From the NCBI RefSeq assembly GCF_963682185.1, contig NZ_OY821667.1, positions 4,663,501-4,727,500 on the forward strand: DNA of 64,000 nt. The letters are read 5' to 3'. The first letter of the stretch is position 1; the number at the start of each line of letters is the position of its first letter. Below are positions 1-64,000 of the stretch, piece after piece. The position numbers and the translations under genes were made by a program. The notes beneath the pieces were generated by a model. That model saw only the letters and a list, made by a program, of their open reading frames with translations. It was not told the origin of the DNA and ran no database searches. Source of the DNA: an uncultured Cohaesibacter sp. (lineage in GTDB: Bacteria; Pseudomonadota; Alphaproteobacteria; Rhizobiales; Cohaesibacteraceae).

Positions 1-771
1 ATTATCCGCACCAGTATCGTTGGCTTCATTGCCGGTGTTCTGCCCGGTGCCGGAGCCTCCTTGGGGTCCTTCATTTCCTATTCCATGGAAAAGCGTCTGC
101 TCGACAAGAATGGCACCTTCGGTAAAGGTGACCCGCGTGGTGTGGCTGCGCCTGAAGCGGGCAACAACGCTGCTGCCGGTGGTGCTCTGGTTCCAATGCT
201 GGCGCTCGGTGTTCCCGGCTCTGGCACGACCGCCGTTCTTCTGGCGGTTCTGCTGGCGCTTAACATCACGCCCGGTCCATTGCTCTTTGCCAACAACCCT
301 GATGTGGTCTGGGGCCTGATTGCTGCGCTCTTCATCGGCAACTTCATCCTGCTGCTGCTCAACATTCCGTTCGTGGGGATCTTTATCCGCGTGCTGCTGG
401 TGCCGCCGCGCATCCTGATGCCGATCGTTGCAATGGTCAGCTTTGTCGGGATCTACGGCATTGCCGGGTCCAGCTTCGATCTTCTGATCATGGTGGCCTT
501 CGGTGTCGTCGGTTGGCTGTTCCGCAAGCTTGATGTGCCGCTGGTGCCGGTCATTCTCGGGGTGCTGTTGGGCAACAATATGGAAAGCAACCTGCGCCGC
601 GCCATTACCATTTCTGATGGTGACTGGACGGTTCTGTTCGCAAGCCCGCTCGCGATCACCCTGTGGTCGATCTCGATCATCGGCTTTGTGCTCCCTATCT
701 TCGTCAGCCGCTTCATGCCCAAGAAACCAAAACCGGTTTCTGCTGAAGCTGAAGAGGAAGTATCCAATTAA
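1..771 (+). CDS. tctA: TctA family tripartite tricarboxylate transporter large permease (5' truncated)
   Basis: This is the C-terminal part of the large membrane subunit of a tripartite tricarboxylate transporter. The reading frame is open from the first base of the window, so the gene starts outside it. The visible 256 residues begin inside the conserved glycine-rich stretch GVLPGAGASLGSF and continue with the family motifs APEAGNNAAAGGALVPMLAL and LGVPGSGTTAVLL, followed by hydrophobic segments and a charged cytoplasmic tail rich in Lys and Glu. TctA works with the small membrane protein TctB and the periplasmic binding protein TctC, which should lie upstream. The citrate lyase operon starts 454 bases downstream on the same strand, so citrate is the most likely substrate. 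That is inference from context, because the family also carries other carboxylates. Confidence 0.93.
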   Translation: MIRTSIVGFIAGVLPGAGASLGSFISYSMEKRLLDKNGTFGKGDPRGVAAPEAGNNAAAGGALVPMLALGVPGSGTTAVLLAVLLALNITPGPLLFANNPDVVWGLIAALFIGNFILLLLNIPFVGIFIRVLLVPPRILMPIVAMVSFVGIYGIAGSSFDLLIMVAFGVVGWLFRKLDVPLVPVILGVLLGNNMESNLRRAITISDGDWTVLFASPLAITLWSISIIGFVLPIFVSRFMPKKPKPVSAEAEEEVSN

Positions 772-844
772 GACGCATCTCCCGGTCCGACATAATAAAC
801 CAGTCCCCCAACGATAACGGATCGGGATTTGCATCAGAAACAAG

Positions 845-873
845 GGGAGTGCCGGCCTTGGGTTGGCACTCTC
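845..873 (+). terminator. Putative terminator after tctA
   Basis: A hairpin with a seven-base perfect stem (GAGTGCC at 847-853, GGCACTC at 865-871) and an 11-base loop lies about 75 bases after the tctA stop codon. Two further pairs extend the stem. The following T stretch is short, so termination may be incomplete. The rest of 772-1225 holds no convincing gene. A minus-strand frame at 834-1073 would encode one hydrophobic helix, but its 3' end runs through this hairpin. No clear promoter for citC was recognised. Confidence 0.5.
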
Positions 874-1225
874 TTAAAAGCCCTCAAAGGAAAGCAATCC
901 GATTTCTTCGACAAAATCACAGTTTTTTTGGCTAAATTGCTGCGATTATGACCTCGGTCAGAGACTTGACGGAAATATCGGATAAAAAGGGCGATTAATA
1001 TGATTGCGACTGTGACTGCGAAAGTGGCCATAAGTGAAAAACCGGCAATCAATGAGGGTGGATGAAACCGCAATCAACAAGGAATGAGAATATCCATTGT
1101 CACTGTCCGCAATCCTGCGACGATCTCTCTCCTAGCCGATTAATGTCAGGGTGCCATGGTGCCACTGAGAGGCTTTCAGACGGTGTGACAATGTAAATTC
1201 TGATTGCTCAAACGGCTAAAGGAAT

Positions 1226-2260
1226 GTGCTAGTGAGCGACGGATTGGAATTCTTGACGGTTGAACCGGCCTCTGACCCTGTGGCCCGAAGGGAAATCGTC
1301 GACCTGCTGGCCAGTTGCGGCCTTGATTACGAGAAGCAAATCGAGTTTTTCGTAACAGCGCGGCAGGAAGGGCGGCTCGTAGCCTGTGCAGGCTTCGAAA
1401 AAGGCATCATCAAGGATGTTGCCATTTGCCAGACGCTGCGAGGCAGCGCGATCAGCCTGCGGCTCGTTAGCGAGGTAACCTATCTCGCCCATAGTCAGGG
1501 ATATCAAATTCTTTTCGTCTATACCGAGCCGCATAATGCGGATTTCTTTTTGGGCTGCGGCTTCTATCCGCTGGTCGAAGTGCCCGGACAGACGGCCCTG
1601 CTAGAGAATACGCCGGTCGGTATCAAGAATTATTGTGCCTCTCTGGCCCGCTACAAGGTGGAGGGGGATAAGATTGGCTGCGTGGTAGCCAACGCCAATC
1701 CCTTTACGCTCGGTCACCTCTATCTGATTACCGAAGCAGCGAAATCCTGTGATTGGCTCCACCTGTTCATCGTCAAGGAAGATGCCTCGCTCTTCTCCTA
1801 TCATGATCGCTTCATGCTGGCCAAGGAGATGACCAAGGACATTCCCAATCTCACCTTGCATGGTGGCTCGAAATATATGGTCTCGCGGGCCACGTTCCCG
1901 GCCTATTTCTTCAAGGACAAAGGCATGGTCGGTCAATGCCGCACCGCGGTCGATCTGTTGCTCTTCCGCAAATATATCGCCCCGGCCCTTGGCGTGACCC
2001 ACCGCTTTGTCGGCACCGAGCCATTCTGCGATACCACGCGCAAATACAACAATGACATGAAATTCTGGCTCCAGGAGCCGAGCTCCATAGCCCATTCCAT
2101 CGAGGTGGTTGAGCTGGAGCGCACCAAGCGCAGCGGCATCGCCGTTTCCGCTTCAGAAGTGCGCCGCCTGTTGGCGGGAGGAAACTTTGAAAAGATCAAG
2201 GAGTTCGTACCCAAACCGACCTTTGATCTGATCATGAATAAATATGCCACATCAGTTTGA
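1226..2260 (+). CDS. citC: [Citrate (pro-3S)-lyase] ligase CitC
   Basis: CitC acetylates the thiol of the prosthetic group on the acyl carrier subunit CitD, using acetate and ATP, and so activates citrate lyase. The protein has 344 residues, normal for the family. An N-terminal GNAT-like region (about 1-130) precedes a nucleotidylyltransferase domain. That domain opens with NANPFTLGHLYLI, where TLGH stands for the HxGH-type ATP-binding motif, and ends with a SASEVRRLL segment typical of the family. The start is a GTG at 1226, and a second in-frame GTG lies at 1232; no strong ribosome site separates them. It is the first gene of the cit operon, with 61 bases to the start of citD. Confidence 0.93.
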   Translation: MLVSDGLEFLTVEPASDPVARREIVDLLASCGLDYEKQIEFFVTARQEGRLVACAGFEKGIIKDVAICQTLRGSAISLRLVSEVTYLAHSQGYQILFVYTEPHNADFFLGCGFYPLVEVPGQTALLENTPVGIKNYCASLARYKVEGDKIGCVVANANPFTLGHLYLITEAAKSCDWLHLFIVKEDASLFSYHDRFMLAKEMTKDIPNLTLHGGSKYMVSRATFPAYFFKDKGMVGQCRTAVDLLLFRKYIAPALGVTHRFVGTEPFCDTTRKYNNDMKFWLQEPSSIAHSIEVVELERTKRSGIAVSASEVRRLLAGGNFEKIKEFVPKPTFDLIMNKYATSV

Positions 2261-2321
2261 CAGCTGACGGCCTGTCGCCGCCATGCGTGCCATCGATTTT
2301 AAAAATCTAAAGGAGCGAAAC

Positions 2322-2618
2322 ATGCAGATCATACAGGAGGCGTTGGCGGGGACACTCGAATCGAGCGATCTCTTTGTCAGGGTCTCACCGTCAGAAGGAC
2401 CGCTTGAATTGATCCTGAACAGCGAAGTTCAGCACCAGTTCGGCGACCAGATCCGAAAGGTCGCGCAAGAGACTTTTGCAAAGCTCGGCGTGTCCGAAGG
2501 GGCCACCGTAATCATTGAAGACAAGGGCGCGCTGGATTGCGTGATCGAAGCCCGCCTGGAAGCCGCTCTTCTGCGCGCCGCAGGTGATAAGTCGGTAGAG
2601 TGGGAGGCCCTGTCATGA
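2322..2618 (+). CDS. citD: Citrate lyase acyl carrier protein (gamma subunit) CitD
   Basis: CitD carries the phosphoribosyl-dephospho-CoA prosthetic group that shuttles the acetyl and citryl thioesters between CitF and CitE. The protein has 98 residues and aligns end to end with known CitD. The attachment serine is Ser14 in AGTLESSD, and the C-terminal signature [17 protein letters not shown] is present. The ATG at 2322 was chosen over the in-frame ATG at 2283 because AGGAG at 2311-2315 sits at the right distance and the shorter protein matches family length. The stop overlaps the citE start as ATGA. Confidence 0.93.
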
Positions 2619-3487
2619 CTTTGCGTCGTTCCATGTTGTTCATCCCCGGCTCCAATGCCGCGATGATCTCGACCGCTTTCGTCTTCAAGCCGGACTCGGT
2701 CATGTTCGATCTTGAGGATGCGGTATCCCTGCGCGAAAAGGATGCTGCCCGTCTGTTGGTCTATCACACCCTCAAATCATCGCTTTATGATGGAATTGAG
2801 CGAGTTGTCCGTATCAACCCATTGTCGACGCCATATGGCAAGGATGATCTCGAGGCCGCCGTGCGCGGCGGCGCCGACGTCATCCGCCTGCCCAAGACAG
2901 AAACGGCCGATGATGTGAAGGAGCTGGAAACCTGCGTTGAGGCGCTCGAGCGCAAATGCGGCCGCGAAGTTGGCTCGACATTGCTCATGGCTGCCATTGA
3001 ATCTGCGTCCGGTGTGATCAACTCGGTCGCCATTGCCACCGCTTCCAAACGCCTGATGGGCATTGCTGTGGCCGGCTTTGACTATGTGGTCGACATGCAG
3101 ACCGAACGCGGCGATGGCTCTGAGCTGTTCTATGCCCGCTGCGCCGTGTTGCACGCAGCCCGTGCCGCCAAGATCGATGCCTTCGATGTCGTCTATTCCG
3201 ACATCAACAATGAGGAAGGCTTCCTCAAGGAAGTCGACGTCATCAAACGGCTTGGCTTCAACGGCAAATCATTGATCAATCCGCGTCAGATCGAACTCTT
3301 GCACAATGCCTACGCCCCAACACAGGAAGATGTCGATTATGCCAACCGTGTCGTTGCCGCGGCTGAAAAGGCAGAGACCGAAGGGCTGGGGGTCATCGCG
3401 CTCAATGGCAAGATGATCGATGCGCCCATCGTGGATAGCGCCAAACGAGTTCTGAGCCGCGCTCAGGCTTCCGGCGTGAGACGATAG
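2615..3487 (+). CDS. citE: Citrate lyase beta subunit (citryl-CoA lyase) CitE
   Basis: CitE cleaves the citryl thioester on CitD into oxaloacetate and the acetyl thioester. The 290-residue protein belongs to the HpcH/HpaI aldolase/citrate lyase family. It begins with [14 protein letters not shown] and contains the [13 protein letters not shown] segment with Mg2+-binding acidic residues, [11 protein letters not shown], and the C-terminal [19 protein letters not shown] signature. Similarity to enterobacterial CitE is high along the whole length. The ATG at 2615 overlaps the citD stop and is preceded by GGGAGG near 2602, so translation is probably coupled. citF follows after 12 bases. Confidence 0.96.
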
Positions 3488-3499
3488 GGAGGGCTGACA

Positions 3500-5020
3500 A
3501 TGGACAAGAACAATCATTCGACTCCGGGGAGGAGCGAGACGGTGGCAGAACCAGAACTGTTTCAGGGCTTTGCAGCAAAAATTCCTTATCTGGCCGATCC
3601 AGTCGCCAAGCTTGATCGCAAGCTGGTCGATACGGTGCAGGAAGCTGTGCGCCGTGTGGGCCTCAAGGACGGAATGACCATTTCCTTCCACCATGCCTAT
3701 CGCGAGGGCGACAAGGTCATCAATATGGTGGTGCAGATCCTTGCCGATATGGGCTTCAAGGATCTGACGCTGGCTTCTTCCTCGCTGGTCTCTGCCAACG
3801 CGCCGCTTATTGAGCATATCAAGAATGGCGTGATCCGGAAGATCTACACCTCCGGCATGCGTGGCAAGCTGGCCGATGCCATCTCCCACGGGCTGATGGA
3901 CGAACCGATTACCGTGCATTCTCACGGGGGGCGCTGCGCTCTCATCGAAACCGGTGAAATCAACATCGACGTCGCCTTTATCGGCGTTTCGGCATGCGAT
4001 GCCTATGGCAACGCCAACGGCTTTTCAGGGCGCTCACGCTGCGGGTCGCTGGGCTATGCCATGGTCGATGCCTATTTCGCCAAGAATGTCATTATGCTGA
4101 CCGAGGAAATCGTCGCCTATCCGAATGCCCCGGCCAGCATTCGTCAGGATCAGGTGGACTGGATCGTGCAGGTGGATGAGGTCGGTGATCCGGCCAAGAT
4201 CTCCGTTGGTGCCGCCCGTGCCACGACCAACCCGCGCGAGCTGCTGATTGCGCGCCTGTCGGCAGAAGTCATGGAGCATGGGGGCTATTTCAAGGATGGC
4301 TTTTCCATGCAGACCGGTACCGGCGGCTCGTCCACGGCAACGGTCCGCTTCCTGGAAGATCGCATGCGCCATTTGGACATCAAGGCCCAATGGGCGCTTG
4401 GCGGTCAGACCGGTGGTATGGTCGATTTGCACAATAAGGGCCTGATCGGCACATTGCTCGACACACAGAGCTTTGATGCGGTGGCCGCCCGTTCGCTGGA
4501 ATCCTCGCCCAACCATGTTGAGATTTCGGCTCACTATTACGCAAGTCCCATGTCGAAAGGGGCTGTGGTGGATCGGCTGGATATGGTGATCCTGTCGGCA
4601 CTGGAAATCGATCTTGATTTCAACGTCAATGTGTTGACCGGTTCTGATGGTGTCATGCGAGGCGCCTCTGGCGGCCATTGCGATACCGCAGCTGGGGCCA
4701 AATTGTCCATCGTGGCCGCGCCGCTTATCCGCTCGCGCATCCCGACCGTGGTCAAGAATGTCACCACGCGGGTTACGCCGGGCGAAACGGTCGGTGTGCT
4801 GGTCACAGATCACGGCATAGCCGTCAACCCGAACCGACCAGACGTGGAAGAGCGGCTGCGCGCTGCCAATCTGCCGGTTCGCACCATGGAAGAACTCTAT
4901 CAGCGGGCGATCTCGATTACGGGTGAACCCAAGCCGATCGAGTTCCTCGACAAGGTGGTCGGCGTTGTCCGCTATCGTGATGGCACTGTGATCGACACCG
5001 TGCGTCAGGTTGCCAAATGA
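3500..5020 (+). CDS. citF: Citrate lyase alpha subunit (citrate CoA-transferase) CitF
   Basis: CitF exchanges the acetyl group on the CitD prosthetic arm for citrate, forming citryl-CitD. The 506-residue protein is colinear with enterobacterial CitF. It shows LKDGMTISFHHAYREGD near the N terminus, LTLASSSLVSANAPL, HSHGGRCALIETGEINIDVA, ATTNPRELLIARLSAEV and the C-terminal NVNVLTGSDGVMRGASGGHC and VVRYRDGTVIDTV blocks. A ribosome site (GGGAGGG, about 3487-3493) precedes the ATG. The stop overlaps the citG start as ATGA. Confidence 0.96.
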   Translation: MDKNNHSTPGRSETVAEPELFQGFAAKIPYLADPVAKLDRKLVDTVQEAVRRVGLKDGMTISFHHAYREGDKVINMVVQILADMGFKDLTLASSSLVSANAPLIEHIKNGVIRKIYTSGMRGKLADAISHGLMDEPITVHSHGGRCALIETGEINIDVAFIGVSACDAYGNANGFSGRSRCGSLGYAMVDAYFAKNVIMLTEEIVAYPNAPASIRQDQVDWIVQVDEVGDPAKISVGAARATTNPRELLIARLSAEVMEHGGYFKDGFSMQTGTGGSSTATVRFLEDRMRHLDIKAQWALGGQTGGMVDLHNKGLIGTLLDTQSFDAVAARSLESSPNHVEISAHYYASPMSKGAVVDRLDMVILSALEIDLDFNVNVLTGSDGVMRGASGGHCDTAAGAKLSIVAAPLIRSRIPTVVKNVTTRVTPGETVGVLVTDHGIAVNPNRPDVEERLRAANLPVRTMEELYQRAISITGEPKPIEFLDKVVGVVRYRDGTVIDTVRQVAK

Positions 5021-6048
5021 CAAGTGGGTCCTTCATGGATGAGGAGATAGGTGAGGGCGATCTTAAGGAAGTGATTAGTGATCCTTCTTTGGAGATCGCC
5101 ACTGCGCCAACCTATGGACTATTGAAACAGGAACAACTGGGGATATCGATTTCTCCTGTTGCCCCTGCGTGGTCGTCCCTGCCGGAGCGCCTTGCCGACC
5201 TTGTCCATGAAGCCCTCGTTGCCGAAGCAACCCTCACGCCAAAGCCGGGGCTTGTGGATGCCCGCAACAACGGCTCGCACAAGGATATGACGCTGGCGAC
5301 CTTTCTTGCCAGTGCCGACGCGTTGCGCCCTCTGATGGCGTCATTCGTCAAGGCGGGCATGGAAACAGCGGGTGATCCTGCTTCTGTTGCGCTGCAGGCT
5401 CTGCGCGGACACGGTCTTATCTGCGAAGAGGCAATGAATGAGGCTACCAGCGGTATCAATACACACAAGGGCGGCATCTTCGCTTTTGGCCTGTTGCTCG
5501 GCGCAGCCGGACGTTGCCTCGGGCGCGGGGAAGGACTCTCGGTCTCTGGGCTTTGTGGCGAAGCCTCGCGAATGGTCAAGGGGCTGGTGAAACGAGAGCT
5601 CGCCAACCGCGTAAAGACTGCCAACACCGCTGGGGAATATATCTATCGTCGCTATGGCCTCACTGGCGCTCGGGGCGAAGCGGAAAGCGGCTTTGAATTG
5701 GTGCGGCTCTATGCTCTTCCTGCCTTTCTTTGCTCAAGAGAGGCAGGGCAGGACGAGGACACCGCGTTGCTTGCTGCTCTGCTCGAATTGCTCATCCGCA
5801 ACAGGGATACCAATCTGGTTGCCCGTGGCGGCATGGAAGGACTGTTTTTCGTGCGCCGCGAAGCGCAACGGCTCAAGGGGCAGGGCGGTGTTTTTGCCCC
5901 GGATTTCCAAGCAAGGCTGATGGCCATGGATGAAGCGCTCATTCACCGGAATCTCAGTCCCGGCGGGAGCGCTGACTTGCTAGGTGTTACCCTCTTTCTT
6001 GCACGCATCGATGCGATGGGGTTGTCGGCAAGCACGGAGGCCCCATGA
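5017..6048 (+). CDS. citG: Triphosphoribosyl-dephospho-CoA synthase CitG
   Basis: CitG makes 2'-(5''-triphosphoribosyl)-3'-dephospho-CoA, the precursor of the citrate lyase prosthetic group, from dephospho-CoA and ATP. The 343-residue protein shows the family motifs TPKPGLVDARNNGSH, GINTHKGGIFAFGLLL and NLSPGGSADLLGV. An N-terminal extension of about 50 residues, acidic and without motifs, makes it longer than the roughly 290-residue E. coli enzyme. A shorter start inside it cannot be excluded, but the ATG at 5017 overlaps the citF stop (ATGA). The gene order is G before X; in E. coli citX precedes citG. Confidence 0.92.
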   Translation: MTSGSFMDEEIGEGDLKEVISDPSLEIATAPTYGLLKQEQLGISISPVAPAWSSLPERLADLVHEALVAEATLTPKPGLVDARNNGSHKDMTLATFLASADALRPLMASFVKAGMETAGDPASVALQALRGHGLICEEAMNEATSGINTHKGGIFAFGLLLGAAGRCLGRGEGLSVSGLCGEASRMVKGLVKRELANRVKTANTAGEYIYRRYGLTGARGEAESGFELVRLYALPAFLCSREAGQDEDTALLAALLELLIRNRDTNLVARGGMEGLFFVRREAQRLKGQGGVFAPDFQARLMAMDEALIHRNLSPGGSADLLGVTLFLARIDAMGLSASTEAP

Positions 6049-6584
6049 AAGAACCCTGTTGGACCGATGGCCCGGAGGTCGCCCTTAAGGATATGCTGCT
6101 GGCCCGCGAACGGCGGGTGCGTCGGCGCGAAGATGGCCTCGCTCACTATCGCATGCCGACAATCACCTTTTCCGTCGTCATGCCCGGGCCGGTAAAATTG
6201 TGCCCCATGAGCGAGTTACTCGCCAAGGAGGCAGAGCGGGCCGTGCATGAAAAGCTCTCGGCTAAGGGCTGGGAGAATCACATGCTCTGGTCTCAGAATG
6301 CCTCCACTGGCCCGGAGGCGTTATTCGCTGTTGCCAGTGAGGCGGATCAGCTCAAAAAGGCGATGGTCGAGCTGGAAGAAAGTCACCCGCTAGGGCGACT
6401 ATGGGATCTTGATGTCCATGGCGCGGACGGGCGAGCGGTTTCCCGTCGGGATATCGGCATGACGCCACGACGGTGTCTCATTTGCGATCAGCCAGCGCAC
6501 GCCTGCGCCCGCTCGCGGACCCATGAAATAGGGGACATTATAAGGGCCATGGAAGAAAGAATGCGAAGCTATTTGGAAAAATAA
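6045..6584 (+). CDS. citX: Apo-citrate lyase phosphoribosyl-dephospho-CoA transferase CitX
   Basis: CitX transfers the prosthetic-group precursor made by CitG to Ser14 of CitD. The 179-residue protein matches the family over its length: LLARERRVRRRE near the N terminus, TFSVVMPGPVK, the block ELEESHPLGRLWDLDV, and RRDIGMTPRRCLICDQPAH with the conserved cysteine pair CLIC. The start overlaps the citG stop as ATGA. It is the last gene of the operon, and a hairpin lies about 100 bases downstream. Confidence 0.93.
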   Translation: MKEPCWTDGPEVALKDMLLARERRVRRREDGLAHYRMPTITFSVVMPGPVKLCPMSELLAKEAERAVHEKLSAKGWENHMLWSQNASTGPEALFAVASEADQLKKAMVELEESHPLGRLWDLDVHGADGRAVSRRDIGMTPRRCLICDQPAHACARSRTHEIGDIIRAMEERMRSYLEK

Positions 6585-6686
6585 AGTCAACTTTGCCAAA
6601 AGTTGTCATGCATTTTGGACGAGAGCATGCGATAGATAGCAAACACTTTTCTGAAACACAGCGTATTCTCAAAAGAAAAATAAAAG

Positions 6687-6710
6687 AAACAATGCGTTAG
6701 CATTGTGTTT
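6687..6710 (+). terminator. Putative terminator of the cit operon
   Basis: A perfect seven-base stem, ACAATGC (6689-6695) and GCATTGT (6700-6706), closes a four-base GTTA loop. It is flanked by A-rich sequence upstream and GTTT downstream. The T run is weak. The hairpin lies 103 bases past the citX stop codon and before the next gene. Confidence 0.5.
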
Positions 6711-6844
6711 CATCCTGTCCGAGAGGTTCGTTGCGCTGGGCTCTCAAAGAGAATGGCCATCTCTCAAGCGGGAGTTGAAGATTAGACGCGTTGGTACTAG
6801 ATTATCGACGCATACTTTCAAACATTTTTTCATGGAGTCGCCTT

Positions 6845-7438
6845 TTGATTAGACAATTGACAGATCCTGAGGTTCTGGAGGCACTCGCAACACATGCAGA
6901 ACAGTTTGATTTTGTGCTTGTTCCCGGCTTTAAAAATAGTGGACCTGAACATTGGCAGAGCTTTTGGGAGCGGGAAATCGATCTCTTCAGCCGCATTGAT
7001 CAGAGCCGCTGGGATCAGCGCGATATTGTGCTATGGATTGATGCCGTGGGAAGGCTCCTGACCAAGCGCAATCGTCCCGCCATTCTCATCGGCCATTCGC
7101 TGGGGGCGCTTGCTTCGGCCTGCGTCATAGCCCGAGGGGAGCTGAATGTGGTTGGCGGCATGTTTGTCGCCCCGGCCGAGCCCATGCGCTTTGCTGTGGA
7201 AGAACGCATTCCGCACGAAAATCTGGGTATTCCAACGGTGGTGGTTGCCAGCCATAACGACAAGCTCATCTCCTTTGCGCGCGCCAAGGGGCTGGCCGAT
7301 GGTTGGGCATCCGACTTTATCGATGTCGGGGAAGCCGGACATATCAATTCCGAGGCTGGCTTCGGTCGCTGGCCTTATGGCTTGACCATCCTTCGCGATC
7401 TCGCTGACCGCATTGTCGCCGATAAGAGCAAGGGGTGA
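6845..7438 (+). CDS. RBBP9/YdeN family serine hydrolase
   Basis: This is a small alpha/beta hydrolase of about 197 residues, cytoplasmic, of unknown substrate. It has the RBBP9/YdeN signature: LVPGFKNSGPEHWQSFWE near the N terminus, the nucleophile elbow GHSLG within LIGHSLGALAS, an Asp in the SHNDKLISF segment, and a catalytic His in EAGHINSEAGFGRWPYG. A TTG start at 6845 is proposed because GGAG at 6834-6837 lies seven bases upstream. An in-frame TTG at 6791 would add 18 residues without family similarity. It stands alone between the cit operon and the convergent sensory operon. Confidence 0.8.
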   Translation: MIRQLTDPEVLEALATHAEQFDFVLVPGFKNSGPEHWQSFWEREIDLFSRIDQSRWDQRDIVLWIDAVGRLLTKRNRPAILIGHSLGALASACVIARGELNVVGGMFVAPAEPMRFAVEERIPHENLGIPTVVVASHNDKLISFARAKGLADGWASDFIDVGEAGHINSEAGFGRWPYGLTILRDLADRIVADKSKG

Positions 7439-7448
7439 TCACGCCCGA

Positions 7449-8555
7449 TCACTGCTCTTCCGGCTTTTTGAAAATACTGTTCCAGACATCCAGAAAATAT
7501 CTGCGTTTTAGCGGGTCTTGATAGGTCAGCAAGCCGATGCCCATCTTGATTGGCAAATAGGCGTTGGTGGAATCTGCTGGCAATTTTAACCGCCGCATAT
7601 CTGGCGAAATGGGGATCAAGGCCGAGTCCCGAGCCATTTTCTCTTGCCCGGTTTCAGATAGCAGAAACTCCAGAAAGCGCTCTGCTTCTCTCTTTTTCCT
7701 CGAATGCTTGTAGATGAAGGCCGTGCGCGACATGACAATGGTATAATCCTTGAATTGGAAAATACCGACATTCGGATCCTTGGAGGCGCGCTCCAGCGCG
7801 TAGGTGCCGATGACGTTATAGCCAAGGATCAGATCGCCCGAGGCGACTGCATCCAGAATGGCAGATGTGTAGTCATAGGTGCGCATCTTTGCGCGGCTGA
7901 GCGCTTCGATCACACGGAAAATCTTGTCGCTCTGAATGGCATCTTGCGTGAAAAACAAGTAGCCCGCTCCCGACGAGGCCGCATCATAGGTGCCCACTTT
8001 CCCTTCGAAGGTGGGCAGATTATTGATCAATAGATCCGCCAGATCGGAATGGGTTTTGGGCAGCGGATAGCCCCGGAAGGCTTCCTTGTTATAGACCAGC
8101 ACAATCGGCTCATAGGTGAAGCCGTAAAGCTCGTTGCGCCATTCAGCCCAGCTTGGTGTTGCGCCTGCACGGTCGGCACTGAAGGGAGAGGCGAGCCCCT
8201 CATTGACCAGCTTGACCTGCAAGTCCATGGCTGAGCTGATGACCAGATCAATGGCGTTGTCCTTGCGGTCCCTTGCATAGAGCACATGCTCGAACAGGGC
8301 GTTGGTGGTGATTTCGTGATAGGCAATCTCGATATCCGGATTGGCCATTTCAAAAGCCCTGATGACGCTTTCAAAGGCGGCGGTGTCCGTGGTGCTCCAG
8401 ATATCGATCTCGGTCTTTTCTTGCGAGAAGGCGGCTGGTATGGCTGCCAGCATTGCTGTCAACAACACTGTGATCGCGAAAAGCATGTATTTGGCTGAGC
8501 GAGCCGAACAGACTGAAAGAGGCGAAATAGGGGCGAAGAGGCTCTGTGCGCTCAT
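7449..8555 (-). CDS. Periplasmic solute-binding protein (family 1/Fe3+-type) cotranscribed with a two-component system
   Basis: This 368-residue protein has an N-terminal hydrophobic export signal (about 22-45, ending near AAFSQEK) and a mature part resembling extracellular solute-binding proteins of the Fe3+/spermidine type. Recognisable parts are IDIWSTTDTAAFESVI, DLVISSAMDLQVKLVNEG, ELYGFTYEPIVLVYNKE and LEFLLSETGQ near the C terminus. Its start overlaps the stop of the sensor kinase gene (ATGA, 8552-8555), and no transporter permease or ATPase is adjacent. Related trios of OmpR-type regulator, TctE-like kinase and binding protein occur in proteobacteria. I infer that the protein presents a ligand to the kinase rather than feeding a transporter. 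Confidence 0.82.
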   Translation of the reverse strand: MSAQSLFAPISPLSVCSARSAKYMLFAITVLLTAMLAAIPAAFSQEKTEIDIWSTTDTAAFESVIRAFEMANPDIEIAYHEITTNALFEHVLYARDRKDNAIDLVISSAMDLQVKLVNEGLASPFSADRAGATPSWAEWRNELYGFTYEPIVLVYNKEAFRGYPLPKTHSDLADLLINNLPTFEGKVGTYDAASSGAGYLFFTQDAIQSDKIFRVIEALSRAKMRTYDYTSAILDAVASGDLILGYNVIGTYALERASKDPNVGIFQFKDYTIVMSRTAFIYKHSRKKREAERFLEFLLSETGQEKMARDSALIPISPDMRRLKLPADSTNAYLPIKMGIGLLTYQDPLKRRYFLDVWNSIFKKPEEQ

Positions 8556-10003
8556 GTGGGTATCCCCACTGTTTTACGGGTGAATATCATTCTCACGCTC
8601 AAGCCACCCAAAGCCGAGTGGCCGAGCCTGAGCTGTGCCTTGTGGCTGCGCATAACCTCGTCAACGATGCTGAGGCCCAAACCAGATCCGTCGTTGCCGG
8701 TTCCCGTGGTATAGAAGCGTTCCAGCACCTTTGCGCGTCGTTCTTCCGGAATGCCCGGACCGGCGTCATCCACTTGCAGGATCAGCTGCTTTCTCTCTCT
8801 GCCGCGCAGTTTCAAAGTATGTTCAAAAAGAGAGATATCGATGCGGTTGTTGGCTGGGCCATGTTTGATGGCATTGTCTATGACATTGCTGATGGCCTCG
8901 CGGATCGAGATGCTGTCGCCTGCAATCAGATCGGCAGTCTTGCCGCCATTCTCGATCTCGGGCGCAATATTGACCGAAAATTCGATATCGGACTTCACAT
9001 GCTCACGCAGCAGCGTCTGCAAAACGGTTTTAAGCAAATCTGCCAGATGAATATCGGAGACAATCTTCTGGTCGGCCCGGTGAATGACCATGGCGTGGGC
9101 CAACAGCTGGTTGGTCAGATGAATGGTCTGCCGGTTTTGCCGCTCGGCCTTTTCAATCCGGCCTTTCAAAAGCTCGGGCGACTGCTCCTTGCTGGCCAGC
9201 TCCAACTGGCCCTGAAGCGCCGAAAGGGCCGTTCTGATCTGGTGTGTCACATCGGCGATGAAGATTTGCGAGTGATCAAGATTGTTCTTCAGCCGCGAGA
9301 TGAAGCCGTTGATCGAGAGCACAAGGCTGGCCACTTCGCGCGGCGGTGTGACGGGCAGGGGCGTGAAGTCGGAAATGTCACGCTGTCGCAAATTCTGCTC
9401 CACGTCGATCAGGGGATGAAGGGCGCTATTGATCGCGATCCAGACAAACAGCAACCCTACCACGGTGATGAAAAGCGCCATCGCAAACCCGCGCCAGAAC
9501 AGCTCTGCTATCATGTCATGACGCGCAATGCAGGTTTGGCCAAACTGCACGATAACCCAAAGTGAGCGGTTATCTCCGGTGAGAAAGCGTGCCTGCTGCA
9601 TGAAACGGACGGACTCGCCACTGAGAGCGTCATCCCAATAAACAGGGCTTTCGCTTGGCTTGTAATTGGCCTTGGGGCGCAGATTGTGAGAGGCCGTGAT
9701 GGTCTCGTCATCTTGCGTGAAAATGCGATAGAAAACGCGGTCTTCCTTTGCCAGTCCCAGAATCTCAAAGGCAGAATAGGGGATATCGACCCGCACCTCA
9801 CCCGAAGCCAGATTGGCCCGTTCCAGAATGGCAAGGGCCGCCCCATGCAACAGCCGGTCATAGGATTTATTGGCAGCCTGTTGCGCATAGCCCCACAAGC
9901 CGATGCAGATCACCGTCAGAATGGCCAGAAAGCCTGCCCCCATGCTCAGAATGAGCCGGTGACGCATGGATTTCTGTGTGAGGCGTTTGGAAGCGTGTTT
10001 CAT
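8552..10003 (-). CDS. TctE-like sensor histidine kinase
   Basis: This 483-residue membrane kinase has a transmembrane helix at about 17-38, a periplasmic domain (about 39-170) of the TctE/2CSK type with the pattern DRVFYRIFTQDDE, and a second helix at about 172-193. A linker and a HisKA domain follow, with the phosphoacceptor His254 in ADVTHQIRTAL. The ATPase core shows the N box NVIDNAIKHG, the G1 box DDAGPGIPEE and the G2 box GSGLGLSIV. The residue after RT in the H box is Ala instead of the usual Pro. The kinase gene lies 30 bases after the response regulator and overlaps the binding-protein gene. TctE homologues respond to tricarboxylates; with cit and tct genes nearby, control of citrate use is a reasonable inference. 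Confidence 0.9.
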   Translation of the reverse strand: MKHASKRLTQKSMRHRLILSMGAGFLAILTVICIGLWGYAQQAANKSYDRLLHGAALAILERANLASGEVRVDIPYSAFEILGLAKEDRVFYRIFTQDDETITASHNLRPKANYKPSESPVYWDDALSGESVRFMQQARFLTGDNRSLWVIVQFGQTCIARHDMIAELFWRGFAMALFITVVGLLFVWIAINSALHPLIDVEQNLRQRDISDFTPLPVTPPREVASLVLSINGFISRLKNNLDHSQIFIADVTHQIRTALSALQGQLELASKEQSPELLKGRIEKAERQNRQTIHLTNQLLAHAMVIHRADQKIVSDIHLADLLKTVLQTLLREHVKSDIEFSVNIAPEIENGGKTADLIAGDSISIREAISNVIDNAIKHGPANNRIDISLFEHTLKLRGRERKQLILQVDDAGPGIPEERRAKVLERFYTTGTGNDGSGLGLSIVDEVMRSHKAQLRLGHSALGGLSVRMIFTRKTVGIPT

Positions 10004-10033
10004 CGGTGCCCATGATCTCGCTCGAAGGGTGGC

Positions 10034-10705
10034 TCAAGTCTCATCCATATGCCCGATATAGCCAAGCCCTCGAATAGTCTTGATGAGGAAAGGGGAGCCA
10101 TCCAGCTTCTTGCGCAGGCGCGTGATGGTCTGTTCAATCGCGTTGAAGCTGGGAGTTTCATCAAAATTATAGATCTTGTCAGCGATCTCTTCCTTGGTCA
10201 AAACCCGATCAAGGCTGGTGAGAAACAGCTCGAGCAATTGCACTTCCTTGTTACGAAGCTCGATATCCTTGCCCGCGACATTGGCAAGCTTTGTGCCCCA
10301 GTCGAAGGTGAAATTGCCAGCGGTGAACAGGTTGCGCGCGAGACCGGATTTGCGCCGCGCCAGCGCCCGGCAGCGGGCAATCAACTCGCGAAAATCAAAC
10401 GGCTTGGTCATATAGTCGTCTGCGCCGGCATCCAGCCCCACGACCCGGTCATCAATCTCCGAACGGGCAGAAAGCACCAGCACCGGCGTATCGAGATTGC
10501 GCGCCCGAATGGCTCTGAGCAACTCGAACCCGTTCCGCCCAGGCAGGTTGATATCCAGCAGAATGAGATCAAACTGCTTCTGACGCAAAATATAGTCCGC
10601 TTCGTCCCCGTCACTTTCATGATCGATGACATGCCCTTCCTTGCGAAAACGCTCAACAACGGTTTCGGCTAACGCCATGTTATCTTCAACAAACAAAACA
10701 CGCAT
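10034..10705 (-). CDS. OmpR/PhoB-family response regulator, TctD-like
   Basis: The 223-residue protein has a receiver domain followed by a winged-helix DNA-binding domain. The acidic pocket is VEDN at 7-10, the phosphoacceptor is Asp51 in LLDINLPGRNGFE, and the conserved Lys101 lies in MTKPFDF. The C-terminal domain shows the usual NKEVQLLELFLTS and TRLRKKLD helices and ends in IRGLGYIGH. It is the first gene of the minus-strand sensory operon, transcribed away from the Amt fusion gene across a 339-base gap. A role in citrate-gene control is inferred from the TctE-like partner and location. Confidence 0.92.
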   Translation of the reverse strand: MRVLFVEDNMALAETVVERFRKEGHVIDHESDGDEADYILRQKQFDLILLDINLPGRNGFELLRAIRARNLDTPVLVLSARSEIDDRVVGLDAGADDYMTKPFDFRELIARCRALARRKSGLARNLFTAGNFTFDWGTKLANVAGKDIELRNKEVQLLELFLTSLDRVLTKEEIADKIYNFDETPSFNAIEQTITRLRKKLDGSPFLIKTIRGLGYIGHMDET

Positions 10706-11044
10706 GAAATCAGCTAGTTCAAACCCCTCCCGATCCGGACAGTGTGAATCCCCTCGTGTCTGCCCAGAATAACTCGAGATTAGATTTCTCGCTGGTCAGG
10801 GTCAATATGGCTAGTCTTAAAGACAGTATCTCAAGAGAGAGCAATAGAAGGCGACAGGCAGGATAAGCATTTGAAAGGTGTTAGATCTTAAATGAAAAAC
10901 ATGGGTATTTATTACAATGGGCTTTGGTGAGTATCGTATTTTATGCCGTGAGTAAAACCAACACTTGCAAAATAAAGCGAAATTTAACGCAGATCGCGTA
11001 GGCTTGTGTCTGCTTTTTCTTTGCTCCAATTATGTTCTGTCAGT
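10706..11044. other. Intergenic region between divergent regulator operon and Amt fusion gene
   Basis: This 339-base AT-rich stretch separates two divergently transcribed units and must hold both promoters. I could not identify a convincing -35/-10 pair, sigma-54 site or operator by eye. A 70-codon minus-strand frame at 10817-11029 has no family features and is probably chance. Confidence 0.4.
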
Positions 11045-14000
11045 ATGCGTATATCATCGGTGTTGTATCTATTGTTGTTTTTTACAGTCTGTTTGACCGG
11101 TGAGGCCTATGCATCGGATCTATCCAGTCTGAAGGCGAATATTGACCTTACATGGGTTATGGCGGCCTCGGCGCTTGTCATGTTCATGCAAGCTGGCTTT
11201 CTTATGCTGGAAGCGGGCATGGTGCGCTCGAAAAACTCCATCAATGTCGCACAGAAGAACTTGCTCGATTTCGTCTTCTCCGTGGCTGCCTTCACCATTT
11301 TGGGCTTCATGCTGGCCTTTGGAAAGTCCTATGGCATCTTTGGGCTGGATTGGCGCTATCTTGGGCTTCAGGATCTGACTTCTCAAGAGGCGGGCTTCTT
11401 TGTTTTTCAGGTGATGTTCTGCGGAACGGCGGCGACGATTGTGTCCGGTGCCATCGCCGAGCGGATCAGACTGTCATCTTATGTGGTCGCGTCTTTCTTT
11501 CTTTCAGCCATCATCTTTCCTGTTTTCGCCCATTGGGCCTGGGGCAATGCTCTCAGACACAATGATGGGGCGTTCCTTGCCAATTGGGGATTTATAGACT
11601 TCGCAGGCTCGTCCGTGGTGCACGGCACGGGCGGCTGGGTAGCGCTGTCAGGCTGCATTCTGCTTGGGGCGCGTGAGGGCCGTTTTGATCGGCAAGGCAA
11701 TCCGATCCGGCTCGCAGGGCATAGCCCTGTTCTTGCGACCACCGGCGGGCTTTTGCTCTTCATCGGTTGGCTGGGATTCAATGGCGGATCAACGCTCAAG
11801 GCCGACGAGAGTGTCGCTTTCATTATACTGAACACTGTGCTAGCTGGCGGTTTCGGCACTGTGACCGGTTTCATGTTTGGCTATCATCAAGATGGCCACT
11901 ATCTGCCGGAAAAGTCTCTTGCCGGCCTTATCGGTGGACTGGTCGCTGTCACGGCGGGCTGTGCAGTCCTGACGCCATTGGGCTCAATGGTCATTGGAGC
12001 CATTGGCGGTCTCGTGGCTGTCATTGCCAACAGCGTTCTGGAACATAAATGGAAAATAGACGACGCCGTCGGAGCTATCGGAGCGCATGGCTTTGCCGGT
12101 GTCGTTGGAACCATAGGACTTGCCCTGCTGGCGCCTGCTGAGCATTTTGAAAATGGCCGCTACTATCAGCTCATGATCCAGATTTTCGGGGCAGGCCTCA
12201 ACTTCATGGTGAGTTTCGGCCTTGGTTTTATCTGTTTCTGGTTCTTGAAGCGTTTCTTGCGGTTGCGGGCAAGTCGCGAGGAAGAACTGATCGGGTTGAA
12301 TATTGCCGAGCATGCCACGCGTATCGGCGTTGGGCATGTGGAAGAGGCCATGGAAAAGCTTCTGTCTGGTCAGCGGGGCTTTTCTCAGAGACTGCCTGCA
12401 GTTGCCGGTGATGAAGCGGAAAATCTGACCTGCCTGTTCAACAACCTCATGAGCAATCTTGAAGCTGAGCATAAAAAGCTGAGCGAGCTGGAGATCCTCA
12501 AGACACAATCTGAAGAAGCTGAACGCATCTCGGCTCTCTCCAATGCCACTTTTGAGGGGATCGCAATTCACCATGATGGCATGGTGATTGATGGTAATCC
12601 GCAAATTGCCGAGTTGCTGGATTATAGTCTGGATGAAGTGATCGGCAAGTCGATCATGCAGTTTGCCGATGAACGTCATCGCGGCCGGATCGAACGCTCC
12701 ATCGCGGAGAATTGCAGCGAGCCTTATGAAGCAGTGCTTGTGTCCAAATCAGGCGAGCGTATACCGGTCGCCATTCGTGGGCGTATGATCAACTATAAGG
12801 GACAGGAAGTGCGCATTTCCTGTTTTGTTGATCTTAGAGAACGCAAGGCAGCCGAAGAGCATATCCGCATCATGGCCCAGCATGATGCCCTGACGGGCGT
12901 GGCCAACCGCTCGCTGTTTAACTCGCAGTTGGAAAATGCCGTAAAGACCGCTACGCCGCAGCGGGCGATCGCCCTCATTCTCATCGATCTTGATCGGTTC
13001 AAGAATGTCAACGACGTTTATGGTCATCCAGCCGGAGATATTGTCATCAAGGAAACCGCCGCACGCTTGAAGGCGTTGGCTGGCGTGAATGACAGCGTCG
13101 CGCGGCTGGGAGGCGATGAATTTGCGATCATTCAACGCAATATTCTTTTCACCAACCAAGCTGCAGATACCGGACACCGGATCGTTAACGAGCTGTCTCG
13201 TCCCATCAAGATTGATGAAAAGAAATCCGTGATGGTGGGTGCCAGTGTGGGCATTGCGCTGAGCCCAGAACATGCCAAGGATGCGGAGACCATATTCTCG
13301 CGTGCGGATATTGCGCTCTATCATTCAAAGAAGACCGGGCGCAACATTTCCAACATCTACCGATCAGGCCTCAACCAGTTGATGGAAAAGCGTCGTGCGT
13401 TGCAGGCAGACCTTGAAAAGGCCCTCGAAGAGGACGAGTTCGAACTTTACTATCAGCCACGCATCAACGCCAAATCGTTGGAGATCGACTCCTATGAAGC
13501 TCTCTTGCGCTGGAACCACCCGCAGAAAGGGCTTGTAAGTCCGGCGGAATTTATTCCTGTGGCCGAAGCCAGTGGTCTGATTGTGGATATAGACAACTGG
13601 GTCTTCAAACGCGCCTGCCGGGATGCCGCAAAGGGGCTGAAGGGCAAACATCTCAGCATCAATGTCAGCCCGCTGGGGTTCCAGCAGCGCGATTTTGTCA
13701 AGACAATTGAGCAGACACTGGATGAGACGGGAACCGACCCTTCTCAAATAGAGCTGGAACTGACCGAGGGCATGTTGATCGAAGATGATGAACGCGGCCT
13801 AGCTGTGATGAAACAACTCAAGAAATTGGGGCTGTCACTGGCTCTGGATGATTTTGGCACAGGCTATTCATCGCTTTCCTACCTCTCCAAATATCCGTTT
13901 GACACCATCAAGATTGACCGTAACTTCGTTGTCGCCCTCGGGCAGGAGAAAAGCGCAGTTGCCATCATGAAGGTGATTATCGGGCTTGGCAAAGGGCTTG

Positions 14001-14278
14001 GCATGGATATTGTGGCCGAGGGCGTGGAAACGGTCGAGGAGGCCGCCTTCCTGCGTGAGAATGAATGTGATCAATTGCAGGGCTATCTCATCAGCCGTCC
14101 CATGACGGTCGAAGAGATCATGCATGAGGTGCCGCTCGATATCCGCTGCTCAATTCTGGGTGCAAAGCCAGATGACAAGACAGACTTGCAGGTATCAAGC
14201 CTGCGTGCCGTCAAGGAATGTCCGAGCGACAGCAATGACCCCGAGAGTGATCCGGACATTTCCCCCAAGCGCGCCTAG
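11045..14278 (+). CDS. Ammonium-transporter-like sensor fused to PAS, GGDEF and EAL domains
   Basis: A 1077-residue fusion. It starts with a signal-peptide-like segment (1-25) and an Amt/Mep domain (about 30-430). That domain keeps the pore twin histidines, His193 in SVVHGTGGW and His348 in IGAHGFAGVVG, and the AERIRLSS motif. A HAMP-like or coiled-coil linker (about 430-500) leads to a PAS domain (about 505-620), a GGDEF domain with intact GGDEF at 689-693, and an EAL domain with intact EALLRW at 818, DDFGTGYSS and AEGVE. The inhibitory RxxD site ahead of GGDEF is absent (GVND). This predicts an ammonium receptor or transceptor that sets cyclic di-GMP levels. Amt proteins fused to signalling domains are known, but the net activity here cannot be read from sequence. 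The ATG at 11045 gives a proper signal sequence. No glnK is adjacent. Confidence 0.93.
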   Translation: MRISSVLYLLLFFTVCLTGEAYASDLSSLKANIDLTWVMAASALVMFMQAGFLMLEAGMVRSKNSINVAQKNLLDFVFSVAAFTILGFMLAFGKSYGIFGLDWRYLGLQDLTSQEAGFFVFQVMFCGTAATIVSGAIAERIRLSSYVVASFFLSAIIFPVFAHWAWGNALRHNDGAFLANWGFIDFAGSSVVHGTGGWVALSGCILLGAREGRFDRQGNPIRLAGHSPVLATTGGLLLFIGWLGFNGGSTLKADESVAFIILNTVLAGGFGTVTGFMFGYHQDGHYLPEKSLAGLIGGLVAVTAGCAVLTPLGSMVIGAIGGLVAVIANSVLEHKWKIDDAVGAIGAHGFAGVVGTIGLALLAPAEHFENGRYYQLMIQIFGAGLNFMVSFGLGFICFWFLKRFLRLRASREEELIGLNIAEHATRIGVGHVEEAMEKLLSGQRGFSQRLPAVAGDEAENLTCLFNNLMSNLEAEHKKLSELEILKTQSEEAERISALSNATFEGIAIHHDGMVIDGNPQIAELLDYSLDEVIGKSIMQFADERHRGRIERSIAENCSEPYEAVLVSKSGERIPVAIRGRMINYKGQEVRISCFVDLRERKAAEEHIRIMAQHDALTGVANRSLFNSQLENAVKTATPQRAIALILIDLDRFKNVNDVYGHPAGDIVIKETAARLKALAGVNDSVARLGGDEFAIIQRNILFTNQAADTGHRIVNELSRPIKIDEKKSVMVGASVGIALSPEHAKDAETIFSRADIALYHSKKTGRNISNIYRSGLNQLMEKRRALQADLEKALEEDEFELYYQPRINAKSLEIDSYEALLRWNHPQKGLVSPAEFIPVAEASGLIVDIDNWVFKRACRDAAKGLKGKHLSINVSPLGFQQRDFVKTIEQTLDETGTDPSQIELELTEGMLIEDDERGLAVMKQLKKLGLSLALDDFGTGYSSLSYLSKYPFDTIKIDRNFVVALGQEKSAVAIMKVIIGLGKGLGMDIVAEGVETVEEAAFLRENECDQLQGYLISRPMTVEEIMHEVPLDIRCSILGAKPDDKTDLQVSSLRAVKECPSDSNDPESDPDISPKRA

Positions 14279-14332
14279 CGGCTTTAGCCATTGCCGCAGA
14301 CGGGGGCTTGTCTCCAAACCGCTGCTTCGCTC

Positions 14333-17300
14333 TTAATAATCGCGCTCAAAGAAGAGACCTGCCTTGGTTTCTCCATCTGAGCTGGCCTCGCCATGAGCCT
14401 TTATCTGGTCGGTGATGTCAAGATCGATGCTTACCTTGCCTGCGTCGCTGGCTGTACTCTTTTCGACATTGATATAGGTGCGATCATTGATGTAACGCCC
14501 GACCCCGACGGTTGTCTCGTTGGTTTCCGCATCAGACTTGATGTCGATATTGTCGATACCCGCCATGTTGCGCAGGCGGTCCAGAACACCCGGACCGGAA
14601 TTGGCCCCGCTAAGGGTCGCCACCGCATTGGCCAACTGCGCCAACTGAATGGCAGAGAGCTCGGATAGATCCTTGTCGAAAAATAGTTGTGCCAGAATTT
14701 CGTCTTCCGGCAGTGTAGGGGATGAGGATAGGCTGATCTCTGGCGCGGAGGCGTAGCCCTCTACGGATACGGTGTAGGTGGTGCCGCTGTTGGTTGAGGT
14801 CGCCGAAAAATCTAGAGCCGGGTCCAGCGTTCCGGCAAATGTTACATCGCCACTATCGAAGTCCAACCGCTTGGTCAGTATCTCAAGCCGACCGCGTTGC
14901 ATGGCGATGGTACCTAACGGGCGCGGGTCTGCTGTGGTGCCTGTAATGCGGATGGAGCCACCCAATTCTGCATCCATGCCCCGGCCGCGAATATAGATGC
15001 TGCGCGGTGCCTGAATATCGAGGTCAAGGCTCATGGCCGGGCCAGCGCTCGTATTACTGGAGGTCTGGGCTTTGGGGGCGAATTTCTCCGCCTGCTCGGC
15101 GACGCGTCCTTGTGCATTCTTGTGCGACACATCCACCGGAGACACCGAAGAGGGCAGAGTCTCGGGAATGAGAATCTCGGTTGTCTTGAGATTGACCTGA
15201 CCTGAGATAACGGATGACCCCGTCAGGTCGCCTTTCAAATTCATCTTGGCGTTAAACAGGCTGGTGAGGATCTCTTCATATTTATAGTTGCCGTCCTGAA
15301 TGGTAACGGTGATATCGGCGGGTAGTCCGGCGTTGGCGTCCATCCCGATGGTACCATTGACTGTCAGCGTGCCCTTCTGGCCCAACCGTCCTGTTACAGA
15401 TTCAATGGATGCCTGCTGACCGGCAAGACGAACCGTGCCCCCCAAATCGCGTAGAACGATGCCCGAGGAGAATTCAGAGAAACGCGCGCCTTTTGTCGTG
15501 ATGGTGCCATTGATATTTGGCGCGCTGAAAGTGCCTGTCACCTTGGCCGAGACTGAAGCCCCCCCTTCAAGCTGCAAACCCGCATCGGCAAGGCTGCGCG
15601 CGGCAAGGGAGAATGGAACCGAGCCTTCGGCGGATATGTCCATGCTTTGGCTGGTCAGCGCAAGGCTGCCATTGACATTGAGGTCTGCCCCGCCGCCGGT
15701 GAGATGGTTTTGCATGGAAACCGAGTTATTCTCAAAGCGACCTGAGCTGCTGATCGCCAATTGAGGCACGCCAGCCTGACGCGTTGAGCGAACAGAGAGA
15801 CCGTCAATCGTGCCTTGCCAACTGGCTTCCGGCGCTGTTGATGAGCCAGAAATTTTGGCCGTAAGATCCAGCTGACCCGTAGGGGTCTCACCCGTTGGTG
15901 CGACCTTTTCGGCAATGGCCAGTGGCAGCGCGTCAAGCGCGATATCAAGGGCAAGCTGATCACCTGCCGAGCCGGAAACCGTTACAAGGCCGCTATCGAC
16001 AGAGAGCTTGAGGGCATTGGTGAGTGAGGCGCCATTGGTCAAATCGACACGCACCGGTTCGACCAATCCGAGATCGATGCCTTTCCAACTGCCTGTAAAG
16101 CGATCAAGCGCGAGGGCTGTTTGCCCTTCCTGCTGCAACAGCTTGCCTTCCAGCGCCAAAGGTGCCTGAGAGACTTGTGCCGTCATGGAGAAAGGCAGGG
16201 TGCCGTTGCCACCTTTCATATTGGCCTTGAGCGAGCGGATGGTTTCGCCAGAGGCAGAGATGCGTTCAACGGATAGATCGGAATTCATGCTCATGATTCC
16301 GGTCGCATCATTGATCTGGGAACTCAGCGTTAGGGCGGAAACAGAAATATCTTTCATTGCTAGCTCTGGTGCTGAAGCATCCACCGTGACCGACTGTTTA
16401 CCATCGCTAGCCGACAGGGCTATGTCGGCCTTAAGTGAGCCCTTCAGATCAGGCTGGAGCAACAGCGGCCCCAACGCGGCAAAATCCTTGATGGCTGCAT
16501 CCAGATCGCCCGTGGCCAACCCGGCAGGCGATATGGCAAGAGATCCGCTCACTTCAGCTCCCGGTGCCGTGACCGAGAGCTGGTTGATAGAACGGCTGCC
16601 ATCTTCATTGGTGACAAGCTCAAGGGCACTCTCTATCGGCGATCCATCATATTGCGCTGAAAGCGTCAATGTGGCGTCCGGTGCCGCATTGGAGGCAAGA
16701 ACCAGCTTGAGATTTTCGATCGACTTGTCATAAACCGAAAGAGATTGACCGCGCAGGGCGAGGGTCAGCCGTGGGTTGCTGGTCGTTCCTTCAATCGAGA
16801 AATCTCCTCCCAGAGCGCCGGAAAGTCCTTCATTGAGCGGTTTGATATCTGATAGCGCAAGGGTGCCATCAAGCGCCAGCGTATCGGACGCGTAGCTCCC
16901 TTCTGCCGTAAGGGACGCAAGGCCAGCAACCAGCTCGGCCTTGTTGAGACGTATGGTCTCTCCGTCGAGCGCGCTTTCTACCAGCAGGGTCTTGTCTCCA
17001 GAGAGGATCGCATCGAGCGGGGCTGAACCTGTGGCCAGTTGATCGAGCGCCATGGTGGCATTGATCGCTCCTTCGCGATTTTCAATATCAAGCTCCGGCG
17101 CAGTGGCTGACAGGGATGCGTTCTCAAGTGTAATGGCATCCTGCGACAGGCTGGCAACGGAGCCATCAAGCGTGAGGGCAGCTTTCTGCAAGGTGCCGCT
17201 CATGCGTCCCTTGAGGCCCACATGCCCGATCATCAGCGATGGTGCATCTTGTTGCTGCATTTCAATCTGCGTACCCTCAGAGCCCAGATCAAAGGCCATT

Positions 17301-18331
17301 TTCATGTCCAGACTGCTATCCCGATTGTCCAGAAAGCCATTGGCTTCAAGACGCGCCAATCCTGAGGCAAAGGAGAATTGCTTCAGTTCGATCACATCCT
17401 CTTGCGACTGCTCAAGCGAAAGGTCGATGTTACTGGTGCCGGCAACGAGGGGAAGAACAGACTGGGGCAGGAAGGGGGAGAGCTTGCCCAGCAGCTTCGC
17501 ATTGACACGCGATCCGCTTTCATCAAAGCCGACGACCACTTGCCCGCTGACAGTGGTTTTTCCATCAAGCTTAACGGCAAGGTCCGATCGCCAGTCATCC
17601 GCCGGTCCGTCTCCTTTAAGGGTCACATCAACGGCGGGCAGATTGGCAATGTCCATCAGACGCGCGGCCAGGCCTCCTCGCGGCTCAGTGAATGTCAGGT
17701 CCAACAGCCGCTGGTTTGCAGTAGGGTTGAGCGTCCAGCGCGCGCTAAGCCCATCCTCGGGGGCGTCCAGATAATGAAGATCGAGCACCCCGTTTGTCTG
17801 GAAGGGAGCGCCAACAAGAGCCATGTTGCCAGCCAGAGTGAGCTCGGCCTCTTTGCCCAAGAGGGGTTCACCAAGAGAGATTTTCCCGATGGACAAGCTG
17901 TCGATCCGCGCTTCCACGGCTGGTAGGGTGGGGATAAGGGAGCCATCGCTGCTGCTTTCCTGCGCCGGTTGACTGCTCGCCAGCGGCGGACGCTCAACCG
18001 ATAGTTCATCCAGCGAGAGCGTATCCACCGACAGGGTGAGGCCAAACAGATCCGCAAGAGAATAGCGGCCAGACAGCCCCTTGGCGGTAAGCCATGTCCC
18101 ATCTTTGTCGGACAAGGCAATTTGGCCGATCTCTATGTCGCCCAGAAGACTGTCTACCCCTGAAATCTCGACCTTTTGCTCTTCGCTGCTGGCAATGGAA
18201 TTGACCAAAGACGTTGTCATCGATAGCCCGAAGCTGGTGGCAAGCAGGAGATAGCCGACCAGCAGCAGCGCAAGGATCAAAAAGAGCAGACTATAGAAAC
18301 CCCGAAATACCAGGGTGCGAGCAGACGTCAT
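14333..18331 (-). CDS. tamB: Translocation and assembly module subunit TamB
   Basis: A 1332-residue AsmA/TamB-like protein of the inner membrane and periplasm. One N-terminal transmembrane helix (about 8-35) is followed by a very long, repetitive beta-rich region with many alternating hydrophobic residues, as expected for the elongated lipid-conducting groove of this family. The C-terminal DUF490/TamB domain includes LDLDIQAPRSIYIRGRGMDA, GTIAMQRGRLEILTKRLDF and LPEDEILAQLFFDKDLSEL. It ends in GLFFERDY, a typical TamB terminus. It lies 52 bases after tamA on the same strand, the usual arrangement. TamB with TamA takes part in outer-membrane protein and lipid transport to the outer membrane. 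Confidence 0.93.
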   Translation of the reverse strand: MTSARTLVFRGFYSLLFLILALLLVGYLLLATSFGLSMTTSLVNSIASSEEQKVEISGVDSLLGDIEIGQIALSDKDGTWLTAKGLSGRYSLADLFGLTLSVDTLSLDELSVERPPLASSQPAQESSSDGSLIPTLPAVEARIDSLSIGKISLGEPLLGKEAELTLAGNMALVGAPFQTNGVLDLHYLDAPEDGLSARWTLNPTANQRLLDLTFTEPRGGLAARLMDIANLPAVDVTLKGDGPADDWRSDLAVKLDGKTTVSGQVVVGFDESGSRVNAKLLGKLSPFLPQSVLPLVAGTSNIDLSLEQSQEDVIELKQFSFASGLARLEANGFLDNRDSSLDMKMAFDLGSEGTQIEMQQQDAPSLMIGHVGLKGRMSGTLQKAALTLDGSVASLSQDAITLENASLSATAPELDIENREGAINATMALDQLATGSAPLDAILSGDKTLLVESALDGETIRLNKAELVAGLASLTAEGSYASDTLALDGTLALSDIKPLNEGLSGALGGDFSIEGTTSNPRLTLALRGQSLSVYDKSIENLKLVLASNAAPDATLTLSAQYDGSPIESALELVTNEDGSRSINQLSVTAPGAEVSGSLAISPAGLATGDLDAAIKDFAALGPLLLQPDLKGSLKADIALSASDGKQSVTVDASAPELAMKDISVSALTLSSQINDATGIMSMNSDLSVERISASGETIRSLKANMKGGNGTLPFSMTAQVSQAPLALEGKLLQQEGQTALALDRFTGSWKGIDLGLVEPVRVDLTNGASLTNALKLSVDSGLVTVSGSAGDQLALDIALDALPLAIAEKVAPTGETPTGQLDLTAKISGSSTAPEASWQGTIDGLSVRSTRQAGVPQLAISSSGRFENNSVSMQNHLTGGGADLNVNGSLALTSQSMDISAEGSVPFSLAARSLADAGLQLEGGASVSAKVTGTFSAPNINGTITTKGARFSEFSSGIVLRDLGGTVRLAGQQASIESVTGRLGQKGTLTVNGTIGMDANAGLPADITVTIQDGNYKYEEILTSLFNAKMNLKGDLTGSSVISGQVNLKTTEILIPETLPSSVSPVDVSHKNAQGRVAEQAEKFAPKAQTSSNTSAGPAMSLDLDIQAPRSIYIRGRGMDAELGGSIRITGTTADPRPLGTIAMQRGRLEILTKRLDFDSGDVTFAGTLDPALDFSATSTNSGTTYTVSVEGYASAPEISLSSSPTLPEDEILAQLFFDKDLSELSAIQLAQLANAVATLSGANSGPGVLDRLRNMAGIDNIDIKSDAETNETTVGVGRYINDRTYINVEKSTASDAGKVSIDLDITDQIKAHGEASSDGETKAGLFFERDY

Positions 18332-18383
18332 AGTAGCCTCATGTCTGGAGAGTCTGGAGAATCAGTTCAACAGATGATTACAA

Positions 18384-20375
18384 CTAGAATGCCTGTCCTA
18401 GGCCAAGATAAACACCAAATTTGGGTTCATCCTGTATTTTCTTGAGAGGAACGGCCACATCAAGGCGCAACGGGCCAATAGGTGTGAGATAGCGCACCCC
18501 TGCACCGACGCCGGTGTACCATTCGTCTTCAAATTTGGGCATGGAGCTGTTGAACGTGTTGCCGACATCAACAAAAGCCGCAAGGCCAATATTGTCGGTT
18601 ACCTTCATGCGGGCTTCAAGCGACCCCGTAATATAGGAGCGTCCGCCGGTCGGGTCGTTGCTGGAATCGCGTGGTCCCGCCATCTGGTAGGAATAGCCGC
18701 GAATGGAGCCACCACCACCGGTAAAGAAGCGACGGTCCGTCGGCACATCGCTCTTGGATGCGCCCACTATGGTGCCTGCTGAGATTTTGCCAGCCAGCAC
18801 AAAGCGCTTGGCCCGGTCCAATGACTGATAGGCCGAAAGTGTTCCGCTCGTCTTGAGGAAACTGATGGAGCCGTCGCTGCTGATGGTTGGTTCCGCGTCA
18901 ATCAGCGCATAGAATCCCTTGGTCGGGTCCAGCTTGCTGTCGCGCTTGTCATAGGCCAGTTCCAAAGGCGTGGAGAAGAGCAGGTTGGTTTCCGTGCCCG
19001 AGCTGTCCGTAATGCGTGCATATTCGGTTTTGAAAGCCGCACGGGTCGAGAGCGCGTCGGTCCACTGATAACTCAGCCCAACTTCGCCACTGACAGCGCG
19101 CTTTTGATAAGCCTCGGGATTGGTGAAATCCACCGAAAGCGTGGCATCGAATGTGCTGGAGGGACCAATCACGCCGGGTTTTTTGAAGATGATGTCGGCG
19201 TTATAATCCAGATCCTTGACGTCGTCCTGCCCGATGTTGGCAATCGAGCCCTGAATGCGCAGGCTTTCCGCCCCGCCAAACAGGTTGCGATGCACCCAAT
19301 AGCTTTCCAGTCCGACACCATCCAGATTGCCGATGGTGACACCGGCGCCGATGGTGCGGAACTTGCGCTCCTTAACGGAAATTTCAATTGGCAAGCTGCC
19401 ATCATCCAGTATAGCATCGGCCGGTTTGACGATAACGCTGTCAAACACGCCAAGCGCTCTGAGATTTCGGCTGGCCTTGCTAATGGCCTCGGGGCTGTAT
19501 GTCTCGCCAACGGGAATGTTGGCCTGCTGGACGATCAGTTCGGTTTTGACATCCTCGTTGCCGGTTACTGTCACCTGTCCGAGACGGGCTCGTGGGCCAT
19601 GGTCAACGCGCAGCGTAACATCCAGCTTGCCGGTCTTGTGATCGGCAGCAAGGGAGCGCTCTTCGATTTTTGCAAGAGCAAAACCGCGCTTTTGATAGTC
19701 GGCGACAATGGCGCTTTCTGCATCAAGCACCAGCTGGGAATAGGCAGGAGATCCGGCGATGACGCCATATTCACCAAGATCGATCGCTTCCCCGTTGCTC
19801 AACTGGGCATCCGGTTTGGAGAAGGTGAACACGCGTCCGCTCGATACTGAGACGGCAACCTTGGCCGGACCGGCTGAAGACAAGTCCTCATCCAGCGGCA
19901 CACGATCATAGCGTTCGCCATTGACGGTGATATCCACCGTGCCGCCATAAAGGCCTTTTTGGTAGAGCGCGGCAATGAGGCGTTTCTGGTCGCTTCGTGC
20001 GCGCATCAACAGGCCTGTGGTGCCCGAAGCGGGCTCTTCCTCTTTCTCGATCAGAAGGGACGCGTCTTTCAGCTCATCGGTCAGCTCTTCGTCATCGCTC
20101 GTCAGCGTGACTGAATAGGTGACAGGGTCTGGGATATCGGCTGTCGGTTCTGTCTTGGAGACGGCTTTGATGCCACTGGTGCTGAACTCATAGCCGAACA
20201 ACTCAAATGCAGCAGCCGGACTGGTCCAGCCTGTAGACAAAAGCGTGCTCGCAAGGCAGAGCGCGACAAGAGGCGAACCTCCTTTGCGGAAAAGCCTTGT
20301 TTGAGCGCTTGATTGTCGCTCTGCATTATGTGTCAGCCGAGACAGCAAAATTACATACTCCGAACTCAATGGCAT
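18384..20375 (-). CDS. tamA: Outer membrane protein TamA (Omp85/BamA family)
   Basis: A 663-residue Omp85-family barrel. A basic N terminus and a hydrophobic stretch near residues 33-55 form a signal sequence ending around PAAAFE. Three POTRA-like domains follow (about 80-350), with the motif GPRARLGQVTVTGNEDVKTE in the last. The C-terminal barrel contains RFFTGGGGSIRGYSYQ, carrying the conserved (V/I)RG(Y/F) tip, and ends GPLRLDVAVPLKK...LGLGQAF with the terminal Phe expected for BAM recognition. An upstream start was kept because no internal ATG precedes the signal sequence. It is the first gene of the tamAB pair. Confidence 0.93.
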   Translation of the reverse strand: MPLSSEYVILLSRLTHNAERQSSAQTRLFRKGGSPLVALCLASTLLSTGWTSPAAAFELFGYEFSTSGIKAVSKTEPTADIPDPVTYSVTLTSDDEELTDELKDASLLIEKEEEPASGTTGLLMRARSDQKRLIAALYQKGLYGGTVDITVNGERYDRVPLDEDLSSAGPAKVAVSVSSGRVFTFSKPDAQLSNGEAIDLGEYGVIAGSPAYSQLVLDAESAIVADYQKRGFALAKIEERSLAADHKTGKLDVTLRVDHGPRARLGQVTVTGNEDVKTELIVQQANIPVGETYSPEAISKASRNLRALGVFDSVIVKPADAILDDGSLPIEISVKERKFRTIGAGVTIGNLDGVGLESYWVHRNLFGGAESLRIQGSIANIGQDDVKDLDYNADIIFKKPGVIGPSSTFDATLSVDFTNPEAYQKRAVSGEVGLSYQWTDALSTRAAFKTEYARITDSSGTETNLLFSTPLELAYDKRDSKLDPTKGFYALIDAEPTISSDGSISFLKTSGTLSAYQSLDRAKRFVLAGKISAGTIVGASKSDVPTDRRFFTGGGGSIRGYSYQMAGPRDSSNDPTGGRSYITGSLEARMKVTDNIGLAAFVDVGNTFNSSMPKFEDEWYTGVGAGVRYLTPIGPLRLDVAVPLKKIQDEPKFGVYLGLGQAF

Positions 20376-20710
20376 TTTGAGGCGATGAGACCTGATCAGC
20401 CTCGGTCAGCTAATATTAGCTTAACCAAAATTTCCAAATAAATTGTAATTATTTACCCTGATACGCAAATTGTCCTCATCTGGTTCAGATTCAATAGCAC
20501 ATTGAAAATAATTCAGAAAGTCTCGTTGGAAAAATAGCCTTCAAAATACACTATGCTGTTGGCTTGCAGACAAGCATACAAAGCGTCGTTCAGTATAGAA
20601 TTGTCGGATTATGACTTGCCAAGACGCAAAAATTTGACAAAATTTCAAAATTGGCCTTAGCTTTTTGACATTCATTTCCAGATTGCTCTTCTTCAGACAA
20701 GGTATTTTTG
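20376..20710. promoter_or_regulatory. Divergent promoter region of tamA and the LysR gene
   Basis: This 335-base AT-rich region lies between divergent tamA and the LysR gene. It contains two TTGACA hexamers on the plus strand (20634-20639 and 20665-20670), but neither has a good -10 at standard spacing. A LysR-type autoregulatory site is likely on general grounds, though no unambiguous T-N11-A palindrome was singled out. No coding sequence was seen. Confidence 0.35.
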
Positions 20711-21658
20711 ATGGATATTCGCAATTACACCAGCTTTGTTGCCGTAGCCGAATTGATGAATTTCACAAAGGCGGCGGAACGGTTGAATATCACCCAGTCT
20801 GCCCTTTCCCGACAAGTTAAGGCGCTTGAAGATTATCTGGGCGTCAAGCTTTTCGAGAAGACTGGCCGCAATATCCGCTTCACGCCGCAGGGCGAGGCGC
20901 TGCTGGCCAAGATCAACAACGTGTTGGTGGCGGATAGGGAGCTGCGTACCTTTGCAGACGATCTCACCGAAGGGGAATCCGGCCTTCTCAAAATCGGTGC
21001 ATGCTCGCAATTGATCGAGCGCTATATGCCGAGCTTTCTGAAGAAATGGACCGAAGACAATCCCGACATCGAGATACGCCTTGAAGATGGCGGTGGACCG
21101 GAGCTGGCGAGCAAGCTGGTGGATGGTGTCTTCCACCTGACCATCAGCGCCGAACCGTCCGCTCCGATCGAGGTTTTGGAAAGCCGTCCTCTGGGGCAGC
21201 TCGGTTTTCTGGCGGTCGGTGGCGCGGAGTTTCTGGGCAATGAAGCCGATCTGATCGAAATAGAAGATCTGCTCAGCCTGCCCATTCTCACGCTCAACAA
21301 GAAGCATGTCTCCCGTGAGGTGTTTGACGCAGCCTGCCGGGTGAGCGGAACGGTGCCGCGTGTGGTTTTGGAGAGCAATTCGCCCCACACGCTGCTGGCC
21401 ATGTCTATTGGCGGCAATGGCGTTGCCGTTGTGCCATCATCTACCCAGCCGCAGGGGCCGAAGCTGCGCAGCCGCCCCATAGCGCTCAAGGGCGAACCGA
21501 TTACTTTCGGCATTTGCGCCATGTGGAATGTGCGCCAACCGCTGCCTGCCTATGGTCAGCGCTTTATTGATTCCCTTGGGGACCATATTTGCAACGAGCA
21601 ATATCAGGAAGAATTTTCACTTCAATCCGTACAATATGGGCATCTGCAGGTCATATAA
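20711..21658 (+). CDS. LysR family transcriptional regulator
   Basis: A 315-residue LysR-type regulator. The N-terminal winged helix-turn-helix is clear: SFVAVAELMNFTKAAERLNITQSALSRQVKALE, quoted here in parts around AAERLNITQSALSRQ and YLGVKLFEKTGR. The C-terminal periplasmic-binding-like effector domain spans about 90-300 and includes ILTLNKKHVSREVF and MSIGGNGVAVVPSS. The ATG at 20711 follows an in-frame TTG at 20708; the ATG gives the usual MDIRNYTSF start. It points towards the ABC catabolic cluster that begins 171 bases downstream, so it probably controls that cluster. Effector unknown. Confidence 0.9.
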   Translation: MDIRNYTSFVAVAELMNFTKAAERLNITQSALSRQVKALEDYLGVKLFEKTGRNIRFTPQGEALLAKINNVLVADRELRTFADDLTEGESGLLKIGACSQLIERYMPSFLKKWTEDNPDIEIRLEDGGGPELASKLVDGVFHLTISAEPSAPIEVLESRPLGQLGFLAVGGAEFLGNEADLIEIEDLLSLPILTLNKKHVSREVFDAACRVSGTVPRVVLESNSPHTLLAMSIGGNGVAVVPSSTQPQGPKLRSRPIALKGEPITFGICAMWNVRQPLPAYGQRFIDSLGDHICNEQYQEEFSLQSVQYGHLQVI

Positions 21659-21829
21659 TCGTTTGATTTTTGCGCAAAACTGCAATCCATGCAGAATGCG
21701 CATGGTTTATACGTAAAAATATTCATTGGACGTGCTGGTCCAACTGACGCTACGCTGCTCATTGTTTAGGCAAGAAGGCTTGCTGCATCATTATTATGCA
21801 GTGCTAAGCACGGAGTAGGGTAGCACACA

Positions 21830-22801
21830 ATGAGCTTCATAAAAAATCTCAATCAGGAAAGCATCGTGCTGGCGATTACGGTGATTATGTTTGCGCTGGC
21901 GTCGTTGCTTCTGCCGGGTTTCTTCACGGCAAACAATCTGGTTGCCATTGTGCGCTCTGTTTCCGTGTTGGGGATCCTTGCTCTTGGCATGGCCATGATC
22001 ATTATCGGTCGTGGCATTGACCTTTCCATGGTGGCCATTATGGCCATGTCCGTTGCCTGCTATCTGCAAATGCTCAATTCGGGCATGGGCGAGGGCAGTG
22101 CTCTTGTTCTGGCTTTGGCTGGTGTGTTGGCCATCGGGCTGATTAACGGCGTTTTGGTGGCCTATGCCGATGTACCCGCTATTTTCGTAACGCTGGCCAG
22201 CTCATCTTTCGTTTTCGGCTTTGTGCGGTCCCAGCTGATCAATACCGATGCTGTCCCTGTGCCATCCGGGCACTGGGTCGAGATCCTCGGCGGTATGCGC
22301 TTTATGAGTATTCCGGTCGAGGTTTTTCTCTTTGCCGGTCTTGCCTTTGCCACCTTTTTGTTCCTGCGTTACAGCAAGTGGGGACGCTATGTCTATTATG
22401 CAGGCGACAACCCGGAAGCTGCGCGTAACTCTGGCATGCCGGTTCGTCCTATGATGGTGCTGCGTTATGTGATTTCCGCGCTCATTGCCTTCATCGCCGG
22501 TATTCTGACGGCCGCCAGCCTGCATTCCATCAACACCCGTATCGTTAACTCCAACCTGCTCTATGACATTGTGCTGATCACGGTCATTGGCGGTATTGGT
22601 CTTTCTGGCGGCAAAGGGGGCGTGCGCAACGTTTTGTTCGGCGCGGCCCTGATCGGCATCATGCTCAACGCCATGACGATCATCGATATTCCTCTGCTCT
22701 ACCAGAATCTCATCAAGGCCGGCATCCTGCTGGGCGCCATCATCGTCGACGGTATTCTCAATCCGCGTGATGAACAGACGGCGCAGCAGGGAGACATTTA
22801 A
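21830..22801 (+). CDS. Sugar-type ABC transporter permease (RbsC/AraH family)
   Basis: A 323-residue inner-membrane permease with eight to ten hydrophobic segments. It carries the BPD_transp_2 signatures LGMAMIIIGRGIDLSMVAIM near the N terminus and LYDIVLITVIGGIGLSGGKGG near the C terminus. It is the first structural gene after the LysR gene; a GGAG-containing site lies just upstream of the ATG. With the second permease (24172), the binding protein (22925) and the double ATPase (27352), it makes a complete importer whose permease would be a heterodimer. Substrate unknown; sugars, sugar acids or lactones are typical of the family. Confidence 0.9.
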   Translation: MSFIKNLNQESIVLAITVIMFALASLLLPGFFTANNLVAIVRSVSVLGILALGMAMIIIGRGIDLSMVAIMAMSVACYLQMLNSGMGEGSALVLALAGVLAIGLINGVLVAYADVPAIFVTLASSSFVFGFVRSQLINTDAVPVPSGHWVEILGGMRFMSIPVEVFLFAGLAFATFLFLRYSKWGRYVYYAGDNPEAARNSGMPVRPMMVLRYVISALIAFIAGILTAASLHSINTRIVNSNLLYDIVLITVIGGIGLSGGKGGVRNVLFGAALIGIMLNAMTIIDIPLLYQNLIKAGILLGAIIVDGILNPRDEQTAQQGDI

Positions 22802-22924
22802 AGCAAGCCCCGTAAAGATCCCGCAAGACCCCACTACACCCACAAAGTCCAGAACCAACAGTATCTATACCAATAAAAACCAAAAATCCGAGCAATCACA
22901 ATCCTTTCCAACAGAGGGACAGAC

Positions 22925-23956
22925 ATGAACATCATCAAGACCCTTATGGCCGCGACTGCGGCGCTTACCATCAGCTCAGCCGCCCTTGTTACGCAGGCCG
23001 CTGCCGCTGGCGACCCTGCACCACAGATCTATGCAAAGGCCATGGAAGGCAAGCGTATCATGCTCGTGCCGATGGCCATGGGCTTCGATCTGGCTCAGGG
23101 CTGGGCCGCTATCCTAAAGCGTGAAGTGGACGCCTTTGGCGGCATCTTCGAAACCCGCGATCCCAACTGGAGCGTGGAAGCTGGCGCACAGGCCATCACC
23201 GAAGCCATTGCCTCAGAAAACAAGCCTGACGTTCTGATTGTCATGTCACCGGACATGAACTCCTATTCCAAGCTGATGAAGCGCGCCCAGAAGGCTGGCA
23301 TCTATGTCATCCTCGTGGACAACCCGGCCAACTTCAAGGCTGATGCCTATGTTGGGAGTGATTGGACCCAGCTTGGCCGTCTGGAAGCGGAAGCCGTTGT
23401 CAAAGGCTGTGGCCCGGATTCTTCCAAGAAGATTGGTCTGGTTCAGGGCGATCAGGTCAACGCAACCAGCCTGTTCCAATATGCAGGCATCATGGAAGTG
23501 CTTGCCAAATATCCTGAATTTGAAGTGGTCGCCAAGCCTGATTCCAACTGGGATGCCACCACCTCGCGTAACGTGACCACCACCATGTTGCAGCAGAATC
23601 CTGATATCTGCGGCATCATCGACTTCTGGGATGGGGATGCCTCTGGTGCAGCTGCCGCAATTCGCGATGCTGGCAAGCAGGACGATGTGTTCCTTGTCAC
23701 CACGGGCGGTGGTGAGAAAACCGCAGACTGTGATCTTATCGAAGATGGCACCTATGGCGCCGTGGTCATGACTGACCTGGCTCAGGAAACCCACAATATG
23801 GTGGCGATCATCAAATATCTGCTCCAGAGCGGCCAGCCTGCAGGCACTTCAGCGCCGTATATCTACACGCTGTTGAAGGCAACCACCAAAGACAACCTCA
23901 AGGCTGACAGCTGCTGGGATCTTGCCGCACTTCAGGCAGAAGCTGCCGGCGAATAA
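22925..23956 (+). CDS. Periplasmic sugar-binding-type protein with four cysteines
   Basis: A 343-residue type I periplasmic binding protein with a signal peptide (1-28, cleavage near TQAAAAGD). The two-lobed fold is visible in RIMLVPMAMGFDLAQGW, DVLIVMSPDMNSYSKLMKRA, AGIYVILVDNPANF and KKIGLVQGDQVNATS. The mature chain holds four cysteines, Cys162, Cys229, Cys269 and Cys330, enough for two disulfides, which is unusual for this class. The ribosome site AGAGGGA precedes the ATG. Downstream, a strong intercistronic hairpin separates it from the second permease, consistent with higher expression of the binding protein. Ligand unknown. Confidence 0.88.
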   Translation: MNIIKTLMAATAALTISSAALVTQAAAAGDPAPQIYAKAMEGKRIMLVPMAMGFDLAQGWAAILKREVDAFGGIFETRDPNWSVEAGAQAITEAIASENKPDVLIVMSPDMNSYSKLMKRAQKAGIYVILVDNPANFKADAYVGSDWTQLGRLEAEAVVKGCGPDSSKKIGLVQGDQVNATSLFQYAGIMEVLAKYPEFEVVAKPDSNWDATTSRNVTTTMLQQNPDICGIIDFWDGDASGAAAAIRDAGKQDDVFLVTTGGGEKTADCDLIEDGTYGAVVMTDLAQETHNMVAIIKYLLQSGQPAGTSAPYIYTLLKATTKDNLKADSCWDLAALQAEAAGE

Positions 23957-23971
23957 AAGTCGCGATCTGGT

Positions 23972-23998
23972 CTGGCAGCGCTTTTGGGGTGCTGCCAG
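23972..23998 (+). repeat. Intercistronic stem-loop after the binding-protein gene
   Basis: A perfect eight-base stem, CTGGCAGC (23972-23979) and GCTGCCAG (23991-23998), closes an 11-base loop 15 bases after the binding-protein stop. There is no long T run. Such hairpins after binding-protein genes often protect the upstream message or partly terminate, raising the binding protein over the membrane subunits. The remaining 170 bases before the next gene show nothing else. Confidence 0.6.
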
Positions 23999-24171
23999 CC
24001 TTAATCAGGTGCGGGCAGGGTGCTTATGGACTGCCCGTTCCACTCCGCCTCCTTGCCGGTGCTGATCGGCAGTCAAGCAGGTGGAATCTTTGTTTTTTCT
24101 ATTCCCACTCCGTCTCTTTCTGGAATCCTCCCTTACGTGACGGATGGCTCAAGTCGTCGGAAAATTGATAG

Positions 24172-26295
24172 ATGGCCTTTCGTGAAAGACTGCAAGCCTG
24201 GCGCTACAATACCATTCCCGATCATCTCATCGGGGAGATCCTGACCAAGCGTTGGACGGATAACGCCATTCCCTTCATTGCCCTGGTGATCACTGTGGCC
24301 GCCTTCGGATCTGCGATTCCGGGTTTCTTCAGGCCCTATTCCTTGCAGGAATCCACCAGGCAACTGGGGGAATTCTCTCTGGTTGTTACGGGGTTGTCGG
24401 TGGTCATGCTGGGGGGCGGCATCGACCTTTCGGTTGGCTCCATCTTTGCGCTGGCGACCTTTGCGTCTGTTGGGACCTTCTTCATTTTTGAAGCGCCGGT
24501 GTGGGTCTGTCTGTTGGCTGCCATCGCAACAGGCGTGGTCTGCGGCGCGATCAACGGCTATCTCATCGGCTTTCTGCGCCTGCGCGCTTTCCTCACCACG
24601 CTGGTGACCTTCATCATTGGCCGCGCCCTGTTTGATATTCTCGTGGTGCAATATGGTGCCGCAACGCAGATGTCCTTCATGTCGTCCGACTTGTGGGATT
24701 TCATCGGTGATGGCACGCTGTTTGGCTTCTCGGTGCCGGTGTTGACAGCGATTGTCTTTGCGCTGATCACCCATATTGCACTAACCCGATCGAGGCCCGG
24801 TTGGCATGTGCAGGCAGTTGGTGGCTCTCGCCGCTCCGCGCATAATGCCGGTATCCGCGTGCGGCGCACTGTTTTCATGACCTATGTCTTTTCAGGCTTT
24901 TGTGCCGGTGTGTCCGGCTTCCTCATGGCAACACGCCTGTCGAGCGCGGGGCCGGGCACAGGCCACGGTCTTGAAATTCTGGCGCTGACGGCTGCCGTTG
25001 TTGGCGGTAACTCCTTGGGGGGCGGTCGGGGCTCTGTGGTCAAGGGCATCATGGGCGCGATCATCGTGCTGGTGATGACCAACGGTCTAATCCGTCTTGG
25101 CTTCGGTACGGGCACCAACCAGATGGTGCTTGGCATCATGTTGGCACTGGCTGTAACCATCGATATCCGCTGGCTGAAAAACCGTCACAAGGTGCTCAAC
25201 GAGATTTATGTCGCACCGGTCTATCTCAAGATGGGCAAATCGGAATCCGCAGAACCCGGATCCGGCTCGGCCTATTCCCTTAATAACAAACTCTCCTCGG
25301 CACAGCATATAGGGCTGGGCGAGTTGGAAGGACCTGAGGATGTGATCCTTGACCGCGATGATCATCTTTATTGCGGCACACGCCACGGCGAGATCATCCG
25401 CTACTTTGCACCCGACTATAAACGGTCCGAAGTCTTTGCCCATGTCGGAGGCTTCCCGCTGGGGCTGGCCTTCGACAAGGATCAGAACCTTATCACCTGC
25501 GTTGGCGCCATGGGGCTCTACAAGATCTCTCCGGACCGCGAAGTTACGCGCCTTTCTGCCGAGACGCGCCGTTCGCTGACCTCCATCGTCGATGACGCCC
25601 GCATGCGTGATCCGAACGATCTCGACATCGCGCCTGACGGCAAGATCTATTTCACAGACTCAACCAAGCGCTATGACGCCCATGAATGGATGCTCGACTC
25701 TATTGAAAACCGTGGTACGGGGCGCCTGTTGGTTTATGATCCCAAGGATGGCTCCACCAAGACGCTGCTTGATGGTTATCGCTACACCAACGGCGTATGC
25801 ATGGCCCATGACGGCCAGTCGCTCTACTTCTCGGAAAGCTGGCGCAGTCGCATCCATCGTTATTGGATCGCAGGCCCCAAGGCGGGCACCGTGGAATGTG
25901 TCATCAAGGATATGCCGGGCTATACCGATAATATCAACCGTGCGTCCGATGGCACCTACTGGATGGCATGGCTCGGCATGCGCACACCCAGTTTTGACCT
26001 CTCACTGCGTCACCCGGACATGCGCAAGCGCATGACCCGTCGCCTGCCGCAGGATGACTGGTTGTTCCCGAACATCAACACTGGCGGTATCGTCAAATTC
26101 GATGACAGCGGCACAATCATCCAGACCATGGGTGATCTTACCGGTCAGAACCACCCGATGGTGACCTCGATGCGCGAGCATAAGGGCAAGCTCTTCATTG
26201 GCGGCATTCTGAACAACCGCATCGGCTTGTTTGATATTGAAGGCGCCGACCCGAATTGGACCGGCATGACGTCCTATTGGGGAGAAAAAGCATGA
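24172..26295 (+). CDS. ABC permease fused to an SMP-30/strictosidine-synthase-like beta-propeller
   Basis: A 707-residue fusion. Residues about 1-335 form an RbsC-type permease with VTGLSVVMLGGGIDLSVGS, AVGGSRRSAHNAGIRV and LEILALTAAVVGGNSLGGGRG. After a linker (about 340-375) rich in Ser and Gly, residues about 380-700 form a six-bladed propeller of the SMP-30/gluconolactonase/strictosidine synthase superfamily, with GEIIRYFAPDYKRSEVFA, DPNDLDIAPDGKIYFTDST, YRYTNGVCMAHDGQSLYFSE and NRASDGTYWMAWLGM. The conserved Asp and Asn residues of the metal site appear to be present. In this permease family the C terminus is cytoplasmic, so the propeller would meet the substrate as it enters. A lactonase role is inferred. 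The stop overlaps the next start (ATGA). Confidence 0.88.
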   Translation: MAFRERLQAWRYNTIPDHLIGEILTKRWTDNAIPFIALVITVAAFGSAIPGFFRPYSLQESTRQLGEFSLVVTGLSVVMLGGGIDLSVGSIFALATFASVGTFFIFEAPVWVCLLAAIATGVVCGAINGYLIGFLRLRAFLTTLVTFIIGRALFDILVVQYGAATQMSFMSSDLWDFIGDGTLFGFSVPVLTAIVFALITHIALTRSRPGWHVQAVGGSRRSAHNAGIRVRRTVFMTYVFSGFCAGVSGFLMATRLSSAGPGTGHGLEILALTAAVVGGNSLGGGRGSVVKGIMGAIIVLVMTNGLIRLGFGTGTNQMVLGIMLALAVTIDIRWLKNRHKVLNEIYVAPVYLKMGKSESAEPGSGSAYSLNNKLSSAQHIGLGELEGPEDVILDRDDHLYCGTRHGEIIRYFAPDYKRSEVFAHVGGFPLGLAFDKDQNLITCVGAMGLYKISPDREVTRLSAETRRSLTSIVDDARMRDPNDLDIAPDGKIYFTDSTKRYDAHEWMLDSIENRGTGRLLVYDPKDGSTKTLLDGYRYTNGVCMAHDGQSLYFSESWRSRIHRYWIAGPKAGTVECVIKDMPGYTDNINRASDGTYWMAWLGMRTPSFDLSLRHPDMRKRMTRRLPQDDWLFPNINTGGIVKFDDSGTIIQTMGDLTGQNHPMVTSMREHKGKLFIGGILNNRIGLFDIEGADPNWTGMTSYWGEKA

Positions 26296-27347
26296 TCCTC
26301 GATCCCATCCTCGATATTTTCCGCGGCAAGGCCGTCACCATTCCGCCCATGGACGGCGCTTTCCGCCCCAACACGGTGCTGGATGATGCCGAAATTGTCT
26401 CCCACCTTTCCGAACCGGACAATCTGGCTGTGCTGAAAGGAGAGGTGATTGCCACCTCGGGCAATGCCATCTATGCCATAAATAAGGGCAACGAGCCCAA
26501 GGTGTTGCGGTCTTTCGAAGCGCCGATCACGGCCCTCGCAGTTTCGCCCGACGATAAACTGGCGGTCGCTCTGGAAACTGGCCAGCTCTTCGTGGAAGGG
26601 GAACCTGTCCATCTGCTCGAAGAGATCAAGGCAATCACCGCACTGGCCTATTCCTATGATGGCTCTCTCTGGCTGGCCAATGGCTCTTCGGAACATGCCT
26701 GCTCGGATTGGGCTGCCGACCTGATGAGTAAGAAGGCCTGCGGCTCTATCTGGGTGCGCCATACCCCCAGCGAGCCGTTCGAAAAGGTCGCAGGCGGCTT
26801 GGCCTATCCCTATGGTCTGTGCCCCTTGAGCGGTGGCCGTGTGGTCTTCTCTGAATGCTGGAAGCATCGCGTGATGCAGATCGATGCGGACAAGAATCTA
26901 TCCACGCTGATTGACCAGATTCCCGGATATCCCTCCCGCATCATGCCGACAGAGGATGGTGGCGCTATCCTATCCGTTTTTGCCCCGCGCAACCGTCTGG
27001 TGGAGTTGGTGCTGCAGGAAAAGCACTATCGCTATGACATGATGGAAAGCGTTCCCCGCGATTACTGGATCGCTCCGGCGCTCTATTCCAACCGCAGCTT
27101 CCTTGAGCCGCTGCAATGTGGTGGCATCCGCACCATGGGTGTTTACAAGGCTTGGGCCCCGGCTCGTTCCTACGGCATGGTCGTGCGGTTGGGCAAGGCC
27201 ATGAACCCGATCACCAGCATGCACAGCCGTTCAAATGGCAACCGTCATGGTGTCTGCTGCGCCATCGAGCATGGTGGCGAGATCATCGTCGCTTCCAAGG
27301 GCGGTGATTTGCTGCTTGGCATCGAAGATACGAAAGCGGAGGGCTAA
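26292..27347 (+). CDS. SMP-30/strictosidine-synthase-like propeller protein
   Basis: A 351-residue protein without signal peptide, related to the propeller domain fused to the preceding permease. Blade-like repeats include ITALAVSPDDKLAVALETG, ITALAYSYDGSLWLANGSS, GLAYPYGLCPLSGGRVVFSE and GYPSRIMPTEDGGAILSVFAP. The C-terminal section HGVCCAIEHGGEIIVASKGG closes the propeller. The ATG at 26292 overlaps the stop of the fusion gene, so both products should be made together. It probably acts on the imported compound or its first product. Whether it is an active lactonase or a divergent partner is unclear. Confidence 0.8.
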   Translation: MILDPILDIFRGKAVTIPPMDGAFRPNTVLDDAEIVSHLSEPDNLAVLKGEVIATSGNAIYAINKGNEPKVLRSFEAPITALAVSPDDKLAVALETGQLFVEGEPVHLLEEIKAITALAYSYDGSLWLANGSSEHACSDWAADLMSKKACGSIWVRHTPSEPFEKVAGGLAYPYGLCPLSGGRVVFSECWKHRVMQIDADKNLSTLIDQIPGYPSRIMPTEDGGAILSVFAPRNRLVELVLQEKHYRYDMMESVPRDYWIAPALYSNRSFLEPLQCGGIRTMGVYKAWAPARSYGMVVRLGKAMNPITSMHSRSNGNRHGVCCAIEHGGEIIVASKGGDLLLGIEDTKAEG

Positions 27348-27351
27348 GGAT

Positions 27352-28848
27352 ATGGACCCCATCATTCGCATGGAAAAAATCACCAAGGCCTACCGCGGCG
27401 TTCCTGCCATCAAGGACGTGGATTTCGAGCTGCACAAGGGCGAAGTACACGCGCTTCTCGGTGAGAATGGCGCTGGCAAATCTACCCTTACCAAGATGAT
27501 GGCGGGCGTGGTCGAGCCAACCAATGGCAAGATGTTCCATCATGGCAAGGAGACGGTCTTTACCAACCCTAATGAGGCCCTTGAAGCGGGCATCGCTATG
27601 GTGTTTCAGGAAACCAGCCTTGTTCCATCCATGACGGTGGCGCAGAATCTTTATCTGGGCTCTGAAAGCTTCCTCAATCGCCTGCGAGGCACCTTCATTT
27701 CGGCCCAGCAGTTCTTGCAATCGCTCAACTTCTCTGTAGACCCGACTGCGTTGGTCGCCACCCTTGGTGCCGCCAAGCGGCAGATGGTCGAGATTGCCCG
27801 TGCGGTGCATCACAAGGCCGAAGTCATCATTTTCGATGAGCCGACCGCTACCCTGACACCGGAAGAAAAGCGCCATTTCTTCGCGCTGATCGAGCGGCTC
27901 AAAAAGAGCGGCGTGTCAATTATCTTCATCAGCCATGCCCTTGAGGAAGCGTTGCAGATTTCCGATCGCATCACCATCCTGCGCGATGGCGAATTGGTGG
28001 CCAGTGACAAGACCGAGAATTTCACTCGCGACACGGTGATTGCCGCCATGGTCGGCCGTACCCTTTCGGGAGAGCTTTATCGCGATCGTGGCGAAAGTGG
28101 CGTACGCAAGGCGGGCAAGAAGGTGCTCTCCGTGCAGGATATTTCCATGGGCGCCATGGTTCGCAACAACTCTTTCTCCGTTTTCGCTGGCCAGATCACC
28201 GGCGTTTTCGGCCTGATCGGGTCTGGCCGTACCGAGACGTTCAAGATCATTTCCGGCATCTACAAGCGCGACTTCCTGCGCGGTGGAACCGTGGTGCTCA
28301 ACGAAAAGCCGACCCGCTATTATGTGCCGCGTGAAGCAGTCAAAGACGGTATTGTCTATGTTACCGAAGACCGCAAGAGCGAAGGCTTCTTCGAAACCAT
28401 GTCGATTGCCGAGAATATCTATGCCGGGCTCATCGCTGCCGGTCATGACAAGGCTTGGTATATCAGCAAGAACGAAATGAGCGATGTAGCGGCCGCCTGG
28501 TCCAAAAAGCTGAACATCAAGGCCATCAATGACAATGCCCGCGTGGTCGAGTTGTCCGGTGGTAACCAGCAGAAGGTGGTGATCGGCAAGGGACTGGTGC
28601 AGGAACCCAAACTGGTGATCTTCGATGAGCCCACGCGCGGCGTGGATGTAGGCGCGATTGCCGAGATCCATCAGATCATCAACGGCTTGGCCGATCAGGG
28701 GTTGGCGGTGGTGGTGATTTCCTCCTACCTGCCAGAGATCATGAATCTCTCAGACCGAATTCTCGTCTGCCGACAGGGGCGCATCGTGGAAGAGTTCTCA
28801 CCCGCCGAGGCAACCGAAGAAAAAATCATGTATGCGGCGGTCCATTAA
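27352..28848 (+). CDS. Sugar-type ABC transporter ATP-binding protein with two ATPase domains (RbsA/MglA family)
   Basis: A 498-residue double ATPase that energises the importer. The first half has Walker A GENGAGKST at 37-45 and Walker B VIIFDEPTATLT. Its signature region reads TLGAAKRQMVEIARA instead of a clear LSGGQ. The second half has a degenerate Walker A, GLIGSGRTE, the signature LSGGNQQKV and Walker B LVIFDEPTRGVD. Such asymmetry is normal for this family. The ATG at 27352 was chosen because AAGGA lies just upstream and family similarity begins there; the frame is open for 39 further codons upstream, inside the previous gene. Confidence 0.93.
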   Translation: MDPIIRMEKITKAYRGVPAIKDVDFELHKGEVHALLGENGAGKSTLTKMMAGVVEPTNGKMFHHGKETVFTNPNEALEAGIAMVFQETSLVPSMTVAQNLYLGSESFLNRLRGTFISAQQFLQSLNFSVDPTALVATLGAAKRQMVEIARAVHHKAEVIIFDEPTATLTPEEKRHFFALIERLKKSGVSIIFISHALEEALQISDRITILRDGELVASDKTENFTRDTVIAAMVGRTLSGELYRDRGESGVRKAGKKVLSVQDISMGAMVRNNSFSVFAGQITGVFGLIGSGRTETFKIISGIYKRDFLRGGTVVLNEKPTRYYVPREAVKDGIVYVTEDRKSEGFFETMSIAENIYAGLIAAGHDKAWYISKNEMSDVAAAWSKKLNIKAINDNARVVELSGGNQQKVVIGKGLVQEPKLVIFDEPTRGVDVGAIAEIHQIINGLADQGLAVVVISSYLPEIMNLSDRILVCRQGRIVEEFSPAEATEEKIMYAAVH

Positions 28849-28880
28849 TGGACCTGCCAACCTTTTGAGGGAGAAAGACA

Positions 28881-29735
28881 ATGGCTTCCAAGCGCGCGAT
28901 GTGGACCTATTACAAGGGCGATTGGTATGAGGGCGATGTGCGCATTCTGGGCGCGGCCTCTCACGGCACATGGATCGGGTCTTTGGTGTTTGATGGCGCG
29001 CGCCTGTTTGAGGGCGTTTCGCCGGATCTTGATCTCCATTGTCAGCGGGTCAACCGTTCCGCCGAGGCCTTGATGCTGGCGCCGACCCTGAAAGGGGAAG
29101 AGATCGAAGCACTCGCGATGGAGGGCATCAAGAAATTTGCCCCCAATACCGATGTCTATATTCGCCCGATGTATTGGGCAGAAGAGGGAGATGTCGGGTT
29201 GCTGCCACCGCTTGCCTCCTCAACCGATTTTGCGCTTTGCCTTGAAGAAATCCCGATGGTTGAACCAACCGGCTTTTCCATCACCACCACCCAGTTTCGC
29301 CGCCCGACCATTGCCGTTGCTCCAACCAATGCCAAAGCGGCCTGCCTTTATGCCAACAATGCCCGCATGGTGCGCGAAGCTCAGATGAAGGGCTTTGACA
29401 ATGCATTGGTAACCGATTGCGCGGGCAATGTCGCGGAGCTGGCCACCGCCAATGTTTTCATGGTGCGCGGCGGGGAGGTATTCACCTCCATTCCCAATGG
29501 TACCTTCCTTGCTGGTATCACGCGGAAGCGTGTCCTCGGGCTGCTGCGTGATGCTGGCTACACCGTCCATGAAATGACCTTGACCGTTCAAGACTTCATG
29601 GAAGCGGACGAAATCTTTTCTACCGGGAATATCTCCAAGGTCATCCCGGTATCTCGCATTGAAGACCGGGAACTCGCATACGGGCCAATCACCAAGAAGG
29701 CTCGTTCACTCTATATGGAATGGGCACACGCCTAG
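28881..29735 (+). CDS. Class IV (branched-chain-type) aminotransferase
   Basis: A 284-residue PLP enzyme of fold type IV, similar to branched-chain and D-amino-acid transaminases. Landmarks are SLVFDGARLFEGV near the N terminus, the PLP lysine Lys152 in PTNAKAACLYANN, and NALVTDCAGNVAELATANVF and GTFLAGITRKRVLGLLRDAGY. A ribosome site, GAGGGAG, precedes the ATG. It follows the ABC ATPase gene after 32 bases and belongs to the same cluster, which suggests the imported compound carries or becomes an amino or keto acid. A biosynthetic IlvE role is possible but less favoured by this setting. Confidence 0.85.
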   Translation: MASKRAMWTYYKGDWYEGDVRILGAASHGTWIGSLVFDGARLFEGVSPDLDLHCQRVNRSAEALMLAPTLKGEEIEALAMEGIKKFAPNTDVYIRPMYWAEEGDVGLLPPLASSTDFALCLEEIPMVEPTGFSITTTQFRRPTIAVAPTNAKAACLYANNARMVREAQMKGFDNALVTDCAGNVAELATANVFMVRGGEVFTSIPNGTFLAGITRKRVLGLLRDAGYTVHEMTLTVQDFMEADEIFSTGNISKVIPVSRIEDRELAYGPITKKARSLYMEWAHA

Positions 29736-29747
29736 AAGGATATTATA

Positions 29748-30155
29748 ATGGCAACTGTCAAACTGCTCACCGATGAAGACGCCGAAAAAATCCCAGCCGT
29801 AAAGGAAGTTTTTGATGAAATCCGCGAGCTGCGTAAAACCGACTTCATCAACAATTTCTGGCGTGCGCTGGGAGCGGCTGATCCGGCCTTGCTCAAGCGC
29901 ACATGGGAAGGGCTCAAGGCTGTCATGATGACGCCGGGCAACATCGATCCGATGACCCGCGAGATGATCTATATCGCCGTTTCGGCCGCCAACTCCTGCT
30001 CCTATTGTCTGCATTCGCACACGGCGCAGGCCCGCGCCAAGGGTATGACTGAAGACACCTATGCCGAGCTGCTGTCCGTCGTCGGGTTGGCCGCACAAAC
30101 CAATCATCTGGTAACTGCGATGCAGGTGCCTGTCGACCCTGAATTTTTGGCCTGA
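29748..30155 (+). CDS. Carboxymuconolactone decarboxylase/AhpD-like protein
   Basis: A 135-residue protein of the AhpD/CMD fold. The redox motif CSYC sits in SAANSCSYCLHSHTAQARAKG, quoted around NSCSYCLHSH, with the conserved His three residues after the second Cys as in AhpD-type peroxidase-like proteins. The upstream helix EMIYIAVSAAN is also typical. A ribosome site, GAAGGA, precedes the ATG 12 bases after the aminotransferase stop. It is likely a thiol-dependent antioxidant or hydroperoxide-handling protein of the catabolic cluster; a lactone decarboxylase role is less likely given CxxC. Confidence 0.82.
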   Translation: MATVKLLTDEDAEKIPAVKEVFDEIRELRKTDFINNFWRALGAADPALLKRTWEGLKAVMMTPGNIDPMTREMIYIAVSAANSCSYCLHSHTAQARAKGMTEDTYAELLSVVGLAAQTNHLVTAMQVPVDPEFLA

Positions 30156-30232
30156 GCGCCTGACATAAAAATATGACTTTGGCACCGCCGCTGCTTATTG
30201 CTGTGGCGTCGGTGCAAAAATCGGAGAACAAA

Positions 30233-31204
30233 ATGGATATGGCACTTGTCGCTTCCAGACCTGGTGGTCCGGAAGTCATGGAGTGGTGCGCGCTGGAAAC
30301 AGGCACACCCGGACCCGGAGAAGCCTTGGTGCGCCACACCGCAATCGGCGTCAATTTTATCGATGTTTATAATCGCACAGGGCTTTATCCCTGGGCCGAA
30401 GACACGATGATCCCCGGCGCAGAGGCAGCTGGCGTTGTCGAAGCCATCGGTGCAGGCGTCGAAGGGCTCAAGGTTGGTGACCGGGTTGCCTATGTCCTCA
30501 AGTTTGGTGCCTATCGCGAACGGCGCGTACTTGCCGCTGATCGTCTGGTGGTGCTGCCTGATGGTATATCCGATGACCTTGCCGCTTCCGTCATGCTCAA
30601 AGGCCTGACCGCGCAATATCTCGTTACTTCCTCCTATGCCGTCAAGGCAGGGGATACGGTGTTGGTTCATGCTGCCGCTGGCGGGGTTGGCCTCATTCTG
30701 GGCCAGTGGCTCAAGGCCCTTGGCGCGCGCGCCATCGGCACCGCAGGTTCGGCGGAGAAGGTCGCGCTGGCGCTTAAGCATGGCTATAGTGATGTCATCA
30801 ACTATCGTGAAGAGAATTTCGCTGAAAAGGTCATGGAACTAACCGGTGGCGAGGGCTGCGAAGTTGTCTATGACAGTGTTGGTAAGGATACATGGCGAGG
30901 GTCGATCAGTTGCCTCAAGCCTTTCGGCATGTTTGCCAACTTTGGTCAGTCGTCTGGCATGATCGAGGATTTCAAACTCTCCGATCTGGCCGGTGGGTCG
31001 AAGGCCGCCTGTCGCCCTGTGCTGTTTGACTATGTGGCAAAGCGCGCCGATCTGGAAGCGCGCGCTGCTGATTTGTTCGACAAACTCGTCAGTGGTGCGG
31101 TGAAAGCCGATGTCGTTGCTGCTGTGCCATTGAAAGACGCCGGAGAAGCCCACAAAGCTCTGGAAGGCCGCAAGACCACCGGCGCCACCATTCTCAAGCC
31201 GTGA
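30233..31204 (+). CDS. Zinc-independent quinone oxidoreductase (MDR family)
   Basis: A 323-residue NADPH:quinone reductase-like member of the medium-chain dehydrogenase family. The N-terminal GroES-like part shows GVNFIDVYNRTGLYP and PGAEAAGVVEAIGAGVEGL. The Rossmann part has VLVHAAAGGVGLILGQWLKA and the C terminus AHKALEGRKTTGATILKP. Zinc ligands of alcohol dehydrogenases are missing, as usual for QOR. The ATG at 30233 follows GGAG at an acceptable distance; an upstream extension to 30173 lacks similarity. It is the last gene of the LysR-ABC cluster and is followed by a terminator. Confidence 0.9.
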   Translation: MDMALVASRPGGPEVMEWCALETGTPGPGEALVRHTAIGVNFIDVYNRTGLYPWAEDTMIPGAEAAGVVEAIGAGVEGLKVGDRVAYVLKFGAYRERRVLAADRLVVLPDGISDDLAASVMLKGLTAQYLVTSSYAVKAGDTVLVHAAAGGVGLILGQWLKALGARAIGTAGSAEKVALALKHGYSDVINYREENFAEKVMELTGGEGCEVVYDSVGKDTWRGSISCLKPFGMFANFGQSSGMIEDFKLSDLAGGSKAACRPVLFDYVAKRADLEARAADLFDKLVSGAVKADVVAAVPLKDAGEAHKALEGRKTTGATILKP

Positions 31205-31249
31205 GACGGAGCTGAGCGCTTTCAGAATAGACGCATGTTGCTGATATAA

Positions 31250-31290
31250 CAAAGGCCCGACATCGAAAGATGACGAGCCTTTGTTTGTTT
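31250..31290 (+). terminator. Rho-independent terminator after the quinone oxidoreductase
   Basis: A seven-base stem, CAAAGGC (31250-31256) and GCCTTTG (31277-31283), is followed by TTTGTTTT. The 20-base loop can form a smaller inner hairpin (CATC/GATG). It lies between the convergent oxidoreductase and BCCT genes and may serve both strands. Confidence 0.75.
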
Positions 31291-31319
31291 TGGAACTCCG
31301 TAATCAGGAAGCTTATGTT

Positions 31320-32957
31320 CTAGCGCGGCTCTGAACTGAGGCCTTTATAGACCGCATAGCACATGACCAGCAGCACCACTGTGAAAGGAAGGCCGGTGGA
31401 TATCACCATGGCCTGTAGGGCTGTTAAACCGCCACCAACCAGCAATACAATGGCAACTGCGCCCTCAAAGGTGGCCCAGAAAACGCGCTGCGGAACCGGC
31501 GCGTCGATCTTGCCGCCTGCCGTGATGGTATCAATGACCAGCGAGCCGGAGTCAGAGGAGGTGACGAAGAAAACAATCACCAGCACAATGGCAATCACGG
31601 ACGTGATGCTGGAGAAGGGCAAGCCTTCAAGCATCGCAAACAGCGAAAGCGGCGGATTGTAATTGTCGATTACATTGTCCTTGACCGCTGAGGTCAGCGG
31701 GTCGGTCAGAACCTGATCAATCGCTACACCACCAAAGACTGCCATCCAGAGAACACAGACCAGAGACGGGATCAACAGCACACAGATGATGAATTCGCGC
31801 ACTGTTCTGCCGCGCGATACGCGGGCAATGAACATGCCGACGAAAGGTGACCAGCTGATCCACCAAGCCCAGTAGAAGGTCGTCCAGCCATGCAGATAAT
31901 CTGTGTCAGTCCGTCCAAACGGGTTGGATAGTGGAATGATATCTTCGACATAAGCAACGAGCCCTTCACCAAAGTCGGTCAGGATCATCACCGTAGGCCC
32001 CACAAACAACACGAACAGCAGTAGCAACGCTGCAATGCCCATGTTGATCTCGGAAAGCAGCTTGACACCACCATCAAGGCCACGCAGCACCGAGAAGAGG
32101 GCAACGGCCGTGATGATCGTGATAAGGATGATCTGCACCGGCGTACCGATGGGAACGCCAAAGACATGATGCAAGCCCGCATTGGCCTGTTGCGCGCCAA
32201 AGCCCAATGAGGTGGCAAGGCCGAACAGGGTGGCAAACACGGCCAGAATATCAATGACGTGACCGGTCCAGCCCCAGATGCGGTCGCCAAAGATCGGATG
32301 GAACGCAGAGCGGATCGTCAGCGGCAGCCCCTTGTTAAAGGAAAACAGCGCCAGAGCCAGTGCAACAATGGCATAGATGGCCCAAGGGTGCAGACCCCAG
32401 TGGTAGATGGTGGCAGCAAGCCCCATAGCTTTCGCCTGCTCAACATTCTCGGCAATGATGTTGCCCGAGCCATCCAGCGGGGAGGGAGTCCCCAGAGGCT
32501 GGGAAACCGCCATGTGATAGACCGGTTCCAAAACCCCAAAGAACATCAGGCCAATGCCCATGCCAGCGGCAAAAAGCATTGCGAACCAGCCACTATAGGA
32601 AAAATCGGGCTCAGCATCCTGCCCTCCAAGTCGCACCTTGCCCCAAGGGCTGACGATGAGAAAGAGGCAGAAAAGAACAAAGATATTGGCAGCACCAAGG
32701 AAAAACCAGTCAAAGGTCGACGTGAGCCACGGGCGCAGCCAGCCAAAAATGGATGCTGCCTGTTGCGGCAGGGCCAGCGCATAAAAAACAAAAGCTACAA
32801 TGCATAGGCCTGAGACGAGAAAGACCGGGTTATGCACGTCAAATCCGAATGGTCCAACCTGACCCTCGACATTGTCCTGACCGATTTCGTAATCAGTTTC
32901 AATAATTTCCGTATCGCCTTCCGGTGCGGGGATGCCAGCTTCTTCGGCATTCGTCAT
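31320..32957 (-). CDS. BCCT family betaine/choline/carnitine-type transporter
   Basis: A 545-residue sodium- or proton-coupled compatible-solute transporter with about twelve transmembrane segments. Family landmarks are FSYSGWFAMLFAAGMGIGLM with the glycine-rich TM3 segment, GLHPWAIYAIVALALA, and TTFYWAWWISWSPFVGMFIA with the tryptophan-rich TM8 signature of the aromatic substrate cage. The N-terminal tail is acidic. GGAGG lies ten bases upstream of the ATG. It follows a UspA gene and lies beside the ectoine locus, so ectoine, betaine or a related solute is the likely cargo; this is inferred. Confidence 0.93.
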   Translation of the reverse strand: MTNAEEAGIPAPEGDTEIIETDYEIGQDNVEGQVGPFGFDVHNPVFLVSGLCIVAFVFYALALPQQAASIFGWLRPWLTSTFDWFFLGAANIFVLFCLFLIVSPWGKVRLGGQDAEPDFSYSGWFAMLFAAGMGIGLMFFGVLEPVYHMAVSQPLGTPSPLDGSGNIIAENVEQAKAMGLAATIYHWGLHPWAIYAIVALALALFSFNKGLPLTIRSAFHPIFGDRIWGWTGHVIDILAVFATLFGLATSLGFGAQQANAGLHHVFGVPIGTPVQIILITIITAVALFSVLRGLDGGVKLLSEINMGIAALLLLFVLFVGPTVMILTDFGEGLVAYVEDIIPLSNPFGRTDTDYLHGWTTFYWAWWISWSPFVGMFIARVSRGRTVREFIICVLLIPSLVCVLWMAVFGGVAIDQVLTDPLTSAVKDNVIDNYNPPLSLFAMLEGLPFSSITSVIAIVLVIVFFVTSSDSGSLVIDTITAGGKIDAPVPQRVFWATFEGAVAIVLLVGGGLTALQAMVISTGLPFTVVLLVMCYAVYKGLSSEPR

Positions 32958-33039
32958 TACGATGCAGCCTCCATATAGATATTATTTTGGTTGATGAGAT
33001 TAATCTTCGGATATTGGGTGCCAAAAACAGCACCCATGG

Positions 33040-33456
33040 TTAACCACGAACAAGAAAGACCGATGCTTTTGAGTGGCTGGCCAAATGGCCGCCATGTGAC
33101 GACCAGATATAATCCGATATATTGGGGATATGGGATGCCATGATGACCAGATCAGAGCCTGTCGCTTCAACGGCTTCCATCAGCTTATTGTCCAGATCAA
33201 TTGCCGGATCATTGGCAACAATAACGTGGGTCGTTGCTTCAATCCCGCGAGCTTGTTGTTGCTCAGATGCAAAAGCCTGTAATTTTTGTCCGAACTCTTT
33301 CGGTGTGTGGCCCAAGTCCCCTGGCTCGGGGCCGGTAACACCGACATAGATGACCGCTGCTTCATTGGATTTGGCCATTTCAGCTGCGATGGTCAACGTC
33401 TTCTCCAGATTGGATGTATGACGTAAATCCACCGGAACCATGATCGTATTGAACAT
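33040..33456 (-). CDS. Universal stress protein (UspA family), lacking the classic ATP-binding motif
   Basis: A 138-residue Usp-fold protein beginning MFNTIMVPVDLRH and containing SDLVIMASHIPNISDYIWSS near the C terminus. The G-2x-G-9x-G(S/T) nucleotide motif of UspFG-type proteins is replaced by ASHIPNISDYIWSSHGGH, so ATP binding is doubtful. The ATG at 33456 was chosen over one five codons upstream because it has GAGGATAG ahead and matches the family start. It lies 82 bases before the BCCT gene on the same strand and may modulate that transporter, as TeaD does for TeaABC. That is inference. Confidence 0.85.
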   Translation of the reverse strand: MFNTIMVPVDLRHTSNLEKTLTIAAEMAKSNEAAVIYVGVTGPEPGDLGHTPKEFGQKLQAFASEQQQARGIEATTHVIVANDPAIDLDNKLMEAVEATGSDLVIMASHIPNISDYIWSSHGGHLASHSKASVFLVRG

Positions 33457-33828
33457 TTTCTCTATCCTCACGTTTCCGTGAATCGGACAATATCCAATAG
33501 TATCTTGTCTGTCGAATCTAGGGTTGGATAAGTATAATCTGATATATTTTTTAAGTGCGAAGCGAAATACAAAGAATTATGTCTTGAATGATTGCATTCA
33601 GCGATCAAAAAAATGTTTTATTGATAGACACTTGTACCTATTATTGAAAATTTTATAGATAGGGAATATTGGTTCCGTTGCCTGCAATCAAGCGCCTTGA
33701 TCTGACGATTATCTTCTTTCATCTTTGATAGGGCTAAACACTATTGATAATAGACCATGGCTCATCAATGGCCGATCAGATAGGTGGGGCTCCAAGAACT
33801 GCGGTATTGAAAGAAGGAAGCAAGAGGG
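33457..33828. other. AT-rich intergenic region between asnC and the UspA-BCCT unit
   Basis: A 372-base stretch without coding capacity. It must contain the promoter of the usp-BCCT unit on the minus strand. A perfect palindrome TGAATG-ATTG-CATTCA lies at 33585-33600, about 130 bases upstream of the usp start. It has no T run on either side and could be an operator. No other structure was recognised. Confidence 0.35.
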
Positions 33829-34320
33829 TCAATCAAGCTGAAGCTTGTCCAGCGGCAGAGCCGATCTGTTGACCACCGGCTTCGTCACCACATAGGTGAA
33901 ATAGCGTCTCAGCCCGATATCGGATTCGAGCATATGGTCGATGAGCCGTTGATAGTGATCGACATCCTTGGCAACGATCTTGAGAATATAATCAAGCCCG
34001 CCGCCCACGGCCCAGCATTCAAGAATTTCCGGATAGTCCTGAACGGCCGTCTCGAACCGCTCAAAATCCTCCGAACGATGGCTATCAAGCTCCACCTCGA
34101 CAAATACCACGGCGAGAGCGCCGAAAGCCTTAAGGGAAAGACGGGTTTCATAGGCTTCGATAATACCCGCCTCTTCAAGCCGTTTCAGCCTTTCCCAGCA
34201 GGGGGTGGGAGAGAGATTGACCCGCTGCGCCAGAGCCGCCTTGGTGATGCGCCCCTCGGTCTGTAAAATCTTCAGGATCGCCCAATCTCTGTCATCCAGT
34301 TTCAGTCCTGCGGCAGGCAT
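33829..34320 (-). CDS. doeX: Lrp/AsnC family regulator (DoeX/AsnC of ectoine catabolism)
   Basis: A 163-residue feast/famine regulator. The N-terminal helix-turn-helix is LDDRDWAILKILQTEGRITK followed by QRVNLSPTPCWERLKRLEEAG. The C-terminal RAM domain includes AVVFVEVELDSHR, ECWAVGGGLDYILKIVAKD and DIGLRRYFTYVVTK. Position beside doeC/doeD and similarity in type identify it as the AsnC/DoeX regulator that accompanies ectoine degradation genes. It is separated from doeD by a strong terminator, so it should have its own promoter. The ATG at 34320 has GGAG 11 bases upstream; an in-frame TTG three codons earlier lies too close to that site. Confidence 0.88.
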   Translation of the reverse strand: MPAAGLKLDDRDWAILKILQTEGRITKAALAQRVNLSPTPCWERLKRLEEAGIIEAYETRLSLKAFGALAVVFVEVELDSHRSEDFERFETAVQDYPEILECWAVGGGLDYILKIVAKDVDHYQRLIDHMLESDIGLRRYFTYVVTKPVVNRSALPLDKLQLD

Positions 34321-34487
34321 CTTTATCAAATCTCCGTGCGCTATCGGCTATTGGGCAAATGGGGTTTGCTGCGCAACCCATTGGCTCTTTGCTATTGGTA
34401 GCATAATTGAACCGGAAAAGGCCAAGGACAGTTTCTCTCTGCCGACCAGCCTATGGAAAAGAATAAAATATGGGGTAGGAAAACGAA

Positions 34488-34512
34488 CAAGGCGGGCATG
34501 GAGCCCGCCTTG
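34488..34512 (-). terminator. Strong terminator at the end of the ectoine operon
   Basis: A perfect ten-base stem, CAAGGCGGGC (34488-34497) and GCCCGCCTTG (34503-34512), closes a five-base loop. It lies 18 bases after the doeD stop codon on the minus strand and is followed there by TTCGTTTTCC. On the plus strand it is followed by CTTTT, so it may work in both directions. It marks the end of the long enuR/ueh/eut/doe transcript. Confidence 0.85.
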
Positions 34513-34530
34513 CTTTTGCGTTGGTAATAA

Positions 34531-35910
34531 TCAGAGTTTGGCGATAACCGTTTCGATTGCGTCTTTGGTGGCAGCAATCACGGTGTCGGCTTCCTCTTTG
34601 GTCATGCAGAGCGGCGGTGCAAAGCCAAGAATATCGCCCTGAGGCATGGCGCGGCCGATCACCTTGTGGCGTTCCAGAAGTGCACCAACCACCGCATAGC
34701 CGATCTTGTCTGCCGGGTCGAAGAAGGTGCGGCTGTCCTTGTCCTTGACGAATTCGACAGCGGCCATGATGCCTTCGCCGCGCACGTCGCCAACAATTGG
34801 CAAATCGCCAACGGCGTCTTTAAGGCCCTGAACAAAGTAGGCGCCGGTATCCTTGGCATTGTCGACCAGTTTCAGCTCGTCGATGAGCTTGAGGTTGGCA
34901 ACGCCCGCAGCAGCCCCGATCGGGTGAGCGGAATAGGTCCAGCCATGGCCGATGGCGCCGTATTTGTCCGTGCCGTCTTCCAGAACCTTCCAGACCCGAT
35001 CTGCCACGATGGAGCCCGAAAGCGGCGCATAGGCAGAGGTGAGGCCCTTGGCGATGGTCATGATGTCCGGTTTCAGGCCATAGTGATCCGAGCCGAACAT
35101 GGAGCCGAGGCGGCCGAAACCGGTGATCACTTCGTCGACAATCAGCAGAATGTCATATTTCTTGAGCACAGCCTGAATGGCTTCCCAGTAGCCAGCCGGA
35201 GGAGGCACGATACCGCCGGTGCCAAGAACTGGCTCACCGATGAAGGCTGCGATGGTATCCGGGCCTTCTTTCTGGATAAGGGCGTCGAGATTGTCCGCGC
35301 ACTGTTTGACGAACTCGGCTTCGGATTGCCCAAGATTGTCGCGACGGAAATAGTAAGGCGCATCCGTATGCACCACATAAGGCAGCGGCAAATCGAACTG
35401 GTTATGGAAGGTTTCAAGGCCGGTGAGGGAACCGGTCATCAGGCCAGAGCCATGATAGCCGCGCCAGCGGGAAATGATCTTTTTCTTTTCCGGGCGCCCC
35501 AGCACATTGTTGTAATACCAGACCAGCTTGATGTTGGTTTCGTTGGCGTCAGAGCCGGACATACCGAAATAGACCTTGGACATATGGTCTGGAGCGCGGT
35601 CTAGGATCATCTTGGCCAGCGTGATGTTGGCTTCGGTGCCATGACCCACATAGGAGTGGTAGTAAGCCAGTTCCTTGGCCTGCGCCGCAATGGCTTCGGC
35701 GATTTCCTGACGGCCATAGCCAATATTCACGCAATAGAGGCCAGCGAATGCGTCGAGCAGTTTGTTGCCTTCGCGATCTTCAATATAAACACCCTTGCCG
35801 CCGGTCACGATGCGGTTGTTCAGTTCACCACGAGCGAACTGGCCCAGCGGGGTGGACGGATGGAAGAAATTTTCCCGATCCCATTGCGCTAATTGATCAT
35901 TCTCCAACAT
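34531..35910 (-). CDS. doeD: Diaminobutyrate aminotransferase of ectoine degradation (class III)
   Basis: A 459-residue class III omega-aminotransferase. Landmarks are LLDAFAGLYCVNIGYGRQEI, FGMSGSDANETNIKLVWYYN, SRWRGYHGSGLMTGSLTG, ILLIVDEVITGFGRLGSMFG with the PLP-contacting Asp, and the PLP lysine in TIAKGLTSAYAPLS. In the ectoine pathway it converts L-2,4-diaminobutyrate to L-aspartate beta-semialdehyde, using pyruvate or 2-oxoglutarate as acceptor. It corresponds to atf of Ruegeria. AGGAG precedes the ATG, 53 bases after doeC. Assignment to diaminobutyrate rests mainly on the operon. Confidence 0.9.
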   Translation of the reverse strand: MLENDQLAQWDRENFFHPSTPLGQFARGELNNRIVTGGKGVYIEDREGNKLLDAFAGLYCVNIGYGRQEIAEAIAAQAKELAYYHSYVGHGTEANITLAKMILDRAPDHMSKVYFGMSGSDANETNIKLVWYYNNVLGRPEKKKIISRWRGYHGSGLMTGSLTGLETFHNQFDLPLPYVVHTDAPYYFRRDNLGQSEAEFVKQCADNLDALIQKEGPDTIAAFIGEPVLGTGGIVPPPAGYWEAIQAVLKKYDILLIVDEVITGFGRLGSMFGSDHYGLKPDIMTIAKGLTSAYAPLSGSIVADRVWKVLEDGTDKYGAIGHGWTYSAHPIGAAAGVANLKLIDELKLVDNAKDTGAYFVQGLKDAVGDLPIVGDVRGEGIMAAVEFVKDKDSRTFFDPADKIGYAVVGALLERHKVIGRAMPQGDILGFAPPLCMTKEEADTVIAATKDAIETVIAKL

Positions 35911-35963
35911 ATCTTTCTCCTAATGTTTGGCGCGTCGGGCGCCTTGTTCGGTCGTCGCGTCCC

Positions 35964-37451
35964 TCAAGAGAAGTCGCGGCACACATATTTGATTTCAGTG
36001 AATTCCTCGAGGCCCTGCCGAGCGCCTTCGCGCCCGAGGCCGGATTGCTTCATGCCGCCAAAGGGAATGGGCGCACCGGTGACCTTGGTGCGGTTGACGG
36101 CGACCATGCCATATTGCAGGGCGCGGGAAGCGGCATAGATCCGCTTGGCGTCGCCCGTATGCAGATAGGCGACAAGGCCATATTCGGTGTCATTGGCCAT
36201 TGCGATGACATCTTCATCGCTATCAAATGCAATGAGCGCGGCGACAGGCCCGAAGGTTTCTTCATGAGCAATCAACGCATCCCGCGGCACATCGCCCAAA
36301 ACGGTCGGCTCATAAAAGAGCGGTCCCAGCGAATGGCCCTTGCCACCGCAGAGCAGCTTGGCGCCTTTCCCGAGAGCATCTTCCACATGCTCTTTCTGCT
36401 TCTTCACCGCGTTGGTGTTCATCAGCGGGCCGATGTCGGGATCGTCTGAGCCCTTTCCAACGGTTAGGGCCTTGGTGGCTGCGGTGAATTTCTCGGCAAA
36501 TGCCTTATAGACGGAGCGCTCAATATAGAAACGGTTGGCGCCCAGACAATCCTGTCCGGAGGTTGCGAACTTGGCCGAGATGGCACAATCAACGGCGCGA
36601 TCAAGATCTGCATCAGCAAAGACGATGAAGGGCGCATGACCGCCAAGTTCCATCACCAGATGCTTGACCGTTTCCGCCGACTGCCGATAGAGAAGGCGTC
36701 CGATCTCCGTCGAACCGGTAAAGGACAAGGCACGCACGCGTGGGTCTTGGGTCCACGGCTCGACGATTTCTGCGGCATAGCCTGTCACAACGTTGAAAAC
36801 GCCCGCTGGCAGGCCGGCCCGTTCACCCAGCTCGGCAAGCGCCGTAGCCGAATAGGGAGTTTCCCGAGACGGATGCACAACACAGGTGCAGCCCACAGCC
36901 AGCGCGGCGGCTGCCTTGCGCGTGATCATGGCACACGGGAAGTTCCATGGTGTGATCAGCGCTACAACGCCGATGGCCTCGCGCCAGACCTCCACTTCGC
37001 CATCGGGTAGATGGGAGGTGACACCTTCGATGTTGGGGCGCTTGGCTTCTTCCGCATAGAATTCGACGAAGCTCGCCGCATAGTCGATTTCGCCACGGGC
37101 TTCCGAAATCGGTTTGCCCTGTTCCAGCGTCATCAGCAGCGCCAGATCTTCCTTGTTTTCAAGGATGAGATCAAACCATTTGCGCAGGATGGCCGCTCTT
37201 TCTTGAGGCAGCTTGGCTGCCCATGGGCCAAAGGAGGCCTGAGCCGCATCAACAGCTGCCCGGCTCTTGCTTGCGCCAAGAGCAGGCACCGTGCCTAACA
37301 ATGATCCATCCGCAGGATCATGCACGGCAATGGCCGGAGTTTCCCTCTGGGACACCCATTCGCCATTGATATAGGAAAATTCCTTGAACAGGCGCAGATC
37401 ATCCAGCTTCCCAAGGGCGTGAGATCTGTTTTTGGTCTGTGAGTCAAGCAT
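35964..37451 (-). CDS. doeC: Aspartate-semialdehyde dehydrogenase of ectoine degradation (SSADH-like)
   Basis: A 495-residue aldehyde dehydrogenase of the succinate-semialdehyde type (ssd in Ruegeria). It has the cofactor-site motif ITPWNFPCAMITRKAAAAL, FTGSTEIGRLLYRQSA, the general base in MELGGHAPFIVF and the nucleophile Cys in TSGQDCLGANRFYIE. It ends EFTEIKYVCRDFS. In the pathway it oxidises aspartate semialdehyde to L-aspartate. The ATG at 37451 is preceded by GGGGAG; the frame remains open 34 codons upstream without family similarity. It sits between doeB and doeD. Confidence 0.9.
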   Translation of the reverse strand: MLDSQTKNRSHALGKLDDLRLFKEFSYINGEWVSQRETPAIAVHDPADGSLLGTVPALGASKSRAAVDAAQASFGPWAAKLPQERAAILRKWFDLILENKEDLALLMTLEQGKPISEARGEIDYAASFVEFYAEEAKRPNIEGVTSHLPDGEVEVWREAIGVVALITPWNFPCAMITRKAAAALAVGCTCVVHPSRETPYSATALAELGERAGLPAGVFNVVTGYAAEIVEPWTQDPRVRALSFTGSTEIGRLLYRQSAETVKHLVMELGGHAPFIVFADADLDRAVDCAISAKFATSGQDCLGANRFYIERSVYKAFAEKFTAATKALTVGKGSDDPDIGPLMNTNAVKKQKEHVEDALGKGAKLLCGGKGHSLGPLFYEPTVLGDVPRDALIAHEETFGPVAALIAFDSDEDVIAMANDTEYGLVAYLHTGDAKRIYAASRALQYGMVAVNRTKVTGAPIPFGGMKQSGLGREGARQGLEEFTEIKYVCRDFS

Positions 37452-37596
37452 CTTCGCATCTCCCCTCGTTTTGCCCGATAGTGGGCCATGAGGAGGCGAA
37501 TGTGCCTCCAAAGATGGTTGCAATTTCAGAGCAAAAATCTGCCCGGACCCCATCGGGCAGAGGATTCATCTTCTGCCCGTTTGGTGAGGGCTCTCC

Positions 37597-38772
37597 CTAG
37601 TCGCTGTCGAGGCTTTCCAGATGATCCGAGACGTCGCTCAAAAAGGAAAGACAGCGTGATATTTCAGAGACTTCGATATATTCATCGGGCTTGTGAGCCT
37701 GATTGATCGAGCCGGGGCCGAATACCACGGTCGAGATGCCGACGCGCTCGAAATGCCCTGCATCGGTGCCGAATGAGACCACTTCACTGTTATTGATGCC
37801 GGTGATCCGGCGTACGAATTGCACAGCAGCAGAGGATTCATCTGCCCAGAGCGGCGGAACGTCGGCTTCGATGATGGTTCGGATCTCTGCCTCGGGGTAG
37901 CTTTGCCACATCAGTGGAAGCAATTCGTCATCACAGAAATATTGCAGCTCGGCCAGAATGGCCCGTCCGTCATCGGAAGGAATAGGGCGCAATTCCCAGT
38001 CAATCGAGCAGCTGTTGGCGGTGATGTTGCGGGCAACGCCGCCGTTGATCGTGCCAATATTGAACGTGGTATAAGGAGGCTCGAAGGGCGTTTGCAGATC
38101 CGGGTTGATCGAGCAGCGATCGGCAATCTCGATGATCTTGCCGATATAGCGCGCAGCAAATTCGATGGCATTCATGCCTTTGCGCGGATCAGAGGCGTGG
38201 GCGGAAAGACCGATGAGGTCGGTATGCATTTCATAGCCCGCCTTGTGGCCATTGACCAGGTTCATCAAGGTTGGCTCACCAACAATGGCAACGGAGGGTT
38301 TGGGGCCTCGCGCAATGATATCCCGCGCCAATATGGGAGCGCCGAAGCCGCCGATTTCTTCGTCATAGCAACAGGAAAACAGGATCGGCCGCTTGAGGTC
38401 TGCTGCCTTGAAATGAGGAACCATCGCCAAAGCACAGGCCAGAAATCCCTTCATGTCGACCGCACCGCGACCAAAAAGCTTGCCGTCTTTTTCCAACAGG
38501 TCAAACGGGTCGTGTGTCCATGGCTGCCCTCGTGCCGGAACGACATCCGTATGTCCGTTGAGCACGATGCCGCCTTCCACATCTGGCCCGATGGAAGCAA
38601 ACAGGTTGGCTCGGTTGCCCGTCTCATCATAAGACAGCTTGGCCTCCACGCCATGGCTGGCCAGATAGCTCGTGATATAGTCAATCATATCAAGATTGGA
38701 TTGCCCCGAGAGGCTTTCGAAAGCCACCAGTTGCGCCAGTATTTCTTTGGTCTTTTCAAGCAGCTGCTGCAT
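37597..38772 (-). CDS. doeB: N-alpha-acetyl-L-2,4-diaminobutyrate deacetylase
   Basis: A 391-residue ArgE/M20-family amidohydrolase. Metal-binding residues are visible in LNGHTDVVPARG (His, Asp), RGAVDMKGFLAC (Asp) and CYDEEIGGFGA (Glu-Glu). The C-terminal His lies in SFGTDAGHFERVG or GPGSINQAHKPDEYIEV. In ectoine catabolism DoeB (EutE) removes acetate from N-alpha-acetyl-diaminobutyrate. The start at 38772 has an excellent GGAGGTAGGT site; an in-frame ATG at 38826 would add 18 unrelated residues. It lies 92 bases after doeA. Confidence 0.9.
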   Translation of the reverse strand: MQQLLEKTKEILAQLVAFESLSGQSNLDMIDYITSYLASHGVEAKLSYDETGNRANLFASIGPDVEGGIVLNGHTDVVPARGQPWTHDPFDLLEKDGKLFGRGAVDMKGFLACALAMVPHFKAADLKRPILFSCCYDEEIGGFGAPILARDIIARGPKPSVAIVGEPTLMNLVNGHKAGYEMHTDLIGLSAHASDPRKGMNAIEFAARYIGKIIEIADRCSINPDLQTPFEPPYTTFNIGTINGGVARNITANSCSIDWELRPIPSDDGRAILAELQYFCDDELLPLMWQSYPEAEIRTIIEADVPPLWADESSAAVQFVRRITGINNSEVVSFGTDAGHFERVGISTVVFGPGSINQAHKPDEYIEVSEISRCLSFLSDVSDHLESLDSD

Positions 38773-38864
38773 ACCTACCTCCAGGCTGAATGGAGGTCGG
38801 GCCACTCTCGTTCTTGCTTGCCACAAGCAAAAATTTGAGGGTGGCCCGACACGCTTGTCTTTCC

Positions 38865-40058
38865 CTAGTCGACGATGACCAGTTCACGCGGTACGTTGGC
38901 CAGACATTCCGGCCCGTTGGTGCCAATGGCGATGCTTTCGGTGATCTCCAGACCCCATCCGTCCTGCCACAGTCCGGTCATGAAGTGGAAGGTCATGCCT
39001 TCTTCCAGAACCGTTTTGTCACCGGCTCTCAGACTCATGGTGTGTTCGCCCCAATCCGGCGGATAGGCCAAACCGATCGGATAGCCGGTCCGGTTGTCCT
39101 TGACGATGCCGTATTTCTTCAACACCCCAAAGAAGGCATTGGCGATGTCTTCGCAGACATTGCCCACCTTGGCCATTTCAAGTCCGGCTTCCATCCCTTC
39201 CAGAACGGCTTTCTCAGCATCAAGAAACTGCTGGGTTGGCTTGCCCATGAAGACCGTACGGGACAGCGGGCAATGATAGCGATGATAGCTACCGGCCACC
39301 TCAAAGAAGGTGCCTTCGCCAAGCTTGAAGGGGCGGTCATCCCATGTGAGGTGCGGGGCCGAGGCATCCGCTCCCGATGGCAGAAGCGGAACGATGGCAG
39401 CATAGTCGCCCCCGATGCCTTCAACGCCGCGCAAGGATGCGTCATAGATCTCGGCAACCAGCTCGTTCTTGGGAAGGCCGGGACGGGCATGCTCCCGAAT
39501 GCGGGCATGCATGGCTTCGACGATCCGGCCAGCAGTTCGCATCATCTCCAGCTCAGGTGCTGACTTGGCCGCGCGTTGCCAATGGACAAGCACATTGCAG
39601 TCCACGAAGTTGGCGTTGGGCATATGCTTGAGTAGGGAACAATAGGCTGCGGCAGAGAAATAATAGTTATCCATCTCCAGGCCAATGCTGGCCGAGGAAA
39701 AGCCCTTGTCGATCAGAATGGCCGAGAGCAGATCCATAGGATGGCGCTCGGTGGATTGCACATAATGATCCGGATAGCTCAGGATATTCTCGTGATCCAG
39801 ATAACAGGTCACTTTTGCGCCGTTGGCATCCTGCGTGCGGCCATACCAGATCGGCTGGCCTTCCATCGTCACGATGACGCACTGATGCACATAGAATGAC
39901 CAGCCGTCATAGCCTGTCAGCCACGCCATGTTGGCCGGTTCGGTGCAGATAAGGACGTCAACGCCTTTCATTTGCATGGCCTTGCGTGTCTTGGCCAACC
40001 GCCGGTCATATTCTTCCTGAGTGAAGAATAGTCTTGGCTTCACATGTTCCATTGTCAT
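38865..40058 (-). CDS. doeA: Ectoine hydrolase (M24/creatinase-like)
   Basis: A 397-residue pita-bread-fold protein of the M24 family. Its similarity to DoeA/EutD is seen in RLFFTQEEYDRRLAKTRKAM, ICTEPANMAWLTGYDGWSFY, SIGLEMDNYYFSAAAY and GTFFEVAGSYHRYHCPLSRT, and at the end WGLEITESIAIG. DoeA opens the ectoine ring to N-alpha-acetyl-L-2,4-diaminobutyrate. The canonical metal-ligand set of M24 aminopeptidases is only partly kept, as in DoeA proteins generally. AAGGA precedes the ATG at 40058. It follows eutC after 52 bases. Confidence 0.93.
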   Translation of the reverse strand: MTMEHVKPRLFFTQEEYDRRLAKTRKAMQMKGVDVLICTEPANMAWLTGYDGWSFYVHQCVIVTMEGQPIWYGRTQDANGAKVTCYLDHENILSYPDHYVQSTERHPMDLLSAILIDKGFSSASIGLEMDNYYFSAAAYCSLLKHMPNANFVDCNVLVHWQRAAKSAPELEMMRTAGRIVEAMHARIREHARPGLPKNELVAEIYDASLRGVEGIGGDYAAIVPLLPSGADASAPHLTWDDRPFKLGEGTFFEVAGSYHRYHCPLSRTVFMGKPTQQFLDAEKAVLEGMEAGLEMAKVGNVCEDIANAFFGVLKKYGIVKDNRTGYPIGLAYPPDWGEHTMSLRAGDKTVLEEGMTFHFMTGLWQDGWGLEITESIAIGTNGPECLANVPRELVIVD

Positions 40059-40110
40059 GCTCGGTTCCTTCTTGTCTTGAATGTTTCGTAATCACGAATT
40101 CCTGTTGGAT

Positions 40111-41094
40111 TTAAAATTCGGCTCCGGCCTTTAGCGCCATGGCGCGTTGGCGGGCGAGCGTCGCAATCGCGGTGTCCTGTACGCCCATGCCTGTGAGGTC
40201 ACATACGGTGATATCCGCCTCTGTTTCCCTGCCCGGACGCGCGCCGGCAACGATGGTGCCCAGCTCGGGGAATTGCGTCTCTTCGGTGACAACAGACGCT
40301 GCGATCGCCGAGCGCAATTCGCCCAGCTTGCGTGTCTGTGTCAGACGATCGGCGACATAGAGATTGGCCTTGCCGATGATGGCTGGCTCGATTTCATTCT
40401 TGTAATCGGCGTCCGACCCCATGGCGGTGACATGTTGGCCCGGCTCCAGCCAGTCGGCCATCAGAATGGGCTTTTGCGATGGTGTCGTGGTCACCAGAAT
40501 GTCCGCACCCTTGGCGGCCTCTTGCCCGTTTTCGAAGGCTTTTATGTCGATGCCGAGCTTCTCGCCAAGTTCGGTGGCCGTCGCCTTCGCCTTGTCTGGC
40601 GAACGTCCCCAGATGCGGGCGGAGGTAATAGGTCGGACAAGGCACAGGGCTTCCAGCTGCAAACGCGCCTGAAGGCCCGTACCATAAATCGTAGCCACCT
40701 TGGAATCGGCCCGCGACAGAGCCTTGGCAGCAACAGCGCCAGCGGCAGCGGTGCGCAGGTCGGTCAAATAGCCATTGTCCAATAGCACCGCTTCCACGAT
40801 GCCGGTCTGGGCGGAAAACAAAACCATCAGACCGTTAAGGCTGGGCAGGCCGAGCTTGGGATTGTCAAAAAAGCCCGGGCTGATCTTGATGGCAAAGCTA
40901 TCCAGACCGGGAACATAGGCGGTTTTGACATCCACTTCGCCGTTAAAGTCCGGAATTTCCATCGACAGGATCGGCGGCATGACGACCTGCTTTGTTGCAA
41001 GGCTCTCGATTGCCTCTTCGATGCAAGAGACACTCTCGGCGTCCAGTGTGACCGCCTGGCGTAAATCCTGTTCGGACAGAATGAGAATGGACAT
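40111..41094 (-). CDS. eutC: Ornithine cyclodeaminase/mu-crystallin family protein EutC
   Basis: A 327-residue NAD(P)-binding protein of the ornithine cyclodeaminase family. Typical stretches are ILSEQDLRQAVTLDAESVSC, DVKTAYVPGLDSFAIKISPG, KVATIYGTGLQARLQLEAL (Rossmann loop GTGLQA) and PGQHVTAMGSDADYKNEIEP. In hydroxyectoine catabolism EutC is thought to act with EutA and EutB in converting hydroxyectoine towards ectoine or its acetylated intermediate. AAGGAGG lies six bases before the ATG, and eutB ends ten bases upstream. Confidence 0.92.
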   Translation of the reverse strand: MSILILSEQDLRQAVTLDAESVSCIEEAIESLATKQVVMPPILSMEIPDFNGEVDVKTAYVPGLDSFAIKISPGFFDNPKLGLPSLNGLMVLFSAQTGIVEAVLLDNGYLTDLRTAAAGAVAAKALSRADSKVATIYGTGLQARLQLEALCLVRPITSARIWGRSPDKAKATATELGEKLGIDIKAFENGQEAAKGADILVTTTPSQKPILMADWLEPGQHVTAMGSDADYKNEIEPAIIGKANLYVADRLTQTRKLGELRSAIAASVVTEETQFPELGTIVAGARPGRETEADITVCDLTGMGVQDTAIATLARQRAMALKAGAEF

Positions 41095-41104
41095 CGGTGC
41101 CTCC

Positions 41105-42124
41105 TTAAAGCGTAACCATTTCGCCGGAAATCAGCTTGTGATGCATGGACATGTCTATGTTGCGACCCGACAGGATGGCCACGCAGCGCCCCGGGGCCTC
41201 GATCTTGCCGGTAAGCAAGGCCGAGATCCCGACAGCGCCAGCCCCCTCTAAAATTTCTTCTTCCTGCCAATAGGCATGACGTACGCCTTCGGCGATCTCT
41301 TCCTCGCTCAGCAGGATCACCTCGTCGACGAGGGCTTTTGTCATCGCAAAAGTGTAGCGGTTCTCAAGACCAATGCCGCCGCCAAGGGAATCCGCCAGTG
41401 TCGGCAATTCTTCCACCTGCACCGGTTTGCCCGCCTCAAGGCTGGCATGCATTGCAGCACCCCGCTGCATGGAAATGCCGATAATGCGTGTCTTGGGGGA
41501 GATGCCCTTGATCGCGGCAGCCACACCAGAAATCAGCCCGCCGCCGGAAAGCTGCACCAGCACGGTGTCGATATCGGCAAGGTCCTGCAAGATCTCCAAG
41601 CCAAGCGTGCCCTGACCGGCGATGACATCGGCATGATCAAAGGGGGGAATGGTCGCCATGCCGTCTTCGGCCACCATGCGATCGACTGCCTGCTGCGCTT
41701 CATCCTGCGAGCGTCCGTGAATGACCACTTCAGCCCCCAAAGCAGCGATGCCGTCGCGCTTGTTTTGCGGTACCAACTCGGACATGGCGATAACGCATCG
41801 CACTCCGGCATTGCGGGCCGCAAAGGCAAGCCCACGCCCATGGTTGCCAGTCGATACTGCAGCGATGCCTTTTGCTTTCTGCTCATCGGTCAGCGAAAGC
41901 ACGGCATTGGTAGCGCCCCGCAGCTTGAAGCTGCCAGTATGCTGGCGATGCTCCATCTTGAGATGAATGTCGCCGCCGGTCTTCTCGGAAAGGGTTTGCG
42001 AATGGCGCATGGGCGTTTGCACTACATGCGGTGCTATGCGTCTTTGCGCTTGAAGAATGTCGGAGAGGGATATGGGAAGCGATTGAAAGGTGTCGGGCGA
42101 GGGGACTTGGTGCGGGCGGGTCAT
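41105..42124 (-). CDS. eutB: Hydroxyectoine utilisation dehydratase EutB (threonine dehydratase-like)
   Basis: A 339-residue fold-type II PLP enzyme. The PLP lysine is Lys67 in HTGSFKLRGATNAV; the glycine-rich phosphate loop is SGGGLISGVAAAI, and STGNHGRGLAFAAR is the asparagine-loop segment. EutB is proposed to remove water from 5-hydroxyectoine or its ring-opened derivative. It is part of the eutABC block, with eutA 36 bases upstream and eutC 10 bases downstream. A biosynthetic threonine deaminase is less likely given this context. Confidence 0.92.
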   Translation of the reverse strand: MTRPHQVPSPDTFQSLPISLSDILQAQRRIAPHVVQTPMRHSQTLSEKTGGDIHLKMEHRQHTGSFKLRGATNAVLSLTDEQKAKGIAAVSTGNHGRGLAFAARNAGVRCVIAMSELVPQNKRDGIAALGAEVVIHGRSQDEAQQAVDRMVAEDGMATIPPFDHADVIAGQGTLGLEILQDLADIDTVLVQLSGGGLISGVAAAIKGISPKTRIIGISMQRGAAMHASLEAGKPVQVEELPTLADSLGGGIGLENRYTFAMTKALVDEVILLSEEEIAEGVRHAYWQEEEILEGAGAVGISALLTGKIEAPGRCVAILSGRNIDMSMHHKLISGEMVTL

Positions 42125-42160
42125 GGCAGGCCTCGAAAGAGTGGCGTGAATGAACCCCTG

Positions 42161-42925
42161 TCAGGCGGCTTCAGGCAGGGTGTGAAACAGCTGGCAGCTG
42201 TTGCGAACGGGTTGGGGCAGGCCAAGAAGACGCAGGATGTACCAGATGGCCGCCTGATTGCTGGTGATGACCGGTTTGCCAAGACGCTTCTCAAGCTCGG
42301 GCACCACTTCCAGCGCACGCAGTGCCGTGCAGGAAATGAACAGGGCATCCGCCGAGGGGTGATCGGCCTCAACAGCGGCCTGAATGAGACTGCGGGCATC
42401 GAGCGCCGCCATGATGCGGTCATCCTCTATGCCAAGGCAGGAATGCTTGGCGACAGAAATGCCCCGCTCTGTAAAATAAGGCTCCAGCGGCGCGCTGGTT
42501 TCGGGCAGATAGGGCGTCAAGATGGCCAGAGAGCCAATACGTAGCTGGTGACAGGCTGCAAGGGCTGCTGATGTGGGCGTTACCACGCTTGCGGTCGGTT
42601 TGGCCTTGTTAATCTCGCTCGCTACCACATCGTCGCCAATGACAAAGGAGGCTGAGGTGCAGCCATAATAGACAACATCAAGATCCGCCTCTGGCAAAAT
42701 CTGCTCGGCCCGTTCCCCCAGAAGGGGAACCATTTTGCGCAGATTTTCTGGCGTGGTGGGATTGGCATAGGTGACCCGATTGGCATAGACCCCGACCAGA
42801 TCGTGCGGCATGTGCCGCGCAAATTCCAGCTCGGTCGTATGGTCCGTTTCCAACAGCAGCAGGCCCACCCGACAGGGAACGGTCTTGTTGCGCAGGGATA
42901 AGGTCAGATTGAGTTGGGTCACCAT
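42161..42925 (-). CDS. eutA: Asp/Glu racemase-like protein EutA (maleate isomerase family)
   Basis: A 254-residue member of the Asp/Glu racemase and arylmalonate decarboxylase superfamily. Two active-site cysteines are visible: Cys89 in VVYYGCTSASFVIG and Cys199 in LFISCTALRALEV. The motif VTPTSAALAACHQL is also characteristic. EutA acts early in hydroxyectoine breakdown, probably on stereochemistry. The ATG at 42925 was chosen because family similarity starts with VTQLNLTLS; a TTG 13 codons upstream lacks a ribosome site. A weak purine-rich site precedes the chosen ATG. Confidence 0.9.
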   Translation of the reverse strand: MVTQLNLTLSLRNKTVPCRVGLLLLETDHTTELEFARHMPHDLVGVYANRVTYANPTTPENLRKMVPLLGERAEQILPEADLDVVYYGCTSASFVIGDDVVASEINKAKPTASVVTPTSAALAACHQLRIGSLAILTPYLPETSAPLEPYFTERGISVAKHSCLGIEDDRIMAALDARSLIQAAVEADHPSADALFISCTALRALEVVPELEKRLGKPVITSNQAAIWYILRLLGLPQPVRNSCQLFHTLPEAA

Positions 42926-42980
42926 GGCCTGTTCTTCTTTTCTGTTCTTGTTTCTTTTCACCAAAGCAAAGAGCGGGCGT

Positions 42981-43427
42981 TTAACGCACGATCATCACGG
43001 GACAATGGGCAAGGCTTGTCACCTTGTGTGACACACTGCCCAGAAGCAGGGCTTCCAGGTCGCCATAGCCACGCCCGCCCATGACAATCAGGTCGCCCTG
43101 ATGCTCGGAGGCAAAGCGCATGATGGTGCGCGCCGTTGGACCTTGCATGACATGGGCGGTGACGTTACGCCCGCCCATCTCGAAGGCTCTGTTCTTGGCT
43201 TCCTGCACAACCTCACGGGCATGCTGGGACAAGGCCTTGTCTATGACATCGGGGGTGGAGGGGCGCACCATGGAAACCGAAGCCTCCCGCGCCCCCTGAT
43301 GGCGATAGACACAGATGATCTTGAGCACGCATTCTAGCCCGCACAATTTCTGAAGTTCGACTGCTTTTTCCAGTGCATTCAGAGAACAGGGTGAGCCGTC
43401 TATCGGCACGATTATCCTTTCAAACAT
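42981..43427 (-). CDS. Universal stress protein of the ectoine TRAP locus (TeaD-like)
   Basis: A 148-residue UspA protein with MFERIIVPIDGSPCSLNAL at the start and the ATP-binding pattern GGRGYGDLEALLLGSVS, which satisfies G-2x-G-9x-G-S, near the C terminus. It ends HCPVMIVR. It lies 17 bases after the TRAP large permease gene. In Halomonas the homologous TeaD binds ATP and regulates the TeaABC ectoine TRAP transporter, so a similar role is likely. Confidence 0.92.
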   Translation of the reverse strand: MFERIIVPIDGSPCSLNALEKAVELQKLCGLECVLKIICVYRHQGAREASVSMVRPSTPDVIDKALSQHAREVVQEAKNRAFEMGGRNVTAHVMQGPTARTIMRFASEHQGDLIVMGGRGYGDLEALLLGSVSHKVTSLAHCPVMIVR

Positions 43428-43444
43428 TCGCCATCTCCTCCCAT

Positions 43445-44728
43445 TTAGCGAAACGCGATATCACGCAGGAACAATGCAATCTGCGGGAACATGATCAGCA
43501 GCGCTGACACCATGATCAACATGAAGATGAATGGTGGGGTTCCCTTGATAACATCGAAATAAGGGCGTCGGAAAATTGCCATCGCTGTAAAAATATCACA
43601 CCCGAAGGGCGGCGTCGCTGAGCCAATAGCCACCTGCAGGGTAATGATGGTTCCCACCAGAACCGGATCCAGTCCGACAGATTTGATGACCGGAGCAAAG
43701 ATCGGCACCAAGATCAAAATAACCACAATCGGATCCACAAACATGCAGCCAATGAAGAAGGACAGGGAAATGACAATCAGAACCCCGATCGCTCCCATTT
43801 CCGAAATGCCGATGGCCGCCAGAATATGCTGAGGGATCTGGGCGAAGGAAATGACCCATGAGAAGGCAGCCCCTGCGGCAACCAGAATGAAGACAACCGC
43901 CGTGATCAGGCCCGTCGACTTGGAGATATCGTAAAGATCTCCAAAGTTGAGAGACCGGAAGACGATCATTTCCAGTACCACCGCATAAAAGACGCAGACC
44001 GCAGCGGCCTCGGTGGGCGAGAAGATGCCACCATAGATGCCACCAACGATGATAACCGGGAAGCCAAGAGGCCAGATTGCCCCCAAAACCGCTTCAAAGC
44101 GCTCTTTCCAGCTCGCTTTCGGTTCGGTAGGGACGTCATTCACATAGGCATAGATGATGCTGTAGATCGAAAAGAGCGACAGGATCAACAGACCCGGACC
44201 GATGCCCGCGATGAACAGCTCGGCAATGGAGGTGTTGGACACAACGCCATAAATGATCATGCCGATGGATGGCGGAATGAGAAAGGCGATGTCGCTTGAG
44301 TTGACGATCAGGGCCAGCACAAAGGAATCCTCGTAACCTGCCTTGAGCATGCGTGGGCGCAAGGGCGAGCCAACGGCAACCACAGTTGCCTGCGTCGAGC
44401 CAGAAACGGCACCGAACAATGTACAGGCTGCAGCTGTGGTCACGGCCAGACCGCCTTTGATGTGGCCGACAAATTTCATCACCATGTCAATAAGGCGACC
44501 GGCAGACTGACCTCTTGTCATGATATCTGCGGCCAGAATGAACATGGGCACCGCAATCAGTGAGGCTGGCCGTATGCCCGCCATGAACTGCTGAACCATG
44601 AAATCCATTTTGCCGAAGCCGCCAAACATGGAATAGAAACCGATGGAGGCGCCAGCCATAAGCGGCACCATCATGGGGAACCCGATCAGCAGCAACGCCA
44701 CCATGACGAGGAACATCGTAATAGCCAT
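43445..44728 (-). CDS. uehC: TRAP transporter large permease for (hydroxy)ectoine
   Basis: A 427-residue DctM-type subunit with about twelve transmembrane segments. Family motifs include LLIGFPMMVPLMAGASIGFY, AACTLFGAVSGSTQATVVAV, IPPSIGMIIYGVVSNTSIAEL, and IFSPTEAAAVCVFYAVVLE. It forms the ion-coupled translocation unit with the small subunit UehB; gene order and surrounding catabolic genes identify the substrate as ectoine and hydroxyectoine. It follows uehB by nine bases. Confidence 0.93.
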   Translation of the reverse strand: MAITMFLVMVALLLIGFPMMVPLMAGASIGFYSMFGGFGKMDFMVQQFMAGIRPASLIAVPMFILAADIMTRGQSAGRLIDMVMKFVGHIKGGLAVTTAAACTLFGAVSGSTQATVVAVGSPLRPRMLKAGYEDSFVLALIVNSSDIAFLIPPSIGMIIYGVVSNTSIAELFIAGIGPGLLILSLFSIYSIIYAYVNDVPTEPKASWKERFEAVLGAIWPLGFPVIIVGGIYGGIFSPTEAAAVCVFYAVVLEMIVFRSLNFGDLYDISKSTGLITAVVFILVAAGAAFSWVISFAQIPQHILAAIGISEMGAIGVLIVISLSFFIGCMFVDPIVVILILVPIFAPVIKSVGLDPVLVGTIITLQVAIGSATPPFGCDIFTAMAIFRRPYFDVIKGTPPFIFMLIMVSALLIMFPQIALFLRDIAFR

Positions 44729-44737
44729 GATACGCTC

Positions 44738-45307
44738 CTAAACCTCGTATTCGTCTTCGGAATATCCCTCAAGCACCTGGCTGGAAAGATAGATATCCTT
44801 GGACGTGATGTTGCGAATAGCAGTCAGAATATATTGCAGCCCGGTCAAAAACAGGCCGACCGGCACCCACAGATAGATCCAATAGACAGGGATCTGCAAA
44901 GCCGGCAGAACACGGCCGGATTTGGCGACCGTGAGAATGTAGGAGTAGGAAAAATAGGCCAGCGCGAGCATGATCACCGCTGTGCAGATCGCTATGATAA
45001 TCATGAGCACCTTGCGTGCAGGAGACATCAGCTTGTCAAAAATTGCTGACATGCGAATATGGCGTCCCTGTCTGGCAGCATAGGAGATGCCAGAGAAGGT
45101 GATCAGAACGATCAGAAAACGGTTCAATTCTTCAGAGAAGAAAATACTGTTCTGAAAAACAAAACGACCGATAACGTTGGCGACGGTATTGGTCGCCATG
45201 AGAATGACCCCAAGGGCCAGCATCATTGACTCGATCTTGGCGATCGATATGTCAATCAGCCCCAGCACGCCCGGCAGGGTCGTGTCCGAATGATTGTCCA
45301 TGGACAT
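44738..45307 (-). CDS. uehB: TRAP transporter small permease for (hydroxy)ectoine
   Basis: A 189-residue DctQ-type protein with four transmembrane helices. SEELNRFLIVLITFSGISYA carries the typical small-subunit signature around the second helix, followed by ARQGRHIRMSAIFDKL. The ATG at 45307 was chosen because GGGAG lies seven bases upstream and the protein then has family length; the frame remains open for 29 more codons upstream. It is separated from uehA by about 190 bases holding a strong hairpin. Confidence 0.9.
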   Translation of the reverse strand: MSMDNHSDTTLPGVLGLIDISIAKIESMMLALGVILMATNTVANVIGRFVFQNSIFFSEELNRFLIVLITFSGISYAARQGRHIRMSAIFDKLMSPARKVLMIIIAICTAVIMLALAYFSYSYILTVAKSGRVLPALQIPVYWIYLWVPVGLFLTGLQYILTAIRNITSKDIYLSSQVLEGYSEDEYEV

Positions 45308-45450
45308 GGCAAGCTCCCAACTGAAGCAAAAACCAAGGAAAAGAAGCGGATAGCGAAAGCCCGCTTCCAGCATGGTCAGGGCACCAGCACTCATGGCCCT
45401 GTTCTATCGGGCATAAGAGGGAGGTTGATACCTTGACTGGAAATCCTGCT

Positions 45451-45490
45451 CCGGTAGCGGAAAGACGCCCAAGGCATTTCCCGCTACCGG
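45451..45490 (-). repeat. Intercistronic stem-loop between uehA and uehB
   Basis: A perfect ten-base stem, CCGGTAGCGG (45451-45460) and CCGCTACCGG (45481-45490), lies 12 bases after the uehA stop on the minus strand. Three more A-T pairs can form inside it. No T run follows, so it more likely stabilises the uehA message or causes partial termination, giving more binding protein than permease. Confidence 0.65.
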
Positions 45491-45501
45491 TTGGCTTTTG
45501 A

Positions 45502-46536
45502 TCAGTCAGCAGAGACGGCTTCCAAATCAGCTTTCATCTGATCCAGAATGGCCTTGCCGCTGTCGCCGGTCATCTCGATGAACTTGTCTTCCACCTTGGC
45601 AGCAGCTGCCTTGAACGGAGCGCGTTCTTCTTCGGTCAACACATTGACCTCGATGGATGGCTTGGCTTTCTTGATTGCATCAAGAGCTTCTTTTTCAAGC
45701 CCCTTCTGATAGTCGAGGATATAATCGAAAGCTGCGGTTGCTGCATTCTGAACCAGCTCTTTGTCAGCATCGCTCAGGCCGTCATAGAATTCCTTGTTGG
45801 CCATGACTGCGGTCGTGAAATTGCTGTGACCCGCATAGGTGATGACGTCGGTGACTTCATACAGCTTGGTGGATTCGATGAAGGACGTCGGGTTTTCCTG
45901 TCCCTGAATGATGTTGGTCTGAAGACCGCCATACACTTCGCCCCACGGCAACGGAGTAGGAGTGGCGCCAAAGGCCTGATAGGCTTCCACCAGAAGCGGG
46001 TTGGTCATGACGCGGAACTTGACCTCGTTGAGATCTTCCGGGCTATGCACCGGTTCCTTGGTTGTCATGGCGACTTCGCCTTCCGGGAACATCTTGAGCA
46101 ATTCAAGGCCCTGATCAGCATAAAGCCCCATGAAATCTTCATTGATTGCTTTGGAGGTGCGGAAGAACTCGTTGAGTTTTTCGGTGTCGGTCGGCAACAG
46201 ATAAGGTACAAAGAAGACCTGCGCTTCCGGGATCAGAGCGCCGGTGAATCCGGGAGACTGGTCAACGAACTGCAGGATGCCTGCCTGGGTCTGTTCCATG
46301 GTGTCGGCAGATTCGCCAAGCGTGCCATAAGGGAAAATCTGAACCTCATGGTCGGAATTGGCTTCAATTTCTTCTTTGAATTTGGTTGCGTATACGCCCT
46401 GCACTTCGTTGATGGCTTCTTCGATAGCATATTTCCAGGTGTCCGCCTGGGCCATGGAAGGCACAAGAGCAAAACCGGCGAGCAGGGAGGCAACAGATGT
46501 TGCCGTACATAATTTTTTAACAAATGGAGTTTTCAT
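45502..46536 (-). CDS. uehA: TRAP transporter periplasmic (hydroxy)ectoine-binding protein
   Basis: A 344-residue DctP-family binding protein. The signal peptide (1-31) ends near PSMAQADTWKYAIEE. The mature part shows ANSDHEVQIFPYGTLGESAD, MTNPLLVEAYQAFGATPTPLPW with the conserved Arg upstream (EVKFRVM), and GQENPTSFIESTKLYEV, all typical of TeaA/UehA. The ATG at 46536 follows GAGGGAAG; the open frame extends 22 codons upstream without sense. It is the first transport gene and starts 170 bases after the end of enuR. Confidence 0.93.
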   Translation of the reverse strand: MKTPFVKKLCTATSVASLLAGFALVPSMAQADTWKYAIEEAINEVQGVYATKFKEEIEANSDHEVQIFPYGTLGESADTMEQTQAGILQFVDQSPGFTGALIPEAQVFFVPYLLPTDTEKLNEFFRTSKAINEDFMGLYADQGLELLKMFPEGEVAMTTKEPVHSPEDLNEVKFRVMTNPLLVEAYQAFGATPTPLPWGEVYGGLQTNIIQGQENPTSFIESTKLYEVTDVITYAGHSNFTTAVMANKEFYDGLSDADKELVQNAATAAFDYILDYQKGLEKEALDAIKKAKPSIEVNVLTEEERAPFKAAAAKVEDKFIEMTGDSGKAILDQMKADLEAVSAD

Positions 46537-46706
46537 CACTTCCCTCGTTGTCGGATATGAATGCGTTTTTATTGTTGTTGCCACACAATCAAACAGAGAC
46601 AATTTCAGGTCAATTGAAACATTAAATCATGACAATTTAACTTGAGCCTAAAGACTGACTCTGTTTCAACGCTATGCAAATGAGTAAAATTTCAACGGCA
46701 GTTGGC
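46537..46706 (-). promoter_or_regulatory. Candidate control region of the ueh/eut/doe genes
   Basis: This 170-base AT-rich gap between enuR and uehA should hold the substrate-inducible promoter. Two direct repeats GACAATTT lie at 46598-46605 and 46631-46638, 33 bases apart, about three helical turns. On the minus strand, a TTGACC hexamer lies close to them with a weak -10-like GATTGT 17 bases downstream. The repeats are candidates for EnuR binding, which is inferred only from position and spacing. Confidence 0.4.
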
Positions 46707-48113
46707 CTAAAACATAGGCAGCGGTTTCTCGGATCTTGCCCCCAATAGAGCTGCTATGATGTTGAGGGCGTGAGTCAATTGCTCCTCACTGCAAGGCCCT
46801 AGAGCCACTCTGACGGAGTTGAGTTTGATGGGGTCACCTTCATTTGAATGCTCTGCCATGATGAAGGGTAAACTGCCCGCGATCGCCACATTATTTTTCC
46901 GCGCTCTTTCCACAAATTCACTTTCCTGCCAGATTTCTGGAAGGGGAATCCAGATGTGAGGTGCGCATTTGTGATTCAGATAGCTGTGACCCTTGAGCAA
47001 TCTGGCGGCGAGCTTCTGGCGTTGCTGTAGAGCGTGGGCTTGCCACGATATAAGATGGTCTGCCGTGCCATTGTCAAACCAGTGCGTCAGTAAGTCGACT
47101 GTCAGGGGGTTGGCCATCCAGTTGGTGACCAAATGGCGGTTTTTGGTGACAATATACATGGAAGGCGGGGTGATCAGGAGACCGACGCGCAAGCCGGGCA
47201 TGATGGTTTTGGAGAAAGACGTAATATAGAAGACGCGTTCCGGATCGAGCTGATGCAGCGTCGGCGGGGCATTTTTGATCAGGGTACCCAAGACATCGTT
47301 TTCGATGATAAAAACGTCATTTCTCCTCGCAATATCAAGGATTTCCTGCCGCCTTGCACTCCCCATCACATAGGCTCTGGGGTTCGAGACAGTCGGCGAA
47401 ATCACAAGGGCTCGGATGGAATGGTTCTGACAAAGCGCTTCGAATTGCTCCGGTATCAGGCCTTCCTCGTCCATGCCTGCGGTTTCAAGGCGCACACCTA
47501 GATATTCGCATAAGGGGCGGATGCTGTGAAAGCTGACCTCTTCGGCGCAAATCGTAGAGCCCGGAGGCGCGGCACTCATGATGGAGGCAACCAGCGCAGG
47601 AATAGCGCCGTTCGTATAAGTGGTGTGGCTTGGATCCGCATGAATGTGATGGGATTTCAGCCAGCGGCAGGCGATTTTGATGTGCTCGCGAAAGGCTTCT
47701 TCAGGGCGGAAGGATTGCACCAGATCCTTGGTGAAATCCCGTGACAGATCCTCAAGACCCTGCTGCATGGTGTCGTAATGCAGTGACGAGGTTACCGGCT
47801 TGAGCATGGAAAGGTCGATCAGGCCTTCCTGTCGGTTCGGCACAAAGGGCATCGGGGTGTCTGTGGCTTCTCGAAAGCGCACATAAGTGCCTCGCCCGAC
47901 TTCTCCTGCCAGATAGCCCAATTTGCATAGGGCATCATAGGTGCGAGAAACAGTCTGCACCGAGATGTTGAGTTTATAAGCGAAATCGCGGTGGGTTGGC
48001 ATCCGGTCGCCCGGCTGCAAGTCCCCCGCATCGATCGCGTCTATTATCAATCCCTGCAAAGTCTTGTAGACGGGTCTTTTGAGCTTTGCAGGATCTGGCC
48101 ACCAATTTGTCAT
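46707..48113 (-). CDS. enuR: EnuR, MocR/GntR-type regulator of ectoine catabolism
   Basis: A 468-residue MocR-type regulator. The N-terminal GntR winged helix (about 10-80) shows AGDLQPGDRMPTHRDFAY and LNISVQTVSRTYDALCK. The large C-terminal domain has the fold of class I aminotransferases, with the PLP lysine at Lys302 in YITSFSKTIMPGLRVG and SPTVSNPRAYVMG upstream. Lys302 is the position known to hold PLP in characterised EnuR, where ectoine-derived diaminobutyrate intermediates relieve repression. The ATG at 48113 gives the family start MTNWWPDP; no good ribosome site precedes it. It heads the locus on the same strand. Confidence 0.92.
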   Translation of the reverse strand: MTNWWPDPAKLKRPVYKTLQGLIIDAIDAGDLQPGDRMPTHRDFAYKLNISVQTVSRTYDALCKLGYLAGEVGRGTYVRFREATDTPMPFVPNRQEGLIDLSMLKPVTSSLHYDTMQQGLEDLSRDFTKDLVQSFRPEEAFREHIKIACRWLKSHHIHADPSHTTYTNGAIPALVASIMSAAPPGSTICAEEVSFHSIRPLCEYLGVRLETAGMDEEGLIPEQFEALCQNHSIRALVISPTVSNPRAYVMGSARRQEILDIARRNDVFIIENDVLGTLIKNAPPTLHQLDPERVFYITSFSKTIMPGLRVGLLITPPSMYIVTKNRHLVTNWMANPLTVDLLTHWFDNGTADHLISWQAHALQQRQKLAARLLKGHSYLNHKCAPHIWIPLPEIWQESEFVERARKNNVAIAGSLPFIMAEHSNEGDPIKLNSVRVALGPCSEEQLTHALNIIAALLGARSEKPLPMF

Positions 48114-48475
48114 GAAAATAGTGATTAGCAATATCAATACAATTTGGCAATATTGATGGCGCCATTATCAGTACATAATATTATTTTTTATAATGATTTG
48201 AGTTGCATGGAGTGAGTTGCGCTCGCTTCTTGTGTTCAATTCAGGGTGCAATCAGGCAACTGCCGTGTGTGATGGGCGACCAATCTTTTCAACAAACCGA
48301 AAGTAGACAGGCCCAACAATAAAACATGATGGTTGTCCATGGATTTGGTTGTGCGTCTGCTCGTGCGGTAGTACAGGAAAAGGACGCTTGGTAAGCGAAG
48401 CAGACGTGAACAGGATTATGCGTTTCCACGCAGGACGCAGAGGATCGGTCACGATGTGCTGGAGGAACGCTTGGA
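48114..48475. promoter_or_regulatory. Divergent region between enuR and the TIM-like gene
   Basis: A 362-base non-coding region. Close to enuR lie two direct repeats GCAATAT (48128-48134 and 48147-48153), which also form an imperfect inverted pair ATCAAT/ATTGAT (48133-48138, 48152-48157). They could be an enuR autoregulatory site. The plus-strand gene has GGAGG at 48461-48465. No other feature was recognised. Confidence 0.35.
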
Positions 48476-49258
48476 ATGAATGCCAACTCAAAAATCTGGA
48501 TCGGCACGAGCTGGAAGATGAACAAGACGCTCGATGAGGCGCAGGCCTTTGCAAGGCGTCTGGCTGAAACTGATAGGGATAGCGCCCCAAATATCCAGCG
48601 TTTCATTCTTCCCTCTTTTACAGCAGCAAGAGAGGTTAAGGCCACATTATCTCTGACCAACGTCAAGGTTGGCGCTCAGAATATGCATTGGGCGGACGAG
48701 GGGCCTTGGACAGGCGAGATTTCGCCCTCTATGCTCGTGGATTGCAATCTTGATATGGTCGAGCTGGGCCACTGTGAACGACGGGAATTTTTCGCAGAGA
48801 CGGACGAAACTGTCGGCTTGAAAACAGAAGCCGCCATTCGTCATGGCCTCATTCCCCTTATTTGCATTGGCGAAACAGGCGAGCAAAAAGATGCTGGCAG
48901 GACATCTGAGATTTTGGCAGATCAGGTCCGTGGTGCCTTGGGTCGATTGTCGCCTCGGCAGAAGAAGGCTCCGATCTTGTTTGCCTATGAACCGGTGTGG
49001 GCAATTGGAGAGAAGGGCACGCCAGCGCCATCAGACTATGCCGATGCGCGACAGGGCTACATTCTGGCTCTTGCTGAGGAGATCTTGGGATATAGACCTC
49101 CTTGTCTTTATGGCGGCTCTGTCTATTCGGATAATTGCGCAGAGCTGATCGCTTGCCCTAATATCGATGGCCTCTTCATTGGTCGTTCAGCATGGGATGT
49201 TGAAGGATATCTCGATATTCTCGCCAAATGCACAGCCAAGCTGGCATCCTGTATGTAA
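48476..49258 (+). CDS. Triosephosphate-isomerase-like protein, TpiA2/EryH type (erythrulose-4-phosphate isomerase-like)
   Basis: A 260-residue TIM-barrel isomerase. Catalytic residues are Lys14 in GTSWKMNKT, His99 in VELGHCERRE and Glu172 in AYEPVWAIGEKG. The GTSWKMNKT start, the stretch KVGAQNMHWADEGPWTGEIS and loop 6 reading GEKGTPAP match the rhizobial/Brucella TpiA2 (EryH) group, which acts on D-erythrulose 4-phosphate, more than the glycolytic enzyme. The residue after the catalytic His is Cys100 where most TIMs have Ser. No erythritol genes are adjacent, so the role here is uncertain. GGAGG lies ten bases upstream of the ATG. Confidence 0.85.
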   Translation: MNANSKIWIGTSWKMNKTLDEAQAFARRLAETDRDSAPNIQRFILPSFTAAREVKATLSLTNVKVGAQNMHWADEGPWTGEISPSMLVDCNLDMVELGHCERREFFAETDETVGLKTEAAIRHGLIPLICIGETGEQKDAGRTSEILADQVRGALGRLSPRQKKAPILFAYEPVWAIGEKGTPAPSDYADARQGYILALAEEILGYRPPCLYGGSVYSDNCAELIACPNIDGLFIGRSAWDVEGYLDILAKCTAKLASCM

Positions 49259-49532
49259 AACGAGCGTCATTTCGATCTGCGCCCATTTTGTCCCTTTCGC
49301 CCGTGTGTCTGGCCCAAGGACATGGGCGCTGTTGGCCGCTCCGTCTCTCCGCCAAATAAAATTGTCAGGAAAGACGAGGGGGAATAGCGATTTTTCAATG
49401 GCTTAATGCAGAATTTCTCCCCGTACGTTGCTGTAATTGGTGGATGGGTATGTATCATAATGATTTCATAATATTTCTATCTCATACCTATAGTTGTTTT
49501 TTGATTTCTGATGAGCAATTTTTGGAGCCGTT

Positions 49533-51869
49533 ATGTCTGCTTTGCCGAAGCTTATTTCCGTGTCGACATCTGGGGAAAATGCCAATGGTGCTGCATATGC
49601 CTATTCCGCGACAGGAAATGGTCGCTATGTAGTCTTTGCAAGTGCTTCGACCAATTTGACTTCTCAGAATGGAAACGGGCAAAATATCTTTCTGCGCGAT
49701 AGCGCGACGGGGCAAACCTTCAATGTGGATGTCAGTTCCTACGGCACCCTTGCAAACCATGCGACCTGGCGGAGTAGTGCGCTCCAGAATCCCGACAATC
49801 CCATGGAAGTTGCCTTCACCACAAATGGTTTTGGCGAGGGCTTCAATCTCTATATCCGCAATGTTGATCTTGGCACCACCCGGCTAATCGCAAAGGACAT
49901 CAGTTCACAGGACTATCCGTTTTCACAGGTCGAGCAATGGCATCTGAGCCAGTTCGGATATTCAGCAGATGGTACACAAATCGCCTATGCCAGTGCAGAC
50001 AGCTCCGCGGTCAGCGATGACACCAATCATGCCACGGATATCTTCGTCGAAGAGCTTGCAATTGGTGATGTTACGCGTATTTCTGTTGCAGCAGATGGAA
50101 CCGAGGCGAACGGATCTTCCTTCAATCCGGTCTTCTCGCCCGATGGCACCAAGGTTGCTTTTTGGAGCAACGCAAGCAATCTAAGTGCGATCGACACCAA
50201 TTCCTTATCTGACGTTTATATCAAAGACCTCAATACCGGCGATGTAACGCTGGTTAGCGCCGCCTTGAATGGAGGGGCTGCAAATGGTGCTTCCGTCTCC
50301 ATTAGCGGCTTTTCATCGGATGGGCGATATTTGTTGTTTGAGAGCGCAGCCAGTAATCTGGTTGCCAATGACAAGAACAACGATATTGATGTCTTTGCTT
50401 ATGATATGCTCACCGGCGAAACGATCCGGGTGTCTGAGCGATCAGATGGTGTGGAATCCAACGGTGATGACCAGTTTGCGCGCTTTATTCCGGGCACGCA
50501 TATTGTCGAATTCACAACCACTTCAGACAATCTTCTTGACGATGATGACAATATGCGACCTGACGTTGTCTATACCCGACTTGGCTCAGGAGAGTTCGAA
50601 ACACTAGATTTCAACGGTCCCATTCAGCCTAACAAAAGCGTATCGGCTATTAGCTATTCTGCAGACGGCAATTATGCCTATCTGGTGACCGAAGCTACAA
50701 ATCTGGTGGCAAATGACAAGAATTCGCTGGAAAGCGTTGTGCGCGTACCAACCTCCCAAATTCTCAAGACACTGCAGCATGTGGGGACATTCAGGTCTGA
50801 TTCCCTTTGGGGGGATGAGAAGAGCAATTACATGATCGGCAAGAATGGCAACGATCAGATCCATGGCGGTGCGGGAGACGACTATATTCAGGGGGACAGC
50901 GGCAATGATACCCTCGTTGGTGATAGGGGCGCAGACTATTTGCTCGGCGGAACGGGAGTTGACGAGCTCTATGGCCGTCAGGGGAATGATCGCCTCGTCG
51001 GAGGCACCGGTGCGGACAAGTTGTACGGCAACTTGGGAAACGACACCTATATCGTCGATGACACTCAGGACAAGGTGTTTGAAGCTGACGGGCAGGGGAC
51101 AGATCTCGTCATCAGTTCTGCGAGCTATATATTGAAAGACAGCAGCCAATATGTAGAGAATTTGACCCTCTCTGGCCCGTTCGCTTTCATGGGGGTGGGC
51201 AATATGCAGGATAATGTCATCAAGGGCACCATGACACAGAATATGCTGAACGGTCTTTATGGCAATGATACGTTGTTGGGCTTTGCGGGCAATGACTCTA
51301 TTCGTGGTGGCTATGGCAATGACACCCTATATGGTCACAACGGAAATGATTTTATCGCCGGAGAAGACGGTCTGGATAGAATCTTTGGCGGCAATGGCAA
51401 TGACACCCTGCTGGGAGGGAACGGTAACGACATTATCCATGGAGGAAATGGGAACGACGTTCTGCGCGGGAATGCCGGGGACGACAAACTCTATGCTGGC
51501 GTCGGTGCCGAACGCATTATCGGCGGTTTGGGAAACGATGTCATGTTTGCCGGAAATGACAGAGGCAAGGATGTCTTTGTTTTTATAACGGCCGAAGACA
51601 GTCAGGCAGGGCTCGACCATGATGTCATTTTCCTGTTCGACAGCGGAGAAGATGTGATTGATTTGGCCCAGATAGACGCCAATGAAAATCTGGATGGCAA
51701 TCGGACCTTCTATTTCACAGGCATGCAGGCTGAAGCAAATTCCACCTGGTATGAAACGGCCAATGGAAATGCCACACTCTATGCAGACACGGATGGGGAC
51801 GCTGTTGCGGATTTCGAAGTGGAACTGCGCGACGTGACCCATCTTTCCTATGGAGATTTTATCCTCTAG
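49533..51869 (+). CDS. RTX calcium-binding protein with N-terminal PD40/TolB-like propeller
   Basis: A 778-residue, acidic, probably secreted protein without an N-terminal signal peptide. Residues about 1-400 form TolB/PD40-type blades with repeated patterns such as SADGTQIAYASADSS, SPDGTKVAFWSNASNL and SSDGRYLLFESAASNL, each followed by NDVYVKDLxTG-like segments. Residues about 435-690 hold two runs of glycine-rich RTX nonapeptides (GGNGNDTLL, GGNGNDIIH, GGNGNDVLR and others) separated by a hydrophobic insert. The C terminus ends LSYGDFIL, as expected for type I secretion. No ABC exporter or membrane fusion gene is nearby. GGAG precedes the ATG. Function could be adhesive or enzymatic; no catalytic motif was recognised. 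Confidence 0.87.
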   Translation: MSALPKLISVSTSGENANGAAYAYSATGNGRYVVFASASTNLTSQNGNGQNIFLRDSATGQTFNVDVSSYGTLANHATWRSSALQNPDNPMEVAFTTNGFGEGFNLYIRNVDLGTTRLIAKDISSQDYPFSQVEQWHLSQFGYSADGTQIAYASADSSAVSDDTNHATDIFVEELAIGDVTRISVAADGTEANGSSFNPVFSPDGTKVAFWSNASNLSAIDTNSLSDVYIKDLNTGDVTLVSAALNGGAANGASVSISGFSSDGRYLLFESAASNLVANDKNNDIDVFAYDMLTGETIRVSERSDGVESNGDDQFARFIPGTHIVEFTTTSDNLLDDDDNMRPDVVYTRLGSGEFETLDFNGPIQPNKSVSAISYSADGNYAYLVTEATNLVANDKNSLESVVRVPTSQILKTLQHVGTFRSDSLWGDEKSNYMIGKNGNDQIHGGAGDDYIQGDSGNDTLVGDRGADYLLGGTGVDELYGRQGNDRLVGGTGADKLYGNLGNDTYIVDDTQDKVFEADGQGTDLVISSASYILKDSSQYVENLTLSGPFAFMGVGNMQDNVIKGTMTQNMLNGLYGNDTLLGFAGNDSIRGGYGNDTLYGHNGNDFIAGEDGLDRIFGGNGNDTLLGGNGNDIIHGGNGNDVLRGNAGDDKLYAGVGAERIIGGLGNDVMFAGNDRGKDVFVFITAEDSQAGLDHDVIFLFDSGEDVIDLAQIDANENLDGNRTFYFTGMQAEANSTWYETANGNATLYADTDGDAVADFEVELRDVTHLSYGDFIL

Positions 51870-51899
51870 GGGTGAGCATCGCAGACATTCACAATTATA

Positions 51900-51930
51900 A
51901 AAACAGGGCACCGTTGGGATGCCCTGTTTT
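51900..51930. terminator. Bidirectional terminator between the RTX and chemoreceptor genes
   Basis: A perfect 11-base stem, AAAACAGGGCA (51900-51910) and TGCCCTGTTTT (51920-51930), with a nine-base loop lies between convergent genes. It carries T runs on both strands within the stem, so it should work in both directions. Confidence 0.85.
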
Positions 51931-51953
51931 CGTTTGCATCGTGGGGAGGGGGA

Positions 51954-54031
51954 TCAGGCCGCCCGCACCTGATCAATGAATTTGTCCACCTCGGCCTTGA
52001 GCATCTCGGACTGCTCGGCCAACTCGCCCGACGAGGCCAGCACCTGGCTTGAAGCGCTTCCCGCTTCCTGCGAGGCTTTGTTAACGGAGTCGATATTCTC
52101 GTTGACCAGTTCTGTGCCCTTCGCTGCCTGATGGATGTTGCTGGAAACTTCGCTGATCGCGACATTCTGCTCTTCCATCGCCGCAGCAATGGCTGTCGAA
52201 ATCTCGTTGAGATGCTGGATGACGTGGCTGACCTCTTCCATGGAAGCGGACGACTGTTCGGTGGCCGATTGAACCTCAGCAATCTGCTTGGCGATTTCGT
52301 CGGTGGCCTTGGCAGTTTGCCCAGCCAAGGCTTTTACCTCACCGGCCACAACTGCGAACCCTTTACCGGCTTCACCAGCCCGAGCCGACTCGATGGTGGC
52401 ATTGAGGGCAAGAAGATTGGTCTGTTCCGCAATCGTCGAAATCATTTCAACCACTTTGCCGATTTTACTTGCGGTTTCCGAAAGCACAGCCATCTGTTCG
52501 TTGGTTGAACTGACCTTGTTGACCGCGTCGTTTGCTGAGCGGGAAGCCGTGGCCACCTGATGGGCAATTTCGGCGATGGTGCTGGTCATCTCTTCCGTGG
52601 CCGTGGCGATCGTCTGAACGCTGGCTGTCGTTTGCTGAGATGCCGAAGCGGCTTGGGTGGCCTGCTGAAGCGTCATTTCGCTGACGCTCGTCATGGATCG
52701 CGCGCTGGCGTTGAGTTCAACAGAGTTGGAAGAAACGGCCTGAACGATAGAGCCGACCTGGCGTTCGAACTCATCTGCCATTTGCATCATGAGTGCCCGT
52801 TTTTCCTCTTCGGCTTTGCGTTTATTCTCTTGTTGCTCGGCTTCCAGAGTTCTTGCCTTGACGATATTCTGCTTGAATATATCGACCGTATGAGCCATGT
52901 CGCCCAGCTCGTCTTTTCTGCTTTGGCCGGGGATGCTGGTGTCCACATCGCCGTCTGCAAGACGCTGCATGGACCGTGTCAGGGCGTTGACAGGAGAAGT
53001 GATGCCACGTGCGATGATGAAGGCGCCCGCAAGGGCAATCACCAGAGCTATTACAGCAATCGTGATCAGGCGGTTCTCTGCACTGGAGAGGCTGGCATAA
53101 ACCTGCTCACGCATCGTCGTTTCATCTCGGTCTGCGGAAGCTGATGTTGCTTCAGCTGTTGTGAAAATGGTGTCTGTGCTCTTGTTTAGCTTTCCATCCA
53201 GAATGGTATTGCGCTCAATGATCACATTGACCAATTCTTTCGATGCTGCCTGATATTCCTGAGCGAGAGCTGCGGTTTCTTCCTGAAGAGCTTTCCTTTG
53301 CGGATTGATAAGAGAATCGTGAAGGTTTGACAGAGCCTTGCTGAAAGACTGCAACTCGTTGGTTGCTCGCTGCGAGGCTTCATCGCTATTGTCATCAAGG
53401 AATTTCATCACATAAAGACGTGCGAGCAGCAGATGCTCCTGCGCAATTCCGGCAAAACTTGCCGATTCATAGTCCCCTGCGGAGAAGGCGCCGGAGCGAA
53501 TACGGGTCAAATTCTCCCGCATTGTGAGCCCTTTCACGCCAAGATCCTTATAGACCAGTGTATTGCGTTGATCGATGAGATTGGCAATCTCGTCAAACCC
53601 GGACTTGTAATCCGAGAGCGCCTTCGCAATCTGATCAGATGGCGGGCTCTCTCCGGGTGTTGAATGGTGGATTGTGCCTGTTCCATCAGCGCACTGACAT
53701 CTTTATATTGCTTAAGAAAGACAGCCTTCTCGTCATCTGCAGACGTTCGAAAATAGTTCCTCTGCGCGAGCTGTGTCTTTACAACCTCCGTACTCAGATT
53801 GTCGATGAGTTTGGCATCTTTGGCCATGTCTCCATAGGCATCAAACTGAACTATCTGGTTCCTGAATGCCAGGATACCCATGATGGACAGGGTGACTATC
53901 AAGGCAATCTGGACAAGAAAGCCACCATAGATCCGCTGGCCGATTTTGAATCGAGATAAAACATCTCTCGCACCAGTTGAATCAGTCTTACTATCTAGGT
54001 TTTGCGAGTTTCGTTGCTGATACTCACTCAT
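51954..54031 (-). pseudogene. Methyl-accepting chemotaxis protein interrupted by a frameshift
   Basis: Two overlapping frames together encode one chemoreceptor of about 690 residues. The N-terminal part (54031 down to about 53650) has TM1 near FLVQIALIVTLSIMGILAF and the first part of a helical ligand domain. The frame is then lost at a CTCTCT repeat (53647-53652; GAGAGA on the coding strand). Removing two bases, or adding one, joins it to [20 protein letters not shown] and the rest: TM2 ([18 protein letters not shown]), HAMP, and a full signalling domain with [20 protein letters not shown]. The first frame ends at 53534 in a GTGA overlap with a possible GTG start of the second. Pseudogene, phase-variable gene or sequence error are all possible. 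Confidence 0.85.
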
Positions 54032-54526
54032 GATCTCTATATCCTGTTTGGGATGTAATATTCTGTCGCTATTCAGAAAAACCGACGTCTCCTTAAGTTA
54101 AAAGTTGATTATCATGGTTAACAAATTGTTTAATTTCATGAGTGTACAATATGATTCATGCAAATTTAGGGTTGAAGTGAAGTTTGGTTGTGGAATTCGT
54201 GTGTTTTTATCTTAGGTATTGTTTTGTATAGACTAAAATAATATTGTTCATTCTTATGAATTAGGTCTTTTTATCATGCTTTTTTGCGTGGTAGGAGGGC
54301 GGCCTACACTTGCTGATGCCTGGGCAGTGGGTGGCACTACCAACGCAGCATGGAATGCGAGCCATGGGCTTGGCACAAGAGCCATTTTCATTGAAATTCA
54401 TCCCGCCAGTCTTTATTCCTTAGGGAAAACCAAGCGCCTTTCCATAAGAGACTTCCCTCTTAGCCATTCCATGATGATGTGCAGGCCAATAGCAGAGGGA
54501 AGCAAAGACCCCGTCAGGAATCATCC
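54032..54526. other. AT-rich intergenic region upstream of the dehydratase gene
   Basis: A 495-base region between divergent genes. It is strongly AT-rich at 54050-54280 and must carry both promoters. A plus-strand frame at 54276-54599 has no family features and runs into the dehydratase gene, so it was not called. No operator or RNA structure was recognised. Confidence 0.4.
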
Positions 54527-56326
54527 ATGTCCGATCCCAAAAAGCGTCGCCCGCTCCGCTCAGAACTCTGGTTCAATGATCTCTCCAACCCCGAGATGAC
54601 GGCAATCTATCTGGAGCACTATCCAAATTACGGTTTGACGCTGGACGAACTGCAATCGGGCAAACCGGTCATTGGCATTGCCCAGACCGGATCAGACCTC
54701 TCTCCCTGCAATCGCCATCATCTGGAGCTGACCAAGCGCGTGCGAGAGGGCATTCGGTCGGCAGGGGGGATTGCCATGGAAATCCCGGTACACCCCATAC
54801 AAGAAACCGGCAAGCGGCCCACCGCCATGCTGGACAGGAATCTGGCCTATCTTGGGCTTGTCGAAGCCTTGCATGGTTATCCGATTGATGGCGTGGTGCT
54901 CAATATCGGCTGTGACAAGACCACGCCAGCGCTGTTGATGGCGGCGGCAACGGTCAATATTCCCGCGCTGGCTCTCTCTGTTGGCCCCATGCTCAATGGC
55001 TGGTACAAGGGCAAGCGCTCTGGCTCTGGTTCGATCATCTGGGAAGCGCGTCAGCAATTTGCAGCAGGGGAAATCGACGCCAAGGAGTTTCTCAAAATGG
55101 CGGCCTCTTCATCGCCCTCGGTTGGTTATTGCAACACCATGGGCACTGCCTCCACGATGAACTCCCTGGCTGAGGTGCTCGGAATGCAACTGCCCGGCTC
55201 AGCTTCCATTCCCGCGCCCTATAGTGAGCGCGCGCGGATTTCCTATGAGGTGGGGGAACGCATCGTCGGTATGGTGCATGAAGATCTGAAGCCATCGGAT
55301 ATCATGACCCGAGAGGCTTTCGAGAACGCGATTGTCGTTTGCTCGGCACTGGGGGGCTCGACCAATGCGCCGATCCACATGAATGCCGTAGCGCGCCATC
55401 TCGGCGTGGAATTGACGAATAAGGATTGGGACGCCATAGGGTATGAGGTTCCGCTGTTGGCCAATATTCAACCAGCGGGGCCCTATCTCAGCGAGGATTT
55501 TTATCGGGCAGGGGGGCTGCCTGCTGTCATCGGGGAATTGCTGCGTTCTGAGCTCATCCCCAATCCTGATGTGATGACGGCCTCTGGCGAGCCTTTCGCG
55601 GCACTCTATCGCGATTGCCAGATTGAAGACCGCGATGTCATTCACTCGCTGAGCGATCCCCTGACTGCCAAGGCAGGGTTTGTGTCACTGGGCGGCAATC
55701 TCTTTGACGATGCCATCATGAAGACATCCGGTATCAGCGAGGAGTTCCGCTCTCGTTATTTGAGCAATCCCGATGACCCAAATGCCTTTGAAGGCCCGGT
55801 CTTCGTGTTTGATGGACCGGAAGACTTTCACAAAAGGATCGATGATCCATCACTGGCTATTACGCCAGAAAGCCTGCTGGTGATGCGCGGAGCAGGGCCC
55901 ATTGGCTTTCCCGGTGGGGCGGAGGTGGTCAATATGCGCCCGCCATCCTACCTGATCAAGCAGGGTGTCCATGACATGCCCTGCATCGGTGATGGGCGAC
56001 AGTCTGGCACATCCGGTGCCGCCTCTATCCTCAATGCTTCCCCCGAGGCGGCGGCTGGAGGAAATCTTGCCGTCATCAGAGACGGGGATCGCCTGCGCGT
56101 CGATCTTGATGCCAGATGTGTCACGCTCCTGCTGTCTGAGGAAGAGATTGCAAAGAGACGGGATGCCTTGTTGGCAAGCGGTGGGCCGAACACTCCGCAA
56201 AGCCAAACGCCATGGCAGGAGATGTTCCGAAAGTCCGTTCGGCCGTTTGCAGAAGGGATGATTATTGAGGGCGCCGATAGCTATCTTGACGTTGGCAACA
56301 CGACAGTTCCGCGCCACAGCCACTAG
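54527..56326 (+). CDS. xylD: D-xylonate dehydratase-like protein (IlvD/Edd family)
   Basis: A 599-residue iron-sulfur dehydratase of the IlvD/Edd family. Similarity to Caulobacter XylD is visible along its length: [79 protein letters not shown] and [20 protein letters not shown]. Cluster cysteines are in SPCN, GCDKTTP and GYCNTMG. The likely reaction is D-xylonate to 2-dehydro-3-deoxy-D-xylonate, but other aldonic acids are possible. The ATG at 54527 ([15 protein letters not shown]) fits family length; the frame is open 16 codons further upstream. No other xylose genes are adjacent. Confidence 0.87.
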
Positions 56327-56435
56327 ATAGGTGACAAGGCCAATATCCTATTGCATGAAGCATGGTGGTGGTTGGGCTTAAGCATGGAAACACGGATACT
56401 GGGAAGCAAGAAAAGTGTCCGTGTGCCTGCGCCTC

Positions 56436-56849
56436 CTAGACATCGAATGTAATATTCTTGTGCCCCAGATAATTGACGACCGCACCAGCTGCGATGCCTG
56501 TGGCGTGGGCAAAGCCCTCTATCATAACCGTGGGAAGCGGTAGACCACCCAACAGCCAGTTAAGCGCATAGGCGACAATGATCGTAACCAGTCCACCCCC
56601 GATATTGACCAGAATGAAATCACGGATTTCAAGAAACACCGGGCGCCTGTGCTGTGAAACAAATGCCCAGTAACGATAGATGATAAACCCGTAGATCATG
56701 CCCACCACGAGCGCCAGACAGACCGCCAGCAGATAGGGAAGATACTGACTGAATAAAAAGCGTATGCCCCAGTTGAGAAGGGCAGCACTGCCTCCGGCCA
56801 GAAGAAACCGTACCCGCATATCCAGCATCAATTTTGCAACAACCATCAT
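56436..56849 (-). CDS. GtrA family membrane protein
   Basis: A 137-residue protein with four predicted transmembrane helices: VRFLLAGGSAALLNWGIRFL, LLAVCLALVVGMIYGFIIYR, FILVNIGGGLVTIIVAYAL and HATGIAAGAVVNYLGHKNITF. The pattern GFxxxxYWxF and the ending NYxxHKxxTF are GtrA signatures. GtrA proteins help move polyprenyl-linked sugars across the membrane. The start overlaps the stop of the HAD-UbiA gene (ATGA), implying tight coupling. It is the last gene of a three-gene operon. Confidence 0.88.
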   Translation of the reverse strand: MMVVAKLMLDMRVRFLLAGGSAALLNWGIRFLFSQYLPYLLAVCLALVVGMIYGFIIYRYWAFVSQHRRPVFLEIRDFILVNIGGGLVTIIVAYALNWLLGGLPLPTVMIEGFAHATGIAAGAVVNYLGHKNITFDV

Positions 56850-58303
56850 GTAATTCCAATCCAGGCTGCCGCGAAGCAGGTGACCATTCCGCCCCCAAGA
56901 GCCAGACTCATTCTATCTCTTATGGCAAAGGCAACGGGGTCATCTTTCATCAGCCCTCTCTGACACATCAGCCAGATGCGCGAGATGAACAGAAACAGGA
57001 AGATCGGAAACCCCCATAACCATGTGATGTCACCGTAAAAGGTCCGTGTGAAAGCATCATCAATAATATAGAGCACCAGAATGAGAACAGCGCAGATGCC
57101 AGTGGCAACACCATTGGCAAGAATAAGCGGTAGGTCAAGAGTCTGATAGCCCCGCCCTCGTACTTCTTCTCCGCCTCGCATGAGAACGCCGGACACTTCT
57201 GTATGACGCTTGGCGAAACTGAGCGAGCCAAACAGAAACATCGAAAAGACGAGAAGCCACGGGGAAGCCGCTGTGCCGGCAGCGGCAATACCCAGCCCAA
57301 GCCGCAGGGTAAAGAGGCTCGCCAAGGTGAAGCCATCTATGATGGGATAGCGTTTCAAGCCAAAGGAATAAGCCAGCGTCGCCGCTATGTAAGCGATAAC
57401 AATGAGCAGGGCGCTTTCGCCCGCCAGCAGAGACAAGGCGAGACCGAGAAGCAGAATTCCGGGCACAGACAGGATGCCAATCCTTATGGGCAGATCACCA
57501 TTGGCGAGCGGGCGTCTGTTTTTGGACCAGTGGCGCCGGTCATCTGACAAATCGAGCAGGTCATTGACGAGATAAGTGGCCGATGCAACAAGATTGATGC
57601 CCCAGAAGGCAAGAAATGTTGCTATGATCGCCTGCGTGTCTCCAAGTCTGCCCGCAAGAAAAAGCGGAACGAAAACCAGCCCGTTTTTGGCCCATTGGTG
57701 AGGTCTCATCGCCTTGATGAAAGGCTTCCAGAGGGAATGGCGCGGCAGGACCTTTTCGATTGTTGTGTGCTTCTGGGCGGCTGCCAATACTTGTTTTGGC
57801 GCTTCCACGATCACTGCGGCCTTTGCGACCTTCCACACGGCAAGATCGGCCATTGCATCACCGGCATATGCAAAGCCATGAGGGAACCGTTCTTGCAGCA
57901 CCCGCGCTTTTTGAGGACCTTTGAGATTGGTCTGGTCATCACTGGCGATGACTTCGCGTATATTGGGCAGGCGGGCTGCGACCTGCTTGGCAACACTGAC
58001 ATTGGCTGCTGTCGCAACATAAATGGGACGTCCCCTCTTTCCCTGTTCTGCCACATAGGAAAGCAGGGTCTGATTGAGCGGCAGGGACTGGACGTCGATA
58101 TCCGTTTCGTTGGCCAGCTTATGCTTCAGGAATGCGCGCCCCTTGAGCATCCACCAAATGATAAGAAAAATATCCCATGGTCTCTTCTTCAGAAAGACCA
58201 GCATGGCTTCCAGAAGCATATCGCTGCGCACAACGGTTCCATCCAGATCCAGAACAAGGGGAAGCGCCTCTTTGGTCTGCTCATTCGGCATCTTTTCCTT
58301 CAT
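56846..58303 (-). CDS. HAD phosphatase-UbiA prenyltransferase fusion (decaprenyl-phosphate phosphoribosyltransferase-like)
   Basis: A 485-residue fusion. The N-terminal HAD domain (about 10-200) has motif I LVLDLDGTVVRSD (Asp19, Asp21) and GFAYAGDAMADLAVWKVA as motif IV. The C-terminal UbiA domain (about 205-485) has several transmembrane helices and the polyprenyl-diphosphate/Mg2+ motif NDLLDLSDDRRHWSKNRRPL, close to that of mycobacterial Rv3806c, with a second acidic region at YPIIDGFTLASLFTLRLGLG. I infer synthesis of a polyprenyl-phosphate-linked ribose 5-phosphate and its dephosphorylation by the HAD part. It starts four bases after the upstream gene and overlaps gtrA. Confidence 0.85.
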   Translation of the reverse strand: MKEKMPNEQTKEALPLVLDLDGTVVRSDMLLEAMLVFLKKRPWDIFLIIWWMLKGRAFLKHKLANETDIDVQSLPLNQTLLSYVAEQGKRGRPIYVATAANVSVAKQVAARLPNIREVIASDDQTNLKGPQKARVLQERFPHGFAYAGDAMADLAVWKVAKAAVIVEAPKQVLAAAQKHTTIEKVLPRHSLWKPFIKAMRPHQWAKNGLVFVPLFLAGRLGDTQAIIATFLAFWGINLVASATYLVNDLLDLSDDRRHWSKNRRPLANGDLPIRIGILSVPGILLLGLALSLLAGESALLIVIAYIAATLAYSFGLKRYPIIDGFTLASLFTLRLGLGIAAAGTAASPWLLVFSMFLFGSLSFAKRHTEVSGVLMRGGEEVRGRGYQTLDLPLILANGVATGICAVLILVLYIIDDAFTRTFYGDITWLWGFPIFLFLFISRIWLMCQRGLMKDDPVAFAIRDRMSLALGGGMVTCFAAAWIGIT

Positions 58304-58306
58304 CGG

Positions 58307-59932
58307 CTATTCCCCTCTCCGAGTGTAGAAATCCCAGCAGCTATTCAGATTCGTCTTTTTAAAATCCTGTTCCAGAGCACCCAGATAATATGGCATCATG
58401 TTTCCATCAGTGACATCGCAAAGATCGGCAAATACCCCGTCGGCGCTGGCCAGATAGGCTCGGGCCTCTTCAAGAGAGGGCTCTGGAACGGTTCGACCCA
58501 TATCCATAACCAGTGTGGTATGCTTGGCTGGTGTCAGGCCGAGCAACCGTCCGAACGGATCGGAAAAGGAGATCGTGGTCGTGTGCTGTGTTTTGGCTCC
58601 AAGCCCTTTGTCCCTGAAAATCCGGGCAGCATCCAGAATCCCGTAAAGCTGAGCCAGATTGGCGGCAGGCGCATTGGATGTCGGATCATATGTGAGGAAA
58701 AAGCGATCAGTCTGAAGGGAGCGGATGCGATCTCTTTGCTGTTCAATCAATTGTCCGAGCAATTGGCTCCCTTCATCGGTTGGCAACGGGACGCGGGTGC
58801 CGGGAATCAAGGCATCCAGTTTCTGCTCGATGGCGGGTTGTTTTTCCCGCACAAGCATCTTCATGCTGCGATGAACAACCATGTCTGCAACGGGAAACAG
58901 CGTTGCTGCCAGCAAAAGCGCAGAGGTCACCTTGTGACGCTCCCAGGCAGCAGGACCAAACAGGCACGCAATCCCGGCGATCAACCCCAACCCTCCCGTA
59001 TTCTGGCTTTCTGCCATGAAGGCGGCAGCCATGAGCAGAATGGTATCTATGGCATAGGCCTCATCGCAGATGATGGCAGACCAGCTTAAAGCGCGTTCCT
59101 TTCGAGAGAAGAAAAAACGTGCGAGCGCGGCCAAACCAATGAAGGCAACGATGCCTCCCGCCAGCCAATAGGTGAAAGCTGTATAGAATAGTTTGTAGAA
59201 GATCCCGTCTTGATTGACCGAAAGCATCGACCTGATATCGCCGATATAGGCCGAAATGAAGCCGCTCTGCAATTCCAGCCCAATCAGCAGAGCCCAGAAC
59301 AGGCAAATCCCACCAAGAATGGTTGCCCATCGGCTGCGCCCGAGAATAACGGAGGCGAGCAGAATGCCACAAACCACCAGAAAGGCGGTAATTTTCAAGA
59401 AGAACAGCAGGCTGAGCAGATAAGCAAGCAGTATGGCATCAAATCGCGATTTTGGCAGCATATACCAGAGCCCTGCCAGAAAGAGCAGCGCTGTTGCGAA
59501 GCGGTTATAGGTCGCGAAATAGCTGATTTCAGAAAGATGGGTCTGGTCCAGTGTCATGGGAACCAGTGTGATCAGCGCCAACAAAAGAAAAGCGCATGCG
59601 AACTCTATAAGTGATCTGAAACGGGGAGCGAGCGCCATGAAAACAGGCAGAAACACCAGCCATGTCACGATGTGCAAGGAGACAAAGGCGTTGCTGAAGG
59701 GAAAAAGAGCCTCGCCCCAATTGACCAGATAGAATGCCAGTGAACCAATCGGTGAATTGAAGTCGATATGGGGAATTTGTCCTAGCGAAATCCTGTAAGC
59801 GCCATCCTGTATGAAAATAAAGTCAAAAATCGCTCGACCATAGGGCGCTTGTTGTAAAAACACATAACCGCACACGACGAGTAAAAGTGAAAAGGCCAGT
59901 AAAATAACCTGGCGAAATAGTATGTTTTGCAT
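58307..59932 (-). CDS. Multi-pass membrane protein, possibly a GT-C-type glycosyltransferase
   Basis: A 541-residue protein with about ten hydrophobic segments in the first 370 residues and a soluble C-terminal domain (about 375-541). An early loop, FIFIQDGAYRISLGQIPHID, carries acidic residues where GT-C enzymes have their catalytic Asp; HIDFNSPIGSLAFY follows. The C-terminal part includes RIRSLQTDRFFLTYDP and LDAARIFRDKGLGAKTQHT. I do not recognise a named family with certainty. Its place ahead of the HAD-UbiA and GtrA genes suggests it uses the lipid-linked sugar they make. Confidence 0.75.
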   Translation of the reverse strand: MQNILFRQVILLAFSLLLVVCGYVFLQQAPYGRAIFDFIFIQDGAYRISLGQIPHIDFNSPIGSLAFYLVNWGEALFPFSNAFVSLHIVTWLVFLPVFMALAPRFRSLIEFACAFLLLALITLVPMTLDQTHLSEISYFATYNRFATALLFLAGLWYMLPKSRFDAILLAYLLSLLFFLKITAFLVVCGILLASVILGRSRWATILGGICLFWALLIGLELQSGFISAYIGDIRSMLSVNQDGIFYKLFYTAFTYWLAGGIVAFIGLAALARFFFSRKERALSWSAIICDEAYAIDTILLMAAAFMAESQNTGGLGLIAGIACLFGPAAWERHKVTSALLLAATLFPVADMVVHRSMKMLVREKQPAIEQKLDALIPGTRVPLPTDEGSQLLGQLIEQQRDRIRSLQTDRFFLTYDPTSNAPAANLAQLYGILDAARIFRDKGLGAKTQHTTTISFSDPFGRLLGLTPAKHTTLVMDMGRTVPEPSLEEARAYLASADGVFADLCDVTDGNMMPYYLGALEQDFKKTNLNSCWDFYTRRGE

Positions 59933-60313
59933 GAGAAAACCGCGACACTGAATATAAACTCTGACTAAAGTTACTATCCAAAATTTAATGCTAGGTTGTT
60001 TTAAAAATTTTCTCTCGCGCGGTCAGCATATGCATCAAGTCAACTTAATTTGGCTTAGATGATTGAAAATATGAAGAAATGCTCATTCAGTGGCAATTGA
60101 ACTTGAAATGTATTGGGACGATCTACCGCAGGATGGCGGCAATATATTTACAGCGATGCGCTTTGTGAGCGGAAGGTAGTGTGCTGGATCGATACCACAA
60201 CACTATCAATGGGAGCTGGGAAATTGCAATGAAAGGGGAGACAATACGCCCCGTCAGCCTCTACACCGGAGGAGAAGAGGAGAAAAAGCACAGTCTTGTT
60301 CAAGGAAAAGAAT
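59933..60313. other. Intergenic region with no recognised feature
   Basis: A 381-base region between the start of the membrane-protein operon and the 3' end of tRNA-Gln, both on the minus strand. It should hold the operon promoter. A minus-strand frame here reads through tRNA-Gln and was discarded. The T-rich stretch just after the tRNA on the minus strand may end its transcript. Confidence 0.4.
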
Positions 60314-60388
60314 TGGCTGGGGTGGTAGGATTCGAACCTACGATACACGATACCAAAAACCGATGCCTTACCACTTGGCCACACCCCA
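60314..60388 (-). tRNA. tRNA-Gln (anticodon TTG)
   Basis: The minus strand folds as a 75-base tRNA: acceptor TGGGGTG/CACCCCA, discriminator G and encoded CCA; D arm GCC...GGC; anticodon stem-loop TCGGT-TTTTGGT-ATCGT giving anticodon TTG; T arm GTAGG-TTCGAAT-CCTAC. The first pair of the anticodon stem (27-43) would be a T-T mismatch and the fourth a G-T wobble, so this stem is somewhat weak. Overall similarity to alphaproteobacterial tRNA-Gln is high. Confidence 0.95.
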
Positions 60389-60665
60389 GTAAGCCCGAAT
60401 AATTGCTCCGGCTTAGAGTAGGCTTTCTATACAGAAGGCCGTTGTGTCGTGCAATGCTTTAAACCAAATTTTTCACAAGAGAGGGCCATCTTTCATAAAT
60501 CGATTTGGGGTCTGCTATTAACATTGGCAGAAAATGGTCCTGTGAGCAGAGAAAAAGCTGCCTTTAGAATATCCGACGTGGAAATCTTTCAAAGAGTTTG
60601 CAAATTTGTCTTTATGCTCTTGCCATACCGCGATGGGGAGGCTATAAGCGCCTCCACCAGAGGTA

Positions 60666-60742
<77 letters not shown>

Positions 60743-60864
60743 TTTATTCTTATTTCTCCAATAGTTATAGATGGTCGTTTCGCCTGAGGCGCAGGATGTT
60801 TTCTTGCGCCTGTGCGATTATTGCGGGCTTCTTTGTTGACATGAGGGCGCCGAGCCCGCAGGCC

Positions 60865-61800
60865 TTAATCCAGCGTCAAATTATCATCGAATACAGATCT
60901 GTTCGCCATATATTCAGGTTCGATATGAATCGTCACCACTGCGTGAGGCATTTCTTTTTGCAGGGCATTTTCGATTCTGTCGCAAATGGCGTGGGCGTCA
61001 TAGACAGTCATCCGACTCGGCACCACAAGATGAAATTCGACGAAAATCACCCGACCTGCATGGCGTGTACGGATATCGTGGGCTTCTATCGCGCCGTCCG
61101 CATTGGCCATGATGGTCGTGCGCAGCTGCAATAGTTCCTCAGGGTCGATCGCCTCATCCATGAGGCCGCTCAAGGACCCCTTGATCAGTTCCCAACCTGT
61201 CCAGAGAATGGTGATGCCGACAAGCATGGCGAGCAGTGGATCAAGCCATATGATTCCCGTGAGTTTGGCCAACGTGACACCGGCGATGACGCCGATAGAT
61301 GTCACAACATCGGTAAACAGATGTCTGCCGTCTGCTACCAGGGCGGGGGAACGCAGCTTTCTGCCTAAATGCACCAATGTAAAGGCCCAGAGAGCATTGA
61401 GGACGCCACCAAGGCCGTTGAGCACCAGTCCGATAACCGGCACCGACAGGTCGCGCGGATTGGTGAAAACCTTGTACGCTTCCATGAAAATGGCAATCGC
61501 AGCCAGAACCACCAGCACTCCTTCAGCCACCGCCGAGAGATATTCCGCCTTATGGTGGCCAAACTGGTGATTATGGTCAGCGGGCTTTTCACCAAGCCAG
61601 AGGGCAACCAGAACCGCAAAGGCGGCCGCCAGATTGATCAGGGTTTCCAGCGCATCAGAATAGAGCCCGACCGAGTTGGTCATGGCATAGGCTGCATATT
61701 TCAGCGCCAATACCACAACGGCAACCAAAACAGACCCAAGTGCTAATTGCTTGGATGACCATTTGCTTATTGGCATTTTGGTGGATGCTGGTTCAATCAT
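60865..61800 (-). CDS. Cation diffusion facilitator (CDF) metal transporter
   Basis: A 311-residue CDF exporter with six transmembrane helices. The TM2 metal motif is GLYSDALETLINLAAAF and the TM5 motif is GRHLFTDVVTS (HxxxD). A His-rich loop, DHNHQFGHHKAEY, lies between TM2 and TM3. The C-terminal cytoplasmic domain includes HDIRTRHAGRVIFVEFHLVV and VVTIHIEPE. Likely cargo is Zn2+, Fe2+ or Mn2+; specificity cannot be read with certainty. The start is uncertain: the ATG at 61800 is proposed, with a TTG 18 codons upstream as an alternative. Confidence 0.9.
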   Translation of the reverse strand: MIEPASTKMPISKWSSKQLALGSVLVAVVVLALKYAAYAMTNSVGLYSDALETLINLAAAFAVLVALWLGEKPADHNHQFGHHKAEYLSAVAEGVLVVLAAIAIFMEAYKVFTNPRDLSVPVIGLVLNGLGGVLNALWAFTLVHLGRKLRSPALVADGRHLFTDVVTSIGVIAGVTLAKLTGIIWLDPLLAMLVGITILWTGWELIKGSLSGLMDEAIDPEELLQLRTTIMANADGAIEAHDIRTRHAGRVIFVEFHLVVPSRMTVYDAHAICDRIENALQKEMPHAVVTIHIEPEYMANRSVFDDNLTLD

Positions 61801-62150
61801 GGTTTGTCGGAAGAGTCCATTTTGCGTGTTTCTGATAGATGCCGTCCAATCCAAGGCTCTGTCAAGCAGATCGGAGGCGGGTAGAGGGCTTCTCGCATAG
61901 GCCTAAGGTGATTCCCATATGTGAAATTGTCCTAACGGCTTTGCCGTGTATAACTGGCTTTGCCTGTTGGTGAGCGGTTCGGGGCAATTGTAATGATGCG
62001 CCGACAGTCCTAATGTTAGGCAAACTCCCCTTGAGTGCCGATAATAAAGTGTTCGTCTCCTTCAGCGGGGGCCTCGCGCCGATCAACGCTCCAAAGGGTT
62101 TCATCGGTTTCCATCATTGAAAAGATTAGAAGAAAAAGAAAGGGCTCTTC
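61801..62150. other. Intergenic region upstream of the D-amino-acid aminotransferase gene
   Basis: A 350-base region between divergent genes, without convincing coding sequence. It should carry promoters for the CDF gene (minus) and the aminotransferase gene (plus). Only a weak purine-rich site (GAAAGGG) precedes the ATG at 62151. No operator was recognised. Confidence 0.4.
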
Positions 62151-63005
62151 ATGTCTCGCATCGTCTATGTCAATGGAGAATATCTGCCAGAGGAAGAGGC
62201 CAAGATCTCGATTTTTGATCGGGGCTTTCTGTTTGCTGACGGTGTCTATGAGGTTTCCACCATTCTTGATGGCAAGTTGGTCGACAATGCGGGCCATTTG
62301 GCGCGTCTGCAGCGCTCGCTCACCGAGCTTGATATTCCGGCTCCTTGCTCCATGGAAGAAATCGAGACAATCCAGCACACGCTGATCGAGCGAAACGCCA
62401 TTACGGCGGGCAGTATCTATCTGCAGGTAACCCGCGGTGCTGAAGATCGCAATTTCCTCTGGTCAGACGGCCTGAAGCCATCGCTTATCATGTTCACCCA
62501 GACGCGTGGCGCCAAGATGGACAAAGTGGCTGAAAAGGGCCTTGATGTGATTTCCCTGCCGGATATCCGCTGGCAGCGACGCGACATCAAGACCTTGGCG
62601 CTTTTGCCAGCTTCACTGGCCAAGCGCAAGGCTATTGCTGAAGGCGCCAATGATGCATGGCTGGTTGAAGATGGCATGATCACCGAAGGCACCTCCAACA
62701 ACGCCCATATCATCACCAAGGATGGCAAGCTGGTAACGCGCGCTCTATCCAACAAGATCCTGCATGGTATCACGCGCAAGGCGGTGCTCACCTTGGCCAA
62801 GGAAGCCGGGCTGACGGTTGAAGAGCGCAGCTTCTCCCCTGATGAGGTCAAGGATGCTGCAGAGGCATTCGTTACCTCAGCAACCATGTTTGTCTCACCT
62901 GTCGTCTCTTTTGATGGCGTAAAGATAGGAGACGGAAAACCCGGCCCCCACACCACGCGCTTGCGTGATCTTTATGTCGAGTTTGCCAAAAAGAGCCTGA
63001 GCTAA
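62151..63005 (+). CDS. dat: D-amino-acid aminotransferase
   Basis: A 284-residue fold-type IV PLP transaminase. The N terminus has FDRGFLFADGVYEVSTILDG with the usual D-alanine transaminase pattern. The PLP lysine is Lys147 in WQRRDIKTLALLPASLAKRKA, quoted around RDIKTLALL, close to Lys145 of the Bacillus enzyme. ITEGTSNNAHII forms the cofactor phosphate loop region. It interconverts D-alanine and D-glutamate with keto acids, supplying cell-wall precursors or degrading D-amino acids. It is not paralogous in close detail to the class IV enzyme at 28881. Confidence 0.92.
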   Translation: MSRIVYVNGEYLPEEEAKISIFDRGFLFADGVYEVSTILDGKLVDNAGHLARLQRSLTELDIPAPCSMEEIETIQHTLIERNAITAGSIYLQVTRGAEDRNFLWSDGLKPSLIMFTQTRGAKMDKVAEKGLDVISLPDIRWQRRDIKTLALLPASLAKRKAIAEGANDAWLVEDGMITEGTSNNAHIITKDGKLVTRALSNKILHGITRKAVLTLAKEAGLTVEERSFSPDEVKDAAEAFVTSATMFVSPVVSFDGVKIGDGKPGPHTTRLRDLYVEFAKKSLS

Positions 63006-63086
63006 AAATCATTGCCCCTTGAATGTTGACGGCTTTAACCCCATTTCATCGGAGCAACTTTGATGCATGGAGAAAAGGTCTGCATT

Positions 63087-63182
63087 ATGGGAAATCTCGA
63101 TAAACCGTCTTTCGAGCCGGTCATGAGCTTGCTCGTTGGCCTGATGATCGTAGCTGCAATGGTGCTGGTCTGGCTTCTTTGA
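63087..63182 (+). CDS. Very small putative membrane protein (31 aa)
   Basis: A short frame starting ATG at 63087, with a purine-rich AAAAGG seven or eight bases upstream, encodes 31 residues. Residues about 12-31 form one hydrophobic helix, MSLLVGLMIVAAMVLVWLL, ending at the stop codon. An in-frame ATG at 63063 would add eight residues. It follows the aminotransferase gene by 81 bases and precedes a terminator. No family was recognised; coding status rests on the ribosome site and the clean helix. Confidence 0.45.
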   Translation: MGNLDKPSFEPVMSLLVGLMIVAAMVLVWLL

Positions 63183-63225
63183 TGGGGGTAGACGTCAAAA
63201 AATCAGACCCTTTTACAAGATTGGA

Positions 63226-63257
63226 CATCCCGGCGCGCTCCGGGATGATCTTTTTAA
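63226..63257 (+). terminator. Rho-independent terminator between two small ORFs
   Basis: A perfect eight-base GC-rich stem, CATCCCGG (63226-63233) and CCGGGATG (63240-63247), with a six-base loop is followed by ATCTTTTT. It should end the aminotransferase/small-ORF transcript. The next small ORF begins only 13 bases past the T run. Confidence 0.85.
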
Positions 63258-63269
63258 GAGGAATTGACT

Positions 63270-63428
63270 ATGACCGATAAAGCGACGCCAGAGAATGCTG
63301 CCGTTGAGCACGTCTATTTGAAAGACCGCATGCGCGGATATCGGGGATGGCTCAAGATCGTCGTTTATACCCTCTCCGGCATTGTCATGCTTTCCATGTT
63401 TGCCAGCAATCTGCTTCAAAGCTTCTAA
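63270..63428 (+). CDS. Small putative membrane protein (52 aa)
   Basis: A 52-residue frame with AGAGG eight bases before its ATG. A charged N-terminal half (about 1-27, with KDRMRGYRGW) precedes one hydrophobic helix, LKIVVYTLSGIVMLSMFA. The layout, an N-terminal cytoplasmic tail plus one helix, resembles small accessory subunits of membrane complexes, but I recognise no family. It begins just after a terminator, so transcription may depend on read-through or an embedded promoter. Confidence 0.5.
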   Translation: MTDKATPENAAVEHVYLKDRMRGYRGWLKIVVYTLSGIVMLSMFASNLLQSF

Positions 63429-63486
63429 AGGCGATCGGCTGGATCGGCCATTTTGGAAGAGGCACAAACATTTTCACGAGGCCACT

Positions 63487-63603
63487 ATGACTGCCAAGCA
63501 AAGACAAAGGCTATGGAAACGCTGGTTAAGCCCGTCTCTCATTGCGCTTTGCGTTCTGGTCGGGCTGGCAAGCCAATCAGGCTTTTGGCGTGGTTTGAGC
63601 TGA
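63487..63603 (+). CDS. Very small putative membrane protein (38 aa)
   Basis: A 38-residue frame with CGAGG shortly before the ATG. A very basic N terminus (KQRQRLWKRW) precedes a hydrophobic helix, SLIALCVLVGLASQSGFW. It lies 58 bases after the 52-residue frame and converges with the flavoprotein gene, two bases apart. No family recognised; coding status is moderately supported by the ribosome site and membrane-protein-like composition. Confidence 0.4.
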   Translation: MTAKQRQRLWKRWLSPSLIALCVLVGLASQSGFWRGLS

Positions 63604-63605
63604 CA

Positions 63606-64000
63606 TCACGCTTTTGCATCCAGATAATGCGCAATGCCTTTGGCTGCACGGAAGCCTTGTGAGAGACAGCCTGTGAGCAGATAGCCTCCCGTTGGAGCTT
63701 CCCAATCCAGCATCTCCCCGGCGATAAACAATCCCGGTGCTCTTTTTACCATCAGCGTTTCATCCAACTCTTCAAGCAACACGCCGCCCGCGGTGCTTAT
63801 CGCCTCGGCGATGGGGCGAGGGGCCGTTACCCTGAGTGACAGATTTTTGATGGCGCTTGAGAGCTGATCAATATCATTCATTACGGATTTGTCCGTCAGA
63901 GCCTTGAGCAGAGCGGCCTGCACGCCCTGAAGCTTGAGGCTGCGCCGTAAATGGTTTGAGAATGATTGTTTGCCGCGCGGACGACAAAGGCGCTCTTTGA
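63606..64000 (-). CDS. TIGR03862/BaiN-like flavoprotein, NAD(P)/FAD-dependent oxidoreductase (5' truncated)
   Basis: The C-terminal 130 or so residues of an HI0933/BaiN-family flavoprotein; the frame continues off the right edge of the window. The signature APGLFIAGEMLDWEAPTGGY followed by LLTGCLSQGFRAAKGIAHYL is the C-terminal FAD-contacting region of this family. LRVTAPRPIAEAISTAGGV is the preceding conserved segment. Upstream visible residues include RPRGKQSFSNHLRR, which also fits the family. Cellular role is not well established. Confidence 0.85.
   Translation of the reverse strand, partial: KERLCRPRGKQSFSNHLRRSLKLQGVQAALLKALTDKSVMNDIDQLSSAIKNLSLRVTAPRPIAEAISTAGGVLLEELDETLMVKRAPGLFIAGEMLDWEAPTGGYLLTGCLSQGFRAAKGIAHYLDAKA

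Follow-up and report, generated by a model that had tools for sequence, protein, structure and literature searches.

A ribose-type ABC importer with a propeller fused to one permease and a degenerate sister propeller, conserved in Proteobacteria

For many importers in soil and marine Proteobacteria, no substrate is known. Among the closest described counterparts of the importer analyzed here are the CUT2 systems RbsABC, AraFGH, and AlsABC, which, like it, combine two BPD_transp_2 permeases (101.4 and 120.3 bits here, cut-off 26.8), a tandem ATPase, and a Peripla_BP_4 binding protein. It differs from them in scoring below the NCBIfam cut-offs of the named systems listed, in carrying a propeller on permease B, and in having a second propeller gene, and it represents an unusual, conserved design among ribose-type (CUT2) ABC importers. 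The locus lies in the window, i.e., the whole stretch of DNA that was analyzed (64,000 nt from an uncultured marine Cohaesibacter sp., NZ_OY821667.1, positions 4,663,501 to 4,727,500 of the forward strand), where every gene named in the original prediction was recovered in its predicted place (Table 1). The ATPase is AraG-, XylG-, and RbsA-like but falls under their NCBIfam cut-offs, and the equivalog cut-offs for a named ribose, arabinose, xylose, or allose importer were not reached (AraG, 468 against 689; RbsC model, 146.6 against 398). A longer ATPase ORF, from 27235, would start within the preceding gene. Among the accompanying genes, the quinone-oxidoreductase-like dehydrogenase scored 325.8 bits against PRK10754, slightly below the cut-off of 348, and the AhpD-like protein reads E-X11-CXXC-X3-H.

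Table 1. Features of the importer locus, with positions in the window
Feature	Position	Strand	Basis
LysR-type regulator	20711..21658 (start TTG 20708 or ATG 20711)	+	HTH_1 and LysR_substrate, both above cut-off
Candidate LysR box, dyad CCATGC-N7-GCATGG	21687..21705		Related half-sites in other loci
Promoter-like conserved block ATTCATTGGACG ... CTACGCT	21721..21756	+	Block conserved across loci
Permease A, BPD_transp_2 without extra domain	21830..22801	+	Profile matches
Periplasmic binding protein, Peripla_BP_4	22925..23956	+	148.2 bits, cut-off 35.1
Permease B fused to strictosidine-synthase-like propeller	24172..26295	+	707 aa, one ORF
Second, degenerate propeller	26292..27347	+	Profile-profile comparison and predicted structure
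Tandem ABC ATPase, ribose/arabinose type	27352..28848	+	Two ABC_tran stretches
Class IV aminotransferase, branched-chain type	28881..29735	+	489.9 bits against NCBIfam NF009896/PRK13356 (cut-off 262)
AhpD-like protein with CxxC	29748..30155	+	CMD and ahpD_dom over cut-off (ahpD_dom 58.9 bits, cut-off 27.8)
Quinone-oxidoreductase-like dehydrogenase	30173 or 30233 to 31204	+	ADH_N and ADH_zinc_N over cut-off

Both propellers of the original prediction are present, but the first has no gene of its own, being the C-terminal half of permease B (residues about 365–707), and the second matches no Pfam or NCBIfam profile at an E-value of 0.001. Within the permease B ORF, BPD_transp_2 (66–327) is followed by SSL_N (368–410; 52.4 bits, cut-off 18.9), SGL (396–602; 60.4 bits, cut-off 26.3), and Str_synth (482–568; 82.7 bits, cut-off 25), and, by sequence, the top-scoring PDB entry for the fusion is 8kg3, TGW6. 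The fusion is held in a single ORF in all 122 systems whose propeller is at least 45% identical to that of the window (a count of sequences, many from Mesorhizobium, and not of independent events, with five repeated rows, WIN/L004, L011/L158, L045/L159, L062/L160, and L138/L139, and with more distant unfused relatives outside it). An artefact is ruled out by this recurrence. The core order (permease A, binding protein, permease B with its propeller, second propeller, ATPase) occurs in Alpha-, Beta-, and Gammaproteobacteria, and fusion and order were seen again across the examined systems, contig ends excepted, far beyond chance. At one fused-type place (G368), the reading frame is shorter, at 559 aa. 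Among the titles and abstract openings listed in searches of an open-access library, none describes a permease-propeller fusion; in plasmid records of this importer family, the fused gene is mostly annotated as “SMP-30/gluconolactonase/LRE family protein” and sometimes just as a permease, and the second-propeller gene mostly as “hypothetical protein”.

By sequence, the fused propeller appears to retain a paraoxonase-type calcium site. Its predicted ligands (E389, N482, N540, D586, and N587) were paired by motif with the Ca1 ligands of paraoxonase-1 (E53, N168, N224, D269, and N270, as given in an excerpt of PMC7766523). The E-N/D-N-D-N set is kept in 122 of 122 fused propellers, as E-N-N-D-N in 92 and E-D-N-D-N in 30 (22 and 27, respectively, among 49 representatives less than 90% identical). 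The AlphaFold2 model of the permease B fusion is poor (pLDDT 52.9). Strictosidine-synthase-like proteins with retained metal ligands are more likely to hydrolyse, according to an excerpt of PMC4215206.

The second propeller is predicted to have the N6P superfamily fold. Profile-profile comparison matched it to the first propeller (probability 98.9, E-value 1.1e-17), and Foldseek with its AlphaFold2 model (pLDDT 84) gave as its best matches strictosidine synthase 6s5u (E-value 5.4e-13) and, lower, paraoxonase-1 3sre (E-value 7.8e-11). Its start overlaps the stop of permease B in an ATGA, an arrangement found in 105 of 122 systems. The gene after the fusion is a second propeller in 119 of the 122, and the other three show a tblastn match there (L139_0 is truncated where its locus ends, and L147_0 and L155_0 have no start in the searched span). 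None of the 119 retains equivalents of the two central residues, D586 and N587, and a few keep single other positions, whereas 15 of 17 stand-alone relatives have the whole metal site; hence, loss of the site marks the partner propeller. As judged from these residues, the fused and second propellers are an enzyme-like/pseudo-enzyme pair. Two separate secreted propeller enzymes were also considered and rejected, since one is fused and the second, judged by eye, has no hydrophobic start.

Alternatively, the fused propeller could be an ordinary lactonase tethered by accidental fusion and uncoupled from transport, and its neighbor a decaying duplicate. Unfused cases do exist, in which a ribose-type permease is followed by a separate gluconolactonase gene. 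We nonetheless consider this explanation improbable, given that the fusion is unbroken in the 122 systems, with a second propeller next to it in 119 and a tblastn match there in the other three, and that all 115 rows of the second propeller share E188 and G175, unlike in a decaying gene (of 191 rows, 76 were removed before this count, 75 as fused ORFs matched by similarity and one as short; six loci missing from it were included in the direct reading of the next gene).

The propeller pair is probably cytoplasmic, as suggested by helix and hydropathy topology. Four helices follow the R-rich loop at 205–233 in the weak AlphaFold2 model of permease B, and hydropathy gives four segments in the same region of the aligned permease A, so that the C-terminus of permease B would be inside. 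Hydropathy of permease B alone yields three segments after this loop, which would place the propeller outside; the fourth segment (267–285) peaks at 1.21 against a threshold of 1.5. Hydrolysis at the membrane is a possibility, most likely on the cytoplasmic face.

Taken together, the residues and topology are compatible with a reading to which we give a nearly even chance: the two propellers would be positioned side by side at the pore exit, where the fused one would open a lactone or ester of the compound leaving the pore and so make uptake one-way. The dead propeller may hold the substrate or gate the live one, and in this clade the product would go to a LysR-induced module of aminotransferase, AhpD-like protein, and oxidoreductase. 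A broader version, which is more doubtful, would be an importer with chemistry at its own exit, in which a live/dead heterodimer cleaves each substrate, ATP-driven uptake is joined to an irreversible trap, and the platform is reused with other catabolic modules and substrates.

Rates of divergence bear on these proposals. Across 46 representatives, mean distances were 0.341 for the ATPase, 0.369 for the propeller, 0.45 for the permeases, and 0.53 for the binding protein, i.e., the propeller is better conserved than the permeases and far better than the binding protein. This counts against an enzyme acting on differing substrates, which should diverge alongside the binding protein, and is the pattern that a shared regulatory role predicts, the more so as neighboring genes differ. 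The main rival to hydrolysis is a sensor, in which the old metal site of the fused domain would take up the imported compound or a product of it and transport would be slowed (trans-inhibition), together with a dead partner, in the manner of the fused domains of MetNI and ModABC; a degenerate partner would fit a signalling heterodimer, and transporters often carry fused regulatory domains, according to an excerpt of PMC10710835. The same excerpt places the extra domain of MetNI and ModABC on the ATPase and not on the permease, and the catalytic-type metal ligands, kept without exception in 122 of 122 propellers, also speak against a sensor, which we regard as rather unlikely. Distances among the core parts are correlated at 0.86–0.97 in the same representatives, as might be expected if the propellers were mainly structural and kept the ATPase joined to the asymmetric permease pair, and the ATGA coupling fits this as well. 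Shared ancestry by itself also yields high correlations, however, and a pure scaffold would not need metal ligands, which leaves a structural role very improbable.

The catabolic genes beside the core vary among loci. Of 120 loci, 18 (17 of 115 without repeats) have the regulator, class IV aminotransferase, AhpD, and quinone oxidoreductase genes all in the stretch around the core, and 86 (82 of 115) have AhpD there; aminotransferase and oxidoreductase are absent from this stretch in most, where other genes are found, varying by clade. The genes of the locus are co-conserved in part. This variation from locus to locus rules out a single fixed pathway of all window genes. It also indicates that the propellers belong to the importer, with which they stay, and gives no support to the earlier view of them as parts of one catabolic pathway; the aminotransferase, AhpD, and oxidoreductase genes are a clade-specific module. 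In one stretch (L182, G257), these three genes lie together without the importer core.

A LysR relative was found in 26 of 120 loci. The dyad-plus-promoter footprint, with related half-sites, is present in 18 of 21 LysR-bearing loci and in 1 of 60 without LysR, four repeats being left out, with the dyad pattern derived from the same loci that were counted and with shuffles preserving base composition only. The promoter-like block (up to three mismatches) is found in 20 of the 21 loci with LysR and in 52 of the 60 without it. The footprint supports predicted LysR control, making co-regulation probable, and with the gene content it agrees with the earlier view of a LysR-linked import and catabolic locus.

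As to the ligand, W60, W147, and W235 of the binding protein are present in 118, 114, and 119 of 120 rows, respectively. Positions that we take to be sugar contacts in ribose-type binding proteins differ here: aligned with 4ry0, Q185, W235, and G261 stand in place of the presumed ribose contacts R, N, and D. Given these presumed contacts, the alignment tends to disfavor an ordinary sugar of the ribose type. The lactone, sugar acid, or glycosylated compound of the original prediction would at most be a candidate ligand. Elsewhere, genes for dehydrogenase and CoA-ligase are among the neighbors, and two systems have one for HMG-CoA reductase; these fit hydroxy-acid or lactone substrates. Our guesses are mevalonolactone for the two relatives adjoining HMG-CoA reductase (L093 and L139), pantolactone from a PanB-like gene in Mesorhizobium, and an amine where gamma-glutamylamide-type genes are present. 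Where AhpD homologues occur in genomes with no importer close by, their neighborhoods did not reveal a substrate, and a search of titles and abstract openings on mevalonate import returned nothing useful.

Among known systems, the N6P strictosidine-synthase-like group (relatives: PON1, Drp35, and SMP-30) shares the SSL_N, Str_synth, and SGL matches and, for the fused copy, the metal ligands, but not the permease fusion or the sister propeller without a metal site. A permease likewise adjoins a propeller gene in importers of Neorhizobium and Paraburkholderia sprentiae with a gluconolactonase gene; these are unfused, have one propeller and another gene order, and are 26% and 23% identical, respectively, over permease plus propeller. 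We know of no earlier importer with enzyme-like and pseudo-enzyme propellers on a permease and, to our knowledge, no such case of primary transport plus modification has been described. The conserved live/dead pairs allow clear mutational tests. If the pair is catalytic, ABC transport would be coupled to chemistry; if regulatory, importer control would have a new location and a new fold. MetNI and ModABC share an additional cytoplasmic domain (as inferred here), although theirs is a regulatory domain on the ATPase with other folds, according to the excerpt of PMC10710835.

All genes listed in the original prediction were recovered, in the region given, by ORF and Pfam/NCBIfam searches of the window, which lies in a 5.39 Mb genome. 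Both predicted propellers are present, but the first is not a separate gene: a single 707-residue protein carries a strictosidine-synthase-like propeller behind a ribose-type permease (PermB::propeller). The start of the second-propeller gene overlaps the end of this ORF by four bases (ATGA). Neither Pfam nor NCBIfam matched the second propeller at E 0.001; in a profile-profile comparison most of it nevertheless aligned with the fused propeller (probability 98.9, E 1.1e-17), and its AlphaFold2 model (pLDDT 84) was nearest to strictosidine synthase, with paraoxonase-1 and Drp35 also similar. A BCCT-family transporter gene adjoins the locus, and BCCT, ring-hydroxylating dioxygenase and sarcosine-oxidase genes adjoin the importer of a Celeribacter relative; both may be coincidence.

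Coordinates of the window genes and of gene sets at related loci (L) and genomes (G; G000, the window's own)
Feature	Coordinates
LysR	20711-21658
PermA	21830-22801
Binding protein	22925-23956
PermB::propeller	24172-26295
Second propeller	26292-27347
ATPase	27352-28848
Class IV aminotransferase (AT4)	28881-29735
AhpD-like (AhpD)	29748-30155
Quinone-oxidoreductase-like (QOR)	30233-31204
BCCT-family transporter	31320-32957
AT4 paralogue, outside window	G000:C1:4758500-4759333
BCCT/dioxygenase/sarcosine-oxidase set, Celeribacter relative	L091:14627-20118
AT4/QOR/AhpD cluster, G257	L182:4879-9270
HMG-CoA reductase, annotated degradative	L093:7613-8938
HMG-CoA reductase	L139:13676-15010
Isochorismatase-like set (example)	L007:2956-6700
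Desaturase-like set, Mesorhizobium	L024:1176-7541

The order PermA, binding protein, PermB::propeller, second propeller, ATPase was invariant, contig ends aside, in the best 80 of 149 candidate loci on named genome contigs, among which Cohaesibacter marisflavi was the closest match (fused gene 100% identical, remaining genes 94-100%). Identical order, cut ends aside, was found in 26 further genome stretches (two overlap and three repeat named contigs), and the same core occurred with quite different neighbours in ten annotated plasmid regions plus two more (the last record ends at the ATPase) from Shinella, Pantoea, Paraburkholderia, Rhizobium, Salipiger, Sulfitobacter, Celeribacter, Paracoccus and another Paracoccaceae. 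Permease and propeller shared one ORF in all 122 systems with a propeller at least 45% identical to the window's. A class sample of 385 genomes held 16 places in 10 genomes at 47-100% identity to the window propeller (frames of 707-755 aa, with one exception of 559), 16 stand-alone frames (32-38%, 358-417 aa) and three rows at 28-29% directly behind fused genes, taken as second propellers; in a phylum sample, 11 of 398 genomes had fused places at E 1e-60. One genome, G340, carries five fused importers, three within about 17 kb of one contig (C25; L138, L139).

Surrounding genes were co-conserved in part. LysR, AT4, AhpD and QOR all surrounded the core in 18/120 loci (17/115 without repeats); AhpD was near it in 86/120 (82/115), AT4 in 23/120 (22/115) and QOR in 27/120 (25/115); none of 14 queried neighbours was found in 30/120 (29/115), some stretches being cut. 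On two annotated Shinella plasmids LysR-AT4-AhpD-QOR lies upstream of the core rather than around it, and hence the linkage survives rearrangement. AhpD matches occurred in 54 class-sample genomes; the four at or above 66%, the window's own among them, have the window's importer clade with AhpD adjoining. Three genomes without a fused importer reached 62-64%, others less, and one with an importer of another clade (G688) had a 65% match far from it. Same-strand neighbours in other clades (44 of 50 scanned; 25 of 62 families listed) included short-chain, aldehyde and zinc dehydrogenases, CoA ligases, enoyl-CoA hydratases, HMG-CoA reductase, LysR regulators and plain housekeeping genes. The window's AT4 may be a specialised duplicate, since its genome holds a 55% identical class IV aminotransferase and 14 of 16 other importer genomes searched have relatives of 45-61% that do not adjoin the importer. 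AT4, QOR and AhpD genes also cluster in G257, with no importer nearby. Of the predicted import and catabolic system, the importer stood as a constant core, but the placing of the propellers in one catabolic pathway gained no support, as neighbours change while the core stays; what is conserved is the importer and not a pathway.

Control by LysR, as predicted, gained support, not proof, from a dyad (CCATGC-N7-GCATGG in the window) between LysR and PermA, ahead of a promoter-like block. Leaving aside four repeat loci, its half-sites occurred in 18/21 LysR-bearing loci (0.14 expected from shuffling) versus 1/60 LysR-free loci (1.4 expected), and the block alone in 20/21 and 52/60; the pattern was derived from the loci counted, and many LysR-free loci are Mesorhizobium.

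By the positive-inside rule, the arginine-rich loop of PermB (205-233) should be cytoplasmic; four segments beyond it would place the propeller in the cytoplasm, three outside. A weak predicted model has four helices there and PermA, aligned to PermB, four equivalent hydropathy segments, whereas PermB's own hydropathy has three above threshold, the fourth (267-285) peaking at 1.21 against 1.5. The topology of RbsC would likewise imply a cytoplasmic propeller, which is the likely orientation from these predictions.

The catalytic calcium ligands of paraoxonase-1 are E53, N168, N224, D269 and N270 (PMC7766523), equated by motif with the fused propeller's E389, N482, N540, D586 and N587. This site reads ENNDN in 92/122 rows and EDNDN in 30/122 (22/49 and 27/49 among representatives below 90% identity); 15 of 17 stand-alone relatives keep it whole, and the other two end in G, not N. 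The fused propeller is by its family matches a domain of the N6P propeller superfamily within an importer, and an N6P review expects hydrolysis of strictosidine-synthase-like proteins with metal ligands kept (PMC4215206). The second propeller lacks the N6P metal site: D586 (usually to A, S or G) and N587 (usually to R) are replaced in 119/119 next genes read (three of the 122 systems are not readable this way), D usually occupies the first position, and single other ligands survive in a few copies. Its E188 and G175 are fixed in 115/115 rows, and it is therefore under selection. The best explanation, held tentatively at a little below even chance, is that the fused propeller would act as a tethered hydrolase at the pore exit, with the dead second propeller as partner. 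The main rival, that the pair is a sensor limiting uptake, appears rather unlikely to us. Sequence conservation of the propeller exceeds that of the permeases and binding protein; this suggests a function shared by every member and weighs more than anything else against a substrate-specific enzyme.

Substrate clues come from the binding protein, whose near-invariant tryptophans W60 (118/120), W147 (114/120) and W235 (119/120; 111 of the 120 rows distinct) possibly form an aromatic cage. Positions aligned with presumed ribose contacts of ribose-binding proteins differ, and we infer that the substrate is more probably a hydroxy-acid, lactone or amine than a plain sugar. HMG-CoA reductase genes directly upstream of two importers suggest uptake of mevalonate or mevalonate-lactone there. 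Isochorismatase-like, glutamine-synthetase-like and N-formylglutamate-amidohydrolase-like genes, frequently joined by an RpiR regulator, occur together in 13/120 loci and hint at an amine. At L024 and other Mesorhizobium loci, desaturase-like, MocE-type ferredoxin, PanB-like, histidine-ammonia-lyase-like, ornithine-cyclodeaminase-like and MFS genes adjoin the importer, each of them at between 38 and 45 of the 120 loci.

Searches of open-access literature listed no account of a permease-propeller fusion. By its parts, the window system belongs to the CUT2-type (ribose-type) ABC importers.
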